Shown in pieces: positions 1 through 64,000 of a DNA stretch of 64,000 bases. Within the stretch, counting starts at the first letter, position 1. Each line of letters begins with the position of its first letter. A model generated the notes under the pieces. It worked only from the letters and a program-made list of their open reading frames with translations. It did no database searches and had not been told where the DNA came from. The DNA comes from Halobacteriales archaeon QS_4_69_225 (GTDB lineage: Archaea > Halobacteriota > Halobacteria > Halobacteriales > Haloarculaceae): assembly GCA_003020965.1 (NCBI GenBank), contig PXRL01000014.1:1-64000 (forward strand), written 5' to 3'. The position numbers and the translations under genes are program-made.

Positions 1-1
1 C

Positions 2-553
2 TCGCGGTTCAGGTTCCGCGGCCGGCGGCAGTTGCTGGGGCTCGTGCTGCTGTTCCAGATGATCTCGTCGGTGATAATCATCGTGCCGCTGTACTCGGTT
101 ATGACCAGCCTCGACCTCATCGACACGCGGATCGGGCTGATACTGTTGTACGTCGGCATTCAGACGCCCTTCTCGATCTGGCTGTTGAAGGGGTACTTCG
201 ACACGATCCCCGAGGAGCTGGACTATGCCGCCCGTATCGACGGCTGCAACCGGCTCCAGACGCTCCGACACGTGCTCCTCCGGCCGGTCGCTCCCGGGAT
301 CGCCGTCGTCGCCATCTTCAATACGGTGTTTCTCTGGTCCGAGTTCGTCCTGGCGTACACCGTCCTCGGGAGCGAAAAGAGCCTCTACACGATATCGATC
401 GGCGTCTACCAGTTCCAGGACCAGTTCGGCAACGACTGGCGGGCGATCGCCGCCGCCAGCGTCGTCGGGATGCTCCCGCTGGTGGCCGTCTTCGTCGCGC
501 TCCAGCAGTACTTCGTCAAGGGACTCATCGAGGGGTCGCTCAAGGGACAATGA
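2..553 (+). CDS. Sugar ABC transporter permease (MalG-like), 5' truncated by window edge
   Basis: Open frame from window start; EELDYAARIDGCNRLQTLRHVLLRPVAPGIAV matches the EAA-loop pattern of binding-protein-dependent permeases; overlaps the following ATPase. Confidence 0.85.
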   Translation, partial: SRFRFRGRRQLLGLVLLFQMISSVIIIVPLYSVMTSLDLIDTRIGLILLYVGIQTPFSIWLLKGYFDTIPEELDYAARIDGCNRLQTLRHVLLRPVAPGIAVVAIFNTVFLWSEFVLAYTVLGSEKSLYTISIGVYQFQDQFGNDWRAIAAASVVGMLPLVAVFVALQQYFVKGLIEGSLKGQ

Positions 554-1749
554 CCACGAGAAATCCGGACGACAGCGACGACGGTACCGCTCACCTCGAA
601 CTACGGAACCTCCGGAAGGAGTACTCCGAGCGGGTGACGGCCGTCGACGGGGTGTCGCTGTCGCTGTCGCGCGGCGAACTGCTCGTTCTGGTTGGGCCCT
701 CCGGCTGTGGGAAGTCGACCACCCTCCGGTGTATCGCGGGCCTCGAGGACGCGAGCGCCGGCGACATCCGCATCGGGGACGAATCGGTCCGCGGCCGCCC
801 GCCGGAGGCGCGCGACGTCGCGATGGTGTTCCAGAACTACGCGCTGTACCCGCACAAGACCGCCCGGGAGAACATCGGGTTCGGGCTCCGGATGACCACC
901 GACCTCTCGGGGCAGGCGATCCGCGACCACGTCGAGGACGTCGCCGGGACGCTCGGCATCACCGACCTGCTCGGCAAGAAGCCGGCCTCGCTGTCGGGCG
1001 GTCAGCAGCAGCGGGTTGCCCTGGGACGGGCCATCGTCCGCGACCCCGACGTGTTCCTGCTGGACGAACCGCTCTCGAACCTCGATGCGACGCTACGGAG
1101 CCGGATGCGGACCGAAATCCAGCGGCTCCAGCGCGAACTGGAGGTGACGACCGTCTACGTGACCCACGACCAGACCGAGGCGATGACCATCGGCGACCGT
1201 ATCGCCGTCCTCCGGGGCGGTCGCCTCCAACAGGTCGCGACGCCGATGACCTGCTACCACGAGCCCGCAAACCGGTTCGTCGCGTCGTTCATCGGCGAGC
1301 CGTCGATGAACCTGCTCGATTGCACCTTCGACCCCGGGTCGTCGACCTTCGGCGGCCCCATCGAGTATCCGGCCACCGACCGGCTGGCGACCGCCGCGGC
1401 CGACGCCGGGGGCAGACGGGTGACGCTCGGGTTCAGGCCGGAGGCCCCGACGGTGGCGGCCGACGCCGACGCCGACGACGGGACGCCAGGCTTTTCGGGT
1501 CGCGTCGACGTCGTCGAACCGGTCGGCGAGCGGTCGTTCGTGTACGTCACCCTGTCGGCGGGTCCCCAGGTGACCGTCGCGACGCCCGGCGAGACGCCGG
1601 TCGGCGAGGGCGCCCGGGTCCGCGTCGGGCTCCCGCAGGACGGCGTTCACCTCTTCGACGGCGAGAGCGGCGAGGCGCTTCACCACCCGGACCGCGACGA
1701 CTCGAACGACCTGGCGGCGGTCCGAGCCCTCGGCACCCCGGACGAGTAA
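550..1749 (+). CDS. ABC transporter ATP-binding protein (MalK/UgpC-like)
   Basis: Walker A GPSGCGKST, LSGGQQQR signature, Walker B VFLLDEPLSNLD, C-terminal TOBE-like region. Confidence 0.92.
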   Translation: MTTRNPDDSDDGTAHLELRNLRKEYSERVTAVDGVSLSLSRGELLVLVGPSGCGKSTTLRCIAGLEDASAGDIRIGDESVRGRPPEARDVAMVFQNYALYPHKTARENIGFGLRMTTDLSGQAIRDHVEDVAGTLGITDLLGKKPASLSGGQQQRVALGRAIVRDPDVFLLDEPLSNLDATLRSRMRTEIQRLQRELEVTTVYVTHDQTEAMTIGDRIAVLRGGRLQQVATPMTCYHEPANRFVASFIGEPSMNLLDCTFDPGSSTFGGPIEYPATDRLATAAADAGGRRVTLGFRPEAPTVAADADADDGTPGFSGRVDVVEPVGERSFVYVTLSAGPQVTVATPGETPVGEGARVRVGLPQDGVHLFDGESGEALHHPDRDDSNDLAAVRALGTPDE

Positions 1750-1930
1750 GGACCACGCCAGGTCATCCCGTGTCTTCATTCGGCCCGTGCGGCCGGTATG
1801 TCCCGTCTGCGCCGCGACACTTGCGAGTCCGGGCGACCGGTCGACGACGAGGCCGGCCGCGGGCGGGAGGCGCCCGCCGACGGCGAGCGCGCCACCGCCG
1901 ACCCGGCGGTGTCGGAGGCCCTGGAGCAGC

Positions 1931-2857
1931 TCAGACCGGTCGCAGGTGCTCGCAGTCGCCGGCCGACACGCGCCGGCGACCGTCGTCGGTCGCGACGACC
2001 AGCCGGCCGGGGAACTCGACGTCGACGGCCTCGCCGACCACCTCGCCGCCGGGCGTCTCGACGCGGACCCGGCGGCCGAGCGTCGCCGCCCGCTCCCGCC
2101 AGGCCGGCAGAACCGACTCGGGGTCGGCCCGCAGCTCGTCGAACCGCTCCAGAAGCGTCCGCGTCAGCGCCGCCCGGTCGACGTCGCCGACCCGCTCCCG
2201 CAGCGTCGTCGCGGTCTCCGGCACCGCCCCGGCGTCGACGTTGGCGTTCAGCCCGACGCCGACGACGACCCACGACACCCGGTCGGCCTCCCCTTCCATC
2301 TCGGTGAGGACCCCCGCGACCTTCCGCTCGTCGTCGCCGACCAGCACGTCGTTGGGCCACTTGATACGGGCGTCGACGCCGACCTCGCGAACGGCCGCCG
2401 TCGTCGCGACGGCCGCCGCCAGCGTGTACACCGGCACCCGTGCCGGCGGCAGCTCCGGCCGGCAGACCACGCTGAGCCAGACGCCGCCGGACGGCGAGGC
2501 CCACTCCCGGTCGAGCCGGCCCCGGCCGCCCGTCTGCTCGTCGGCGAGGACGACGACGTCGTCGGCGCCCTGGCCGGCCAGCTCGCGGGCTCGGTCGTTC
2601 GTGCTGGGGAGGCTGTCGTGGTAGTCGACGTCGAACGGCGCCTCGAGGCCGAACTCGACGGCCGCGCCGCCGAACTCCGGGACGTCGGTCAGGGCGTAGC
2701 CGTCGTCGCGGCTTTCGACGCCGAAGCCCGCCTCCCGGAGCGCCTCGACGTGCTTCCAGACGGCCGCCCGCGAGATCCCGAGCCGGTCGGCCAGCGCCGG
2801 CCCGCCGACCGGGCCGTCGGCCAGCGCCTCCAGCACCCGCCTGCGCGTCTCCTGCAT
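1931..2857 (-). CDS. birA: Biotin--[acetyl-CoA-carboxylase] ligase with N-terminal HTH (BirA-like)
   Basis: N-terminal HTH plus STNDRA, GGRGRLDREWASP and KWPNDVLV motifs. Confidence 0.9.
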   Translation of the reverse strand: MQETRRRVLEALADGPVGGPALADRLGISRAAVWKHVEALREAGFGVESRDDGYALTDVPEFGGAAVEFGLEAPFDVDYHDSLPSTNDRARELAGQGADDVVVLADEQTGGRGRLDREWASPSGGVWLSVVCRPELPPARVPVYTLAAAVATTAAVREVGVDARIKWPNDVLVGDDERKVAGVLTEMEGEADRVSWVVVGVGLNANVDAGAVPETATTLRERVGDVDRAALTRTLLERFDELRADPESVLPAWRERAATLGRRVRVETPGGEVVGEAVDVEFPGRLVVATDDGRRRVSAGDCEHLRPV

Positions 2858-3147
2858 ACCCGCCGCTTCGACACCGAGAGGTAAATAGCCACCCCGCTCG
2901 CGGCCGCCCGGACTCCTGGTACCGCCGGGTAGGCGAGCGGAAAATCGAATACCTGGGGCGTTCCGCCGTCACCGATTCTCCGGCCAGTCCGCAGCATCAT
3001 GACCGCCGAAGGGTCTTCGAATGTTTCCCTCGGCGATGCGTACATCGTTATTTATTCCGGCGGTCGTAACGTGAACCAGCTGCTCTGTGGATGTACGTAT
3101 GGTACGAGTGATTCGTACTGAATCGCTCTGCAACGGATCGCAACACC

Positions 3148-3362
3148 TCGAAAGCCCTCGGCCGGCTCCGGTCGCGCGGCTCGCTGCGCGCGCTCGCTTT
3201 GCTCGCGTGCTTGCGTCGCCGTGCTTCCCGGAGCCGGCCTCGCCCTTTCAGTCCACCAGGAAATCGACTTTCCGGCCGGCGGTCCCTGGCGGACTGAAAG
3301 GGCGAGCGGCGCTCGGCGGCGCCCCGGCGTTCGCGGCTCCGAGCGCCGCGAGGGCTTTCGAG
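3148..3362. repeat. Nested inverted-repeat element (REP-like)
   Basis: Outer arms cctcgaaagccctcg / cgagggctttcgagg; inner arms ctcgccctttcagtcc / ggactgaaagggcgag; related sequence at about 34441-34630. Confidence 0.7.
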
Positions 3363-3763
3363 GTCTGTACGTCGAGTCAAACGTTTACTCGTGCGTTCGT
3401 TCCATGCACACCCTGTACTGACCGACTCGACGACGGGAATAGCATCCGCTGAGGAGGGCTTCGAAGAAGTCCATCGGGGCGGTTCCCGGCGACGAACGGT
3501 AGCGAGACGTAAGCGGAGCGGGCGTCTCGGAACGGTCGAACGGCGTCCTCACGAGTGAAGCGAGCGAGGGCTCGGCAGAACTCTGCTCTGCCGGCGAACG
3601 GAGTGAGCCGTGAGACGAGCGAGTCACCGCAGCGGGCGCCGATCGACGCGCGCCGGAGGGGCGCGACTGGAAGTGCTCGCGCGCGTTTTCTTCCTTTTCG
3701 CCGCAGGCGGGCAGCGCCCGCCGCCGGATGTCGTGACGGCGGAGCCGCCATGCGTGACCGGGG

Positions 3764-4021
3764 GTGACCGACGCCCAGCAGGAGACACTGATGCTCGGCC
3801 ACGAACGTGGTTACTTCGAATCCCCCCAAGAGGTCACGCTGGAAGAGTTCGGCGAGAAACTCGGCATCACACGGCGGGCCGTCGGGTCACATCTCCGGAA
3901 CGGCGACAGGCACGTCATCGGGACCACCCGCTTCTCGCTCACGGTCCGCTCCCGACCATCCACACAAGAACGAGTTGTGGATGAAAAACGCAGCGTGATT
4001 GCGGTCAAGCGTCTACGGTAA
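3764..4021 (+). pseudogene. Remnant of bacterio-opsin-activator (bat) type HTH_10 regulator
   Basis: TDAQQETLMLGHERGYFESPQEVTLEEFGEKLGITRRAVGSHLRNG resembles only the C-terminal bat HTH; no upstream sensory domains. Confidence 0.5.
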
Positions 4022-4283
4022 ATACAGTGAGTGTCGCTCGGCACCCTTCTCCGACTCGGTGCTCCGTCTGTGTCGAAACCAGCATCGCCGTATCGTACTC
4101 GAATCCCCCATGGCAGAGCAGCGGTCGGTGACACTGAGCGGCCTCACGCGGGGCGTCCTCGGGTACGTTCATCGTGCCCTACCCACAGAGACGCCCGCGT
4201 CAGTTCATCTCCGGTCGGCCGACCCCGACCACGTGAGGTGACCGAATCGACACCCAGCAGCCCAATTATTAGGATACATACAT

Positions 4284-5087
4284 ATGGAAACAGATGCGAA
4301 CGTGGAGGAAGCGATCGAGGTCCTCCAGCAACTCGGCTTGAAGGAGTACGAGGCTCGATGTTTCGTCGGATTGACCCGGATCGACACTGGCACCGCCAAA
4401 AAGCTCAGCAACCTGACGGAGGTCCCCCGGACTCGGATATACGATGCAATACGGGTCCTTCAGGCGCAGGGGCTGGTCGAAATCAAGCATTCGAGCCCCC
4501 AGCAGTTTCGCGCGGTTTCGCTGGAGGAGGCAACCGAGACGCTCCGCGACCAGCACGAGGATCGCATCGAGCGACTGCACGAAGTCCTCGCGACGGTCGA
4601 CGTCGTAAACGAAGACGACGAGTCGTCCGTTCAAAAGGTGTGGTCGATAACGGAGCAGAACGCGATCGAAAACCGGACGGAGCAACTCATCGAGGCGGCG
4701 ACGGACGAGATCGGGCTCGTCATCGGCGACGAGTCGCTGTTGACGGAGAACCTCGTCGAGACCCTCAACGGGGTCGACGACGACGTCGAGCTACTCGTCG
4801 CGACGTCGACGGCGTCACTGCAGGAAGAGGTGCAGGCGGCCGTGCCGGCCGCCACGACGTTCGTGTCGGGCTTGGAATGGTTGCACGGCGCGAATGCCAC
4901 CGAAGACGACACGGCGATCGGTCGGCTTCTGTTGGTCGACCGCGGATCGATTCTGGTGAGTTCGATCGCGCCCGAATCGAAAGCCGAACGGGCGATCTTC
5001 GGCGAGGGATTCGACAACGGGCTCGTGGTGATCGCTCGCCGCCTCATACTACAAGGACTCATCCCCAGTCGTGATTCGGCGTTCTGA
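4284..5087 (+). CDS. TrmB family transcriptional regulator
   Basis: LQQLGLKEYEARCFVGLTRIDTGTAKKLSNLTEVPRTRIYDAIRVLQAQGLVEI is the TrmB-type winged helix; upstream AT-rich promoter-like region. Confidence 0.88.
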   Translation: METDANVEEAIEVLQQLGLKEYEARCFVGLTRIDTGTAKKLSNLTEVPRTRIYDAIRVLQAQGLVEIKHSSPQQFRAVSLEEATETLRDQHEDRIERLHEVLATVDVVNEDDESSVQKVWSITEQNAIENRTEQLIEAATDEIGLVIGDESLLTENLVETLNGVDDDVELLVATSTASLQEEVQAAVPAATTFVSGLEWLHGANATEDDTAIGRLLLVDRGSILVSSIAPESKAERAIFGEGFDNGLVVIARRLILQGLIPSRDSAF

Positions 5088-5295
5088 GCACCGGCGAGAC
5101 GGCCGGGGTAGCCGGTTCGTGGCGTATCCGTCGTTCACGTCGTGAGTTCTCGTCTCGGGAGAAGTGGGTTTCCGAGCAGTTCGACCGCGAGATACTCCTC
5201 GCCGTGACGTGTTCGACCGGAAGTCACTGTCGGCTCTGCCGAGGCGATTCTCCGGACGAGGGCGTCGCAGGCGCCCGAGTCCGGTAGCGCACGCG

Positions 5296-5432
5296 GACCA
5301 CGAGGGACCGAAGGTCCCTCGAACCGTGCGAACGGGCGGCAAGGCCGCCCGTGAGCAGGTGGAGCGAGCCGCCGGCTCGCCGAACGGAGCACGCGCGCTT
5401 TTTTACCGTGTGAGGCGCGACGGAGCCGCGCC
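5296..5432. repeat. Cluster of short perfect hairpins (REP-like array)
   Basis: gagggacc-gaa-ggtccctc, cgggcggc-aag-gccgcccg, gagccgccggctc and ggcgcg-acggag-ccgcgcc in succession, followed by gcgcgctttttt. Confidence 0.65.
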
Positions 5433-5450
5433 GACCGTGCAAAAAATGGG

Positions 5451-6599
5451 TTACAGCCGCTCGACGATGGTGGCGACGCCCTGGCCGAAGCCGATGCACA
5501 TCGCGCTGAGGCCGTAGCGGCCGTCGCACTCCTCGAGCTGGTAGGGGAGCTTGCCCACGAGGGCGGAGCCGGTCGCCCCGAGCGGGTGGCCGTGGGCGAT
5601 GGCGCCGCCCCAGACGTTGGTCCGGTTCCAGTCGGCGCCGGTCTCCTCGAGCCAGGCGGCGACGACCGACGCGAACGCCTCGTTGACCTCGAAGCGGTCG
5701 ATGTCGTCGACCGTCAGGTCGTTCTCCTCGAGAATCTCCTTCGTGGCCGGAATCGGCCCCGTCAGCATCGTCACCGGGTCGACGCCGACGACGTGGGTGT
5801 CGACGACGCGGGCCATCGGCTCCCAGCCGTGTTCCTCGGCGGCGGCCTCGCTGGCGACCAGTAACCCGCCGGCACCGTCGACGATACCCGAGGAGTTGCC
5901 GGCGTGGTGGAAGCCGTTCTCCGGGCTCCGGAACGACGGCGGCAGCCCCGACAGCGTCTCGACGGTCGTCCCCGGCCGGGGGTGTTCGTCCTCCTCGACG
6001 GTGACGCTCTCGTCGTCCAGTTGCGTCTCGACGGGCACCACCTGGTCGTCGTACTTCCCTGCGGCGGCGGCCTCGCCCCACCGCTGCTGGGACTCGGCGG
6101 CGAGCTCGTCGAGGAACTCCCGGGAGAAGCCGTACTCCTCGGCGATGCGCTCGGCGCCCTCGCCCTGGGTCGTCAGCTCCTCGAAATGCTCGAAGTAGGT
6201 GTCGGTGACGCTCTGGCCGTCCGAGCCCATCGGAACGCGGGTCATGTGCTCGACGCCGCCAGCGATGACGACGTCGTGGTAGCCGGCGGCGACCTGTCCG
6301 GCCGCGAAGTTGACCGCCTGCTGGCCGGAGCCGCACATCCGGTTCAACTGGACGCCCGGGACCCCGTCGCCCCAGCCGGCGATCATCGGCGCGAGCCGGG
6401 CGATATTGAGTCCCTGTTCGTCCACGGGTGTGACACAGCCGTAGACGACGTCCTCCACGTCGTCGGGGTCGAAGCCGTTGCGCTCGCGGAGCGCCGCCAG
6501 CGGTTCGGCCGCGAGGTCCTGCGGGTGCGTGTCGCCGAACGAGCCGTCGCGCTCGCCGAACGGCGTCCGGACGGCGTCGACGATGACCGGCGTATTCAT
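5451..6599 (-). CDS. Acetyl-CoA C-acyltransferase (thiolase)
   Basis: N-terminal PVIVDAVRTPFG; NRMCGSGQQAVNFA active-site Cys motif; GGAIAHGHPLGATG; C-terminal AMCIGFGQG. Confidence 0.93.
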   Translation of the reverse strand: MNTPVIVDAVRTPFGERDGSFGDTHPQDLAAEPLAALRERNGFDPDDVEDVVYGCVTPVDEQGLNIARLAPMIAGWGDGVPGVQLNRMCGSGQQAVNFAAGQVAAGYHDVVIAGGVEHMTRVPMGSDGQSVTDTYFEHFEELTTQGEGAERIAEEYGFSREFLDELAAESQQRWGEAAAAGKYDDQVVPVETQLDDESVTVEEDEHPRPGTTVETLSGLPPSFRSPENGFHHAGNSSGIVDGAGGLLVASEAAAEEHGWEPMARVVDTHVVGVDPVTMLTGPIPATKEILEENDLTVDDIDRFEVNEAFASVVAAWLEETGADWNRTNVWGGAIAHGHPLGATGSALVGKLPYQLEECDGRYGLSAMCIGFGQGVATIVERL

Positions 6600-7040
6600 G
6601 TGACACTGTCACAGAGGGAGAGCCGACCCTTCTGCGTTGTGGTTCGGATAGTCGGGGCGTCCATCTGCGACGGAGCCCGACGACCGGCGTCACCGGGTTC
6701 GAGTTCGAGCCCGGCGCCGAACTCGTCCGCGAGAAGATCGCCGCCTGCGACCCCGGCGCCGTTTGAGGTGCGGGTCGTCGCCTACTCCGACTCCGAGTAC
6801 CGGACCCGCGAGGCTGTTGTCGACCGGGTCGGGTAACCCGCGGGGTCGAGACCACCGGAACGGCGCAAACGATTCGATATTCGTCAATACGAAGACGACG
6901 GCCCGACACGCAGCCGTATGTCCACTGGAACAGCAGTATGGCATCCCTGGAGGATAAGACGTCTCGAAGGATAGAAGAGAACAACGGAGACTCTCTGCCA
7001 TCGAAAACTATTAGTAGCATATCGAGTATTACCGATTCGT

Positions 7041-7154
7041 ATGGCGAACTCGCTGCTCGGGAAGATCACGGACGCGCTGTTCGGAACTGGGTCAGAAACT
7101 GACGACGACGCTTGCTGTAGCGTCGAGATCGAAGAAGTCGACGACGGGGAGTGA
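7041..7154 (+). CDS. 37-aa Cys-Cys microprotein upstream of arsR-type regulator
   Basis: MANSLLGKITDALFGTGSETDDDACCSVEIEEVDDGE; ATG to TGA, 6 nt before the next gene; below the ORF-track length cutoff. Confidence 0.7.
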   Translation: MANSLLGKITDALFGTGSETDDDACCSVEIEEVDDGE

Positions 7155-7160
7155 CCGGAG

Positions 7161-7538
7161 GTGGCCGACTCCGTTCCAGAGTCGACACGACGGACGCTCG
7201 ACCGTCTCTACGATGACCCGGACGACCGACTCGCGTCGTTGTTCGACCTGACGGCCGACGACACGGAACTCGAAGCGCCACGAGCGGTGTTCAAGGCACT
7301 CTCGAACGAGCACCGGATTCGCATCCTCGAAGCGCTCAGAGACGGGGAGTTGTGTGCCTGTGAGATCCAGGTCGTCCTCGACGCTCCGCAGTCGACCGTC
7401 GCGAGTCATCTCGGCGAACTCAAAGACGCCGGACTCGTCAACACGCGTCGACGGGGCAAGTGGACGTACTACCGCATCGGTGATACGGCCGTCCTCCAGT
7501 TGCTCGACATCGCCGACGCGCTCGCGGAGGGAACATGA
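7161..7538 (+). CDS. ArsR family winged-helix regulator
   Basis: FKALSNEHRIRILEALRDGELCACEIQVVLDAPQSTVASHLGELKDAGLVNTRRRGKWTYYRI. Confidence 0.92.
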   Translation: MADSVPESTRRTLDRLYDDPDDRLASLFDLTADDTELEAPRAVFKALSNEHRIRILEALRDGELCACEIQVVLDAPQSTVASHLGELKDAGLVNTRRRGKWTYYRIGDTAVLQLLDIADALAEGT

Positions 7539-8407
7539 ACATGATTCCGCCCGGTGTCGAGACCGCACTGCTGGATTCGTGGGCGTACTTCGTCCATCTG
7601 GCGACGATCCTCGTGCCGCTGTTCGTCGGGGCGTCGTTCCTCGTCGGGCTCGTCGAGGAGTACCTGCCGCCCGAGAAGGTCGAGGCGATGCTCCGGGAGC
7701 GAAACCGTGGAAGCGGGAACGTCGCGGCGGCAGGCCTGGGTGCCGTGACGCCGTTTTGCTCGTGTTCGACCGTACCCGTGCTCGCGGGATTGCTCGGTGC
7801 CGGCGCACCGCTGGGTCTGTCGTTTTCGTTCCTGTTGGCGTCTCCCATCGTCAACTGGATCGCCGCATTCCTGCTGTTGGGGCTGTTCGGCGTCGAGGTG
7901 ACGGCCATCTATCTCGTCTCCGCACTGGTCGCCGCGGTCGTCGGTGGAATCGTCATCGACACGTTCGACCTCGATCACCTGGTCAAGGACGTGCGAATCA
8001 CGACGGGCGACCGCACGGTCGTAACTGACGGCGGAACGACGGCGGGGTCGCCGACACGGAACACGCGGGCGACGAAGACCCACAGGGAACGGGGCGCAAC
8101 CGCGGCGAAGGGTGCGTGGTCGTTCTTCGTGAGTACACTCCCGTATCTGTTGCTCGGGATGGCACTGGGTGCGCTGATTCACGGGGCGGTACCCGCGTCG
8201 TGGCTCCAGGGGGTCGCCGGGAACCCGCTGGCGGTCCCGCTGGCCGCACTCGCAGGGGCACCGCTGTACGTCAGTATGTCGGGAATGCTCGGGATCGCTG
8301 CCCCGCTCGTCGACCAGGGCGTCCCGATCGGGACGGTCGTCGCGTTCGTGGTCGGCGGGGCGGGCGTCAGTATTCCGAACCTGATTCTGCTCTTCCTCTT
8401 CGTATAG
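7535..8407 (+). CDS. DUF318/UPF0718-type permease
   Basis: Multiple TM helices, two-lobed, AVTPFCSCSTVPVLAGLLGAGAPLG motif; ATGA overlap with arsR gene. Confidence 0.88.
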   Translation: MNMIPPGVETALLDSWAYFVHLATILVPLFVGASFLVGLVEEYLPPEKVEAMLRERNRGSGNVAAAGLGAVTPFCSCSTVPVLAGLLGAGAPLGLSFSFLLASPIVNWIAAFLLLGLFGVEVTAIYLVSALVAAVVGGIVIDTFDLDHLVKDVRITTGDRTVVTDGGTTAGSPTRNTRATKTHRERGATAAKGAWSFFVSTLPYLLLGMALGALIHGAVPASWLQGVAGNPLAVPLAALAGAPLYVSMSGMLGIAAPLVDQGVPIGTVVAFVVGGAGVSIPNLILLFLFV

Positions 8408-8410
8408 ATA

Positions 8411-8728
8411 TTGGTTCGCGGCATGGTTGTCCCGGCAAAAGAACGGACACGTGTCCTCGTCGTCGCCGGAATTGCGCTGTTTTTCTCGGTGCTGGTCTGG
8501 TTCAACTACTCGGCGGTGCTCCCGCTGGTCGTCGAGGAGTGGGGTCCGTCAGGAACACAGGCCGGCATCGTCTTCGGAGCGTTTCAGGCGGGGTACCTCG
8601 TGGCGATCCTCCCGGCCGGCTGGCTCGCTGATCGATGGTCACCACGATGGATCATCGCCGTCGGCGCGACCGGAACCGGACTCCCGAGCCTCGGCTTTAC
8701 TGTAGTCGCCGACAGATTTCTTATCTGA
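8411..8728 (+). pseudogene. N-terminal fragment of MFS transporter
   Basis: First about 3 TM helices with GFAG-like loop GWLADRWSPRWI; stops at 105 aa versus about 400 expected. Confidence 0.6.
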
Positions 8729-8788
8729 ACCCCGACCGAGCGGTCTGAACCAATAAACTACAATACCTCGGGACGACGACCTCCGTCC

Positions 8789-8959
8789 ATGGGCCTCTCG
8801 CTGGAACACGACTGTCCCGCATATGACGAACCGCGGGAGTTCTACCGGGCAGCCAGCACGGAGATGCGTCTGGGAACGAAGGAGAAGTGGCACTGCCCGG
8901 AGTGCGACTACGGCTTCGTCGTCATCGACGATATCGACACCTCGGCGGCCTCCACGTAG
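8789..8959 (+). CDS. Small CxxC zinc-finger-type protein (56 aa)
   Basis: MGLSLEHDCPAYDEPREFYRAASTEMRLGTKEKWHCPECDYGFVVIDDIDTSAAST, complete ATG-TAG frame. Confidence 0.65.
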   Translation: MGLSLEHDCPAYDEPREFYRAASTEMRLGTKEKWHCPECDYGFVVIDDIDTSAAST

Positions 8960-9006
8960 GGCCGACGGCCGTCCCGGGCTGCCGTCCCGCCGCTTTCGTC
9001 GCGCGG

Positions 9007-10500
9007 CTACTTCTCGTCGAGGGCCTGCCAGGACAGTTCGGGGTCCCGCGCGGCGGCCACCTGGTCGATGCGGCCGGCGGCGGCCCGCTCCGGTGCGGTC
9101 TCCAGCGTCTCCCCGTTGTCGCCGCGGACGGCGTTGAACGCCGCGGCGAGCTGGTCGAGACTGCGCTTGGTTTCGGCCTCGGTCGGCTCGGTCATCAGCG
9201 CCTCCTCGACGATCTCCGGCCACTTCGTCGTCGGCGGGTGGACGCCGTAGTCGAGCATCCGCTTCGCGGCGTCGGCGGCGTCCTGCTCGCCGGCGCTCGC
9301 GACGAACTCGTGGTGGAAGGGGCCGAACGGCACCTCGTACTCCAGCTGCTCGGCCAGGTAGTTGGCGTTCAACACGGCCTTCGCGGAGGCGTCGGCCAGC
9401 CCCTCGTCGCCGAGGCGGGCGATGTAGGCGAACGTCTTCACTAGCACGAGCCAGTTGCCGGCGTAGCCGTGGAGCTTGCCGATGGAGTTGTCCGGGGTGT
9501 ACCGCTCGTACGTTCCGTCGCTCCCCTCTCGCGGGCTCTGCCCGCTCGAGCGGTCCGTGTCGCTCCGCGACACGCGCCGGACGTGGGGGTCGGGGAGGAA
9601 CTCCGCGAGTTCGGCGGTGACGCCGACCGGACCCGCACCGGGGCCGCCGCCGCCGTGCGGCGTCGCGAACGTCTTGTGGACGTTGTAGTGCATGATGTCG
9701 AACCCCATGTCGCCGGGCCGGGCCCGCCCGAGAAGGGCGTTGAGGTTCGCGCCGTCGTAGTACAGCAGGCCGCCGACGTCGTGGACCATCTCGGCGATCT
9801 CGACGATGTCCCGCTCGAACAGTCCCAGCGTGTTGGGGTTGGTGAGCATCAGCGCGGCGGTCTCCTCGGAAAGGGCCGCCTCCAGGGCCTCCAGGTCGAC
9901 GCGGCCGTCCTCGCCGCCGGGCAGCGTCACCACGTCGTAGCCGGCCATCGCCGCCGACGCGAAGTTGGTCCCGTGGGCCGACTCGGGGACGATCACCTCG
10001 CTGCGGTCGTCGTCGTCGGCGCGGTGGTACTCGCGGGCGACGAGGATGCCCGTCAGCTCGCCGGCGGCGCCGGCCGGCGGCTGTAGAGTCACCGCGTCCA
10101 TCCCGCCGATGCGCCCGAGGTAGTTCTGGAGTTCGTACTGTAGCCGGAGGGTCCCCTGGACGGTGTCGGCCGACCGGTCGGGGTGGACCAGCCCCTCCGG
10201 GTGGACGGCGACGTCCTCGGTGAACTTGGGGTTGTACTTCATCGTACACGACCCCAGCGGGAACGGCCCGGAGTCGACCCCGTAGTTCATCTCCGACAGC
10301 CGGGTGTAGTGCCGCGCGAGCTCCGGCTCCGACAGCGACGGCAGCTCCAGCTCGTCGCGGGTGAGCTCGTCGGGCAGCGACGTCTCCACCTCGACGGCCT
10401 CGGTGTTTTTCTCCGACAGCAGCGGCTCGTACCGCTCGTCGTCGTCGGTCCAGCGCGCCTGGTCGTAGGCGAACGTCTCGGGGTCGGTGTCGTCGGTCAT
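9007..10500 (-). CDS. gcvPB: Glycine dehydrogenase (decarboxylating) subunit 2
   Basis: [49 protein letters not shown]-Lys region. Confidence 0.95.
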
Positions 10501-11825
10501 CGTGCAATCTCCCGGAGGGCGGCGACGAAGCCGTCGAGGGCGTCCTCGTTGGTCTCGGTCGTACAGAGCTGTATCTCGTGGTCGCCGACGACGTGGACGG
10601 CGTAGCCGGCGGCCTCGAGGTCGTCGGCGACGGCCGGCGCCGGCCGGTCGGTCCGGGCGACGAACTCCCGGAAGTGGTGGCGGTCGTGGACCGGCGCCCG
10701 GACGCCGTCGACGTCGTCGACGCGGGCGGCCAGCTCGCGGGCCCGCTCGACGCAGTCGCCGGCCAGCTCGACCAGCCCGTCCGGCCCGAGCCAGGCGGCG
10801 TGCATCGCCGTCCGCAGCGCCACCCACGCCTGGTTCGTGCAGATGTTCGAGGTGGCTCGCTCGCGGCGGATGTGCTGTTCGCGGGTCTGCAGCGTCAGGG
10901 TGTAGGCCCGGCGGCCGGTGTCGTCCTCGGCGGCGCCGACGAGCCGGCCGGGCACCTGCCGGAGGTACCCCTCCCGGCAGGCGAACAGCCCGATACCCAT
11001 CCCGTAGGCGGTCGGGACGCCGAGGGTCGCCGCGTCGCCGACGACGACGTCGGCGCCCAGACTCGCCGGCTCCTCGAGCACCGACAGCGCCACCGGGTCC
11101 GACCCGAGGACGAACATCGCGTCGTGGTCGTCGGCCAGCGTCCCGATCTCGTCGGCCCGCTCCTCGATCGCGCCGCGGACGGTCGGCGTCTCGGCGTACA
11201 CCAGCACCGTCTCCTCGTCGGCCAGCGACGCCAGCGCCTCGACGTCGGCGGTACCGTCGTCCATCGGGTACGTCTCGACGGCGAGGTCGTGGCCGCTCAC
11301 GTAGTTGTCGAGCACGCGCCGGCGGCCCTCCTGGAGCCGCTCGGGGACGAGCACCCGGGAGCCGGACGTCGACCGCACCCGCGTCGCGAGTGTGGCCGCC
11401 TCCCCCAGCGCCGTCGCCGCGTCGTACATCGAGCAGTTGGCGACGCCGAGGCCGGTCAGCTCGACCAGCATCGATTGGTACTCGAACAGCGCCTGCAGGA
11501 AGCCCTGTGCCACCTCCGGCTGGTACTGCGTGTAGCTCGTGAGGAACTCCGAGCGGTCCGAGAGGTGGTCGACCATCGACGGGACGTAGTGGTCGTAGTG
11601 GCCCCGCCCGAGCAGCTCCACGAGGTCGTCGTTGGCCGACAGCGTCCGGTCGACCAGCGACCGGACCGCCCGCTCGCCGCGGGCCTCGATGCCGAACTCG
11701 CCGTCGAAGCGGACGTCGTCGGGGATGTCGAAGAGCGCCTCCTCGTCGTCGGCCCCGACGGCCGACAGCATCGCCTCCCGGTCGGCGTCGGCGTGCGGCG
11801 CGTAGGGGCTACCGTTTGCTGTCAT
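10497..11825 (-). CDS. gcvPA: Glycine dehydrogenase (decarboxylating) subunit 1
   Basis: [47 protein letters not shown]; overlaps gcvPB start. Confidence 0.95.
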
Positions 11826-11978
11826 GGGAACCTGAGCGTACCACGCCTTGCGGTGGACACCTAAAGAGCCCCCCGGTCCCGGCACATCCGTCTGTACATC
11901 CCGGCGGCGAGACGGGCCGGTGTATGCACGGACGTGACTCCCGTCAGATACTCCCGTCGTCGCCGTCGGGGTTCGAAC

Positions 11979-12248
11979 GTGAGCGCCGACGAACTCGAGG
12001 CCGCACTCGACGCGCTGCGAACCGCCCGGGCGACCGTCGACGACGAGGCCGCCGACCGCCTGGAGACGCCCGTCGACCGGGTCGAAACCGCCCTCGAGGC
12101 CGGCCGCACGCTCGACCACGGGGCGCTGGCCCGCATCACTCGTACCCTCGACGAACTCGTCGAGGACGCCGACGGCGAGGCCGCCGCGGCGCTGTCGGAC
12201 GCCACGGCCGCCGTCTCGGCCTACCGCGAGGGCGTCCCGGGCGCTTAG
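11979..12248 (+). CDS. Small helical haloarchaeal hypothetical protein
   Basis: GTG start, [66 protein letters not shown]. Confidence 0.65.
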
Positions 12249-13474
12249 TCGGCGAGCAGCTCGTCGGCCAGCGTCGGGACGAAGGTTCCGATGTCGGTGA
12301 CCATCCCGGCGGCCTGGGCCGATCCGCGGTCGACCAGTTGCGTGACCGTCGCGGGGTCGATGTCGACGCAGACGACCCGGGTCGTCGACGGCAGGCAGTT
12401 GCCCACCGCCACCGAGTGCAGCAGCGTCGACAGCATCAGCACCACGTCCGCCTTCCGGGCCTGCTCGCGGATGGCTTCTTGAGCCTCGACGGCGTCGGTG
12501 ATGGTGTCCGGCAGCGGGCCGTCGTCCCGGATCGAGCCCGCGATGACGTAGGGGACGTCGTTCGTCACGCACTGGTACATCACCCCCGACCCGACCATGC
12601 CGTCCGCGACGGCGGCCTCGATGCCGCCGGCCCGGATGATCTCGCTGATGGCGTAGATGTGGTGTTTGTGGCCGTGGCGGGCGTGGTCCAGCGTGTCGGT
12701 GTCGACGCCCAGCGACGTCCCGTAGAGGTCCCGCTCGACGTCGTGGACGGCGAAGCCGTTGCCGACCGAGAGGCCGTCGACGTAGCCGGCCTCGACGAGC
12801 CGGGCGAGGTCCTCGCGGGCGCCGGAGTGGATCACCGCCGGCCCGGCGACGACGAGTACGTTACCGCCCTCGGCCCGCGTCTCCGCGATCGCGCCGGCGA
12901 TCTCCGCGATGGTCGACTCGGAGGGCCGCTCGGCGGAGACGCCGCCCTGCATGAAACCGAAGGCGTCGTCCCGGCCGCGGGGCCGCTCCGGCGGCTGGAC
13001 GCGGATGCCGGCCCGGCCGGTCACCACCAGGTCGCCGGCCTCGACGGCGTTCAGCGTCTTGGTGTACGCCCGGACGTCGTCGCCGCCCGGCTCGACGACG
13101 ACCGCACAGTCCATCTCGACGTTCTCGACGTCGACCCACGTGCCGTCGTTGCGGATCTGCGTGGGGTGGTTGGTCGTCGAGTAGAAGCCGTGCGGGACGA
13201 CCCGGTCGTCGGGCGCCGGCTCCAGGGTGGCGTCGTCGGGGTCGGCGGGGTTGGCCCCCTGTTGGTGGAGGTCGTGGACGATGCGCTGGAGGTCGTCGTC
13301 CGTGTCGGCGGTGACGACCAGCCGGGCGTAGGACTCCTCGTCTTTCCGGCGGCCGATGTCGAACTCCTCGACGTCGAAGGAGCCGCCGTGGTCCATGACG
13401 ATGCCGAAAACCGACTGCATCATCCCGGAATCGACGATGTGACCCTCCAGCTCGACGACGCGCGAGACCGTCAT
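12245..13474 (-). CDS. LOR/SDH bifunctional-enzyme conserved domain protein (TIGR00300-like; ornithine-cyclodeaminase/ArgZ-type family)
   Basis: [87 protein letters not shown]. Confidence 0.75.
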
Positions 13475-13634
13475 ACCGACGACGACGGGGGCGGCCGACA
13501 AGTCGGTTGCGGGCGAGAACGGTCGGTGTCAGGACCGGCGTGGCGACGGCGCCCGTCGCCTCCCGACCGTGACGTGGAGTCGTACGGCCGGCGGAGATGC
13601 CTCCGGAGTCGGGCCGCCGGCCCGAACGACCGCC

Positions 13635-15986
13635 TCAGGCCTCGGTGTCGGCGCCGGCGACCGTGTTGGTGTCGGTGCCGCCGAAGTTCTCCTCCGTCGA
13701 GCCCTGCTTGCGGTCGGGGTCGTCCTCGAAGGTTTCGGGGTCGACGGCCACGGCCGTCGCGGGGCCGAACGTGTACGTGCCGGTGTCGCCGGCGCCCTCG
13801 TCCGGCGCCTCCGCGAAGTAGGCGAAGGTCTCACCGCTGGCCGGCGCCGTCCCCTCGAACGTCACCACGCCGCTGTCCTCGTCGAAGCTCTCGACGTCGC
13901 CGAAGTTCTCGTCGACGGTCCAGCCGTCCGGCACCTGGTCGGTCACCCGCACCGCGTCGGCCAGATTCCCGTTGAAGCCGTCGAGTGTGACCTCGACGCG
14001 GTTCGTCTGGCCGGCCGTGAACACCGACGCGTCGTCGTCGCGGGAGCCGGACGCGTTCAGGTCGATCTCCTCTGCCGGCGTGACCTCCGCCGGCGGCTCG
14101 ACGAGCGCGTCGAGTCCGGTCTCGAGTTCGTCGATCGTCGTGTCGCCGGCGGCGAGCGCCTCGGCAGTATCGACGGCCACCTCGGCGTCGACGAACCCGG
14201 CGCCGGTGTTGATCGTCGTGTAGTTCGGGTTGTGGTCGGCGGCGGCGTGCTCGATGACGCGCATGACGTCGGCGGTCGACAGTTCCTCCCCGCCGCTCTC
14301 GGCGCGGTAGGCCTGCTGGACCAACATCGCGACGCCGGCCGCCGCGGGACAGGACATCGAGGTGCCGCTGAGCCGCCCGTAGAACGGCTCGGCGTCGCCG
14401 GCCTCGCCGAGCGGCCCGAGGACGTCCGCCTTGTCCTGGGTGCTCAGCACCGCGTTGCCGTGGGCGCTGACGCCCGGCCGGTACATCGTGACCGGGCGAG
14501 CGTCGTTCAGGTCGCCGTCCGGCTTCGCGTAGGAGGTGTACTCGATGGTGTAGTCGGCGGTGACGGTATCCTCCGGCTCCAGTTCGACGACGTAGTCGGT
14601 ACTGGCCTCGACGTCGACGGTGAGGGTCCCGTGCTGTTTGAGGACCTCCTCGCGCATCTGGGCGACCTCGACCCACTCGCCGTTTCGGTCCTCGTACACG
14701 CGCATCCGGACCCACTGGCCCTCGGGGTCCAGCGACAGCGTGAGGTCCACCAGGTCGGCGTTGCCGGCCGCGGTGAAGTTCTCGTAGCTCGAACCGGTGT
14801 CCGTCTCGAAGGCGGGCGCCGCGAGCACCGGGTCGGTGTTCGCGCCGGGCCCGACGGAGCCGGTGAACGTGTCGGTCCTGATGGTCTGCGTCGTCCCCTC
14901 CTGGATGGCGAAGAACTCCCGGAGGTTCTCGAGCAACGCGTCGCGGTCGTAGAACACGTCGTCGACGTCGCTCCGGCCACGCGAGGAGAAGCCGACGATC
15001 GAGCGGTTGTTGTTGTTGTTCTTCTCGTCGATGGTCTTCTCCGCGGCGCCGACGCCGAGGACGTGCGGGGCCTTCGCGAACCGGTTGCCGCCGCCCTCGC
15101 CGATATCGCCGTCGTTTCCGTAGGAGAACACCGGCAGCGCGCCCTCCTGGAACACCTTCCAGGTGGCGACGTTGACGGGATCGTTGGGGTTGTACCGCGC
15201 CCCCCGCGCGACCCCGTAGGAGTTGGTGACCACGTCGGGGTCGAACTCCGGCTCCGTCCGGATGCGCCCGAGGAGGTGGTTCCAGGCGGCGACGACGTAC
15301 GGGAGGTAGATGTACTGGACGACCGCGTAGCTCGTGATGGTCGCCTCCGGGGCCACCCCCTCGTAGCTGCCCTGGGTGCCGCCCTCGCCGTCGCCGGCGG
15401 CGATACCGGCACAGTGCTGGCCGTGGCCGATGGTGTCGGTGTCGCCGGGATTGGTGTCGACCCAGAACGGGTCGCGAGGGCCGGTCGGCTCGTCGACGTA
15501 CCGGTAGTTCGCCTCCACCCGGTCCGCGCCGATGCCCGGGTGGCTGGCGTTCAGCCCCGAGTCGATGATGACGACGTGGGCGTCCTCGCCCTTGTAGCCC
15601 GCCTCGTGGACGGTATCGACCGCCATCGACTCCCGGGAGATGTCGTCGTTGTGCCACTCGAGTTCCTCGGCGGCCTTGACCCGGCGGACCGAGTCCCAGC
15701 CCGCGACCGTCTCGAGCTGGTCGGCCGTCAGGTTCGTCCACGCGACGTCGAGGTGCTCGAAGACGTGGTACGTCTCCGGGAGGTCGAGCGTCTCCAGCCG
15801 GCGGGCGTTCTCGGAGTCGTCGAACACCACGAGCGCCTCCTGGACCCCGCCGTCGAGGTCGAACTGCTCGTCGAGCGTGCGCGTCGAGATTCCGGTCGCC
15901 GCGCCGGCGGTGCCGACGAGCGCCGACCCGGCGCCCGCGACGCCGACCATCTTCACGAACTGTCGCCTCCGGTAGTCCTGGCTCAT
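13635..15986 (-). CDS. Tat-exported S8 serine protease (subtilase/halolysin-like)
   Basis: RRRQFVKMVGVAGAGSALVGTAGA Tat signal; catalytic VVIIDSGLN, GHGQHCAGIAAG, LSGTSMSCPAAAGVAML; C-terminal beta domain. Confidence 0.92.
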   Translation of the reverse strand: MSQDYRRRQFVKMVGVAGAGSALVGTAGAATGISTRTLDEQFDLDGGVQEALVVFDDSENARRLETLDLPETYHVFEHLDVAWTNLTADQLETVAGWDSVRRVKAAEELEWHNDDISRESMAVDTVHEAGYKGEDAHVVIIDSGLNASHPGIGADRVEANYRYVDEPTGPRDPFWVDTNPGDTDTIGHGQHCAGIAAGDGEGGTQGSYEGVAPEATITSYAVVQYIYLPYVVAAWNHLLGRIRTEPEFDPDVVTNSYGVARGARYNPNDPVNVATWKVFQEGALPVFSYGNDGDIGEGGGNRFAKAPHVLGVGAAEKTIDEKNNNNNRSIVGFSSRGRSDVDDVFYDRDALLENLREFFAIQEGTTQTIRTDTFTGSVGPGANTDPVLAAPAFETDTGSSYENFTAAGNADLVDLTLSLDPEGQWVRMRVYEDRNGEWVEVAQMREEVLKQHGTLTVDVEASTDYVVELEPEDTVTADYTIEYTSYAKPDGDLNDARPVTMYRPGVSAHGNAVLSTQDKADVLGPLGEAGDAEPFYGRLSGTSMSCPAAAGVAMLVQQAYRAESGGEELSTADVMRVIEHAAADHNPNYTTINTGAGFVDAEVAVDTAEALAAGDTTIDELETGLDALVEPPAEVTPAEEIDLNASGSRDDDASVFTAGQTNRVEVTLDGFNGNLADAVRVTDQVPDGWTVDENFGDVESFDEDSGVVTFEGTAPASGETFAYFAEAPDEGAGDTGTYTFGPATAVAVDPETFEDDPDRKQGSTEENFGGTDTNTVAGADTEA

Positions 15987-16103
15987 CGTGACCGTTCTTT
16001 TGCCCATCGGTACTTCAATATTCTAACAAAACCGTCCAAAGGCCGCGTTCGATCTACCGTCCCGGCCCCGTTCGAACGGTCGCCGGCACGATTACGACCA
16101 TCC

Positions 16104-16499
16104 CTATCGGCCTGCCGGCGAGGTGTGGGAGTTCACCGACCACTCGCAGTCGGTCGCCTCCCGGAGCCGCTCGTAGAGCCGGCGGAGCCCGGGCGGCTCC
16201 GTCGCCGGCAGGACGTGGAACTCGACGCGGCCGTCCCGGACGGCGACCCGGAAGGTGTCGCCGGTGTCGTCGTCGTGGACGAGATACAGCGGCATCGGCA
16301 GATCGAACCAGTCGCCGTAGCGGTAGCCGTCGACCGACAGCACCGACTCCAGTAGGTCGGCCAGCGCCGCGTCGTCGACGTCGGCCGCCGGGACGAGCCG
16401 GAAGACGGACTCGCCCTCGTACTCGACGCCGCCGCGGCGCGGGTAGCGGCGGGTCGGCCGCTGGCGGATGGCGAAGGTCGGCGTCTCCTCGTCGGCCAC
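16104..16499 (-). CDS. Conserved haloarchaeal hypothetical protein
   Basis: Acidic well-formed frame; ATG near 16499. Confidence 0.6.
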   Translation of the reverse strand: MADEETPTFAIRQRPTRRYPRRGGVEYEGESVFRLVPAADVDDAALADLLESVLSVDGYRYGDWFDLPMPLYLVHDDDTGDTFRVAVRDGRVEFHVLPATEPPGLRRLYERLREATDCEWSVNSHTSPAGR

Positions 16500-16797
16500 A
16501 CCGTCCGTACGGCCGCGTACCGCTTAAATACCGGGGCGTCGGGGGTCGACCGGACGGCCAGCCACCTGACCGCCTCGGGGTCGGTCACCCGGTGGACCGG
16601 CAGCGGCAGCGTCACCGGCGCCAGCAGGGCGAACTCCGGACCGTTCGGCGGGGGAAACCAGCAGCGACCGCCGAGTTCGCATCGTGTCGCCGGCTTCGGG
16701 CGGGGCGCATATCGGTCCGTCGACGGTGCGCAGGCCGGCGACGCGACCGCCACGAGTCTGACGCACATTTATACGACCGCCCGGCCGAGAAACGACC

Positions 16798-17250
16798 ATG
16801 ACAACCTTCGAGCGCCCCGCGCCGGACCTGGGGACGGAAGACGACGTCGTCGGAAAGCGCGCGCTCGCGTTCGTCGTCGACGCCGTCGGCGTCGGTGTCC
16901 TCGCGAGCGTCGTGACGAACTTCGCGTTTCTGGTCTCGGTGCCGCTGGGCGTCCTCGCCAGCGGTCTCTCGACGGTCGCCTTCTTCGCCTACCTCGTCTA
17001 CTTCGAGGCCGAGTACGGTCAGACAATCGGAAAGATGCTCGCCGACGTCGTCGTCGTCACCGAGGACGGCGACGCCATCGGCTACCGCGAGTCGGCGGTT
17101 CGGACCCTCCTCCGGCTCGTCGACATCCTTCCGTTCCTCTATCTCGTCGGGATCGTCGCCATCTACCTCACCGGCCGCCGACAGCGGGTCGGCGACCTGG
17201 TGGCCGACACCGTCGTCGTGCGGGCCAAGGACAAGCCGGACCCGCTGTGA
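16798..17250 (+). CDS. RDD family membrane protein
   Basis: GKRALAFVVDAVGVGVLASVV, EYGQTIGKMLADVVVVTEDGDAIGYRESAVRTLLRLVDILPFLYLVGIV. Confidence 0.85.
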   Translation: MTTFERPAPDLGTEDDVVGKRALAFVVDAVGVGVLASVVTNFAFLVSVPLGVLASGLSTVAFFAYLVYFEAEYGQTIGKMLADVVVVTEDGDAIGYRESAVRTLLRLVDILPFLYLVGIVAIYLTGRRQRVGDLVADTVVVRAKDKPDPL

Positions 17251-17330
17251 GCCGGCGCCGGCCGTGTCGCGGCGTCGACGCCGACGCCGAGGTCGTCAAC
17301 TATAACGAGCCGGAGAGCCTACAGACGGGT

Positions 17331-18044
17331 ATGTGCGGCCGATACAGCCTCTTCGCCGACCTGAAGGTCCTCGAGACGCGGTTCGACGCCGAGTTCGACT
17401 TCGAGTTCCGGCCCCGGTACAACGCGGCCCCGGGCCAGGAGCTGCCCGTCATCACCGGCGCGGAGCCGGACGCCGTCCAGCGGCTGGAGTGGGGACTGGT
17501 CCCCCGGTGGGCCGACGACGGCGCCGACGGCCACATCAACGCCCGCGCGGAGACGGTCGACGAGAAGCCGGCCTTCCGGCGGGCCTACGCGGGCGACGGC
17601 GATCCGGCGGCCTGCGGGCGGTGTCTCGTGCTCGCCGACGGCTTCTACGAGTGGACCGAGACCGCCGACGGCAAGCGGCCCTACCGGGTCGCCCTAGAGG
17701 ACGACCGGCCGTTCGCGATGGCCGGGCTGTGGGAGCGATGGACGCCCGACACCGTCCAAGCCGGCCTCGGCGCCTTCGGGGACGGCGACGGCGGCGGCGA
17801 CCCCGATCCCGTCGACACGTTCGCGGTACTGACGACGGAGCCGAACGAGGTGGTCGAGCCCCTGCACCACCGGATGGCGGTGGTTCTGGAGCCCGGCGAG
17901 GAGGACGGCTGGCTCGACGGCGGGTCGGTGTCGCTCGAGCCGGCACCGGCCGAGGAGTTCCGCGCCTATCCGGTGTCGACGGCGGTCAACGACCCCGCGA
18001 ACGACCGGCCGGAGCTCGTCCGCGAGATCGAGGCAGAGGCCTGA
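17331..18044 (+). CDS. SOS-response-associated peptidase (YedK/HMCES SRAP)
   Basis: MCGRYSLF catalytic Cys2 start; INARAETVDEKPAFR; RCLVLADGFYEW; PLHHRMAVVL. Confidence 0.95.
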   Translation: MCGRYSLFADLKVLETRFDAEFDFEFRPRYNAAPGQELPVITGAEPDAVQRLEWGLVPRWADDGADGHINARAETVDEKPAFRRAYAGDGDPAACGRCLVLADGFYEWTETADGKRPYRVALEDDRPFAMAGLWERWTPDTVQAGLGAFGDGDGGGDPDPVDTFAVLTTEPNEVVEPLHHRMAVVLEPGEEDGWLDGGSVSLEPAPAEEFRAYPVSTAVNDPANDRPELVREIEAEA

Positions 18045-18081
18045 CCGAACACCTAAGCCGCCGGCCGTCGACGGACGACCG

Positions 18082-19653
18082 ATGCGTCTCGCCGACCGGC
18101 TGCCGTGGGGTGACGACCCCGACCTGGCGCCGTTTCTCGACCGGGCGGCCGCCTGGGCGGCCGACCTGCGCTACCGCGACCTGCCGGCGTCGGTCCGCCG
18201 GGCGGCCGTCGCACAGCTGACCAGCACCGTCGGCGCCGCCGTCTGGAGCCTCTCGCACCCGCTGGGGTCGGGCATCGTGGCGGCGACCGGCGACAACGGC
18301 GAGACGGCGACGCTCGTCGGCGGCGAGCGGCTGTCGCCGGCGGCGGCGGCGCGTGGCAACGCGGCGCTGTCGATGGCGCTGGACTTCGACGACACGGTGC
18401 TCGGCGGCCACACCGGTCACAGCAGCGTCTTCGTGCCGCTGGCGTACGCCGAGGCGACCGGCGCCGACGGCCGGCGCGTCCTCGTCGCCCAGGTCGCCGC
18501 CAACGAGGTGGCCGCGCGGCTGGCCTCGGCGGCCGCGATCGGCCCGTTCCGAGGCCAGCAGACCGCCTACGTCCACGCCGTCGGTGCCGCCGTCGCCCGC
18601 GCGGTCGTCGAGGGCGACGATGCCGGCACGCTCGCCCACGCCCTGGGAGCGGCGCTGCTGCAGCCGCCGTGGCCGCTGGAGCCGCCGTTTCTCGGCAGCG
18701 ACGCGAAGGCCCACAGCGCCGCCGACGCCGTCGGGACCGGCCTGTCGGCCGTCGACGCCGCCCGCGCCGGCCTCACCGGAGCGCCGCGGGTCGTCGAGGC
18801 CGACGGCGGCTTTCTGGCGGCGTTCGCCGACCGCCCCCCGCCGGAGTTCCTCGGCGGCCTCGGCGAGCGGTGGCACACCCGCGCGCTGACGGTCAAGCCG
18901 GTGCCCGGCTGCGCCTACGTGACGGCACCGGTGGAGGCGGCCCTGGCGGCCCGCGGCCGGCTCGACCGCGGCCGGACGGCCGTCGAACGCGTCGACGTCT
19001 ACGGCTCGCTGTTCACGACCGAGGTCGACGACCGGGCGGCGCCGTACCTCGACGGCCCGTCGAGCCCCGTCGCGGCGCTGTCGTTCACCGTCCCGTACAA
19101 CGTGGCCGTCGCGCTGGTCGACGGAGAGCACACGCCGCGACAGGTGGGCGAGCGGGCCGACGACGCGGCCGTCTGGGGGCTGGCCGACCGCGTCGTCGTC
19201 CACCACGACCCCGCCTTCACCGTGGCGGCGCTGGAGTCGACGGCCCCGGTCGGGGCGATGCTGCGGCGGCTCGGCCCGGCGGTGCTCGCCCACGCCGCGA
19301 AGACGGTCGGCCCGCTGGCGACGCTGCGACATCTGCCGACGCTGGCGCGGTTCCTCCGGCGGCGACCGCTGCCGACGGACCTCGGGGCGGCGGACGAGCG
19401 GATGGGCGCCCGCGTCGCGGTGACGACGACCGACGGCCGGACCGTCTCGGCGACGGTCGACCACCCCTCGGGGTTCGCCGGGAAGCCGCCCGAGGAGGTC
19501 CGGGCGGTCGCCCGCGAGAAGTGCCGGACCGGGCTGGCGGCGGCCGGCCTCGGCGACGCGCGGGCCCGCCGCCGGACGGACGACCTGCTGTCGCTTCCGG
19601 ACGCCGAGACCGTCTCCGTGGCCGGGCTGACCGGCCTGGAGGCGGCCGCATGA
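18082..19653 (+). CDS. MmgE/PrpD family protein
   Basis: ALDFDDTVLGGHTGHSSVFVPLAYAEATGADGRRVLVAQVAANEVAARLA; VKPVPGCAYV. Confidence 0.85.
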   Translation: MRLADRLPWGDDPDLAPFLDRAAAWAADLRYRDLPASVRRAAVAQLTSTVGAAVWSLSHPLGSGIVAATGDNGETATLVGGERLSPAAAARGNAALSMALDFDDTVLGGHTGHSSVFVPLAYAEATGADGRRVLVAQVAANEVAARLASAAAIGPFRGQQTAYVHAVGAAVARAVVEGDDAGTLAHALGAALLQPPWPLEPPFLGSDAKAHSAADAVGTGLSAVDAARAGLTGAPRVVEADGGFLAAFADRPPPEFLGGLGERWHTRALTVKPVPGCAYVTAPVEAALAARGRLDRGRTAVERVDVYGSLFTTEVDDRAAPYLDGPSSPVAALSFTVPYNVAVALVDGEHTPRQVGERADDAAVWGLADRVVVHHDPAFTVAALESTAPVGAMLRRLGPAVLAHAAKTVGPLATLRHLPTLARFLRRRPLPTDLGAADERMGARVAVTTTDGRTVSATVDHPSGFAGKPPEEVRAVAREKCRTGLAAAGLGDARARRRTDDLLSLPDAETVSVAGLTGLEAAA

Positions 19654-19974
19654 AGCCGGAGCGGGTCGGTGCCGTCGTCAACCCGCGGGCCGGCGACGGC
19701 GACGCCGCGACCATCGCCGCGGCGACGGGCGGCTCCACGCCCCGACCGTCGAGTCGGCCGGCCTCGGCGGGTCGGCGGCGCTCCTCCGGGTGGCCCGGGC
19801 GGGGCGGCTCCCCGACCACCCCGCGGTCGGCTACCGGGCCGGCGAGACGGTGACCGTCGAGTCCGACGGTGGGTTGCCGATCGAGGTCACGGGACGCGAG
19901 CCCGGACGGCGCCGACGACCGTCCGGCCCTCGGTCGTCCCCGCGGCGGTCCGGGCGGCGTACCCGGGGGAGTAG
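19650..19974 (+). pseudogene. Decayed diacylglycerol/lipid-kinase-like gene
   Basis: N-terminal MKPERVGAVVNPRAGDGDA followed closely in other frames by LPDHPAVGYRAGETVTVESDGGLPIEV and PTTVRPSVVPAAVRAAYPGE, resembling only the N- and C-terminal ends of the family. Confidence 0.45.
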
Positions 19975-20045
19975 CCGCCAGCCGGTCGCCGGGGCCGCAG
20001 GGAGCAAAAAGAAATTTAACGTTTAGCATGTTAATAACAGTCATA

Positions 20046-21284
20046 ATGTCGCTTGAGCCGGGGTTGCCGATCGTCGACGAGACGACGTCGGAGATATCGG
20101 TCGTCTACGTCGACGACTATCGGGAGCTGTGCGAGCTGACGGCCGAGGGACTAGAACAGGCCAACGGCCGGCTGACCGTCGAGACGACGACGGAGCCGTC
20201 GGTCGTCGCCGACCGGCTGGAGGAGTTCGACTGCATCGTCGCCGACTACGACATGCCGGAGACGGACGGAATCGAGTTGCTCCGGCGCGTCAGAACGGTC
20301 TCCGAGGAGATACCGTTCATCCTTTACACGGGGAAAGGCGACGAGGACGTCGCCAGCGAGGCCATCTCGCTGGGCGTCACCGACTACCTCGCGAAGCGCG
20401 GCGGCCCCGAGCGATTCGTCCGGCTGGCCCACCGCATCGAGAACATCGTCGACGCCCGGCGGGCCTCCGCGGAGGCGGCCGCCACGCGGACGAAGGCCCG
20501 GACGGCCGTCGAGCGCGAGCAGCGTCGGCTCCGGGCCCTGCTGGAGCACTCCCCGACGGTGACGTGCGTTCTCGACGAGTCGGGTCGGTTCCGGTATCTC
20601 AGCCCGGCCATCGAGGACGTCACCGGCTTCACGCCGCAGGAGCTACAGGGCGAACCCATCTTCGATTACGTCCACGACGAGGACCGAGAGCGCGCCGAGC
20701 GGGCGTTCTCGCGGCTACTGGACGCGGCGGGGGAGACCTACGCCGTCGAGTTCCGGTTCGGCACGCGGGACGGCGGCTGGCGACACACCGAACTCCGCGG
20801 GACGAACCACCTCGACGACCCCGCCGTCGAGGGGATCGTCATCAACGCACGCGACGTCACCGAGCAGAAGCGCATCGACAGGCGGCTCCGCCGCGAGCGC
20901 GAACTGATCGAGCGGCTGTTCGAGGTGACGCCCACGCCGCTGCTGCTGATGGACGGTGACGGCCGCATCCGACGGCTGAACGACCGGGCGACGGAGGTGT
21001 TCGACACCGAGCGGTCCACGTTGCAGGGCCACGCGCCCGAGGAGTCGTCGGTGTCGTTCCGGGGCGAAAACGGCGAGACCATCGTCGACGGCGAGGACCT
21101 CTGGGAGGTCGTCTCCCACGCCAAGCGGGCCGTCCACGGCGCGGAGTGCGAGGTGTCGCTGCCGAGCGGCGACTACCGCCTGGAGGTCAGCGCCGCGCCG
21201 CTACCGGAGACCGACGAGCGGTTCGTCGTCGTCGCCGTCGAGACGGTCCAGCCCGCCGAGGCCGGCGCCGATGGCAACACGTAA
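20046..21284 (+). CDS. Response-regulator receiver protein with two PAS domains, no kinase domain
   Basis: VVYVDDYRELCEL..DCIVADYDMPETDGIELLRRVR..FILYTGKG; PAS repeats LLEHSPTVTCVLDESG and LFEVTPTPLLLMDGDG. Confidence 0.85.
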   Translation: MSLEPGLPIVDETTSEISVVYVDDYRELCELTAEGLEQANGRLTVETTTEPSVVADRLEEFDCIVADYDMPETDGIELLRRVRTVSEEIPFILYTGKGDEDVASEAISLGVTDYLAKRGGPERFVRLAHRIENIVDARRASAEAAATRTKARTAVEREQRRLRALLEHSPTVTCVLDESGRFRYLSPAIEDVTGFTPQELQGEPIFDYVHDEDRERAERAFSRLLDAAGETYAVEFRFGTRDGGWRHTELRGTNHLDDPAVEGIVINARDVTEQKRIDRRLRRERELIERLFEVTPTPLLLMDGDGRIRRLNDRATEVFDTERSTLQGHAPEESSVSFRGENGETIVDGEDLWEVVSHAKRAVHGAECEVSLPSGDYRLEVSAAPLPETDERFVVVAVETVQPAEAGADGNT

Positions 21285-21308
21285 GCCGGCGGCGGCCCCC
21301 GCCCCGTC

Positions 21309-22019
21309 ATGAAGCTCGCGCGCGTCGAGACCGACGCCGGCGTTCTCGAAGGCGAGTACGACGCCGACGGCACCGTCCGCACCGACGAGGGTAGCTTCGC
21401 CCCCGAGGAGTACGACCTGCTGCCGCCCTGCGAGCCGTCGGCGTTGTACTGCGTCGGCCGGAACTTCGGCGAGACGATCGACCAGATGGACTACGAGGTC
21501 CCCGAGGAACCGGACTTCTTCATCAAGCCGCCGACGTCGCTGCACCCGCCGGAGACGCCGGTTCCGTACCCGACGTTCTCCGAGGAGCTGACCTACGCCG
21601 GCGAGCTGGCGGCCGTCATCGGCGAGGAGTGCAGCCACGTCGCCGAGTCGACCGTCGACGACGTCGTCCGCGGCTACACGGTGCTCAACGACCTGGACTG
21701 TCTGGACCAGCAGGGCCGGACGGCCCGGAAGGCCTTCGACGCCTCGGGGCCGCTGGGACCGGTCGTCGCGACCGACGTCGACCCCGTCGGCCTGGAGATG
21801 GAGACCCACATCAACGGCGAGCGCCGCCAGCACGACACCACCGACAACATGCTCGTCGGACCCCGCGAGGTCGTCTCGTTTCTCTCCGAGCGGGTCACCC
21901 TCCGGCCGGGCGACGTCGTCTCCTTCGGCAGCCCCGCCAACCCGGGGCTGCTGGAGCGGGGCGACGAGATCGAGATCCGCTACGAGGAGGTCGGAACGCT
22001 GCGGAACACCGTCAGATGA
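21309..22019 (+). CDS. Fumarylacetoacetate hydrolase family protein
   Basis: YCVGRNF, DFFIKPPTSLHPP, GELAAVIGEE, GYTVLNDLDCLDQQ. Confidence 0.9.
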   Translation: MKLARVETDAGVLEGEYDADGTVRTDEGSFAPEEYDLLPPCEPSALYCVGRNFGETIDQMDYEVPEEPDFFIKPPTSLHPPETPVPYPTFSEELTYAGELAAVIGEECSHVAESTVDDVVRGYTVLNDLDCLDQQGRTARKAFDASGPLGPVVATDVDPVGLEMETHINGERRQHDTTDNMLVGPREVVSFLSERVTLRPGDVVSFGSPANPGLLERGDEIEIRYEEVGTLRNTVR

Positions 22020-22101
22020 GGCCCGGGCGCCCCGCGACGGCCGGACACACGGGCCTCGACGACCGGCAGTCGGCCGACCCGGCGAGAACGACCCACAGCG
22101 G

Positions 22102-22536
22102 TCACCTCGACCCGTCGCCGATGTCGACGACGAGCAGCGGTCGGTCGGCGTCCGTGACGACCCGTTCGGTGGTGCCGCCGAGGGTGAGCCGTCGCTCCCG
22201 GCCGGTCCGGCCGTGGGTGCCGAGCACGAGCAGGTCGGCGCCCGCCCGGTCGGCGTCGGCGCATATCTCCCGGTGGGGCACGGCCTCAGCGATGGCCGTC
22301 GTCGTCGTCTCGACGCCGGCCTCGCGGGCCCGGTCGGCCAGCCGCTCGACCGCCTCCGTCGCCTCGTCGGTCAGGTCGGCCCGGACCGATTCCTTCTCGT
22401 CGGGGTCGGCCGTCAGCACGACCCGGCGGTCGACGACCGACACGACGTATAGGGCCGCGCCGTACGCCTCGGCGGCGCCGACGGCGTGGTCCAGCGCCGC
22501 CGTCGCTACCGTCCGTCGGCGGCAGCATCGTCCCAC
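22102..22536 (-). pseudogene. Universal stress protein with frameshifted N-terminus
   Basis: ATAALDHAVGAAEAYGAALYVVSVVD..ADLLVLGTHGRTGRERRLTLGGTTERVVTDADRPLLVV in one frame; the conserved start MLPPTDGSDG is in another frame (22499-22528). Confidence 0.65.
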
Positions 22537-22638
22537 ATGCCGCCGACTCGCGGCCGTATCCACCGAACCGTCGTGCCGGTCCGGCGGGTCGCCTCCGGGC
22601 CGGAAGCCATATGTCACTGGGGTACGAGTCGTCCGGTC

Positions 22639-22989
22639 GTGGAAGAAGACCGGAGCATCGAGGACATCCTCAACACCATCGGCGACGAGCACGCGCGCAC
22701 GGTGCTGGCGGCCATCAGCCGGGAGCCCCGGTCGGCGAAGGAGCTCAGCGAGCAGTGTGATCTCTCGCTGCCGACCATCTACCGTCGGCTGGAGATCCTC
22801 CAGAAGCACGACCTGGTGACCGAGGAGACCGCCGTCGCCGACGACGGCAACCACTACAACGTCTACAACTGCAACTTCGACAGTACGGTCATCCAGCTCG
22901 AGGACGAGGAGTACCGGGTTCGGATCTACCGCAAGGGGAACATCCCGGATCGGTTCACGCAGTTGTGGGACGATCTCAGTCCCGAATGA
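22639..22989 (+). CDS. Winged-helix transcriptional regulator
   Basis: IGDEHARTVLAAISREPRSAKELSEQCDLSLPTIYRRLEILQKHDLVTEETAV; GTG start. Confidence 0.85.
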   Translation: MEEDRSIEDILNTIGDEHARTVLAAISREPRSAKELSEQCDLSLPTIYRRLEILQKHDLVTEETAVADDGNHYNVYNCNFDSTVIQLEDEEYRVRIYRKGNIPDRFTQLWDDLSPE

Positions 22990-23036
22990 CCCTCGCCGTC
23001 ACCTGGTTTTAAGACCCAGCGTGGGGTTGCCGGCAC

Positions 23037-23327
23037 ATGGTCGGTGTCCTGCAGGGGGTGCTCATCCTGCTGCGGCTGACGCTCTTCGGGCTCTCGCTGG
23101 GGCTCACGCTCATCAGCTTCCAGGCGTACTCGAAGCGGCAGAGCGAACGGCTGCAGTTCGCCTTCATCGGCTTCGCCTTCATCAGCATGGGCGTCGCCGT
23201 GGCAAACCTGACGACGCAGGTGTCCGTCGGCGGCGGCCTCAGCCGGGAGCTTCTGCTCCTCCAGATGGCAGAGACGGTGCCGTTCATCGTCGGCTTCGTG
23301 ATGATATACCTCTCGCTGTACCGCTAG
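23037..23327 (+). CDS. Small 3-TM membrane protein paired with the HTH gene
   Basis: Hydrophobic helices LILLRLTLFGLSLGLTLISFQAY, FAFIGFAFISMGVAV, VPFIVGFVMIYLSLY. Confidence 0.7.
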   Translation: MVGVLQGVLILLRLTLFGLSLGLTLISFQAYSKRQSERLQFAFIGFAFISMGVAVANLTTQVSVGGGLSRELLLLQMAETVPFIVGFVMIYLSLYR

Positions 23328-23521
23328 CGCCACGCCTCGATGACGACGGCGCCGGAGCCGCAGAACAGACAGGAGTCGTCGTGCCGGAGCGCGGCGAGCT
23401 GGCGGCCGCAGTCCAGACAGTGCAGTAGCTCGCGCTCTCCCGCCCGGAGTTCCTCGCGGATGGCGTCGCTCTGCGGAGGGATGGCGTGGTCCGGCCGGCG
23501 GAGGTCTCTGTCCTCGGGCAC
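23324..23521 (-). CDS. Small zinc-ribbon protein (2x CxxC)
   Basis: LLHCLDCGRQLAALRHDDSCLFCGSGAVVIEAWR. Confidence 0.7.
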   Translation of the reverse strand: MPEDRDLRRPDHAIPPQSDAIREELRAGERELLHCLDCGRQLAALRHDDSCLFCGSGAVVIEAWR

Positions 23522-23800
23522 ACCCGATCTACCGGCCGACGGGATAAGTACCTCACCCTCGCATCGAGTCGCCGCCGACGGCTCGCCGCTCGCGCCGGTC
23601 GCGGTCCGTCCGGCAGCCCCGCCCGGGGTCGCCGTCGTCGTGACGCCCCACTCGTCGGGCGCAGACGAGGCGTTCGGGGCCGTCGCCGGGCGCCGGCGAT
23701 CGCTCCGGGGCCGAATCGGGCGGTCGTGTCGGCGGCGCCGGTCGTCGTCGGCGCGGCGTCGCCGTGGGACCTGACCGCCACCGTCGGCCGGTGACGTCGG

Positions 23801-23923
23801 TTACAGTACGGTGCCGACGGCCGCGTAGACGAGTCCGACCGCGAAGGCCACCAGCAGCACGCCCGTCATGGTGACGACCACGGGCGAGAGCTGCTCCTCG
23901 CTCTCGACGATGTATCCGTCCAT
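23801..23923 (-). CDS. 40-aa single-TM microprotein
   Basis: MDGYIVESEEQLSPVVVTMTGVLLVAFAVGLVYAAVGTVL, complete ATG-TAA frame below track cutoff. Confidence 0.55.
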   Translation of the reverse strand: MDGYIVESEEQLSPVVVTMTGVLLVAFAVGLVYAAVGTVL

Positions 23924-24090
23924 GACCGGGCCGAGGACGGCGGCGGGAAAAAGCGTTGTGTCGCGCGGCCGGGGTTTGGTTACTATATGGCCGGCCGATC
24001 GGCCGATGTCGGGCGGGACCTCGAACGGGACCGACCGCTCGCAGCCGGACGGAAACGTTCATTATCTCCGACCTCACTGTACACGCGTAG

Positions 24091-24609
24091 ATGCCGGAAG
24101 AAACGCGAGACGGCGACTTGATGGCGACCCTCGTCGTGGTCTGTGGGCTGCCGGGCGTCGGCAAGTCGACCGTTTCGCGGGTCGTCGCCGACCGGCTGGA
24201 GGCCGCGGTTCTGCGGACCGACGTCGTCCGGAAGGAGCTGTTCGACGACCCGGAGTACGCCGCCGCGGAGACGGCGACCGTCTACGACGCGCTGCTGGCC
24301 CGGGCCCGGGAGCGACTCGCCGACGGCCGGGCGGTCGTCCTCGACGGAACGTTCAAAGACCGGAAGCGACGCACCGAGGCCAGCGACCTCGCGGCCGCGG
24401 TCGGCGCGCGGCTCCGGCTCGTCCGCGTCCGGTGTCCGGAGGTGGTCGTCGAGGAGCGCATCGCCGACCGCGAGGGGGTTAGCGACGCCGACCTCGCGGT
24501 GTACCGCCGGCTCCGCGACCGGTTCGAGCCGGTCGAGATGGACCACCTCGTCGTGGACAACTCCGGCACCGAGGCGGCGACGGAGCGGCGCGTCGCCGAG
24601 GTCTTCTGA
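24091..24609 (+). CDS. P-loop kinase-like ATPase (AAA_33 / zeta-like)
   Basis: VVVCGLPGVGKSTVSRVVADRL, AVVLDGTFKDRKRR, VRVRCPEVVVEERI; alternative ATG at 24121. Confidence 0.8.
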   Translation: MPEETRDGDLMATLVVVCGLPGVGKSTVSRVVADRLEAAVLRTDVVRKELFDDPEYAAAETATVYDALLARARERLADGRAVVLDGTFKDRKRRTEASDLAAAVGARLRLVRVRCPEVVVEERIADREGVSDADLAVYRRLRDRFEPVEMDHLVVDNSGTEAATERRVAEVF

Positions 24610-24696
24610 ACCGCCCCCGGCGCCGACACCCAGGCGGCCGTATCCGGGCCCGGCCGGTCGGCGGAACCGTCAGGCCCGCCGGGACGACGGGCAACC

Positions 24697-25638
24697 GTGT
24701 GCCGGTACGTGACCGCCGTCTGTCTGCTCGCCGTCGCCGGATGCGGCGCCCCGGCCGGCGCGCCGGCCGACGACCCCGCGGCGGCGGAGACCGTCACCCC
24801 GGCGCCGGTGCCGTCGACATCGCCGTCGGCATCCGTCGACCGGTCCATCGGCGTCGACGGCCCCGGCATCGACAACGGCGTCGTCGGCGGGGCGGCGCTG
24901 GGTGCGGCACACGCGAGCGCGCTTTCCGGGACCTACACCCGAGTCGTGACGCTCCGCGTCGAGGCCGACGACCGGGCGCTGCCGACGTACCGCGAGAGCC
25001 GAGCGGTGACCGACGACGCGACGACCCGGCGGCGGAGCTACCGGGGCCCGGCGACGGCCCGGTTCGTGTCGGGAAGCGCGACGGCCACGACGGCGCGGAC
25101 GGTCCGGTCGGTAGACGGCAACGGCACGCGACGACGGACGTTCGTCGACGGCGACCCCGCACCCGGGACGCGGGTCACCGCCCCGGTGGCGGCCGACGAC
25201 CGAACGGTCGTCGTCTCCCTTCTCGACGGCGCGGTCGTCGCCTCCCGGACGGAGTCGCCGGACTATCGGCTGTCTGCCGGCACCGTCCCCGGAGAAGCGG
25301 TGCCGGACCCGCTGGCGGCGCCCGAGAGCGTGACCGTCAGGGCGGCGGTCCGGCGGACCGGACGGGTCGACCGGGGCGTCGTCCGGTACGACGCGCGGCT
25401 GGACGGCCGGCGGGTATCCGTCGCACAGCGGGTCTTCTGGATCCGGGGCGGTGACTCGCTCCCGTCCACGGGGAGTGACCGTCCACGGATCGCCCGGCGT
25501 CGCGCGTACCCGCCACGGAGACCGCGGCGTCGCCCGGCCGTCACCCGTCGGTCCGTCCACGTCGGCCGGGTAACGATCCACGGCATCGGTATCCACACGT
25601 GGACGAGGTCGACGACGGACCGTTCGTCGGGACGCTAA
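24697..25638 (+). CDS. Putative secreted lipoprotein
   Basis: Signal/lipobox VCLLAVAGCGAPAGAP; C-terminal end uncertain (basic tail from about 25470 looks out-of-frame). Confidence 0.5.
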   Translation: MCRYVTAVCLLAVAGCGAPAGAPADDPAAAETVTPAPVPSTSPSASVDRSIGVDGPGIDNGVVGGAALGAAHASALSGTYTRVVTLRVEADDRALPTYRESRAVTDDATTRRRSYRGPATARFVSGSATATTARTVRSVDGNGTRRRTFVDGDPAPGTRVTAPVAADDRTVVVSLLDGAVVASRTESPDYRLSAGTVPGEAVPDPLAAPESVTVRAAVRRTGRVDRGVVRYDARLDGRRVSVAQRVFWIRGGDSLPSTGSDRPRIARRRAYPPRRPRRRPAVTRRSVHVGRVTIHGIGIHTWTRSTTDRSSGR

Positions 25639-26018
25639 ACGACGCCGGCACGGCGCGGCCGCTCCGCGGGAAGGACGTCTCGGCGGTCGTCTCGCTGACG
25701 CACGGGCCGCCGGCAGTCCCCGACGCGGCCGGCGTCGAAGTCGTGTGCGTCCCGATGACGAACGGACGACGGAACGAGGCGACGTCGTTCCGAGAGGCCG
25801 TCGACGCGACGCGGCGCCGACTGGCAGCCGGCGAGCGGGTGCTCGTCCACTGCCCCGCCGGCACTTCTCGGAGTCCGGCGATTGCGACCGTCGTCGCGCT
25901 CCGCCGCGGTGTCGACCTGCAGGCGGCGTTCGAGCAGGTGCCGGACCGCCGACCGGAGACGGATTCGCACGAGTCACCGGTCCGGCGGGCGGCGACCGTC
26001 TACACGGAGGCGACCTGA
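25599..26018 (+). CDS. Dual-specificity / tyrosine protein phosphatase-like
   Basis: VLVHCPAGTSRSPAIATVVALRRG contains the HCxxGxxR signature. Confidence 0.85.
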   Translation: MDEVDDGPFVGTLNDAGTARPLRGKDVSAVVSLTHGPPAVPDAAGVEVVCVPMTNGRRNEATSFREAVDATRRRLAAGERVLVHCPAGTSRSPAIATVVALRRGVDLQAAFEQVPDRRPETDSHESPVRRAATVYTEAT

Positions 26019-26050
26019 TACTGCGTACGACAAAACCCCCGGCGTGCCGG

Positions 26051-26293
26051 TCAGGCGGTCGAGACCCGCCAGGTGGTCGCGGAGGTGTACGACCACTTCT
26101 CGATCGTCAGCCCGGGGACCGACCCCTGCAGCTGGACGAGGAGGGCGCCGATCTCCTTCGGCGAGAGGTCGACGTCGTCGGCGATGAACTTCCCTTTGAC
26201 GTAGAGGTCGCCGTCGGTTCGGTCGACCTCGGCCCGCAGATAGCGGGCCAGGCGTTCGGCCTTGGGCGACGTGTACGCGGGTTCCGTGCTCAT
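26051..26293 (-). CDS. Small haloarchaeal hypothetical protein
   Basis: MSTEPAYTSPKAERLARYLRAEVDRTDGDLYVKGKFIADDVDLSPKEIGALLVQLQ. Confidence 0.65.
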   Translation of the reverse strand: MSTEPAYTSPKAERLARYLRAEVDRTDGDLYVKGKFIADDVDLSPKEIGALLVQLQGSVPGLTIEKWSYTSATTWRVSTA

Positions 26294-26297
26294 GGGT

Positions 26298-26537
26298 TCA
26301 CCTGGGGGAGTGACCGTGACCGATGACGGCACACAGGAGGTTCAGGCCGACGGCGCCGCCGATGACGTCCGGCTGCGGGTCGGTCGCGCCGGCGAAGAGG
26401 GCAGCCAGAAGCGCGAGCGGCAGCAGGGCCGCGGTCCAGAAGGCGGCTGCCCGGACGCCGACGACGACGACGCGTGCGACGCTGCTGAGCGGGCGGGACG
26501 GGTCGAACGTGGGAGGGGTCTCGCTGGCGGTCGACAT
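26298..26537 (-). CDS. Small membrane protein
   Basis: MSTASETPPTFDPSRPLSSVARVVVVGVRAAAFWTAALLPLALLAALFAGATDPQPD. Confidence 0.55.
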   Translation of the reverse strand: MSTASETPPTFDPSRPLSSVARVVVVGVRAAAFWTAALLPLALLAALFAGATDPQPDVIGGAVGLNLLCAVIGHGHSPR

Positions 26538-26865
26538 GTGGGTGCTCGTACTACACCCGTGGGGCCCCCACCCGCATATAAACGACAGAGCCTTGCGGTC
26601 AGTTCGGCTCCCTTCGCGCCTTTCAGGCCGTCGCCTGGGTCCCGGGGGCGACGTCAACGACGACCTCTGAGACGTTTAGACGTTTTGCGCGGCACGCTGT
26701 TTCTTTGTCGTCGCTCGAAGCCGGGGGTCGCTTCCGGCCGTCGGCGTTCGGGGTGACAGCCCGGAACCCCGGCGATCGGGACGGGTCCCAGCGCCGGGGC
26801 GCACCCTCCGTCCCGCCACCCGGACACCACCAAGTTATATTATGCAGTGGTATCTCGCTCCGGGC

Positions 26866-27771
26866 ATGGACGAGATCACGCTCGGGCTCGAGTGGTTCCT
26901 CAACCCCGACCACGTCCCGTTCGTCGTCGCGGACGAGCGCGGCTACTACGAGGCCGAGGGCCTCGACGTCGAGTTGTGGGAGCCGCCGGAACACCACGAC
27001 ACCCTCGAGATGCTGGCCGCCGGCGACCTCGACTACGCCATCACCGAGCCGATCCACCTGGTGCCGGAGCGCTCGGCGGGCGTCCCGGTGACGGGGATCG
27101 CCCGGTTCCTGCACACCCGGGGCGGCATCCAGTACCCGGCCGATCGCGGCTGGGAGTCGCCGGCCGACCTCGAGTCGGGCGTCCGGCTCAACTACCCGGG
27201 CGCGCCCGGGCCGGGCGGGCGGCGGATGGTCGCGCACATGGCACGGGAGGCGGGCGGCGACCTGACGGCCGACGAGATCGAGCCCGTCGACCGGGGGTTC
27301 TACCACACCGACGCGCTCGTCGAGGGCGACGCCGACGTCGCCTTTCTCGCGTTCTACAACTTCGAAATCGTCGAGAGCCGCCACCGGGGGTTCGACGCCG
27401 ACCTCTGGGAGCTGGCCGACTACGGCGTCCCCGACTTCAACCAGCTCGTCCTCGCGGCGGCCGACGGGACCGTCGAGGACCGACCGGACGAGGTACGACG
27501 GTTCCTCGACGCCACGCGGCGGGGTGTCGCCGACGCCGTCGAGGACGGCGAGGCCGCCGTCGAGCTGTTCTTCGAGCGACACCCCGAACTCCGGGACGAC
27601 GACCCGGAGCTGATGGACGAGATCGCGGCGGCGACGCGGGAGTTCTTCACGCCCGACCTCTCGCAGGACCTCGAGATGTACCGCGATCTCGTCGCGTTCT
27701 GCGAGGAGCTGGAACTCTCCGACGGCCCCGTCGACGTCGACGAGATGGCCGACGAGCGCTTCGTCGGGTAG
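26866..27771 (+). CDS. NMT1/THI5-like ABC substrate-binding-type protein
   Basis: ITLGLEWFLNPDHVPFVVADERGYYEAEGLDVELWEPPEHHDTLEMLAAGDLDYAITEP; TATA-like ttatat about 28 nt upstream of ATG. Confidence 0.8.
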   Translation: MDEITLGLEWFLNPDHVPFVVADERGYYEAEGLDVELWEPPEHHDTLEMLAAGDLDYAITEPIHLVPERSAGVPVTGIARFLHTRGGIQYPADRGWESPADLESGVRLNYPGAPGPGGRRMVAHMAREAGGDLTADEIEPVDRGFYHTDALVEGDADVAFLAFYNFEIVESRHRGFDADLWELADYGVPDFNQLVLAAADGTVEDRPDEVRRFLDATRRGVADAVEDGEAAVELFFERHPELRDDDPELMDEIAAATREFFTPDLSQDLEMYRDLVAFCEELELSDGPVDVDEMADERFVG

Positions 27772-27873
27772 CGACACCCCCGGACGCAGGGCCGCAGATT
27801 AAGTCCGTCCCGGACCGAGCGAGGTCGTGGTTCGAGGGCAGATACCGACGACGGGCGCCGCCGGGGGTGGAGC

Positions 27874-28326
27874 GTGAGCCGGCTGGGCCGGTCGCTGGTG
27901 CTCCGGTTCGACGGAAGCGTCCGCTACGGCGCGGACAACGCCGACCCGCGGGCGGCGGCCGTCGGCTACGTCGTCGAGGAGGCCGCGCCGGTGCTTGAGG
28001 GCTGCCGGGAGCTGTCGGCGTTCGTCTCGAGCACGCACGTCGAGTTCCGGGCGCTCGTCGCCGGCGCCCGGGCGGTCGCGGAACTGGCCGAACGCGACCG
28101 GGTCAGCGACGTCCACGTCCGCGGGGATTCGGCGGCCGTCATCGAGACGGTCGACCCCTCGCGGCCGACCGGCGTCGGCGGCGACGTCTGCCGCCGCCGC
28201 GCCGAGCGCGTCCGGGAGCTGCTCGAGCCGGTCCCGACGGTCACGTACCGCCGCGTGCGCCGCGGGAAGAACGACCGGGCGCACGAACTCGCGGTCCGGG
28301 CGTACGACCGTCCCGGCAGGGGCTGA
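27874..28326 (+). CDS. RNase HI-like protein
   Basis: LRFDGSVRYGADNADPRAAAVGYVVEEA, THVEFRALVAGARAVAELAERDRVSDVHVRGDSAAVIE, KNDRAHELAVRAYD. Confidence 0.85.
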   Translation: MSRLGRSLVLRFDGSVRYGADNADPRAAAVGYVVEEAAPVLEGCRELSAFVSSTHVEFRALVAGARAVAELAERDRVSDVHVRGDSAAVIETVDPSRPTGVGGDVCRRRAERVRELLEPVPTVTYRRVRRGKNDRAHELAVRAYDRPGRG

Positions 28327-28338
28327 GCGTCGCTATCG

Positions 28339-29250
28339 CTACTCCGGAGTGACCGCCGTCGACTCGCCGTCGCGGACGGCGACGACCTCGCCGTCGAACT
28401 CCGTCTCGGCCTGCGAGGCGAGCCGTCGCTCGTCGTCCTCGTGTCTCGGGGAGATGTGCGTGAGCCAGAGCCGCTCGCTGCCCGACGCGGCGGCGACCGC
28501 TCCCGCCTCTACGGCGGTCGAGTGCCCGGTCGAACGGGCCCGCTCGGACTGCTCCTCGGCGAACATCGCGCTGTATATCAACAGCGAGGCGTCCGAGGCG
28601 GCCTCGACGACCTCGGGAACCGGCCGGGTGTCGCCCGTGTAGACGATCTTCCGCCCGGCGACCGGCTCCGAGAGGACGTCCGCGGGCTCGACGACGTCCC
28701 CGTCGTCGGTCTCGACGGTTTGGCCGTCCTGTAGCCGGCCGTACTTCGGACCGGGGTCGACGCCCAGCGCCCGCGCCTCCTCGACGAGGAACTTCCGGCT
28801 GTCCGTCTCCTGTACGACGAAGCCGTGGGAGTACTCGGTGTACGGCGTCTCGAACGGGCGGATCGCGTACTCGTCCGTCTCGATTGCCGGGCCGTCGGCG
28901 GCGTAACCGTGGACCTCGACCGGGTAGCTGGGCCGGCCGTAGGCGCCCTCGATGGTGTCGACCGCCCGGCCCGTCCGCCCGCCGGGGGCGTAAACGTCGA
29001 GCGGCCGCTCTCGGTCGTTCATCTCCAGGGCCTGCACGAGCCCGGGCAGGCCGAGCGTGTGGTCGGCGTGGAAGTGACTGACGAAGACGGCGTCGACGTC
29101 CGGCGAGGCGTCGTACCGCATCAGCCGCTGCCCGGAGCCCTCGCCGCAGTCGAACAGGAGTTCGTCGCCCAAGAGGTTCAGGTAGACGCAGCTGGTCCCG
29201 TACTGCGCGGTCGGGACCCCGCCGCTCGTTCCGACAGCAGTGACGCGCAC
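28339..29250 (-). CDS. rnz: Ribonuclease Z
   Basis: LLFDCGEGSGQRLMRY, SHFHADHTLGLPGLVQ, VYTGDTRP, LTHISPRH. Confidence 0.93.
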   Translation of the reverse strand: MRVTAVGTSGGVPTAQYGTSCVYLNLLGDELLFDCGEGSGQRLMRYDASPDVDAVFVSHFHADHTLGLPGLVQALEMNDRERPLDVYAPGGRTGRAVDTIEGAYGRPSYPVEVHGYAADGPAIETDEYAIRPFETPYTEYSHGFVVQETDSRKFLVEEARALGVDPGPKYGRLQDGQTVETDDGDVVEPADVLSEPVAGRKIVYTGDTRPVPEVVEAASDASLLIYSAMFAEEQSERARSTGHSTAVEAGAVAAASGSERLWLTHISPRHEDDERRLASQAETEFDGEVVAVRDGESTAVTPE

Positions 29251-29370
29251 GTATCGACCTGGGAGCGACGGCGACTAAAACGTGCGCACTACGGGACCGT
29301 CCGGGCCGGGCGACGGCGCCGGGCCCGCCGGGCCATCGCGGTCGCCCGGCGCGTCCCCGATGCGGCGCGG

Positions 29371-30174
29371 CTACTCCGGCGGGTGAACGACGGCACCGAG
29401 GTCGTGGAGCGTCCGCTTCGTCGCGTACACCCGCTCGCCCCGGTGGTCGACGACGCGGGTGTCCCGCAGCGTCGCCGTGCTCGCGTCCGTCGCCCGGAGG
29501 GTAGCCCCGGAGAGGTCGGCGCCGGTGAGGTCGGCCTTCCGCAGCGTGGCGTCGGTCAGGTCGGCGTCGCCGAGGTCGGTCTCGGCGAGGTTCGCTCCCG
29601 TCAGGTCGGCGCCGGCGAGGGAGACGCCACGGAGATCGGCGCCGACGAGGGAGGCGTTCCCGAGGTCGGCCCCGGCGACGTAGGCGTCCCGGAGGTCGAC
29701 CGCCCCGAGGTCGGCACCCCCGAGGGCGGCCGCCCTGAGGTTCGCCTCGACGAGGTCGGCGTTCTCGAGACGTGCATTCCGGAGGTCGCTCTCGTAGGCG
29801 ACGGCGTCGGTAAGGTCGGCGCCGGCGAGGGTCGCCTCCGGCAGGGCGGCGTCCGGCGCGTGCGCCCCCGCGAGGTCGGCGTGGGCGAGACGCGAGCCCG
29901 TGAGGTCGGCGCCCGTCAAGATTGCGTCCCGGAGGACCACGTCCCGGAGGTCGGCGTTGTTGGCGCTCGCCTTCAGGAGGTCGGCCTCGGCGAGGTCCGC
30001 GCCCCGGAGGTCGGCCCGCGTCAGCGTGCAGAACCGCAGTACCGTCTCCGTCAGCGTGGCGTCGGTGAGGGTGGCGTCGGCGAGGTCCGCGTTCGTCAAC
30101 TCGAGCCCGCCCAGGTGGGCCTCACTCCGGATCAGACTCTCGTCGACCGGGTGTTCGTCCGCCAGATCGACCAT
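29371..30174 (-). CDS. Pentapeptide-repeat protein
   Basis: Nearly continuous A(D/N)LxxA repeats: LTNADLADATLTDATLTETVLRFCTLTRADLRGADLAEADL. Confidence 0.95.
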   Translation of the reverse strand: MVDLADEHPVDESLIRSEAHLGGLELTNADLADATLTDATLTETVLRFCTLTRADLRGADLAEADLLKASANNADLRDVVLRDAILTGADLTGSRLAHADLAGAHAPDAALPEATLAGADLTDAVAYESDLRNARLENADLVEANLRAAALGGADLGAVDLRDAYVAGADLGNASLVGADLRGVSLAGADLTGANLAETDLGDADLTDATLRKADLTGADLSGATLRATDASTATLRDTRVVDHRGERVYATKRTLHDLGAVVHPPE

Positions 30175-30289
30175 ACGACGGGTCGGCGAGCCAGCCGAAT
30201 CAAGCTTCGGACGTCGCGGTCCGTCGCGGCGGTGAGCCGAGTCGGGGCGAGGGCGAGATTCCGGTCGGTGACCGGAAGACGACCGCCGC

Positions 30290-32857
30290 TCACCCTTCGA
30301 ACGCCGCCAGCACGTCGTCGAGGATCATCGTGCCGGTCGCCCGGTCCAGCGGGTCGTTGTTGTTGCCACAGTGCTCGCTCATGACGCACATCGGACAGCC
30401 GCGGCGGCGCCGACAGTCGCAGGAGTCGACGTGTTCGCGGGTCCGGCGGGCGAGCGACTCGAAGTGCTCGTAGATGGCCTTCGAGAAGCCGATGCCGCCG
30501 TCGATACCGTCGTGGACGAACCACGTCGGGCCGGGAATCGTCTCGTGGCCGTGGGACGGCGTCGACAGCCCGCCGACGTCGGCGTTGTCGATCATCAGCT
30601 CCAGCGGCGCCAGCCCGATGATCCCGTGTTCGGCCGCGTGCAGCCCGCCGCCGTAGGTGTACATCGCCTTCGCGTCCGGCACCGCGCCGTCGCGTTCGGC
30701 GCGGGCGGTCGGCTCCAGGAGCGGCGGCTCCAGGGCCTCGATCGTCCGCTCGGCGTGGCCTTCGGGCAGTGCCACCCACAGCAGTTCGGTCTCGAGGTCG
30801 AGCGGCGGCGCCTCGGTCGGAACCGGCCCCTCGACGACCCCGCCGCCGAAGACGTTCCGGACGAGGTACTCGTCGTACCGGATCCGGACGGTTCCCTCCC
30901 CGAAGTAGAGGTCGTAGTCGCCGGCCAGCGGCGTGTGCTCGCGGACCGACAGGTCCTGGACGCGCTTCGTCGACATCGTCTGGGTGTACTCGTCGGTCGC
31001 GGCCGTCTCGACGGTGATGACGGGGCGGCGGCCCTCGTCGATCTCGACGACCCGGTACTGCTGGCCGGCGTGGAGGAACAGCGCCCCGACGTGGTAGTCC
31101 CGGTAGGCCCGCTCCCGGGCGACGGGGTCGTGGTCGATGTCGCCGTCCCGGCAGACGACGCGGAACTCGGTCGTCCCCGTGCCGTAGATGGACAGCCGGC
31201 TCTGGGGTCGCCGGTCGCCGTCGTAGGTCACGCCGCCGGCGTCGAGGTCGCCGGCCGGCTCGAGAACGCCGGCGTCCTGCCACATCGAGACCACCTCCCG
31301 GAACCGGGTCTCGTCGCCGAGATACGCCGCGTCGCCGGCCGACAGCGGCCGCTCGGCGGCCGCCGCCAGCACGTGGTCGGCGTAGACGCGGTCGTTGTCG
31401 ACGGAGACGACGGCGTCCTCGACGGTGTCGTCGTCGAAGAGGTAGCCGGGGTTGCGGAAGATGTAGCCGTCCATCGCGTCGGTGCCGCCGACCAGCACGG
31501 AGACGGCGTCGCTGACGCCGCGGCCGGCGCGGCCGACCTGCTGCCAGAAGGACTGCTTGGTCCCCGGGTAGCCGGCGGTGACCGTCGCGTCCACCGAGCC
31601 GATGTCGATGCCGAGTTCGAGGGCGTTCGTCGTCGGCACGGCGTCGAGGTCGGCGCTCTTGAGCTTGTTCTCGACCGCACGTCGCTGCTTCTTGCCGAGG
31701 CCGGCGTGGTACGGCTCGGTCTCGACGTAGGGGTCCAGCGGGTGATCGGCGGCCGCCCGGACGATCTGTTTGGCGGCGATCTCCGTTCCCTGGCGGGCCG
31801 AGCAGAACTGCAGCGTCTGGGTGTCGTGGGCCGCCAGGTGGGCCGTCACCGTCGCCGCCTCGGTGCCGGTCGAGGCGCGGGCGGCCTCGAAGTCCGCGAG
31901 CGGGTCGTCGGCCGCCTCGTCGAGGTCGTCGTCCTCCAGCGGCGGCTCCCAGAGGACGATGTCGCGGGCGCCACGCGGCGAGCCGTCCCGGTCGACGACC
32001 TCGAACTCCGCGCCGGTGAGGTTGCTGGCGTGCGTCGCCGGGTTGCCGATGGTCGCCGTCGTCAGCACGAACTGCGGGTCGGCGTCGTAGTACGACAGCA
32101 GCCGGCGCAGCCGCCGGAGGATGAACGCCACGTGGGTCCCTGTGACGCCGCTGAACTCGTGGGCCTCGTCGACGACGACCAACTCGAGGTTCGAGTAGAA
32201 GCGGTGCCAGCCGCGGTCTCTGTCGTGCCGCGGGAGGTAGACGTTCAGCCCGGCCGGGTTCGTCAGGACGACGTTCGCCTCCCGGCGGATGCGCCGTTTC
32301 CGGTCCTGGTCGGTGTCGCCGTCGTAGACGCCGATCGTCGCGTCGACGTCCCAGTCCCCGCGGAGCTTGTCGTTCAGCGTCCGCTCCTGGTCGCGGGCCA
32401 GCGCCTTCATCGGGAACAGACACAGCGCGGTACTCTCGGGGTTCGCCAGGTGGTTCCGCGCCATCTGCAGCGCGTAGATCCACGTCTTCCCCGACGACGT
32501 CGACGTCGTGACGACGACGTCGTCGCCGTCGGCCAGCCGCCGGAGCCCCGCCGCCTGGTGGGAGAACAGCTCCCGCTCGAGGCGGTCGGCCAGCGCCGGC
32601 CGCAGCACCTCCCCGGCCGGCACCGTCGACGCCTCCCGCGCCGGGACGCCCTCGGCGTGACTGACCTGGTCCCGGTAGTCGGGGTAGCTGTCCGCAAGCG
32701 CCTCCCGGCTCAGCACCTCGTCGGCGACGGCGCCGCCGCTGTCGTCGCCGCCGTCGGTCAGCAGCCGGCCGCCGGCCGGCGGGTCGTCGGTCGTCGTCTC
32801 GGCACCGTCGCCCCCGGTCGACGCCGGGTCGGAACTGTCGTGTGGTCGCATCGTCAC
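30290..32857 (-). CDS. DEAD/DEAH-box helicase with DUF1998 (MrfA/YprA-like)
   Basis: TSTSSGKTWIYALQMA, VVVDEAHEFSGVTGTHVAFILRRL, GYPGTKQSFWQQVGRAGR, C-terminal CDCRRRRGCPMCVMSEHCGNNNDPLDR. Confidence 0.92.
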   Translation of the reverse strand: MTMRPHDSSDPASTGGDGAETTTDDPPAGGRLLTDGGDDSGGAVADEVLSREALADSYPDYRDQVSHAEGVPAREASTVPAGEVLRPALADRLERELFSHQAAGLRRLADGDDVVVTTSTSSGKTWIYALQMARNHLANPESTALCLFPMKALARDQERTLNDKLRGDWDVDATIGVYDGDTDQDRKRRIRREANVVLTNPAGLNVYLPRHDRDRGWHRFYSNLELVVVDEAHEFSGVTGTHVAFILRRLRRLLSYYDADPQFVLTTATIGNPATHASNLTGAEFEVVDRDGSPRGARDIVLWEPPLEDDDLDEAADDPLADFEAARASTGTEAATVTAHLAAHDTQTLQFCSARQGTEIAAKQIVRAAADHPLDPYVETEPYHAGLGKKQRRAVENKLKSADLDAVPTTNALELGIDIGSVDATVTAGYPGTKQSFWQQVGRAGRGVSDAVSVLVGGTDAMDGYIFRNPGYLFDDDTVEDAVVSVDNDRVYADHVLAAAAERPLSAGDAAYLGDETRFREVVSMWQDAGVLEPAGDLDAGGVTYDGDRRPQSRLSIYGTGTTEFRVVCRDGDIDHDPVARERAYRDYHVGALFLHAGQQYRVVEIDEGRRPVITVETAATDEYTQTMSTKRVQDLSVREHTPLAGDYDLYFGEGTVRIRYDEYLVRNVFGGGVVEGPVPTEAPPLDLETELLWVALPEGHAERTIEALEPPLLEPTARAERDGAVPDAKAMYTYGGGLHAAEHGIIGLAPLELMIDNADVGGLSTPSHGHETIPGPTWFVHDGIDGGIGFSKAIYEHFESLARRTREHVDSCDCRRRRGCPMCVMSEHCGNNNDPLDRATGTMILDDVLAAFEG

Positions 32858-34359
32858 GAGAAATCCGAGAGTGCACCCTGCGTGCCGGCGGCCCCGTCGC
32901 CCGTCGGGTCCGGCTGGTAGCCGTCGGACAGTCCGCGGGCGGCGTCATCGAGCGCCTCGTAGATGACCGCGAGCGCCCGGACGTCGTCCTCGCAGTACGC
33001 CTCCAGCCGCCGCCAGTCCGGCCCGTCGACGGTCGCTGGGTCGGCCGCCGCCTCGAAGGCCCGGCGGTAGTCGTTGTAGACGGCCGCCACGGTCGCGCCG
33101 TCGAGACCCGTCGTCGCCGGCGTCCAGCCGAGCCCCTCGGCGACGGCCTCCAGCTTATCCGTCCGCCCCGGTAGCGCCGCGTTCCCGCCGTTCTGCCGGC
33201 GGGCCCACCACAGCAGGTCGAAGGTGTAGAGGCCCTCCCACAGGTCGGCGTACTCGGGGTGGTGCTGGCGAATCTGCGTCTCGAGGACCGGGAAGTCGAA
33301 GCGGTAGCCGTTCCAGGCGACGAGCGGCCGGCCGCCGGCGTTGGCGTCTAGCCACGCGAGAAACGCCTCGAGGTGGTCGGTCGTCCCCGGCGCGCCCTCG
33401 GTGAACGGCATGTACCGACCCTCGGAGCCGCCGGTCAACACGCCGACCAGCCAGACGACGGACGGCTCGAGCCCGTCGGTTTCGATGTCGACGAAGATCG
33501 GCTCCCGGTTCGGCAGCGAGTCGTCGCCCGTCGGCACGACTCGGCTCTCGGCCTGGGCGGTCGCCGCCGCCCGTATCCCCGACGCGACGGTCGAGCCGAT
33601 GCCGTCGAGGGTCGCCAGCTCCCGGGTCGGGGCGCCGGCGACGGCCTCGACGGTCCGGTAGCCGGCCCGTCGGAGCGTCTCCGCGCGCGTCTCGCCGACG
33701 CCGTCGAGCCCGGTCAGCCCGAAGTCGTCCGGCGACAGCGCGGTCGTGTCGGCGGCGCCGTTCGGGTAGATTTCGACGACGGCGGCGTCGGGCTGGTCGC
33801 CGGCGCCGACGCCGAGCGTCGCCTCGGTCCGCCCGACGCCGACCAGCGACAGCGTCCGCCCGTCGGCCGTCGCGGTCGTCCGGAAGCCCGCCCGGAGCCG
33901 CGTCGAGCAGTGGACGGTCCCGTCGGGCAGCTCCGGCGGCAGGGCCTCGGCGTACGCCGGCAGGCCGTCGACCGCCGTCGTCCGGCGGTAGGGGTCGACG
34001 TCCAGCGTCAGCCGGTCGGTGAGACAGACGACCTGCTCGGGGTCGGCCGGCCGGTCGACGGGACGGCCGGTCGTCGAGGGGACGCTCATCACGTGCCGCG
34101 AGCCGTCGCCGACGGTCGTCGCGTGCGGCGGCCGGCCGGCCCCGGGTATCAGCACGTCGACGTCGACGTCCCGGGCGAGACCGGCCCGGACGACCGGCGT
34201 CTGCGGGCCCACGCCGACGACCGCGTCGGGCGCCGTCGCCGATAGGAGACGGCGCATCGACGGGCCCGGGGCGTCGGCGACCGCACGGCCGGTCAGCGAG
34301 AGCAGCCGCACCGGGTCGGCGTCGGGCGGCGGCAGGACGGAACGGGAACCTTCGGCCAC
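32854..34359 (-). CDS. RNase H-like (DEDD) exonuclease with helix-hairpin-helix (MrfB/YprB-like)
   Basis: FVDIETDGLEPSVVWLVGV, LVAWNGYRFDFPVLE, YCEDDVRALAVIYEAL; LTGLDGVGETRAETLRRAGY HhH; GTG start. Confidence 0.85.
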   Translation of the reverse strand: MAEGSRSVLPPPDADPVRLLSLTGRAVADAPGPSMRRLLSATAPDAVVGVGPQTPVVRAGLARDVDVDVLIPGAGRPPHATTVGDGSRHVMSVPSTTGRPVDRPADPEQVVCLTDRLTLDVDPYRRTTAVDGLPAYAEALPPELPDGTVHCSTRLRAGFRTTATADGRTLSLVGVGRTEATLGVGAGDQPDAAVVEIYPNGAADTTALSPDDFGLTGLDGVGETRAETLRRAGYRTVEAVAGAPTRELATLDGIGSTVASGIRAAATAQAESRVVPTGDDSLPNREPIFVDIETDGLEPSVVWLVGVLTGGSEGRYMPFTEGAPGTTDHLEAFLAWLDANAGGRPLVAWNGYRFDFPVLETQIRQHHPEYADLWEGLYTFDLLWWARRQNGGNAALPGRTDKLEAVAEGLGWTPATTGLDGATVAAVYNDYRRAFEAAADPATVDGPDWRRLEAYCEDDVRALAVIYEALDDAARGLSDGYQPDPTGDGAAGTQGALSDFS

Positions 34360-34440
34360 ATCCGTACCAGCCGAGTGCGGCGCATAAACACTTCGACGGC
34401 TCTGTCGGTAGTGTTCAGATAAGAGACCGAGAGAACAGAA

Positions 34441-34630
34441 CGGGGGAGAAAGCCCTCGGCACTTTCGACTTCTGCTCGCGGGCCTCCGGCCCGCTCGCAC
34501 GGCTCGAGGCGACGGAGTCGCCTCGCTGCCCGCGACTCGCTGTGCGCTTCGGCCGCGGGGCGGCCTGCAGTGCTTGCGTCGTCGGGGGTCGTCGAGAGCG
34601 CCTCGCCCTTTCAGTCCGCCAGGATTCGAT
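34441..34630. repeat. Second REP-like element with short hairpins
   Basis: agaaagccctcg, gcgggcc-tcc-ggcccgc, gaggcgac-gga-gtcgcctc, gcctcgccctttcagtccgccagga; shares arms with 3148-3362. Confidence 0.6.
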
Positions 34631-35430
34631 TGGTTCCCCGGCAGAAACAGACTGGCTCGCCGGTGCTTATTCGAACACCGCCGCTCTGCCGGCCCCGGGC
34701 GAGCCGCCGTTCCGTCGGCCGCGCGGGTCGCACCGCCGGGACGGTCGCCGGCAGGACGCCACGCTCGACGCGTAGCTTCCGGCACTACTTCGGAGCGGTA
34801 CGGTCGGCTCACGGCAACCGACCGGCCGGGCGGGGTGCTCCCGGGAGTCCGAACGTCCTGTCGGTCGTACCGGACTCGGGTCGGGCCGCCGACCGCTCGC
34901 CCTTCGACGGCCCGCTGGCGACGCCGACCCCCGAGCGACCGGCCGGCGAGGCGACCGACGAGACCCGCGAGTGGCTGGCGGCACCGGGTACCTCGGGGGT
35001 TCAGCGGCGGACGTTCAGCCCTCGTCGAACGCCGCCGGTAGACTCGCCGGCGACGTCGACGTCGATGCCGCCGTCGCGGGCCGTATCGGTCGCGACGACG
35101 GCGCCCGTCGCCGCGCCGAGTCCGGCGAGAACGCCCGCCGGATCGGTGTATCGGTGTCCAGTGGCCGCACTCGCTCCCGGCGTCGTCGGGTTCCATCGGT
35201 TCCACGCTTGCCGGCGCGCTCAAACGGATCCATGATCGACGTACGTGGCCGACCGGAGCGCCCGTCACACGGACGTATCCATACGTACATCTGCATGACA
35301 CAGTCGGCGGTCCCGCCGACTACACGCGCCCGGCGACTGTCGTGACGGACGCGACGGGGGTCGCTGTGCCCCGAACGCCGGCGTCGTTCCGTATTCGTGT
35401 CACTTAATTGCCGCGCGCGCGTGTGAGACA

Positions 35431-36591
35431 GTGATGAGGTCCGAGGGCGGTACGTTCGACGAGAGGCAGGTACAGGCCGGCGACCACGACGGGGCGACCG
35501 GCAGTCTCGGGCGCGGCGGCGCGGGCCGGGTGGGTCGCCGCGAGTTCCTGGCGGCCGGCGGGACGGCGGCGACCCTGGCGGTCGCCGGCTGTATCGGCGG
35601 CGGCGACGGCGGCTCGCTGACGGTCTCGACGTGGAGCGGTGCCAACGAGGAGGTGTTCCGGGAGACGATCAAGCCGATGTACGAGGAGCGGACGGGCAAC
35701 GACCTCGAGGTCGTCGGCAGCTGGACGAACATCCTCGGGCAGCTCCGTCAATCGCCGTCGGACGACCCGCCGTTCGACCTGACCGTCGGCAGCAGCCGCG
35801 ATCACTACCTCGGCGCGCAGGACGAGCTGTGGGAGCCGATCCGGTACGAGAACGTTCCGAACGCCGAGACGATCAAGCCCGCCGTCCAGAGCAACCTCGA
35901 CAGCGACCTGGGGGTGCCGGTCGCCTACGGCGTCATGGGCTACGCCTACGACGCCGACGCGGTCGACTTCGAGCTGGAGTCGTGGCGCGACCTCATCGCC
36001 GAGGACGTCGACCTGGACTTCGCGCTGCCGGGGGCGTACTTCTTCAACGCGGTGATCATGAGCGCCATCGCCGCCGACGAGGCACCGATGGCCGAGGAGA
36101 TGTACGACGAGGACCAGCGCGACGCCATCTTCGACACCCTATCGGAGATGCCGGTGGCGAAGTTCTACGAGGGCGCCGAGGACATGTGGACGTCGATGAG
36201 CGGCGGGATCGCCGACGCGGGGCAGTACTTCTACGCCTACAGCCGCCGACGGGACGAAAACGACTCCGAGCTGAACGTCGGCTTCCACGTCCCCGACCGG
36301 ACGCTCGGCTACGTCGACCACTATCAGGTCGCCCGCGGCAGCAGCAACCGTCAGCAGGCCGAGGAGTTCATCGACTTCCTGCTGGACGAGGAGGTCCAGA
36401 CGGCCTACGCCGAGGCGTTCAACCTCGGGATGGCGAACGAGAACGCCGACCACCCCGAAGCGACGCGGGAGGAGGTCCCGATCGAGAACGACGAACTGGA
36501 CGAGGGCATCGTGTTCAAGCAGTACAGCCGGGTCGCCGAGGTCGCTCCCGACCTCGACGAGCGGTTCAAAGAGTTCCAGAACCAGTTCTGA
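35431..36591 (+). CDS. Extracellular solute-binding protein (PotD-like, Tat lipoprotein)
   Basis: GRREFLAAGGTAATLAVAGCIGG; SLTVSTWSGANEEVFRETIKPMYEERTGNDLEVV. Confidence 0.9.
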   Translation: MMRSEGGTFDERQVQAGDHDGATGSLGRGGAGRVGRREFLAAGGTAATLAVAGCIGGGDGGSLTVSTWSGANEEVFRETIKPMYEERTGNDLEVVGSWTNILGQLRQSPSDDPPFDLTVGSSRDHYLGAQDELWEPIRYENVPNAETIKPAVQSNLDSDLGVPVAYGVMGYAYDADAVDFELESWRDLIAEDVDLDFALPGAYFFNAVIMSAIAADEAPMAEEMYDEDQRDAIFDTLSEMPVAKFYEGAEDMWTSMSGGIADAGQYFYAYSRRRDENDSELNVGFHVPDRTLGYVDHYQVARGSSNRQQAEEFIDFLLDEEVQTAYAEAFNLGMANENADHPEATREEVPIENDELDEGIVFKQYSRVAEVAPDLDERFKEFQNQF

Positions 36592-36746
36592 CCGTCGTCG
36601 ACGACCCACTACAGCCACATGAGTTCAATCGGAATCGCGGGCGCCGGGCGAGACGCGACGGACCGGTCGACGACCGCCGGGACAGGCCGGACGCCGACGG
36701 CTGCGGCCCCGGCTTCGACCCCGGACGGCACCGCGGGTGGTGCGTC

Positions 36747-37925
36747 GTGACGGGCGTGGTCGAACTCGACGGAATCCGGGTCACGTACGGCGACGTGACG
36801 GCCGTCGAGGAGCTGTCGCTGTCGGTCCGGGACGGGGAGCTGTTCTGTTTGCTCGGGCCGTCCGGCTGCGGCAAGACGACGACCCTGCGGGCGGTCGCCG
36901 GCTTCGAGTCGCCGGCCGCCGGCCGGGTCGTCCTCGGCGGCCGGGACGTGACCGGTCTCGCCCCGTACGACCGCGGCTGTGCGACGGTGTTTCAGGACTG
37001 GGCGCTGTTTCCGAACAAGACCGTCGCCGAAAACGTCGCCTTCGGGTTGAAGATGGCCGGCGTCCCGGCCGAGCGGCGGCGGGAGCGGGCCCGCGAGCAG
37101 CTGGCGACCGTCGAAATGACCGACCACGCCGACGACCCCCCGGGGGAGCTGTCCGGCGGCCAGAAACAACGCGTCGCCCTGGCGCGGTCGCTGGCCGTCG
37201 ACCCCGAGGTTCTGCTGCTGGACGAGCCGCTGTCGAACCTCGACAAGCGGCTCCGGGAGACGATGCAGCTGGAGATAAAGGAGATCCAAGAGCGGCTGGA
37301 GACGCCGATGCTGTACGTCACACACGACCAGGAGGAAGCGTTCACCCTCGCCGACCGCATCGGGATCATGAACGACGGCGAGTTGGTCCAGGTCGGCGCC
37401 CCGAGAACGGTGTACGACGACCCCGTCGATCGGTTCGTCGAGGCGTTTCTCGGCAGCACCAACTTCCTGTCGGGACGGGTGGTCGCCGGCACCGGCGCCG
37501 ACACCGGCGTCGGCCCCGACGCCGTCGCCGTCGAGTTCCCGGTCGCGGGGCTCCGGACTCCGGTTCCGGCCGGCGACGACCTCGCCGTCGGCGACGACGT
37601 GACGGCGTCGGTCCGGCCGGAGGTCGTCGACCTCGCGCCGGCGGTCGACGGGGCGGCCGCGAGCACCGACGGCGGTGCGGCGTCGGAGCCGGACGCCACC
37701 GGCCACGCCGACGGCCGCGCGATTCTCGCCGGGACCGTCTCGGAGGTCGTCTACCGCGGGTCGAACGTCCGGCACCACGTGGCCGTCGGCGACGGCGCGG
37801 AGCTGTTCGTCGAGCGGCCGGTGACCGACGCGCCCGGCCTGGCGGCGGGCGACGCGGCGCGGCTGTCGTGGGACGTCACCGACGCCTACCACTTCGGGCC
37901 CGACGGCGCCCGGGTCCGGCCGTGA
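36747..37925 (+). CDS. ABC transporter ATP-binding protein (PotA-like)
   Basis: GPSGCGKTTTLRAVAGF, LSGGQKQRVALARSL, LLLDEPLSNLD; TOBE domain; GTG start. Confidence 0.92.
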   Translation: MTGVVELDGIRVTYGDVTAVEELSLSVRDGELFCLLGPSGCGKTTTLRAVAGFESPAAGRVVLGGRDVTGLAPYDRGCATVFQDWALFPNKTVAENVAFGLKMAGVPAERRRERAREQLATVEMTDHADDPPGELSGGQKQRVALARSLAVDPEVLLLDEPLSNLDKRLRETMQLEIKEIQERLETPMLYVTHDQEEAFTLADRIGIMNDGELVQVGAPRTVYDDPVDRFVEAFLGSTNFLSGRVVAGTGADTGVGPDAVAVEFPVAGLRTPVPAGDDLAVGDDVTASVRPEVVDLAPAVDGAAASTDGGAASEPDATGHADGRAILAGTVSEVVYRGSNVRHHVAVGDGAELFVERPVTDAPGLAAGDAARLSWDVTDAYHFGPDGARVRP

Positions 37926-38833
37926 GCGACGCCGACGCGGTCGGGGAGGGCCGACCCTCGAGGCCCGCGCTGCCGTCACTGCCGGCGGTCACGCGGACGC
38001 GGCTCCTGTTGGCGCCGCTGGTGCTGTTCGACCTGCTGGCGTTCGTCGTCCCGATGGGCTATCTGCTGCGTGTGAGCCTCTCGGAGCGGTCGACGAGGCA
38101 GGCGCTGGTCCGGGGGACGTGGTCGGTCGACGGCTACCGGTTCCTGCTGGAGTCGTCGCTGCTGCGGCGGGTGTTCGTCTTCACCGTGCTGTTCGCCGTC
38201 GTCGCGACGCTGCTGGCGGTCGGGCTCGGGACGGCCTACGCCTACGCCGCCTGGCAAGCCTCGGGAGCCGTCCGGACGGTGCTTCTGGCCGGCATCGTGA
38301 TGTCGATGTTCACGACGCTGGTGGTGAAACTGTTCGCCGCGCTCGTCGTCTTCTCCCCGAACGGCGTCGTCAACGACGCGCTGGTTGCGTCGGGGCTGGT
38401 CGGGACGCCGCTACGGCTGATCAACAACGAGATCGGACTGGTGATCGGACAGCTGTACGTCGTGCTGCCGTACACGGTACTGTCGGTGTATTCGGTGCTG
38501 ACGAGCCTCGACGAACACCTCGTCGAGGCCGCGAACGACCTCGGGGCGACGCCGGCCCGGGCGGCCCGCGAGGTGGTCCTACCGCACGCCGTCCCGGGGA
38601 TGGCCGTCGGCGGCGTCATCGCCTTCGCCTGGAGTGCCGGCGCCTTCGCCGCGCCGGCGCTGCTCGGTTCGAAGTCGGAGCTGACCGTCGCCGTAGAGGT
38701 CCAGAACCGTCTCACGAGCTTCGAGTACCCGGTCGCGGCCGCCCTCTCGGTCGTACTGACGACGGTCGTCCTCGCCGTGCTCGCGGCCGGGCTGTACGGG
38801 CTGCGCCGCCGCGGCGGAGGGCACGATGTCTGA
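37922..38833 (+). CDS. ABC transporter permease (PotB-like)
   Basis: Multi-TM; EAANDLGATPARAAREVVLPHAVPGMAVGGV EAA loop; GTG start. Confidence 0.9.
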   Translation: MSDADAVGEGRPSRPALPSLPAVTRTRLLLAPLVLFDLLAFVVPMGYLLRVSLSERSTRQALVRGTWSVDGYRFLLESSLLRRVFVFTVLFAVVATLLAVGLGTAYAYAAWQASGAVRTVLLAGIVMSMFTTLVVKLFAALVVFSPNGVVNDALVASGLVGTPLRLINNEIGLVIGQLYVVLPYTVLSVYSVLTSLDEHLVEAANDLGATPARAAREVVLPHAVPGMAVGGVIAFAWSAGAFAAPALLGSKSELTVAVEVQNRLTSFEYPVAAALSVVLTTVVLAVLAAGLYGLRRRGGGHDV

Positions 38834-39710
38834 GTCGGGCCCGCGGACCGACGGCGGGACCGAGACCGGGACTGGGACCGGAGCGGCGCCAGCGCCGACC
38901 GGCCGCCGACTGGGCGGCGCCGCCGTCGGCCGGTGGCTGTTCCGCGCCGGCGTCGGCGTCGTCTTCGCGTTCCTGCTGGCGCCTATCGCCGTGGTCGTGG
39001 CGACGTCGTTCGCCGAGACGGGGTCGCTGACGTTCCCGCCGAAGGGGCTGTCGCTGCGGTGGTACGGGGAGTTCCTCGGCAGTTCCCGGTGGCGGCGGGC
39101 GGCGCTGAACAGCCTCGTCGCGGCCGGCGGAACGACGGTGCTGGCGACGGTCGCCGGGACGACGGCGGCCCTCGGCGTGAGCGACCTCGGCGGCAGTCGC
39201 GAGGCGGCCGTTCTCGGGCTGGCGGTGCTACCGCTGCTCGTTCCCGGCGTCGTCCTCGGCAGTTCGCTTCTGGTCTTTCTCGGGGAGTTCGACCTCCAGC
39301 AGACGTACATGGCCGTCGTCGCGGCGCACTCGCTGTGGGCGACGCCGCTGGCGTTCTCGGTGGTCCGGGCGGCGCTATCGCGGTTCGACCCCCGGCTCCG
39401 GGAGGCGGCGCTCGATCTCGGGGCCAGCCCGTTTCGGGCGTTCTTCGAGGTCGTCGCGCCGAACATCCGATCGGGGCTGTTCGCGGCGGCGCTGATCGCC
39501 TTCGTCGTCAGCCTCCAGGAGTTCATCATGACGCTGTTCGTCTCCGGGCCGGACACCCGCACGGTGCCGGTGCTGGCGTGGAACTCCCTGCGCGGCAGCC
39601 TCGACCCGCTCGTGAGCGTCGTTTCGACGTTGCTGGTGGCCGCCGTCGTCGTCGCAGTGGCCGTCGGCGCCGCGGTCGCCGGCCTCGAGCGGCTCGCGAC
39701 GGACACCTGA
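38826..39710 (+). CDS. ABC transporter permease (PotC-like)
   Basis: Multi-TM; EAALDLGASPFRAFFEVVAPNIRSGL EAA loop. Confidence 0.9.
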   Translation: MSESGPRTDGGTETGTGTGAAPAPTGRRLGGAAVGRWLFRAGVGVVFAFLLAPIAVVVATSFAETGSLTFPPKGLSLRWYGEFLGSSRWRRAALNSLVAAGGTTVLATVAGTTAALGVSDLGGSREAAVLGLAVLPLLVPGVVLGSSLLVFLGEFDLQQTYMAVVAAHSLWATPLAFSVVRAALSRFDPRLREAALDLGASPFRAFFEVVAPNIRSGLFAAALIAFVVSLQEFIMTLFVSGPDTRTVPVLAWNSLRGSLDPLVSVVSTLLVAAVVVAVAVGAAVAGLERLATDT

Positions 39711-39978
39711 GTGCCGCCGCCCGTTCGTGTCTCCCTACGAGCCGAAGCGGGTGCTCGCCTGGCGCCTCCGGCCGCGCCGGGGCTCCCGTTCCGGGAGCCG
39801 ATAGGTCGTCGGCCAACGTTTCGTGCAAGCCGTCGAGCGGCATCGCCGAGCCCCAGTAGCCCGCCTCAGAAGTCGTGTCGCCAGCTCGTCCGCGCGAGTG
39901 ATATAGGATGCGTTCAGGCCCGTCAACATCCTCCTCGACGGCCTCACGCTCTGCTCGCTCGGCAGCCCCCGGCCAGAA

Positions 39979-40060
39979 TCTACGCCTGCCGTGACAATAA
40001 TCAGACCACCGCAGAGACGCCGTTTGCCGTCGAAACGGAGGCCTCCGCACTCACGACTCG
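39979..40060 (+). repeat. Degenerate direct repeat, copy 1
   Basis: ctacgcctgccgtgacaata..gagacgccgtttgccgtcgaaacggaggcctccgcactcacgactcg. Confidence 0.7.
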
Positions 40061-40075
40061 AGACGTGTCAATGTC

Positions 40076-40468
40076 TCAGTACGTCTCGACGTCGACTCCG
40101 AGCGCCGTGAAGTCCTCGACGTTGTCGGTGAGGACGGGTTCGTCGTAAATGTCGGAGACTGCCGCGACCATCGGATCGACCTTGTCGATGCTGCTTTCGC
40201 CGTCGGCTCGCTGGTCCGCCCGTGCGAGGAGCTGTCCGGCGCGGTGAGCGATCGTCTCGTCCTGTTCGACGACCGGGTACATCCGAAGCGCGTTCTCGAC
40301 GTTCCTCCGTTCGTCCTCGTCGCCGAACTCGGCACCGTACGAGAGTTCCACGACGACCGGTGACGGAACCCGCTGAACGGTGTTCGTTTCGGAGAGCTTG
40401 ATGCCTCTCTCGAAGGCACCCTCGCGACCGTCGAAGAAATCGATCAGAAACGACGTATCGAGGATCAC
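40076..40468 (-). CDS. PIN-domain toxin (VapC-like)
   Basis: MILDTSFLIDFFDGREGAFERG..VVELSYGAEF..DKVDPMVAAVSDIYDEPVLTDNVEDF. Confidence 0.9.
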   Translation of the reverse strand: MILDTSFLIDFFDGREGAFERGIKLSETNTVQRVPSPVVVELSYGAEFGDEDERRNVENALRMYPVVEQDETIAHRAGQLLARADQRADGESSIDKVDPMVAAVSDIYDEPVLTDNVEDFTALGVDVETY

Positions 40469-40695
40469 TCGAACCGCTCCCAGAGCTCGTGTTTCGCTTC
40501 GGCATCGGTCTCGTGCGCGCCTTCGAGACGATCCCGCATGGCCGTCGCCGTTTCCGACGAGAGTATCCCGGCGACATCCTCGGGACGAGGTCCCCCGATG
40601 AGCCGGCGGAGCGTCTCCTCCATCGTCTCGTCCTCGTGCTTGTGAGCCGTCACGAACTCGTGGAACTCCTCGGAGATACGGACCGACTTGCTCAT
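40465..40695 (-). CDS. VapB-like antitoxin
   Basis: MSKSVRISEEFHEFVTAHKHEDETMEETLRRLIGG; overlaps toxin start. Confidence 0.88.
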   Translation of the reverse strand: MSKSVRISEEFHEFVTAHKHEDETMEETLRRLIGGPRPEDVAGILSSETATAMRDRLEGAHETDAEAKHELWERFE

Positions 40696-40805
40696 GTACT
40701 GTATACTCGGGTATACGTACCTATCAATTTTCGGCTGCTGTCCGGAGTGTCATTCTCTCTGTCAGACAACCATCTTCGGTCCGGCGCGGCGAGCGGGGGC
40801 TGGGC

Positions 40806-40896
40806 TGACCGGGGCCTATGTCTACCGTGGCAACGATCGGATACGCTCGGAGACGTTACTTACCGTCAAAATGGAGGCCTCGGCACTCACGACTCG
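40806..40896 (+). repeat. Degenerate direct repeat, copy 2
   Basis: tgaccggggcctatgtctaccgtggcaacga..gagacgttacttaccgtcaaaatggaggcctcggcactcacgactcg. Confidence 0.75.
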
Positions 40897-41014
40897 CAAT
40901 CTATCCATAGTGAATGTGTTTAGCGCGGCTATAGAGCCCTCTCGTTTCGTTACTGCTTCTCCAGGATTCGGGTGCTGCCTCCTCCATCTCGTTGCCTGCC
41001 GCGCTGTCGAATGA

Positions 41015-41338
41015 TCAGCAGTAGTGAATACTGCGGTCGTTTACGGAACGTGCTTCGAGGTGTGCGTCGACCGTTTTCACGACATCCCCAATGTCACGCC
41101 CGGCCTGTTGAATGTAGACGATTCCGGCGTGCTCGAAGCCGGATCCTTCGACGAGTGAGAGGAAGTCGTCGTCGAACGTTACCAGAATCCAGTCGTTCTC
41201 GACTGCGTACGAGAGGTGTTCCCGGTCGGAATCGCCCAATCGCTCCTCGTCACGAGCTGTGAGGACGGCCCAGCCGCGACGGCGGAGTCCGTCCGCGACC
41301 GGGATCCAGATACTCTCGTCACAGTATAGCGGTCTCAT
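41015..41338 (-). CDS. DUF5615 PIN-like toxin
   Basis: YCDESIWIPVADGLRRRGWAVLTARDEERLGDSDREHLSYAVENDWILVTFDDDFL. Confidence 0.88.
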   Translation of the reverse strand: MRPLYCDESIWIPVADGLRRRGWAVLTARDEERLGDSDREHLSYAVENDWILVTFDDDFLSLVEGSGFEHAGIVYIQQAGRDIGDVVKTVDAHLEARSVNDRSIHYC

Positions 41339-41559
41339 GCCGTGGCAGGCCCGGCGGATCGGAAGTCGTCGATGTTGTCGTAGTAGTACGCGAGCGCACG
41401 ATGGACCTCACCGAGCGAGAGGTCCGGATACAGCTGTGTGATCTCGTCGGGTTCGTACCCGCTGTGCTCGTACGCGACAGCGACGTCTTCCACCCGAATC
41501 CCGGTCCCCTCGATGGTCGGGGCACCGTCACTGTGCTCGGGGTCCCGAACGATACTCAT
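41335..41559 (-). CDS. DUF433 antitoxin
   Basis: GAPTIEGTGIRVEDVAVAYEHSGYEPDEITQLYPDLSLGEVHRALAYYYDN. Confidence 0.9.
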   Translation of the reverse strand: MSIVRDPEHSDGAPTIEGTGIRVEDVAVAYEHSGYEPDEITQLYPDLSLGEVHRALAYYYDNIDDFRSAGPATA

Positions 41560-41607
41560 AGATGCCTCTTCGCGCTCTATCGGTAATAAAATCGTGGTCG
41601 GTTAGGA

Positions 41608-41706
41608 TCTGACCGGGGGCTCTGTCTACCGTGGCCACGAATAGATGGCCCTTAGAGACGCCGTCTACCGTCAAAAACGGCGGCCTCGGCACTCATAGGG
41701 CTCGTC
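41608..41706 (+). repeat. Degenerate direct repeat, copy 3
   Basis: tctgaccgggggctctgtctaccgtggccacga..gagacgccgtctaccgtcaaaaacggcggcctcggcactca. Confidence 0.75.
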
Positions 41707-41788
41707 ACCGCCGGGTGCCTACGCCGGCTCGGCCCGGTGGGTCGTCATCGGCCGCCCGTCGCTACGGCGGCGGCGGGCAAGTGCATTG

Positions 41789-42169
41789 TCACTCCTCGTC
41801 GCCGGACTCGACAAATCCGAGTTCCTCGCCGACGCCGAGGACGTCCAGCTGCCGGAGGAACTCGTCGTCTGTGGGATCCAGCGGCAGGTCGGTGTTTTCG
41901 AGATCCAGCAGCATCCGGTCGTCGCCGGTGTCGACCAGCAGGTCGCCGTCGGTGACCTCGCCGACGATGTCGTCGCTGGACTCGACGGCGTCCTGGAGCA
42001 GTTCGCCCAGCGACCGGCCGGTCTCCTGGGCCTCCTGCAGCAGGTCGGCGACGACGTCCGGCGCCGAGGAGGGCTCCTCGACGGCCTGCTGGAGCAGTTC
42101 GCCGAGCGTCTGGCCGGTGTCCTGGAGTTCGGACTGCAGCTCCTCGAAGAGTTCTTCTGCGTCGGTCAT
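41789..42169 (-). CDS. Acidic helical hypothetical protein with internal repeat
   Basis: MTDAEELFEELQSELQDTGQTLGELLQQAVEE / LLQEAQETGRSLGELLQDAVESS. Confidence 0.65.
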   Translation of the reverse strand: MTDAEELFEELQSELQDTGQTLGELLQQAVEEPSSAPDVVADLLQEAQETGRSLGELLQDAVESSDDIVGEVTDGDLLVDTGDDRMLLDLENTDLPLDPTDDEFLRQLDVLGVGEELGFVESGDEE

Positions 42170-42445
42170 CGTGGCGACCCAACGGACTACGGCCGCATAT
42201 GTATGATGATTCTGCCTGCGGGCACACCCCGGATACCTCGGATACCCGCCTGGCGTGGCAGTTCTCCCGCCGGCGACCGCTCGGAGGGCGAGAATCCACG
42301 TTCCACCGCGAGGGGGTGTGGTATCTCGAAAGCGTGCTGTCAAGGCTTGGCGAACGGGCGACGCCCGGAGTCGTACGGGGTCAGGGTCGCGGATGCTGGC
42401 GCGGAGTAGCCGTCGGAAGGCGAACTGGATTCCGGGCGTGGGTCG

Positions 42446-42878
42446 TCACTGCGAGTCCTCGTCGGCCTCGGCCGGGGTCGAGCGGTGGGACGGGTCCTCC
42501 GTGTCGTCCATTAGTCGCTCCATCCGGCGCTCGAACTCGGCGTTGCTCATCTCGCCCTCGACGTACCGTTCTTTGAGTTCGCGTTTCCGGTCCTCAACGG
42601 TAGGTGCGACTCGTTCGGAGGCGTCGAACTGGCGGAGAGCTGGGCATTTCCGCTCGAGTCGTTCGACGACGGAGACGAGCCTATCGTCGCGGGGGAGCGC
42701 TCCGTTTCTGAGCACCGAAACGACTGTCACGACCAGAAACGCGACGGCGACGAGCGCGAGTACGAGCACGATTACGACCCCACTCGGCGGCCGCGGCGAG
42801 TGCGGTCAGAGCGATTGCAGTCTCGCCGCGTGGGACACCTCCGGAGAGCGCCGACAGCCCTTTCAGGAGGCCGACCAA
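42446..42878 (-). pseudogene. SHOCT-domain membrane protein, frameshifted between two halves
   Basis: VGLLKGLSALSGGVPRGETAIALTALAAAAEW in one frame joins (G)VVIVLVLALVAVAFLVVTVVSVLRNG..RKRELKERYVEGEMSNAEFERRMERLMDD in the next across cccc at 42778-42781. Confidence 0.6.
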
Positions 42879-43189
42879 GGCGGCTCCGACCAGCAGGAGC
42901 CTGGAGACGACGAATCCGCCGAATTACAGCCAGTGTCGGGAGGCCATGTTGCGGAGTTCTGGCCGGCGGGAAATAAAGACGCATGAATGGGCCTCGTCGG
43001 GGGTCGTTCCTCGCAGTCGCCGCGGCGGCGCGGCCGAGCCGGGTCGTCAGTTACTGTTAACTGCTCCGGGGGCACAATTATTACCATGTGCCGGGAGTGC
43101 GGCTACGAAAGCCGCTCAGCAATCGTGTACGATCCCGAACGCTGATTCTCGACCGGAGTGAGTACAAGACGACAAACCACAGAGAGAAC

Positions 43190-43480
43190 GTAAACTACCC
43201 CGCCCTACTCGCTCCCTTCCGCCTTGCGGCGGTCGGTCACTCCTTGAGGGCGGGGCTTTTCCCGCAACGCAATTGTGCCCCGCGACCCCGTGTGGTTCGA
43301 GAGAGCGAAGCTCTCTCGTCATCACGAAAGGCGCTTCGCGCCTTTCGAACGACATGGGCGCGGCCCAGCTTTCTCTTGCCGTTCCACGGGGGAGGCGGCG
43401 GGTCGGAGCAGTGCTGCGACCCGCGCTTACCGGACCTGTGCCGTGGATTGTCCCGCCGGTTTAATTGCCGGTGTTCTCGC
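43190..43480 (-). mobile_element. Remnant of IS200/IS605-group (IS1341/TnpB-type) element right end
   Basis: Minus strand ..gccccgccctcaaggagtga..gagtagggcggggtagttta; 9-bp perfect stem 43198-43206/43247-43255; minus frame ends SPALKE*; no intact tnpB. Confidence 0.4.
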
Positions 43481-43998
43481 GCTCTATCCCCAAGCGTGGA
43501 GCGGGAGTCGAACCCGTTCGCGGTCGTCGGTCCCGAGTACAGGGTGCGACGGCAGTACCGTCGCACCACAGATGCCGGTTTACTCGCGGCATCTACCGAC
43601 CCCGACGTGTGCGGGGACGGCAGTAAATCGAGAGACGGCCCACGAGGGAAAAACAGGTTGCCACACGGTGAAAGTGAACGGAGACGAGCGCTCCTCCCCT
43701 CCCTGCCGCTCGCTTCGCTCGCGGCTGAGGGAGGGGGCTCCGCGCCCTGCACCGCTACCGCTGAACTGTTCGCGAAGCCAACTCGGAACCGTACTAAAAA
43801 ATTCGTGCTTCCCTCCGCCGAGGAGTTCCAGCAGCGGGTTGAGGAGCGTGCTGAGACGGTCGACCTCTCCATAGAGGAGGTTACCCAACTGGTACAGGAT
43901 GCACGGAGCGACGACAGATGAATCCGAGTGTCGCACCCCCGGAACCCGACTGTTATTAATCTCTACCCACTATCACTGCAGAGAGGACCTGAAGAACA

Positions 43999-44313
43999 AT
44001 GGCTGGAACAGGCTTCACATCGGGCTCTGATGGCGCGATGCCGCAGATCGTAAAAACAGAGGACGTCCTTGGTGGCGATCCCCGTATCGAGGACCACCGC
44101 ATCGGCGTCTATCAGGTCTATCAGCAATACGTGGAGGGCGACGAAACGCCCGAAGCAATCGCGACCAGCTACGACATCTCCATTGCCAAGGTTCACGCCG
44201 CCCTCGCCTACGCCTTCAGCAATTCCGACGAGATGCGTGAGATTGAGGCCCGAAATCAGGCAGTCGCCGAAGAAACGGCGGCCAACCGTATCGTCCCCAA
44301 CGATCGTGCCTGA
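43999..44313 (+). CDS. DUF433 antitoxin
   Basis: GGDPRIEDHRIGVYQVYQQYVEGDETPEAIATSYDISIAKVHAALAYAFSN. Confidence 0.9.
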   Translation: MAGTGFTSGSDGAMPQIVKTEDVLGGDPRIEDHRIGVYQVYQQYVEGDETPEAIATSYDISIAKVHAALAYAFSNSDEMREIEARNQAVAEETAANRIVPNDRA

Positions 44314-44321
44314 CCCCATCG

Positions 44322-44654
44322 ATGGACCTGCTTGCTGACGAAAACGTCGAGACAGAGTGGGTCCAGGCGCTCCGCGACGATGGCCACGACGTCAGTCGTG
44401 TCGTCGACGTTGAAGAGCTCGGTGCGAGTGCGACTGACCCGAACGTCCTCGCGGGGGCAACCCAGCGAAATCGAGTCCTCCTGACGGCGGACCAGTCCGA
44501 TTTCAGCGACCCATCGACCGACGATCATCCCGGCGTCATCATCGTCGCTGACGTCACTCGGACGGGCGGCCAGGTTCGGCGTGCAGTCCGGCAGATTGAA
44601 CAGTCAGTATTTGATCTTTCCGGCCACATCGCGTACGTCAGCGACTGGCTCTGA
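44322..44654 (+). CDS. DUF5615 PIN-like toxin
   Basis: MDLLADENVETEWVQALRDDGHDVSRVVDVEELGASATDPNVLAGATQRNRVLLTADQSDF. Confidence 0.9.
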   Translation: MDLLADENVETEWVQALRDDGHDVSRVVDVEELGASATDPNVLAGATQRNRVLLTADQSDFSDPSTDDHPGVIIVADVTRTGGQVRRAVRQIEQSVFDLSGHIAYVSDWL

Positions 44655-44729
44655 TCCACCTCAGGGAACACGTCAAAGTGCCGTGCGGTACTGAAGTCCG
44701 TCTGCGGATCAACAAGCCGGTGAATAACG

Positions 44730-44877
44730 GCGTCAGTCCGGACCACGCACCGCTGTCTGACCTGTGGGTTCGAGGCGCTGGCAGGGAACGATGAGTGGTC
44801 GACCGTCGAACACCCGCCGCCGGGTGAACTAGTGCAGTGCCCCGAGTGCGGGAGCACCGACACCCGAGCGGTGTAGC
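44730..44877 (+). pseudogene. Zinc-ribbon protein fragment lacking a start
   Basis: VRTTHRCLTCGFEALAGNDEWSTVEHPPPGELVQCPECGSTDTRAV* preceded in frame by a stop and no start codon. Confidence 0.45.
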
Positions 44878-44921
44878 CGGCGACGGAGCAGTTTTTGAAT
44901 GCCACGCGCCTACCTGTTAGT

Positions 44922-45182
44922 ATGGTCGACGAGGAGACGACCGAGCGCGTCGTCGAGGTGCTCGAGGCGGCCGACGAACCGCTGACGGCGGGTCGTATCC
45001 AGCGTCGGATGGCGACCGAGAGCAGGGACGTGACCACCGGCGTCATCCGGGAGGTCTGCGGCGAACTCCTCGAGGCGGACCGCGTCGAGGAGACCGACGA
45101 CCAATCAAATCCTACCACAGTTACAGCCGGCAGTGTCACTCCGCCCGGTCGCGCGCGGCGGCGACGACCAGCGGCAGCGTGA
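44922..45182 (+). CDS. Small HTH protein
   Basis: MVDEETTERVVEVLEAADEPLTAGRIQRRMATESRDVTTGVIREVCGELLEADRVEETDDQ; 3' end overlaps convergent gene. Confidence 0.6.
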   Translation: MVDEETTERVVEVLEAADEPLTAGRIQRRMATESRDVTTGVIREVCGELLEADRVEETDDQSNPTTVTAGSVTPPGRARRRRPAAA

Positions 45183-46152
45183 TGGTCGCGTCGGCGTAGA
45201 CGGAGACGCTGCGGGCGTCCCGCTCGAGTTTGCCCCACGAGCGGGCCTCGTCCAGCGTCGCCCCCGAGAGTCCGCCGGTTTGCGGCGGGTCCATCGTCAG
45301 CTGGACCGCGTAGTCGTAGGCTCCAGGCGTCACCAGCATCGTCTGCAGGACGTAGTTCTTCGGGACGCCGCCGCCGACGACGATGGCGGCCGTCGAGTCC
45401 GCCTCGTATGCGAGGTCGTTCAGCGGCGACATATCGGCCAACGCGTCCAGGGAGAAGCCCGACACTTGCGAGCGGAGCCACGCCTGCAGCCCGAGCACGG
45501 AGTCCTGGACGGCCGGCACGTGGACCGGGACGTCGTGTTCGAAGGCCGCGGCGGCGATGCCGGCGTCCTCGCCGACTCCCTCGCGGTCGTTGACCGCGGC
45601 GTTGGCGCGGCCGAGTTCGCGGGTGAAGGCGGCGATGGAGACGACCTCCTCGCCGAGCTCGTCGAACACCTCCGCCCGGAGGTGCTCCTCGAAGGCCGCG
45701 AAGTGCTCCTGCGGCAGGTAGACGTTGTAGATGCGGTCGACGCCTTCCTCGCGCAGCCGCTCGTCGAATGCCCGGTCGTCGAGGTCGGGGTGGTCCTCGC
45801 GGCCGTGGTGGTGTTTGCCGCCGATCGCCTCGATGGTGTCGTGGGTCAGCGTCGCGCCCGTCGTCACCAGCGCGTCGACGTGGCCGTCCCGGATCAGGTC
45901 GGCAACGACGGCCCGCATCCCGGCCGGCACCATCGCGCCCGCCAGCCCGAGGAAGGTCGTCGCCTCGCCGTCGAGTATCTCGCCGGTCACCGCGACGGCC
46001 TCGTGGAGGTCGGCGGCGCCGATACCGGCCTTGCCGTACTCGGCGGCCAATTCGGCGACGGTCATCCCCGCCGAGACGCTCGCGTGCTCGACCGGGTCGT
46101 GTCCGAACTCCTCGCGGTCCGGCGCCTCGTCGGCGTCATCGCTGTCGCTCAT
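45136..46152 (-). CDS. Deoxyhypusine synthase
   Basis: FLGLAGAMVPAGMRAVVADLIRDGHVDALVTTGATLTHDTIEAIGGKHHHG; GGGVPKNYVLQT; QLTMDPPQTGGLSGA. Confidence 0.93.
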   Translation of the reverse strand: MSDSDDADEAPDREEFGHDPVEHASVSAGMTVAELAAEYGKAGIGAADLHEAVAVTGEILDGEATTFLGLAGAMVPAGMRAVVADLIRDGHVDALVTTGATLTHDTIEAIGGKHHHGREDHPDLDDRAFDERLREEGVDRIYNVYLPQEHFAAFEEHLRAEVFDELGEEVVSIAAFTRELGRANAAVNDREGVGEDAGIAAAAFEHDVPVHVPAVQDSVLGLQAWLRSQVSGFSLDALADMSPLNDLAYEADSTAAIVVGGGVPKNYVLQTMLVTPGAYDYAVQLTMDPPQTGGLSGATLDEARSWGKLERDARSVSVYADATITLPLVVAAARDRAE

Positions 46153-46228
46153 TGCCGGCACGTGGAGCGGCGCGCGCTTCAACGACGCGGTTCCGGCGGT
46201 GCCGGGGTGTCCGGCGCCGCGGAGCCCG

Positions 46229-48370
46229 TCACGCCGGCGGCGACCGTACCCGGACGCCGTCGTCGAGGGGGTCGACGCTCCCGCCGGCGTACCAGACGTG
46301 CCAGTAGACGTTCCAGACGCCGAGTCCCTGTGCGTGCCGCACCTGGTCGAGTTCGATGTCGCCGGTGAGCACCTCCCGCTCGGCGGCCGGGAGGGCGCAG
46401 TCGTCGGCGGTGATCGTCAGGGTCGCGTCGTCGGCCCGTACCTCGACGTGGAGCGTCGGTCGGTCGGCACCGGCGTGCGACAGCACCAGCTCCAGCAGGT
46501 CGGCCAGCGCCTCGTGCAGCGACGCCAGCCCGGCCACCGGGACCGATTCCGACTCCGGTCGCCGGACGCGGAGCTCCGCTTCCGGATGGCTCCGCTCGAC
46601 GGCTCGGACCGCGCGGTCGAGGTAGACGAGGAGGTCGACGGACCGCGGGTCGGGCTCCTCGCCGATCAGCTCGTGGACGTCCCGGGCCGTCTCGGCGGTC
46701 TCGTTGAGTTCGTCGGCCGCCTCGACGATGGTCTCGCCGGCCGACCGGAGCCGGTCGTCGTCGTCGCGGTCGGCGACCAGCGTCGCGTGCCCGCGGATGG
46801 TGTTCAGCTTGTTGCGGATGTTGTGCCGGAGAAAGCGGTTCGTCACCCGGAGCTGCCGTTCCCGCTGTGCGAGGCGGGTGATGTCCCGGCCCTCCGGGAT
46901 GAGCAGGTCCACCTCGCCGCGGTCGTCGGTCACCGGTCGGACCGAGAAGTCGATGACAGCGTCGCGATCGGCGCCCTTGACGGTGATCCGGTCCCGGAAG
47001 AACTCCCCGCCGCGTGCGGTTGCGACGGCCTCCCGGGCGACCTCGCGGGTCGTCTCTTCGGGCTCGAACCAGTAGGCGTCCCACAGCTTCTGGCCGACCA
47101 GTTCCGCGGCGGGGCGGCCGGCGAACTCCGCGGCCGTCTCGTTGACCTCCAGTAGCGTTCCGTCGGGCGACATCAGCCCCGTGAACTGGTAGGTGTTGTC
47201 GAAGACAGCCTCGAAGCGCCGCCGGCGGGCCCGCCGGTCGGCGATGTTCCGCCCGATGCCGGTCACGCCCCGGAGCTCGCCGTCGGCGTCCCGCAGCGGG
47301 CCGCCGGTGAACTCGAAGGGGACCCGCTCGCCGCCCGTCGTCTCGAAGGCCGACTCCACGGTTACCGAGCGGCCGTCCTCGAGGATGGCCTGGAAGCTGT
47401 CGGCGATCCGCTCGACCTCGTCGTCCGGTACGAAGTCGGTGACGTACATCTCCTCGAGTTCGCCGGCGTCGTACCCGGTCTCGGCCTCGAGCTGGTCGTT
47501 CCACCGGAGGAGGTACCCCGCGGTGTCGAAGGTGTACAGCACGTCCGGCAGCGCGTCGAAGATGCTCTCGACGGTCCGCCGTTCCGCCTCGAGGCGGCGC
47601 TGGCGGGCCCGCTGTTCCGTGATGTCGCGGGTGGCGCCGGCGAACCGCTCGATCGAGCCGTCCCGACCGGTGATCGGCTCGGCCTGCACGAGAACGTGCC
47701 GCTGGAACCCCTCGTCGGGGTTGACCCGGAGCTCGATCGACTGCGGCTCCCCGTCGGCGAGCCGCGCCATCGCCGCGGTGGTGCGCTCTCGATCCTCCGG
47801 GTGGATCGCCTCGAGAAACGCCCGCGGCTCCGCGCGGAGCCGCCGTTCGGGCTGGCCGAACAGCTCGGAGTACGCGGAGTTGACGAACAGTAGCTCCTTC
47901 CAGTCGGCGGAGATGAGCCAGAGGACGTCCTCGGTCGCCTCCGTCAGCTCCCGGACCCGCGCCTCGGGGTCCGTCGGTTCCGACGCCGCCGCAACCCGCT
48001 CGGCGACCGCGTCGACCCGCTCGTCGTTCGCGTCGATCCGCTCGCCGTCGCGGTCGACCGGCACGTAGTCGGTAACACCGGCCGCGACGGCCCGGCTGGC
48101 CAGTCGCTCGCTGCCGTCCGACGCCAGCAGGACGAACGGGAACTCCCCGTCGAGGTCCCTGACGCGCCGCAGGAGCGTGAGCCCGTCGCCGTCGGGCAGC
48201 GCCTGCGCCGAGACCACGCAGTCGACGTGCGTCGACACGAGCCGGTCGAGGCCCGTCTGCATCCCGCCCACCGCGTCGACGGTCGGCCCCTCGGCGCCGA
48301 GGGCCGCCGGCTCCGGGGCGGCCGCATCGTCGGGGTCGCGGACGTAGAGAATCCGGTCGCCGCCGTCCAT
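46229..48370 (-). CDS. Receiver-like/multi-PAS sensor histidine kinase
   Basis: PAS/PAC repeats; FLRHNIRNKLNTIRGHATLVADRDDDDRL H-box; C-terminal ATPase-like region. Confidence 0.87.
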   Translation of the reverse strand: MDGGDRILYVRDPDDAAAPEPAALGAEGPTVDAVGGMQTGLDRLVSTHVDCVVSAQALPDGDGLTLLRRVRDLDGEFPFVLLASDGSERLASRAVAAGVTDYVPVDRDGERIDANDERVDAVAERVAAASEPTDPEARVRELTEATEDVLWLISADWKELLFVNSAYSELFGQPERRLRAEPRAFLEAIHPEDRERTTAAMARLADGEPQSIELRVNPDEGFQRHVLVQAEPITGRDGSIERFAGATRDITEQRARQRRLEAERRTVESIFDALPDVLYTFDTAGYLLRWNDQLEAETGYDAGELEEMYVTDFVPDDEVERIADSFQAILEDGRSVTVESAFETTGGERVPFEFTGGPLRDADGELRGVTGIGRNIADRRARRRRFEAVFDNTYQFTGLMSPDGTLLEVNETAAEFAGRPAAELVGQKLWDAYWFEPEETTREVAREAVATARGGEFFRDRITVKGADRDAVIDFSVRPVTDDRGEVDLLIPEGRDITRLAQRERQLRVTNRFLRHNIRNKLNTIRGHATLVADRDDDDRLRSAGETIVEAADELNETAETARDVHELIGEEPDPRSVDLLVYLDRAVRAVERSHPEAELRVRRPESESVPVAGLASLHEALADLLELVLSHAGADRPTLHVEVRADDATLTITADDCALPAAEREVLTGDIELDQVRHAQGLGVWNVYWHVWYAGGSVDPLDDGVRVRSPPA

Positions 48371-48442
48371 GTGCGCATATCTCGTATCGGACGAATAGTT
48401 TCTTTGGCGAGGTCGGGAGCGTGAACCCTGCAACGGCGGCGG

Positions 48443-50356
48443 TCAGTCCTCGGCCGATCGGACGGCGGCGTCGGCACCGCCCTGGGCCCGCCAGAGGGCG
48501 GCGTACTCGCCGTCGCGGGCGAGCAGCTCCTCGTGGCTACCGGACTCGACCAGTTCGCCGTCTTCCATGACGACGATGCGGTCGGCCGTCCGGATGGTCG
48601 ACAGCCGGTGAGCGATGACGAAGGCGGTCCGGTCCTCGATGAGCCGGTCGAGGCTCTCCTGGATCAGCTCCTCGGTCTCGGTGTCGACGTCGCTCGTCGC
48701 CTCGTCGAAGACGATGATCGACGGGTCGTTCAGTAGCGCCCGGGCGATGGCCAGCCGCTGGCGCTGGCCGCCGGAGAGCTTCACTCCCCGCTCGCCGATG
48801 AGCGTGTCGTACCCCTCCGGCAGCTCGCTGATGAACTCGTGGGCCTCGGCGGCCCTCGCGGCCTCGACGATCCGCCCGCGGGCGTCGTCGCTGTCGTCGG
48901 CCTCGTCGTCCCACTCGGCGGTCAGCACCTCGCGGTCGCCGTAGGCGATGTTCTCGGCGACGGTGCCGGAGAAGAGGTACGGGTTCTGCTCGACGACGGC
49001 GATCTCGTCTCGCAGCGCCCCGAGCCCGTACGCCCGGACGTCGGTGCCGTCGACCCGGACGCTGCCGGAATCGACGTCGTGGAACCGCGGCAGCAGCTTC
49101 AACAGCGTCGACTTCCCCGCGCCGGTCGGTCCGGCGAGCCCGACCGTCGCGCCCGCGGGCACGTCCAGCGACACCCCCTCGAGGACGGGCTCGCGGTCGC
49201 CGTAGCCGAACGTCACGTCGTCGAAGGTCACGTCGCCGGCCACCGTCTCGGGGGTGTGAGGGTTCTCGGGGTCGGTGACGGTCGGCTCCCGGCCGAGCAG
49301 GCCGAACACCCGCTCGGCGCTGGAGACGGCGAGCTGGTACTTGTTGGCCGACCGACCGACCCGGCGCATCGGCGAGTAAAGTCGCCGGAGATAGAGGAAA
49401 AACAGCGCGAAGGCGCCGGCCGACAGCGCCTCCGGCGCGCCGACGATGCTGTCGGTGCCGCCGACGTACAGCACCAAAACGAAGACGACGCCGGTGGTCA
49501 GCCGCAGCGACGCGAAGAAGGCCCGCCGGACCCGCAGCGCCGCCACCTTCTCGTCGTGGTAGCGCTGGCTCTGGTCGGCCACCCGCTCGCGCTCGAAGTC
49601 GTAGCGGTCGAACGTCTTGATGACGGCCGTCCCGCCGAGGTTGTTCTCCAGGCGGGTGTTCAGCCGCGCGACCGTCTCTCGGATGGACTTGTACCGCGGC
49701 TCGATCCACCGGAGGAACAGCGCGCTGGCCAGCCCGATGACCGGCACCGGCGCCAGCGCGATCAGCGCCAGCTTCGGCGAGTACGTCCACAGCACGACCG
49801 CGATGCCGCCGACCGTCGCCACCACCCGGATCAGCTGACGGAACTCCGTGTTGAGGAACTGCTCCAGCCGGTTGATGTCGCTGTTGAGAACGGACATCAT
49901 CGCGCCGGTCTGATGCGACACGAAGAAGTCCATCGAGAGGTGCTGGATGTGGTCGTAGGCCTCGTTGCGGAGGTCCCGCTGGACCTTCTGGGCGGTCGAC
50001 TGCAGCAGGTACCGCGAGGCGAACCGCGTCGCCGACCGGACGAGATACGCCAGCACCGCGAGGACGACCAGCTGCTCCAGCAGCGCGACCCGGGCCGCCC
50101 GGCCGGTTATCTCGCCGGCGGGGACCAGCCCGACGTTCGCCAACAGCCCCGGCTCGCCGGACTGAAGGATGATCCGGTCGATGGCCGTCGCGACGATGAT
50201 CGGCGGCACGAGCCGGGCGAACCGCGTGCAGAAGGAGGTGACGACCCCGGCCAGCAGTCGGGGCCAGTACGGCAGCGCGTAGGCGAGCAGGCTCCGGATC
50301 GGGTGGCCGTCGAGGGACGCCCGGACGTCCTCGAAGCCACCCCGGTCGTCCGACAT
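48443..50356 (-). CDS. ABC transporter, fused TM and ATPase domains (MsbA/MDR-like)
   Basis: GPTGAGKSTLLKLLPRFHDVDSGSVRVDG, LSGGQRQRLAIARALLNDPSIIVFDEATSDVDTETE. Confidence 0.94.
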   Translation of the reverse strand: MSDDRGGFEDVRASLDGHPIRSLLAYALPYWPRLLAGVVTSFCTRFARLVPPIIVATAIDRIILQSGEPGLLANVGLVPAGEITGRAARVALLEQLVVLAVLAYLVRSATRFASRYLLQSTAQKVQRDLRNEAYDHIQHLSMDFFVSHQTGAMMSVLNSDINRLEQFLNTEFRQLIRVVATVGGIAVVLWTYSPKLALIALAPVPVIGLASALFLRWIEPRYKSIRETVARLNTRLENNLGGTAVIKTFDRYDFERERVADQSQRYHDEKVAALRVRRAFFASLRLTTGVVFVLVLYVGGTDSIVGAPEALSAGAFALFFLYLRRLYSPMRRVGRSANKYQLAVSSAERVFGLLGREPTVTDPENPHTPETVAGDVTFDDVTFGYGDREPVLEGVSLDVPAGATVGLAGPTGAGKSTLLKLLPRFHDVDSGSVRVDGTDVRAYGLGALRDEIAVVEQNPYLFSGTVAENIAYGDREVLTAEWDDEADDSDDARGRIVEAARAAEAHEFISELPEGYDTLIGERGVKLSGGQRQRLAIARALLNDPSIIVFDEATSDVDTETEELIQESLDRLIEDRTAFVIAHRLSTIRTADRIVVMEDGELVESGSHEELLARDGEYAALWRAQGGADAAVRSAED

Positions 50357-50419
50357 ACGTCCGGTTGTGCGCCCGCGCTCAAAGGCCCGCCGCTCGCGGC
50401 CGAACCGTCGCCGACCCGG

Positions 50420-50917
50420 CTACAGTTCTACCTTCGTCGTCGGGTCGTCCAGTTCCCACAGCAGTTCCGGCAGGAAGGCCTCAAGATGGTCGACCACCCG
50501 CCGCTCGCTGACGTCCAGCCCGTCGCAGTGCTCGTGGGCCTCCTCGCGGACCGACACGTGGATGTCGCCGGACTCAACGGTCACCGACAGCGGGAACACC
50601 GAACACCGGGCCGGCTTCCAGTCGTGGGCGTCGTGCAGCGCACAGAGGCCGTCCTCCCGGAGAAAGAAACACGCCTGGCCGTCGGCGGCGGCGTGTGGGT
50701 GGTCGTCGGCCTTCTCCTCGCGGCGGACGAACTCCCGGCCCCGGAACTGCGTGACCGCCTCCGACAGCGACTCCCGCTCGGCCAGCGCGAGGAAGTCCTT
50801 CTCGTACAGCAGCACGCCGTGCCGACAGCACCACGTGCAGTCGTCGACGCACTCGAATGTCAGCGAGGGGTCGAAATCGACGACGGCCTCCTTGCCGGGG
50901 TACACCTCGACGCGCAC
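50420..50917 (-). CDS. YkgJ-type cysteine cluster protein
   Basis: FECVDDCTWCCRHGVLLYEKDF, CFFLREDGLCALHDAHDWKPARCSVFPL. Confidence 0.85.
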   Translation of the reverse strand: MRVEVYPGKEAVVDFDPSLTFECVDDCTWCCRHGVLLYEKDFLALAERESLSEAVTQFRGREFVRREEKADDHPHAAADGQACFFLREDGLCALHDAHDWKPARCSVFPLSVTVESGDIHVSVREEAHEHCDGLDVSERRVVDHLEAFLPELLWELDDPTTKVEL

Positions 50918-51040
50918 ACCGGCCGTCCGGCGCCCACGGCCAAAGGGGTGTCGCGTCGGAGCCCTCGCGTCGCGGCCGGTCGGTCGCGTCGGTCGCGTCG
51001 CGGCCGGTCGGTCGCACTGATCGCGCCGTATCGGCTCCGA

Positions 51041-51742
51041 TCAGCTCCGGAGGGCGGCCAGCACGGTCCCCGCCTGCCTTCGACCGTGGGCCGCGAGCGC
51101 CCGCGGAAACCGCCGCCGGGCGTTGGCGAGTGCCTCTTCGAGCGCCGCGGCGGCGTCCTCGTCGACGCCGGGACCGTGGCCGCACCGGACCCGCGCCGGG
51201 GGGAGACCGCCGAGACCGTCCCGCGGTGGCGTCAGCCGGCGCAGCAACATCACGCCGAGTCGCTCCTCGCCGACGCACTGGTAGTCGGCGCCGCCGACCG
51301 ACTCCGGGACGAACAGCGTCGCGCCGTCGTAGAGGGCGTACTCCTGCCAGACGGAGCCGGTCCGGGCCACCGCAAGTAGCTCGTAGCCGCCGAGGGCGTC
51401 GCCGACGCCGACCCGTTCGACCGGCGCGTCCAGGCCCTCGGCGACGCCAGTCATCGGCTTCGGCAGCGTTACCGGCACGTCGTGCCGCCGGGCGAAGGCG
51501 TCCGCGTCGCGGGCGTGGTGGTTCGACAGGACGACGACGCCGGCCACCTCGCCGAGCGATTCGACGAGCGCCTCGACGCCGTCGGCGTCGAGCGGGTCGA
51601 CGAGCAACACTCCGTCCGGCGTCGCCAGCGCGTGACTCGCCCGCTCCATTGTCTCCTCGGGGTGGGCGATCCAGCCGACCCCGTCGGCCGCGCGGTCGAC
51701 GACCGCCGGGTCCGGGGCGGGGCCGGTCGCCTTCGCCGGCAT
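51041..51742 (-). CDS. Hypothetical protein, metallo-hydrolase-fold-like
   Basis: HALATPDGVLLVDPLDADGVEALVESLGEVAGVVVLSNHHARDADAFARRHDVPV. Confidence 0.6.
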   Translation of the reverse strand: MPAKATGPAPDPAVVDRAADGVGWIAHPEETMERASHALATPDGVLLVDPLDADGVEALVESLGEVAGVVVLSNHHARDADAFARRHDVPVTLPKPMTGVAEGLDAPVERVGVGDALGGYELLAVARTGSVWQEYALYDGATLFVPESVGGADYQCVGEERLGVMLLRRLTPPRDGLGGLPPARVRCGHGPGVDEDAAAALEEALANARRRFPRALAAHGRRQAGTVLAALRS

Positions 51743-52072
51743 GGGCGTGTCGACCGGCGCCGACCGCAAGAGAGTGACGCTCAGCTGTACCCTCGCCAGC
51801 GGTTGCCGCACTCCTTGTAAGAGGAAAAAGAGATTGATTCGGAGGCCGTCGGGGGCTACTCGTGTTGTCTATCTCTGTCTTCGTGACAGGGAAGTTCCGA
51901 CGGCAGGCGGCTTCTACCTCATGTTTCCCAGAACCACCCCGTCGTAGAGAGGATTTCAGGGACGTCCTGAAACTAAAACTCGTCTCCGAAGGACCCGAGG
52001 GCATCAACTGGCTAATGGACGAAATCATCGAATACACAGGAGACAACCTGTACCAATAGGCAGTCCGAGGAG

Positions 52073-52462
52073 TTACGAGCCGTACCCCATCTCAATGTCG
52101 CGCAGAATCGCTCCCGTCCACAAAACAATAACAATACTACCAAACCATACCAACGAGGCAAGCAGAAGAATCTCGTTCCCAAATCCAAGGCTCAGAAGTC
52201 TCGATATATTCGAGCCCAACAATGCGCTACCTCCACCGACAACGCCGCCGAACGCACCACTCCAGTAATTCAGTTCATTACGTACGAAGAATGTCGGATA
52301 ATCAAACGTCCGCCCAAAGCCTTCGAGCGTCAAGAGCAACGCGCAGAACAATGCCACAGCAACAGCACCATACACTGCTGTTGCCTCACCAAACACCACG
52401 AGCGCAACTTGCCCTAGACAGCCTACGATGCCAAGCAACACTAAGGTCAGCTGTCGTTTCAT
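52073..52462 (-). CDS. Membrane protein of unknown function in low-GC islet
   Basis: MKRQLTLVLLGIVGCLGQVALVVFGEATAVYGAVAVALFCALLLTLEGFG..; about 4 TM. Confidence 0.65.
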   Translation of the reverse strand: MKRQLTLVLLGIVGCLGQVALVVFGEATAVYGAVAVALFCALLLTLEGFGRTFDYPTFFVRNELNYWSGAFGGVVGGGSALLGSNISRLLSLGFGNEILLLASLVWFGSIVIVLWTGAILRDIEMGYGS

Positions 52463-52618
52463 ACACCGTACTTTAGCACAGCAGCGTAAAAATCTAGCTA
52501 CACGAACGTTGACACAACCACACATCAAAACGATTTCTACAATTCTGAGACGAACTCCAGCACGTCGATTCTCGACAAGGTTCGAAGTATCCTTTCTGGA
52601 GAAGATGTACAGGCACAG

Positions 52619-52846
52619 ATGCGGGAGAGGGCTGAGGATATTGAAATATCGTTCGACAGAATCGTAGGTGAAATAGACGACGTGACATATCCACACATAT
52701 CCGAACGAATTGTTCAACTGAAATCTGAGTGTCGACAGGGAAACTACAAGAAGAGTATTAGATTGGCGGACTCTATTGTCGGAGAATGTGAGTACAAGAT
52801 GGACGTCGGGGAACTGTACGAGGGAGCCGACCCATTCGGGGATTAA
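52619..52846 (+). CDS. Small hypothetical protein, possibly 5' truncated
   Basis: MRERAEDIEISFDRIVGEIDDVTYPHISERIVQLKSECRQGNYKKSIRLADSIVGECEYKMDVGELYEGADPFGD; frame open upstream to about 52488 without ATG. Confidence 0.5.
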   Translation: MRERAEDIEISFDRIVGEIDDVTYPHISERIVQLKSECRQGNYKKSIRLADSIVGECEYKMDVGELYEGADPFGD

Positions 52847-52975
52847 CTCAATAGCTGAATGAGTTCTGTCTTATAGGAATTCTATAAGACGAGGTGCATT
52901 GGGAAGAGGTTCGTTTTGGCGATTAAATTAGTGGACGAGTGAGTGCTATCTTACGAGATTCCTGTAAGATGAAGA
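52841..52975. repeat. Two tandem 80-bp-spaced units each with a hairpin
   Basis: gattaa..gtcttatag-gaatt-ctataagac (52868-52890) and gattaa..atcttacga-gattc-ctgtaagat (52948-52970). Confidence 0.75.
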
Positions 52976-53083
52976 AATAGACGCATTTAGACCAATAGCC
53001 GAGTGCGGAGGAAGCAGTGGCGTCCCAGAGTTTTAGGACGAGCGACGAGAGCCGTAGTCTCAGTAACTATCATTTTCTTTATC

Positions 53084-53404
53084 TTAGTCATACGCTCTCC
53101 ATACGGCCCCACAATCCTTGCACTTGAAGAACCGCGTCGGCGGCTCGTCGGCCGCGCCGGTCTGTTTGATGGTGTACCACGCCTCGCCGTGGCCGCAGTC
53201 GTCGCAGGTGACGTCGTCGGCGGTCGGCTTGCCCTCGAAGTCGGCGTCCGGCGACGACTCGATGACGTCGTCGTCGGACTGCGTCTCGGTCGTGACGAGT
53301 TCGTCCCCCCGGTCGGCGTCCTTCGACCGCCTCGCGCCGCAGGACGAACAGACCATCTCCCCGTCACGGGAGTGCATCATCGACCCGCAGTCGTCGCAGA
53401 ACAT
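53084..53404 (-). CDS. tfs: Transcription factor S (TFS)
   Basis: MFCDDCGSMM..VCSSCGARR; TCDDCGHGEAWYTIKQTGAADEPPTRFFKCKDCGAVWRAYD. Confidence 0.93.
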   Translation of the reverse strand: MFCDDCGSMMHSRDGEMVCSSCGARRSKDADRGDELVTTETQSDDDVIESSPDADFEGKPTADDVTCDDCGHGEAWYTIKQTGAADEPPTRFFKCKDCGAVWRAYD

Positions 53405-53449
53405 ATTGGCCGAAGAACTCGTGCGGCGAAAAGCGTGTCGCGCGGCGGC

Positions 53450-53851
53450 TCACTCCAGGTCGAGAACGTCGGTCGCCTCCTGGCGCTCGGCGACGACGGG
53501 GCAGTTGCGGACCCGGAAGTGCTCGCTGTCGACCACCTCGACGATCTCGGTGTCGGGGTTGAGACACCGCGTGTCCGGCGGGTCCGAGAGGAACCGACAC
53601 CCCTGGCAGTAGCGGCCCTTCGGGACGACGGCGTCCTCGCCGTCGCGCTCGATCTCCGGGGCGGCGTCGGTCCCCTCCTCGGCCAGCCGCTCGAAGAGGT
53701 CTCCGCCCTCGGCGGTCGGCCCGCCGCCGGCCGACAGCTTCGCCCAGACGTCCTCGTCGGCCGGCTCGACGTCGGCGAAGGGGTCGTCGGCGTCGCCGGT
53801 TGGCTCGACGTCAGCGGAGGGCTCTCCGGCCTCGTCGGGCTCCTCACTCAT
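53450..53851 (-). CDS. Cys-containing haloarchaeal hypothetical protein
   Basis: RYCQGCRFLSDPPDTRCLNPDTEIVEVVDSEHFRVRNCPVVAER. Confidence 0.7.
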   Translation of the reverse strand: MSEEPDEAGEPSADVEPTGDADDPFADVEPADEDVWAKLSAGGGPTAEGGDLFERLAEEGTDAAPEIERDGEDAVVPKGRYCQGCRFLSDPPDTRCLNPDTEIVEVVDSEHFRVRNCPVVAERQEATDVLDLE

Positions 53852-54638
53852 CGTCGTCCCCGTCTCCGCCGGACGACGTCTCCGGCCCGACGAGCGTCGC
53901 CCGGGTGAATATCAGTCCGGCCGTGGTGATGTCCCGCAGCTCGGCGTCGCAGTGCGGGCAGGCCGGGTCGGTCAGCAGCGGCACGGAAACCGACTCCCCG
54001 CAGCTGTCGCAGCTGGCGTCGGTGACGTCCTGGCGGTTCGCCGTCCGGCGGAGCCGGTCCAGCCGGCGGGTCCGGTCGTCGCCGCGGTCGACCGTCCGGT
54101 CCCGCAGTTCGAGGACGACCCGCGCCAGCGTGTCGAGTCTCGCGTCGACGTCGTTCAGCTCGGCCTCCTGCGTCGAGACGTCGTCGGACAGCTCCGTGGC
54201 GTCCGCGGCGACGCCGTCGAGCCGGTCGGCGAGCCGATCGAACTCCTCGTGGGTGTGGTCGGCGTCGGCCCGGCTCTGGAGCGCGTCCCGGAGCTGGAGC
54301 ACGCGGTTGCGGACGGAGTTGAGGTCCTCCTCGATCTTCGACTCGAGGGTGTCGACGCGGTCGTCGACGGCCTCGGCGTCGACGTCGCGGTCGGCGAGCT
54401 GTGTTTCGACCTCCGCCCGGACCTCCTCGCGGAGCGTCTCGAGATCCGGAGCGGAGCCGCCCCCGGCGGCGTCGGCGTCCCCGTCGAGGTCGGCCGCCGC
54501 GCGGTAGGCGCTCACCACCTGCACGAGCAGCTCCTCGCGGTCGACGTCGAGCGAGGCGGCGTGCTCGTCGACCCACTCCTCGAGCGGCGGTGGCAGCGAG
54601 ACGGACAACTCCGGCTCGTCGGCCGACTCGGTCGCCAT
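53844..54638 (-). CDS. Coiled-coil protein with C-terminal zinc ribbon
   Basis: Long acidic coiled coil; CDSCGESVSVPLLTDPACPHCDAELRD. Confidence 0.75.
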   Translation of the reverse strand: MATESADEPELSVSLPPPLEEWVDEHAASLDVDREELLVQVVSAYRAAADLDGDADAAGGGSAPDLETLREEVRAEVETQLADRDVDAEAVDDRVDTLESKIEEDLNSVRNRVLQLRDALQSRADADHTHEEFDRLADRLDGVAADATELSDDVSTQEAELNDVDARLDTLARVVLELRDRTVDRGDDRTRRLDRLRRTANRQDVTDASCDSCGESVSVPLLTDPACPHCDAELRDITTAGLIFTRATLVGPETSSGGDGDDDE

Positions 54639-54689
54639 CGAGCCGGTTTAGACGCGGTGTACGGTTAAAGATTCGCCCTCCCTCGGCCG

Positions 54690-55526
54690 CTACCGGATCT
54701 TCCGGACGTCGCTGATGTCGAAGCCGGCGTCGCCGATCTCCGTCTCGAAGCGGACGATGTTCTCGTCCTCGATGCGGGAGAGAACGCCGCGGAACTGCTG
54801 GACGACCATCGTCCGGGCCCGGGCGGAGCCGCCGCTTTCCCACTCGAACAGCAGCGTCCCGTCGGCGGCGTCGACCAGCTGGCCGTGCTGTTGGTCGTCC
54901 AGCGTCTCCCGGTTGACGTGCACGAGGACGAGCCCGCCCCACTCGTGGGCGGCCCGCGAGAGCCCCTTCAACAGCACCGGGACGTCGCTGAACGGGATGT
55001 CGGCGCTTTGGGCGCCGACCAGGTCGGCGATGGAGTCGATGACGACGACGCTGTCGGCGCCGTGTTCGGTCAGCCGGTCGCCGAGCGCCTCCGGGACGCC
55101 CTTGCGGTCCTGGGACTGGCCGAGCTGGGAGACGCTCCGCGTCCGGTCGGCGTACCACTCCCGCGGCACCGGGCTGAGCCGGAAGAACTCCGGCGAGAGG
55201 TCGTGGAACTCGACGTTGTCGATGCTCTCCTCGACGATCTCGTCGTCCATCGCCAGCGTCATCTCGCGTTCGAGCTGCTGCTCCGTGGCGGTGAAGGAGA
55301 TGTAGTGGACCTCCTCGGGCGTCGTCGCCCGGTCGTCGAGCCCGCCGTAGTAGAGGTCGAACAGCTCCGGGCCGCCCTCGGCGAGGCCGTTCATCGCCGC
55401 GGCGGTGTACATGAACTCGCGGGCGCCGGCCCCGGCGTGACCCGACAGGAGTACGACGCTGCCCGGCGGCGCGCCGCCGCCGATGGTCGTGTCCAGCCGT
55501 CGAATCCCGAACGGGATGCGGTCCAT
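54690..55526 (-). CDS. RAD55/KaiC-like RecA-superfamily ATPase (HTR-like) with degenerate Walker A
   Basis: IPFGIRRLDTTIGGGAPPGSVVLLSGHAGAGAREFMYTAA; ADSVVVIDSIADLV. Confidence 0.8.
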   Translation of the reverse strand: MDRIPFGIRRLDTTIGGGAPPGSVVLLSGHAGAGAREFMYTAAAMNGLAEGGPELFDLYYGGLDDRATTPEEVHYISFTATEQQLEREMTLAMDDEIVEESIDNVEFHDLSPEFFRLSPVPREWYADRTRSVSQLGQSQDRKGVPEALGDRLTEHGADSVVVIDSIADLVGAQSADIPFSDVPVLLKGLSRAAHEWGGLVLVHVNRETLDDQQHGQLVDAADGTLLFEWESGGSARARTMVVQQFRGVLSRIEDENIVRFETEIGDAGFDISDVRKIR

Positions 55527-55562
55527 ACGCCGTATTCGCCCGGCGGAACTTAAATCGTGGAC

Positions 55563-56543
55563 TCAGATCGCGGAGTCCTCGACGCGGGCGCCCTCGTTCC
55601 GCGGCGCGACGACCCGGACGGTCCCCTCGGCGTCGGCCGCCGAGAGAGCGTCGACGGCGGCGTCCCGCGCCCGGTCGGCCATCGAGGCGTCGGTGACGCC
55701 GTAGACGGTCGGCCCCCACGACGACTGGCCGACGCCGCGGACGGCCGGCCGGTCGGCGAGCGCGTCGATGATTCGGCCGGCCGGCGGCCGGTAGACGCCG
55801 CCCTGCTGGTCGGCGTACCAGGCGCCGTTGAGCCGGCCGAAGGCCGCGACCGCGTCGCCGAACGCCTCCAGTCGCCCCTCGGCGGCCGCCGGCAGCAGTC
55901 GCCGGACCAGCACGGTCGCCAGCTCGTCGGCGACCGACGGGTCGGCGGCCTCGACGACCGCCCGCATGCTCTCGTCCTCGTCGTCGCCGCTCCGGCCCGG
56001 GGTCGCCTCGGGAATCGCCAGCACGAACCGCCACTCGTCGGGCAGCTCGTGGCGGACGACGGCCGCCGGCACCGTCCAGTCGCCCTCGGCCGGCGGCGCC
56101 GTCGTGAACCGCTCGGTCGGGTGGCCGGCGTCGACGACGAAGCCGCCGGCCTCGAAGGTCGCGACGCCGACGCCGCTGCGGCCGCCGCGGCCCAGCGCCG
56201 GCGCCCGCTCGCGGACGACCGGCTCGCGGCCGTGGACGCGGGCGACCGCCGCCAGCGTCGCCAGCGCCAACTGCGTCCCGCTGCCGAGGCCGACGTGCCG
56301 CGGCAGCGTCGCCTCGACCGTCAGGTCGATTCCGGCGACGTCCAGCAGGTCACAGGCGGCGGCGGCGTACTCCGCGGCCACCGGGTCCGCACAGCGCACC
56401 TCGGGGGCCGTCTCGGCGGTCAGCCGCACGCGCGGCTCCTCGAGGGCCAACCCCACGCCGCCGTAGAGCCGCTCGTGCGCCAGCGAGAGGTTCCCGAAGC
56501 CGACGTGCAGCCGCGCGCCGGTCTCGACGCGAACGGTCATCAC
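55563..56543 (-). CDS. Beta-ribofuranosylaminobenzene 5'-phosphate synthase family (GHMP fold)
   Basis: ETGARLHVGFGNLSLAHERLYGGVGLALEEP; PRHVGLGSGTQLALA; GRGGRSGVGVATFEAGGFVVDAGH. Confidence 0.88.
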   Translation of the reverse strand: MMTVRVETGARLHVGFGNLSLAHERLYGGVGLALEEPRVRLTAETAPEVRCADPVAAEYAAAACDLLDVAGIDLTVEATLPRHVGLGSGTQLALATLAAVARVHGREPVVRERAPALGRGGRSGVGVATFEAGGFVVDAGHPTERFTTAPPAEGDWTVPAAVVRHELPDEWRFVLAIPEATPGRSGDDEDESMRAVVEAADPSVADELATVLVRRLLPAAAEGRLEAFGDAVAAFGRLNGAWYADQQGGVYRPPAGRIIDALADRPAVRGVGQSSWGPTVYGVTDASMADRARDAAVDALSAADAEGTVRVVAPRNEGARVEDSAI

Positions 56544-56734
56544 CGGCCGTACGGCCGTCGCCAGGTTGTGGGTTTCGCCACCGGCGACGCGCGGGTAGAG
56601 GTCACGCGGCCGTCCGCAGTTCCGGGTCCATCGTCGGCTCCTCGGACATCCTGAGCTCTCCGACGGCCTGCGAGAACGCGGGCAAAAACCGGGTGATACA
56701 CGGGCGTTAAGTCACTCGGCGGCAACCGTTCGGC

Positions 56735-58483
56735 ATGAGTCGTCAAGAGCCGCCCGACCGCGGGTCGAGCACCGACGGGCAACTCCGCAGCAGCGAGGTG
56801 ACGGAGGGCCCGGAGCGGGCGCCTCACCGCGCGATGTTCCGGGCGATGGGGTTCGACGACGAGGACCTCACCTCGCCGATGGTCGGCGTCGCCAACCCCG
56901 CCGCCGACATCACGCCGTGTAACGTCCATCTCGACGACGTCGCCGGTGCCGCCGTCGACGGCGTCGACTCGGGCGGCGGCATGCCGGTCGAGTTCGGCAC
57001 CATCACCATCTCCGACGCCATCTCGATGGGCACCGAGGGGATGAAGGCCTCGCTCGTCTCCCGGGAGGTCATCGCCGACTCCGTCGAGCTGGTGTCGTTC
57101 GGCGAGCGGATGGACGCGCTGGTGACCGTCGCCGGCTGCGACAAGAACCTCCCCGGAATGATGATGGCCGCCGTCCGGACCGACCTGCCGTCGGTGTTCT
57201 GCTACGGCGGCTCGATCATGCCCGGCGAACACGAGGGCCGGGACGTCACCATCGTCCAGGTGTTCGAGGGCGTCGGTGCCCACGCGGAAGGCGAGATGAG
57301 CCGCGAGGAGCTGGACGACCTCGAGCGGAACGCCTGTCCGGGCGCCGGCTCCTGCGGCGGGATGTTCACCGCCAACACCATGGCCGCCGTCTCGGAGGCG
57401 CTGGGGCTGGCGCCGCTGGGGTCGGCGTCGGCGCCGGCCGAACACGACGAGCGCTACGAGGTCGCCGAGCGCGCCGGCGAGCTCGTCGTCGACTGCATCG
57501 AGGCCGACCGCCGGCCCTCCGATATCCTGACGCGGGGGGCCTTCGAGAACGCCATCGCCGTCCAGACGGCGGTCGGCGGGTCGACCAACGGCGTTCTCCA
57601 CCTGCTGGCGCTGGCCGCCGAGGCCGGCGTCGACCTCGAGATCGAGGACTTCGACGCGATCTCCCGCCGGACGCCGAAGCTCGCGGACCTCCAGCCCGGC
57701 GGCAGCCACGTGATGAACGACCTCCACGAGATCGGCGGCGTGCCGGTCGTCGTCAGGCGGCTGCTGGAGGCCGACCTGGTCGACGGCGACCAGCGCACCG
57801 TCACCGGCCGGACCGTCGCCGAGGAACTCGCCCACCTCGAGTCGGCCGGTCGCCTTCCCGCAGACGACGACATCGACGCCGACTTCCTCTACACCGTCGC
57901 GGAGCCGAAGTACCCCGAGGGCGCCATCAAGATCCTGCAGGGCAACCTCGCGCCCGACGGCGCGGTGCTGAAGGCGACCGGCCAGGACGAGTTCCACCAC
58001 GAGGGCCCCGCCCGGGTGTTCGAAGACGAGGAGGCGGCGATGGCCTACGTCCAGGAGGGTCGCATCGACTCCGGCGACGTCATCGTCATCCGCAACGAGG
58101 GCCCCCGCGGCGGCCCCGGGATGCGGGAGATGCTGGGCGTCACCGCGGCGGTCGTCGGCGCCGGCCACGAGGACGACGTCGCGCTGTTGACCGACGGCCG
58201 CTTCTCCGGCGGCACCCGCGGGCCGATGGTCGGCCACGTCGCCCCCGAGGCGTTCGTCGGCGGCCCCATCGCCGCCCTCAAGGACGGCGACGTCGTCACC
58301 GTCGACATCCCCGACCGGCGGCTTGAGGTCGACCTCACCGACGCCGAACTGGAGGCCCGTCTCGCGGAGTGGTCACAGCCGGAGCCCGCCTACGACGGCG
58401 GCGTCCTGGCGAAGTACGGCCTCGCGTTCGGGTCGGCCGCCGCCGGCGCCGTCACCAACCCCGGCGTTCGCGGCGGTGACTGA
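56735..58483 (+). CDS. ilvD: Dihydroxy-acid dehydratase
   Basis: [68 protein letters not shown]. Confidence 0.96.
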
Positions 58484-58602
58484 TACTGATTATTGGTAGT
58501 TCCCGCCGTCACCATCACACCCCTTTCCTTCGTCCTGAGGATACCGCTCGAACGAACTCGCGAGTGATCGCCCGGTACGTCCTCCAGACACCTTCTCGGA
58601 GG

Positions 58603-59062
58603 TCATAAGTCCTCGTTCTCGGACTGGTAATCGGGGCGAACCTCCTTGAGGAGATCTTCAACGATCTCCCAGAGAATCAGGGAAGGAGTCTCGTGTTCGA
58701 ACGTGATTCCCCAGCGGTCCCCTTCATCGTCGAGTGAGTACTGGAAATGTGTCCGTCCGAGGTCGGAATGGTCCTCATCCTGGTGCCAGCCGGCGTGAAA
58801 GCCCACGTTCGGGTCGGTGTAGTTGATACGGAACCAATCGTTTGGGTCCTGTCGGTACCATTTGATGCTCAGTTCCGATGCGTCAGGACCGGTCGGCGGG
58901 TCGAGACGAGTCGGGTCGAAAAACTGCTCGCAGCTGCTTGGCCTCGACGTCGTCAGGAACGTACTCAACGGCTGTGACCTGTGGTACCCGATCGAGGACG
59001 TCCCGCTTCAGCTGGGCGTACAGATTCGCGTTCGGGTCACCACCGGGATGCGGGACCGACAT
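58603..59062 (-). pseudogene. Haloarchaeal hypothetical protein, frameshifted at a homopolymer
   Basis: MSVPHPGGDPNANLYAQLKRDVLDRVPQVTAVEYVPDDVEAKQLRAVF in one frame, DPTRLDPPTGPDASELSIKWYRQDPNDWFRINY.. in the next; shift at aaaaa 58919-58923. Confidence 0.75.
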
Positions 59063-59065
59063 CCA

Positions 59066-59605
59066 TCAGCATCTGGCCTCTGCGGATTCTGCCGTCGGGG
59101 CGAGGAAGTCCCACTCGCGGATAGCGAAGCCGACGATCTTGATGCGCCGTCGGAGATGTTCCCACTCCCGAGCGATCTCACGCCGACGGTCTTCTTCGTC
59201 GCTGTCAATCGCTTCGTCGGCGAGTGTCCCGCGAAGCTGGTTCGGTGACCCGACGTCGAATTCGTCCTCCCAGTCGCGGATTTGTGCCTTCATCTCCGCG
59301 AGCCGGTCCGTAAGCTCCTCGACAGTGTGGCCGCTGTCCCGCAGGCGCATCGCCTCCTGCATCGCCTGCCGCCGATAATCAGGGTAGTACGTGGTGTGGG
59401 TGCCGCTCTCGTCACGGTGAATGATCCCATCGTCGACGAGTCGTCCGAGGACACGCTCGGTGGGCTCGTGTGACCAGTCCGCTTCGGAGGCGATCCAGTT
59501 TGCCGTCCGCGGCTCCGACAGCTGCCGTGTGACCATTCGGACGCGGTCTTCGCCCGTGGTCTGACGATCCACCAGGCTCCCTGAGTCCGCTTCGTCCTCG
59601 GTCAT
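59066..59605 (-). CDS. HTH-domain protein, operon partner of the preceding gene
   Basis: VTRQLSEPRTANWIASEADWSHEPTERVLGRLVDDGIIHRDESGTHTTYYPDYRRQAMQEAMRL. Confidence 0.78.
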   Translation of the reverse strand: MTEDEADSGSLVDRQTTGEDRVRMVTRQLSEPRTANWIASEADWSHEPTERVLGRLVDDGIIHRDESGTHTTYYPDYRRQAMQEAMRLRDSGHTVEELTDRLAEMKAQIRDWEDEFDVGSPNQLRGTLADEAIDSDEEDRRREIAREWEHLRRRIKIVGFAIREWDFLAPTAESAEARC

Positions 59606-59996
59606 ACGCGACGATTCGCACTCTGTCTTGATATAGATTAAGGTGATTCGTTCTATATCGAAACGAGATTTCTAGTCATTCCGCCGATGCACAGTAATCG
59701 GATCAAAAGCAGTACGGAAACCCGATCCTTCCGATACTCGGCGGTAACGATTCGCAATAATCGCTATGAAACGCTCGCCAGACCATCTTAATTCCGTGGA
59801 ACCCGACGAGCGGACCCCCGAGGCGGTCGCCCCGGCGGGCGCCGCCGGCCGCGCCCTCCTCGCGACCGCGGTCCCTGCGGCGTCGACCTAGCCGTCGAGC
59901 CGGCCGACGACGCCGGTTACGACCACTGATTCGTCTCCGAGCGGGTCGACCCCTGACGGTTCGTCGGTCCGGCCCCCTCGCCAGGGGCGATTCCGG

Positions 59997-60347
59997 CTAC
60001 GGGTTGTCCTGCTCGACGAGCGTCTCCTCGGCGTCGCCGTGTCGGACCCCCAGTGCGTGACCCGTGTGGCGGGCGTGGGTCTCGGCCCACCGCCGGGCCG
60101 GCCGCTCGGCGAGGAACCGCTCGCCGCTCGGACACTGCCGGCAGTCGACCGTCCAGGCGGTGACGTCGTCCGGGAAGTGACCTGTGTGCCGTCTGTGGTC
60201 GAGGGCGAACTTCTCGACGGCACGGTTGCCGACCTCGAGTTCGTCGAGCTCGTAGGCGAGGTCCCACTCGCGGTCGCACCGCGAGCAGGTGACGGTGGGG
60301 ACGTCGTCGACGTCCTCGGGTGGGTCGCTGTCGAACTGGTCGGACAC
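59997..60347 (-). CDS. Protein with two C-x2-C...H-x2-HTGH zinc-finger-like units
   Basis: CSRCDREW..ALDHRRHTGHF and CRQCPSGERF..AETHARHTGHA; GTG start. Confidence 0.65.
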   Translation of the reverse strand: MSDQFDSDPPEDVDDVPTVTCSRCDREWDLAYELDELEVGNRAVEKFALDHRRHTGHFPDDVTAWTVDCRQCPSGERFLAERPARRWAETHARHTGHALGVRHGDAEETLVEQDNP

Positions 60348-60424
60348 TGTCGAAGATGCGAACCGACGGTACTTATGCGTGCGGAGACGCGCCGGACAAC
60401 GGCTCGACGGCACGCCGGGGGCAG

Positions 60425-62789
60425 CTACGTGCTCTCGAAGGACGTGGAGTTGGTGTCTCCGTTACCCTGCTCGGCATAGGTGTCGGAGGACTCGACACGG
60501 TACTCGATGTCGTAGACGATGTCGGACTCGGCCGAGGAGGCGTCGACGTACGCTCCCCTGAGCCGAATGATTTCACCTTCCGCGTCGCCGGACCCGACCT
60601 TGTAGATGATCTTCCCGTTGTCTATGTCCGGGGAGACTTCAGTACCGTCGCCCTGAGTGATGGTCCAGTTACCCCCATCGCCGTCGTACTCGATGGCGTT
60701 TCCGGTGTCGGAGATGTCGACGGAGATCTCGTCGCCCTCCGTGAGGTCTTCGCCGAGCGTGAACCTGAACGTCTGTGTTTGTTCGCCGTCGCCCGCCGCG
60801 ACGTCCTCGACGTACGGCTCGAGGATGATTTCCGGCTGTTCGACGACGACGGTCTCGGTGTCGGTCGACTCGTCGTTCCAGGTCGCCTTCAGCGTCTTCT
60901 CACCGGTGTTTTCGGGATTCAGGTTCTCCTGGGTGTCGTACTCCAGCGCCGACGTTCTCGACGGTGACGTTCGTCTCGACGGTGTCGCCGTAGTCGACCG
61001 ACGACGTGGCGTTGTCGATCGTGACGTCGAGGCGGACGTTCCCGCTCTGGAAGACCTCGACCGTGGCGAACGCCTGGTCGTTTTCGCCTTCGACGAGTAT
61101 CTGGTATTCGCCGCTGTCGATCTGGTCCCAGTTCGGCTCCCAGGTCAGGGTGAACGACTCCTGGCCGCCGACGCTGTCCAGGGTTTCGCGGTCGGCTCGG
61201 TCGCCGACGCTGTCTATCTGCTGTCCGCTGTCGTCCTGAACGACGAGGTCGACGTTCTCCACGTCGTCCGTCGTGCCGGTCGCCGTGACGTCGAACTCGA
61301 TTTCGCTCGTGTTCCCCTTCTTGACCGTCTTGGACTGATCCTCGCCGTCGATCTCGAGGTTGAGTTCGCCCGACTCCACCTTCATGTCCACGCGGCCCAC
61401 GACGTTTGTAGTCTGCAGGGTCGCGTCCTCCATTCCCAGGATAGTCTCGACGATCGTTCCGACATCGTCTTGGCCATTGTAGCCACTTTGTTTGTAGTTA
61501 TCCTCGTCCAAGATGTCAGGGCCGTCTTCGACTCCTGTATCGAGGACCCGCTTTGCGGCATCTGACGTCAGGGGCGCCTGCTTTTTACCGAATTTCGAAG
61601 AGCTGAACGTAACTTCGCCGACGTACTTGTCGTTGCCGGTGTCGTAGCCCGCCTCTATTTTGATTTTCACCCGCTCGTCGCTGGTGCCGTCCTGAATCAC
61701 GTACTCCATGAGGATTCCGTCGCCCGGCTGGAGTTTGTTGCCGCTCTGGATCGGAACGGCCTCACCGTTACCGTACTTGATGCCGGCGATGCTGGCAATG
61801 TCTTTCCACTTGCCGTTGGGGACGACTATTTTGTCCGTGTCGGATTCGGGCGTGTGCTCGGTAGTGCCGGCTTGGCCGACGCCGCCGTTTATTATGTCCG
61901 GCGGCGACGCCAGGTCGACCGGCGTGAACGTCTCGTCGCCGTCCGTCGTGATGGCACACCGGATCGTCCACGGGACGTCGCCGGGTGTCTGCCCGAGGCT
62001 GATCTCGACACCGTCCGGCGTGCTGGAGACGCCGTTGACGTATCCGGCGTCGATCTCCGATTCGAGAAGCTTCTCCCACTTGTTCGCCGGGATGTTCGTC
62101 GCGATGGTGACGCTCGGCCTGGCCGTGGGCTCGAGCCGCTTGACCGTCTTGTAGCCGCCGCTCGACAGCGACAGCGACGTCCGCTGGCTGCTCCGGACGG
62201 CGTCGCTCTGGACCGGCAGGAGGTTGATGTTCGACCCCTGGATGATCGCCTGGTCGCCCTGCACGAGCACATCGCCGCTTTCCGTCTCCTTGTACAGGAC
62301 GGTGTTCTCGTAGACGAGCTGCGGTGTCTCGGTCTCGGAGAGCCGGACGTACGAGGGATCGTACCGGATGGCGTCCGTCCGCGGCCGGTTGGCGCCGCAG
62401 ACGTTCTGCGTCGTGACGTCCGTGTTAGACGCCCTGTCGGGGGTGTTGCTCAGCTCTATATCGCCGAGCGGCTCCGTGCGGAGCGTCCCCTGTGGATTGG
62501 GTGGATTCACCCCGATTACCCGGGTGTTGTACGTCACGCCGAGCTGCAGCACCGGCGACTGCTGCTGTCCGGTCGTCACCGCCTGGAGGTGCGCCTGCCG
62601 GAGTTCCTGCATATCCCCCTCGATCTCGCTGTAGTGGTTGAACTCCACCTCGGCGTTTTGATCCGGTACGACCGTCGTCTGCCACAGCGACAGCCCGATG
62701 GCCGTGATACCGAACAGAAGCGCGACGCCGAGCACCGGTGCGACCGCCCTGTTGTCCGACTCGAGTGCCCCATTGACTATCTCCTTCAT
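60425..62789 (-). pseudogene. Large pilin-like/surface protein with frameshift near 60946
   Basis: N-terminal DNRAVAPVLGVALLFGITAIGLSLWQ; frame closes NVTVENVGAGVRHPGEPESRKHR* while the next frame continues LEYDTQENLNPENTGEKTLKATWNDESTDTETVVVEQPEIILEPYVEDVAAGDGEQTQTFRFTLGED..TSFEST*. Confidence 0.75.
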
Positions 62790-62940
62790 CTGGATTCCCC
62801 CCGAACGCTCCCCCGAGCGTTCCGGACCTGGCTCTCCCTGACGGTTGTCTCTCGGTTATATATATCTGACGCCAGCGTCAGCCGGCGTCCTAAGTACCGT
62901 GTCGTGGGACACGGAAGGTCGTCCGACTCCGTCTATCGAC

Positions 62941-63390
62941 CTACCCGCCGACGGCACCCGAGGGACTGCCGGTCGGCCGCTGACGGTACTCGGGCTCCGG
63001 CGGCTCCCACTCCTCGTCGGGCGCCTCCCAGTCGAAGGCCGGCACCAGGATGTCGAACTCCGGGGCGACCGTCACCGTCTCCCCGGCGGCCCCGGCCGTC
63101 CCGTCTTCGGGGTCGTAGGGCCGGGGCGACGCCACCCGCAGGCCGGGCGACTCCGCCACTCCGAGCGCGGTCGGCGGGAGGTAGCTCACGTCGGCGGCGG
63201 CGGCGAGGTACAGCCGCTCGCGGTCGTAATCGAGGACGACGACGGCTCCCTCGTCGTCGGCCTGCCGGACGGCACGCCACAGCTCCGTCTGCGACCACGG
63301 GCCGACCCCGATCAGGTCTTCGCGGTCCGTCACGTGCAGGTTGTGACGCGACGCGGGCGACAGCACGTCCGTGGCATCGTGTGACGTCAT
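62941..63390 (-). CDS. Haloarchaeal hypothetical protein
   Basis: MTSHDATDVLSPASRHNLHVTDREDLIGVGPWSQTELWRAVRQADDEGAVVVLDYDRERLYLAAAADVSYLPPTALGVAE. Confidence 0.6.
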   Translation of the reverse strand: MTSHDATDVLSPASRHNLHVTDREDLIGVGPWSQTELWRAVRQADDEGAVVVLDYDRERLYLAAAADVSYLPPTALGVAESPGLRVASPRPYDPEDGTAGAAGETVTVAPEFDILVPAFDWEAPDEEWEPPEPEYRQRPTGSPSGAVGG

Positions 63391-63468
63391 GCGAGGTCGG
63401 TACGGCCGGCACCCACATAATCGCTGTGGCGGCCGCCGTCGAGACCGCCGTCCGTCGGCCGCCGCGGC

Positions 63469-63786
63469 TCAGAACTCCTCGGGGTCGCCGGCCAGTACCC
63501 GGTAGCTGTCCAGCGTCCCGGCCATCGACGGCGCCTCGTCGTCGTCCTTCCGCTGGGTGCCGTAGTCCTTCCACTCCCCGCCGGTGTAACTGTACATCTC
63601 GTAGCCCGTCTCGGTCTCGACGACGAGGTCGCGAACCGCGTCGTCGTCGGCCTCCGGCACCGCCGCGACGGCGTCGTCGTCCATGACCCACACCGCGACG
63701 GTCTCCGGGTCGTCGGCGTACTCGCGGGCCGTCTCCTCCGACAGCGGTCGGTCCGGCATCTCCGGCGCCGGCTCTGGCTGCTCCAT
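63469..63786 (-). CDS. Acidic hypothetical protein
   Basis: MEQPEPAPEMPDRPLSEETAREYADDPETVAVWVMDDDAVAAVPEADDDAVRDLVVETETGYEMYSYTGGEWKDYG. Confidence 0.55.
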   Translation of the reverse strand: MEQPEPAPEMPDRPLSEETAREYADDPETVAVWVMDDDAVAAVPEADDDAVRDLVVETETGYEMYSYTGGEWKDYGTQRKDDDEAPSMAGTLDSYRVLAGDPEEF

Positions 63787-64000
63787 GCGACCGATACCGG
63801 CGGGAGAGACATCCGATTTTCGCCGGGGGATCATCCCCAGCTTTCGCCGGGGGATCACCCGGAGACGCCCCGCCGTCGGGCGCGGCGTCGGCCGGCGTCT
63901 CCGGAAGCGAGCGTCCGGCGCACACGGCAGGTATCGTCGAGTCTCACGCCGCCACCGACGGCCTGGCGACGCTGACTCCTCGCGCATCTCCCGGCGGTCA

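Follow-up and report, generated by a model that had tools for sequence, protein, structure and literature searches.

Our analysis suggests that the three direct repeats in the window, the first 64,000 nt of contig PXRL01000014.1 of Halobacteriales archaeon QS_4_69_225, bound a tandem array of small, non-autonomous toxin-antitoxin (TA) cassettes, which probably are moved in trans by a tyrosine integrase specific for the C/D-box guide RNA gene sR-tMet. An earlier note on this DNA had described three similar segments in the same orientation, and the description holds. In a whole-genome search, copy 2 matches copy 3 at 78% identity (E 7e-12) and copy 1 at 74% (E 4e-8), and beyond these two only short matches were returned (E >= 0.27). 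Copies 1 and 2 align without gaps over 81 nt with 60/81 identical positions (74%), against 42/81 in the best of 100 shuffles; they lie 836 bp apart, and copy 3 follows 804-806 bp beyond (Table 1). The repeat is composed of a ~70-nt arm followed by a 14-bp core, GGCCTCGGCACTCA, and in most cases by a ~20-nt left end. The core, given in plus-strand reading and strongly conserved in all three repeats, is the final 14 nt of the sR-tMet gene; therefore, the repeat corresponds to the 3' end of the RNA gene plus ~70 nt beyond it. Copy 3, whose full match extends from 41609 to 41704, overlaps this 3' end, which the first reading had overlooked. The repeats look like attachment sites of elements integrating into sR-tMet. 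The alternative offered in the earlier note, a duplicated and decayed end of a protein gene, was rejected: most copies have a broken EASALT frame, only 14 of 43 keeping it open, and the distance from the start of a copy to its core varies (77-83 nt). The repeat does duplicate a gene end, but the gene is that of an RNA, sR-tMet; attachment sites commonly have such an origin.

Table 1. Features of the cassette array in the window (plus-strand coordinates).
Feature	Position	Strand	Evidence and remarks
NTase-type remnant of a third cassette	39797..40053	-	Mostly deleted; right end is copy 1; tblastn and blastn against L052
Copy 1, arm diverged	39972..40069	+	Arm 39972-40039, core 40040-40053, left end from 40054; hmm4-101, 65.6 bits
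TA cassette, VapBC type	40054..40889	-	836 bp between cores; units of this type from three other genomes measure 835-837 bp
VapC-like PIN toxin	40076..40468	-	PF01850 E 3e-9, above cut-off
VapB-like antitoxin	40465..40695	-	PF02697 E 3e-4, below cut-off
Copy 2, internal att site	40805..40905	+	Arm 40805-40875, core 40876-40889, left end from 40890; hmm1-101, 96.7 bits
TA cassette, DUF433/DUF5615 type	40890..41695	-	Core to core 806 bp; same type elsewhere 802-806 bp (one 743)
DUF5615 PIN-like protein, putative toxin	41015..41338	-	PF18480 E 3e-15
DUF433 protein, putative antitoxin	41335..41559	-	PF04255 E 6e-15
Copy 3, attL-type site	41609..41695	+	Arm 41609-41681, core 41682-41695, then remaining sR-tMet; profile match hmm1-94, 79 bits
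sR-tMet C/D-box guide RNA gene, 3' end the putative integration target (attB)	41682..41753	-	Rfam RF02163, 80.2 bits (gathering 50), E 5e-15

The guide segment of sR-tMet matches the anticodon loop of the genome's own tRNA-Met(CAT). The 11-mer GCACTCATAGG occurs twice in this genome: one site lies in sR-tMet and the other at the anticodon loop of a tRNA-Met(CAT) gene with an intron, which fits a guide directed at that tRNA; ARAGORN calls a tRNA-Met at the second site with its intron setting and no tRNA without introns. The gene was detected in 128 of 146 genomes of the family, and most other loci likewise have it at the end of the array. Cassettes or att copies in L098 (5912-6851, G056), L118 (5523-6394), L129 and L046 have no detected sR-tMet adjoining them and are possibly secondary integration sites. 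The sequence GGATAGAAAGCT, upstream of the sRNA, was considered as the native flank, but it proved to be the right arm of a different element class, and this reading was abandoned. In the 3' flanks of sR-tMet in L133-L172 and L173-L193, several other arm types recur at the same gene end; some of them come with an integrase class of their own, namely beta, gamma, and one whose integrase lies next to the sRNA. Several element families therefore use the sR-tMet site as a hotspot.

The two gene pairs between the repeats are those proposed in the earlier note. A PIN toxin beside a small antitoxin gene, the layout of type II VapBC, lies between copies 1 and 2, with the antitoxin (VAPB_antitox) below the Pfam cut-off; a DUF5615/DUF433 pair with matches to both Pfam families lies between copies 2 and 3. 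The spacing, put at ~837 and 805 bp with one TA module per interval, measures 836 and 806 bp from core to core. Unnoticed at first reading was the remnant to the left of copy 1. It retains 83% identity over 24 aa in tblastn (20/24 residues identical to L052, at 39796-39867) and 79-86% in blastn to the intact nucleotidyltransferase (NTase) cassette of L052, which occupies the corresponding place in a same-genus genome with the same left neighbours. Therefore, the window array once held at least three cassettes, the outermost of which is decaying. A search for plasmid copies of the array returned only partial TA or left-end matches. Elsewhere in the window, a second DUF433 gene with a small adjoining gene resembling a DUF5615 partner lies at 44038-44654 on the plus strand, with no att copy found beside it. 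A sub-threshold match to the DUF3800-X RNA family (32.7 bits, gathering 38.2) lies at 43197-43258 on the minus strand, and a 74-nt direct repeat (41981-42150, 77%) is an internal duplication in a conserved array neighbour, the gene at 41789-42169.

The repeat is widespread in haloarchaea. It is present in 22 of 40 relatives, in 56 of 146 family genomes, and in 64 of 293 genomes sampled from the order, covering 36 of 87 genera, in a comparison set with one genome per species. The locus set is partly draft or MAG sequence, and outside the window genes were called with a simple codon model. The aligned copies are of three kinds, arm-core-sRNA, arm-core-left end and host flank-core-left end, which are the forms predicted for attL, an internal site and attR. 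One border of an element rebuilds the gene end, and the other joins the host flank to core and left end. When units are counted as stretches shorter than 1.4 kb between consecutive sites with left end and arm, all 29 of them (23 loci) hold a TA locus with one or more TA genes, which favours the cassette idea of the earlier note. The units fall into five types, and their sizes are quantised by type: 16 of the 18 type C units, with a RelB-like antitoxin (weak NCBIfam match) and a PIN-like toxin (weak Pfam match), measure 918-922 bp, VapBC units 835-837 bp, DUF433/DUF5615 units 743, 802, 805 and 806 bp, the PemK/MazF unit 899 bp, and the nucleotidyltransferase-like units 1261 and 1312 bp. TA matches inside units all have the same orientation (95/95). 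Toxin matches number 31 in 23.6 kb inside units and 9 in 622.5 kb outside, several of the nine adjoining a decayed or cut unit; this contrast is partly circular: although the repeat served to select the loci, the TA query proteins were taken from them. In addition, the order of units differs between loci (A-433 in the window, C-A-433 in L106, A-C in L095, C-433 in L059, 433-C in L048), which also speaks for cassettes.

The cargo is not always TA, and longer units at the sR-tMet site carry other genes. A unit in L125 (7514-8990, G151) has a rhodopsin gene (PF01036, E 5e-47) and no TA pair, that of L058 has a carotenoid oxygenase fragment (PF03055), and those of L100, L104 and L105 have S66 peptidases, on the basis of the L094 homologue. 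A similar-looking gene lies near the att copy in L046. In L062 (5744-6257, G032), a copy of core and left end directly adjoins a CRISPR array, near a gene that is also present in the integrase element of Natrinema gari.

The TA units contain no cognate integrase and are therefore called non-autonomous; they keep their att sites and are without integration and transfer genes, as cis-mobilizable elements (CIMEs) are. They could be decayed larger integrase elements in which only TA genes and att sites are left and which are no longer mobile themselves. Decay and accretion have precedents (PMC5704250, PMC3146451), and decayed units do exist at the left end of the window array, in L043 and in L118. 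However, independent decay would not give near-identical sizes across many genera, as in type C, and the same unit is found in different neighbourhoods and genera. We consider this origin unlikely. A tree of 21 type-C units shows no signal of host genus in these sequences: the genus label changes 13 times, against a shuffled mean of 13.2 and a least possible value of 8. One unit from the genus of the window is the sister of one from another genus, with 100/99 support.

Empty sites in other genomes are clean, which further favours cassettes. After removal of the single type-C unit of L096, the joined flanks match L140 over 901 nt at 96.9% with one gap, so that this locus reads as a precise insertion of 921 bp. 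Joined flanks also match for the 10,797-bp integrase element of L094 against L104 (900 nt, 97.4%), for the 1,505-bp unit of L104 against L151 (900 nt, 85.9%), and for the 1,028-bp unit of L114 against L158 (568 nt, 85%). Among the genomes compared, none has an empty site for the window's own array. The cores at the two borders of a unit can differ. In L096, the host AGCC is kept at the distal border and the cassette GGCC is now in the sRNA gene; in L045, the distal core is CTCGGCACTCA and that on the sRNA side CTCTGCACTCA. These differences would place the exchange to the right of core position 7, within GCACTCA, which is the guide segment adjoining box D.

These borders bear on two further explanations. 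Homologous recombination between resident repeats might have enlarged the array with no integrase now involved, which would suit the ~100 bp repeats in every unit and a window genome where no integrase was found. It leaves unexplained both the hybrid cores and the clean single insertion at a repeat-free site (L096 against L140), and as an account of the array we regard it as very unlikely, though it could still add to reshuffling. Alternatively, the units might be a transposon or MITE family whose core is a target duplication, being small and non-autonomous, with ends that are conserved and borders that carry a short direct repeat. Unlike a target duplication, though, the two border cores of one unit can differ; insertion in these loci keeps returning to the same few bp of a single gene, units at random sites with a target duplication of their own were not seen, and tyrosine-integrase elements have the same end. 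The probability of this second explanation seems to us very small.

The proposed mobilisation in trans draws on larger elements (~11-19 kb) at the same site, which encode a tyrosine integrase (PF00589, E 1e-27) with a small partner gene upstream. The integrase is present in 14 of 146 family genomes and lies within 10 kb of sR-tMet in 11 of these 14. Class alpha includes the elements in Haloarcula argentinensis (10.8 kb), in Natrinema gari (19 kb) and in Halopiger goleimassiliensis (11 kb), and its elements carry genes of defence type: DUF262-like, Mrr-type nuclease and methyltransferase genes. They have the left end CGACTCACAATCTATCCATAG and the core in common with the TA cassettes, whereas the long arms differ; classes beta and gamma have other left ends and the same core. 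Because only left end and core are common, cross-mobilisation is something we infer, and the class-alpha integrase may not act on TA cassettes. A further point against movement in trans is that integrase genes are rarer than att copies (56 of 146 genomes), and that the window's own genome, which is 89% complete, yielded none of the sR-tMet type. The best model for the integrase is an archaeal XerA-type, with a score just below the cut-off, and one relative, at 64.5%, is on a plasmid. A viral origin was considered and rejected, as viral_contigs holds no relatives and phage records reach only about 22-28% identity.

In the mechanism we favour, a cassette consists of a TA operon flanked by a left end of ~20-60 nt and by a ~70-nt arm, which finishes with a copy of the 14 nt that close sR-tMet. 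An integrase from a larger element of the same family would recombine a circular cassette, whose attP would read arm-core-left end, with the 3' end of sR-tMet as attB. Strand exchange would take place within GCACTCA, the 7-bp guide segment for pairing with the anticodon loop of tRNA-Met. Box D and the terminal stem of the RNA would be rebuilt from the copy that the arriving cassette brings, so that the site would survive; the next cassette would dock beside the RNA gene and push the older ones outward. In addition, the T-run of the arm, just downstream of the sRNA on the sense strand, could act as its terminator. Because the guide segment must pair with the anticodon loop of tRNA-Met, it would not easily change, and the position of the exchange in this segment suggests a reason for the stability of the site. 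If the TA pairs are active, addiction would allow such tiny elements to persist without an integrase of their own.

It has long been asked how chromosomal TA modules move and why genomes keep them. The ~0.8-kb unit bounded by att sites, which many haloarchaeal genera show as absent, present or in another order and for which candidate integrases can be named, offers a concrete vehicle. Our results also add a C/D-box guide RNA gene to the integration hotspots, and the integrase, together with its att pair, might be developed into a genetic tool for work on haloarchaea.

The array invites comparison with integron cassettes, including archaeal ones (PMC9668308), which likewise form shuffled arrays of small cassettes between recombination sites. 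An integron-like system with folded attC sites would account for single-function cassettes between repeated sites and for a tyrosine recombinase. However, the three window copies have no RYYYAAC or GTTRRRY boxes and no hairpin: folding shows no excess (z between -0.7 and 1.1). The integrase scores 66 bits with the integrase_gron model, against a cut-off of 265, the sites are a host RNA gene end plus an arm, and type C and DUF433 units have, by eye, T/A-rich promoter-like stretches of their own. Membership in true integrons is therefore exceedingly improbable. A broader idea, on which we are evenly divided, is that haloarchaea have assembled an integron-like system from other parts: a standing class of minimal TA cassettes, an sR-tMet-specific tyrosine integrase acting in trans, docking at a constrained guide segment, and persistence driven by addiction.

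Closer parallels come from islands that stack at gene ends. In Dehalococcoides, islands stack in tandem at the 3' end of the small RNA gene ssrA, each carrying a direct repeat of the gene end and many lacking integration genes (PMC3146451). Those are large islands with dehalogenase cargo, a serine recombinase and the tmRNA gene as target, whereas here the integrase is of the tyrosine type, the target is a C/D-box guide RNA gene, and the units are of fixed size, ~0.8 kb, with a single TA. CIMEs are likewise att-bounded, lack recombination genes and stack beside elements that have them; they are described as decayed larger elements (PMC5704250), while the size and layout of the units here are constant across genera. 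Archaeal elements at tRNA genes also use a tyrosine recombinase and a short core at the end of an RNA gene, which the element rebuilds, and the review that describes these targets does not contain the word sRNA (PMC8371274). Here, the target is a guide RNA for tRNA-Met modification, and the units lack an integrase. In the open-licence literature, phrase searches for C/D sRNA, which depend on wording, returned no report of sR-tMet or another C/D sRNA gene as an integration site, and no report of att-bounded TA cassettes in archaea was found. As far as that literature allows us to judge, two things set this array apart from the known systems: a C/D-box sRNA gene as target, and single-TA units of fixed size.
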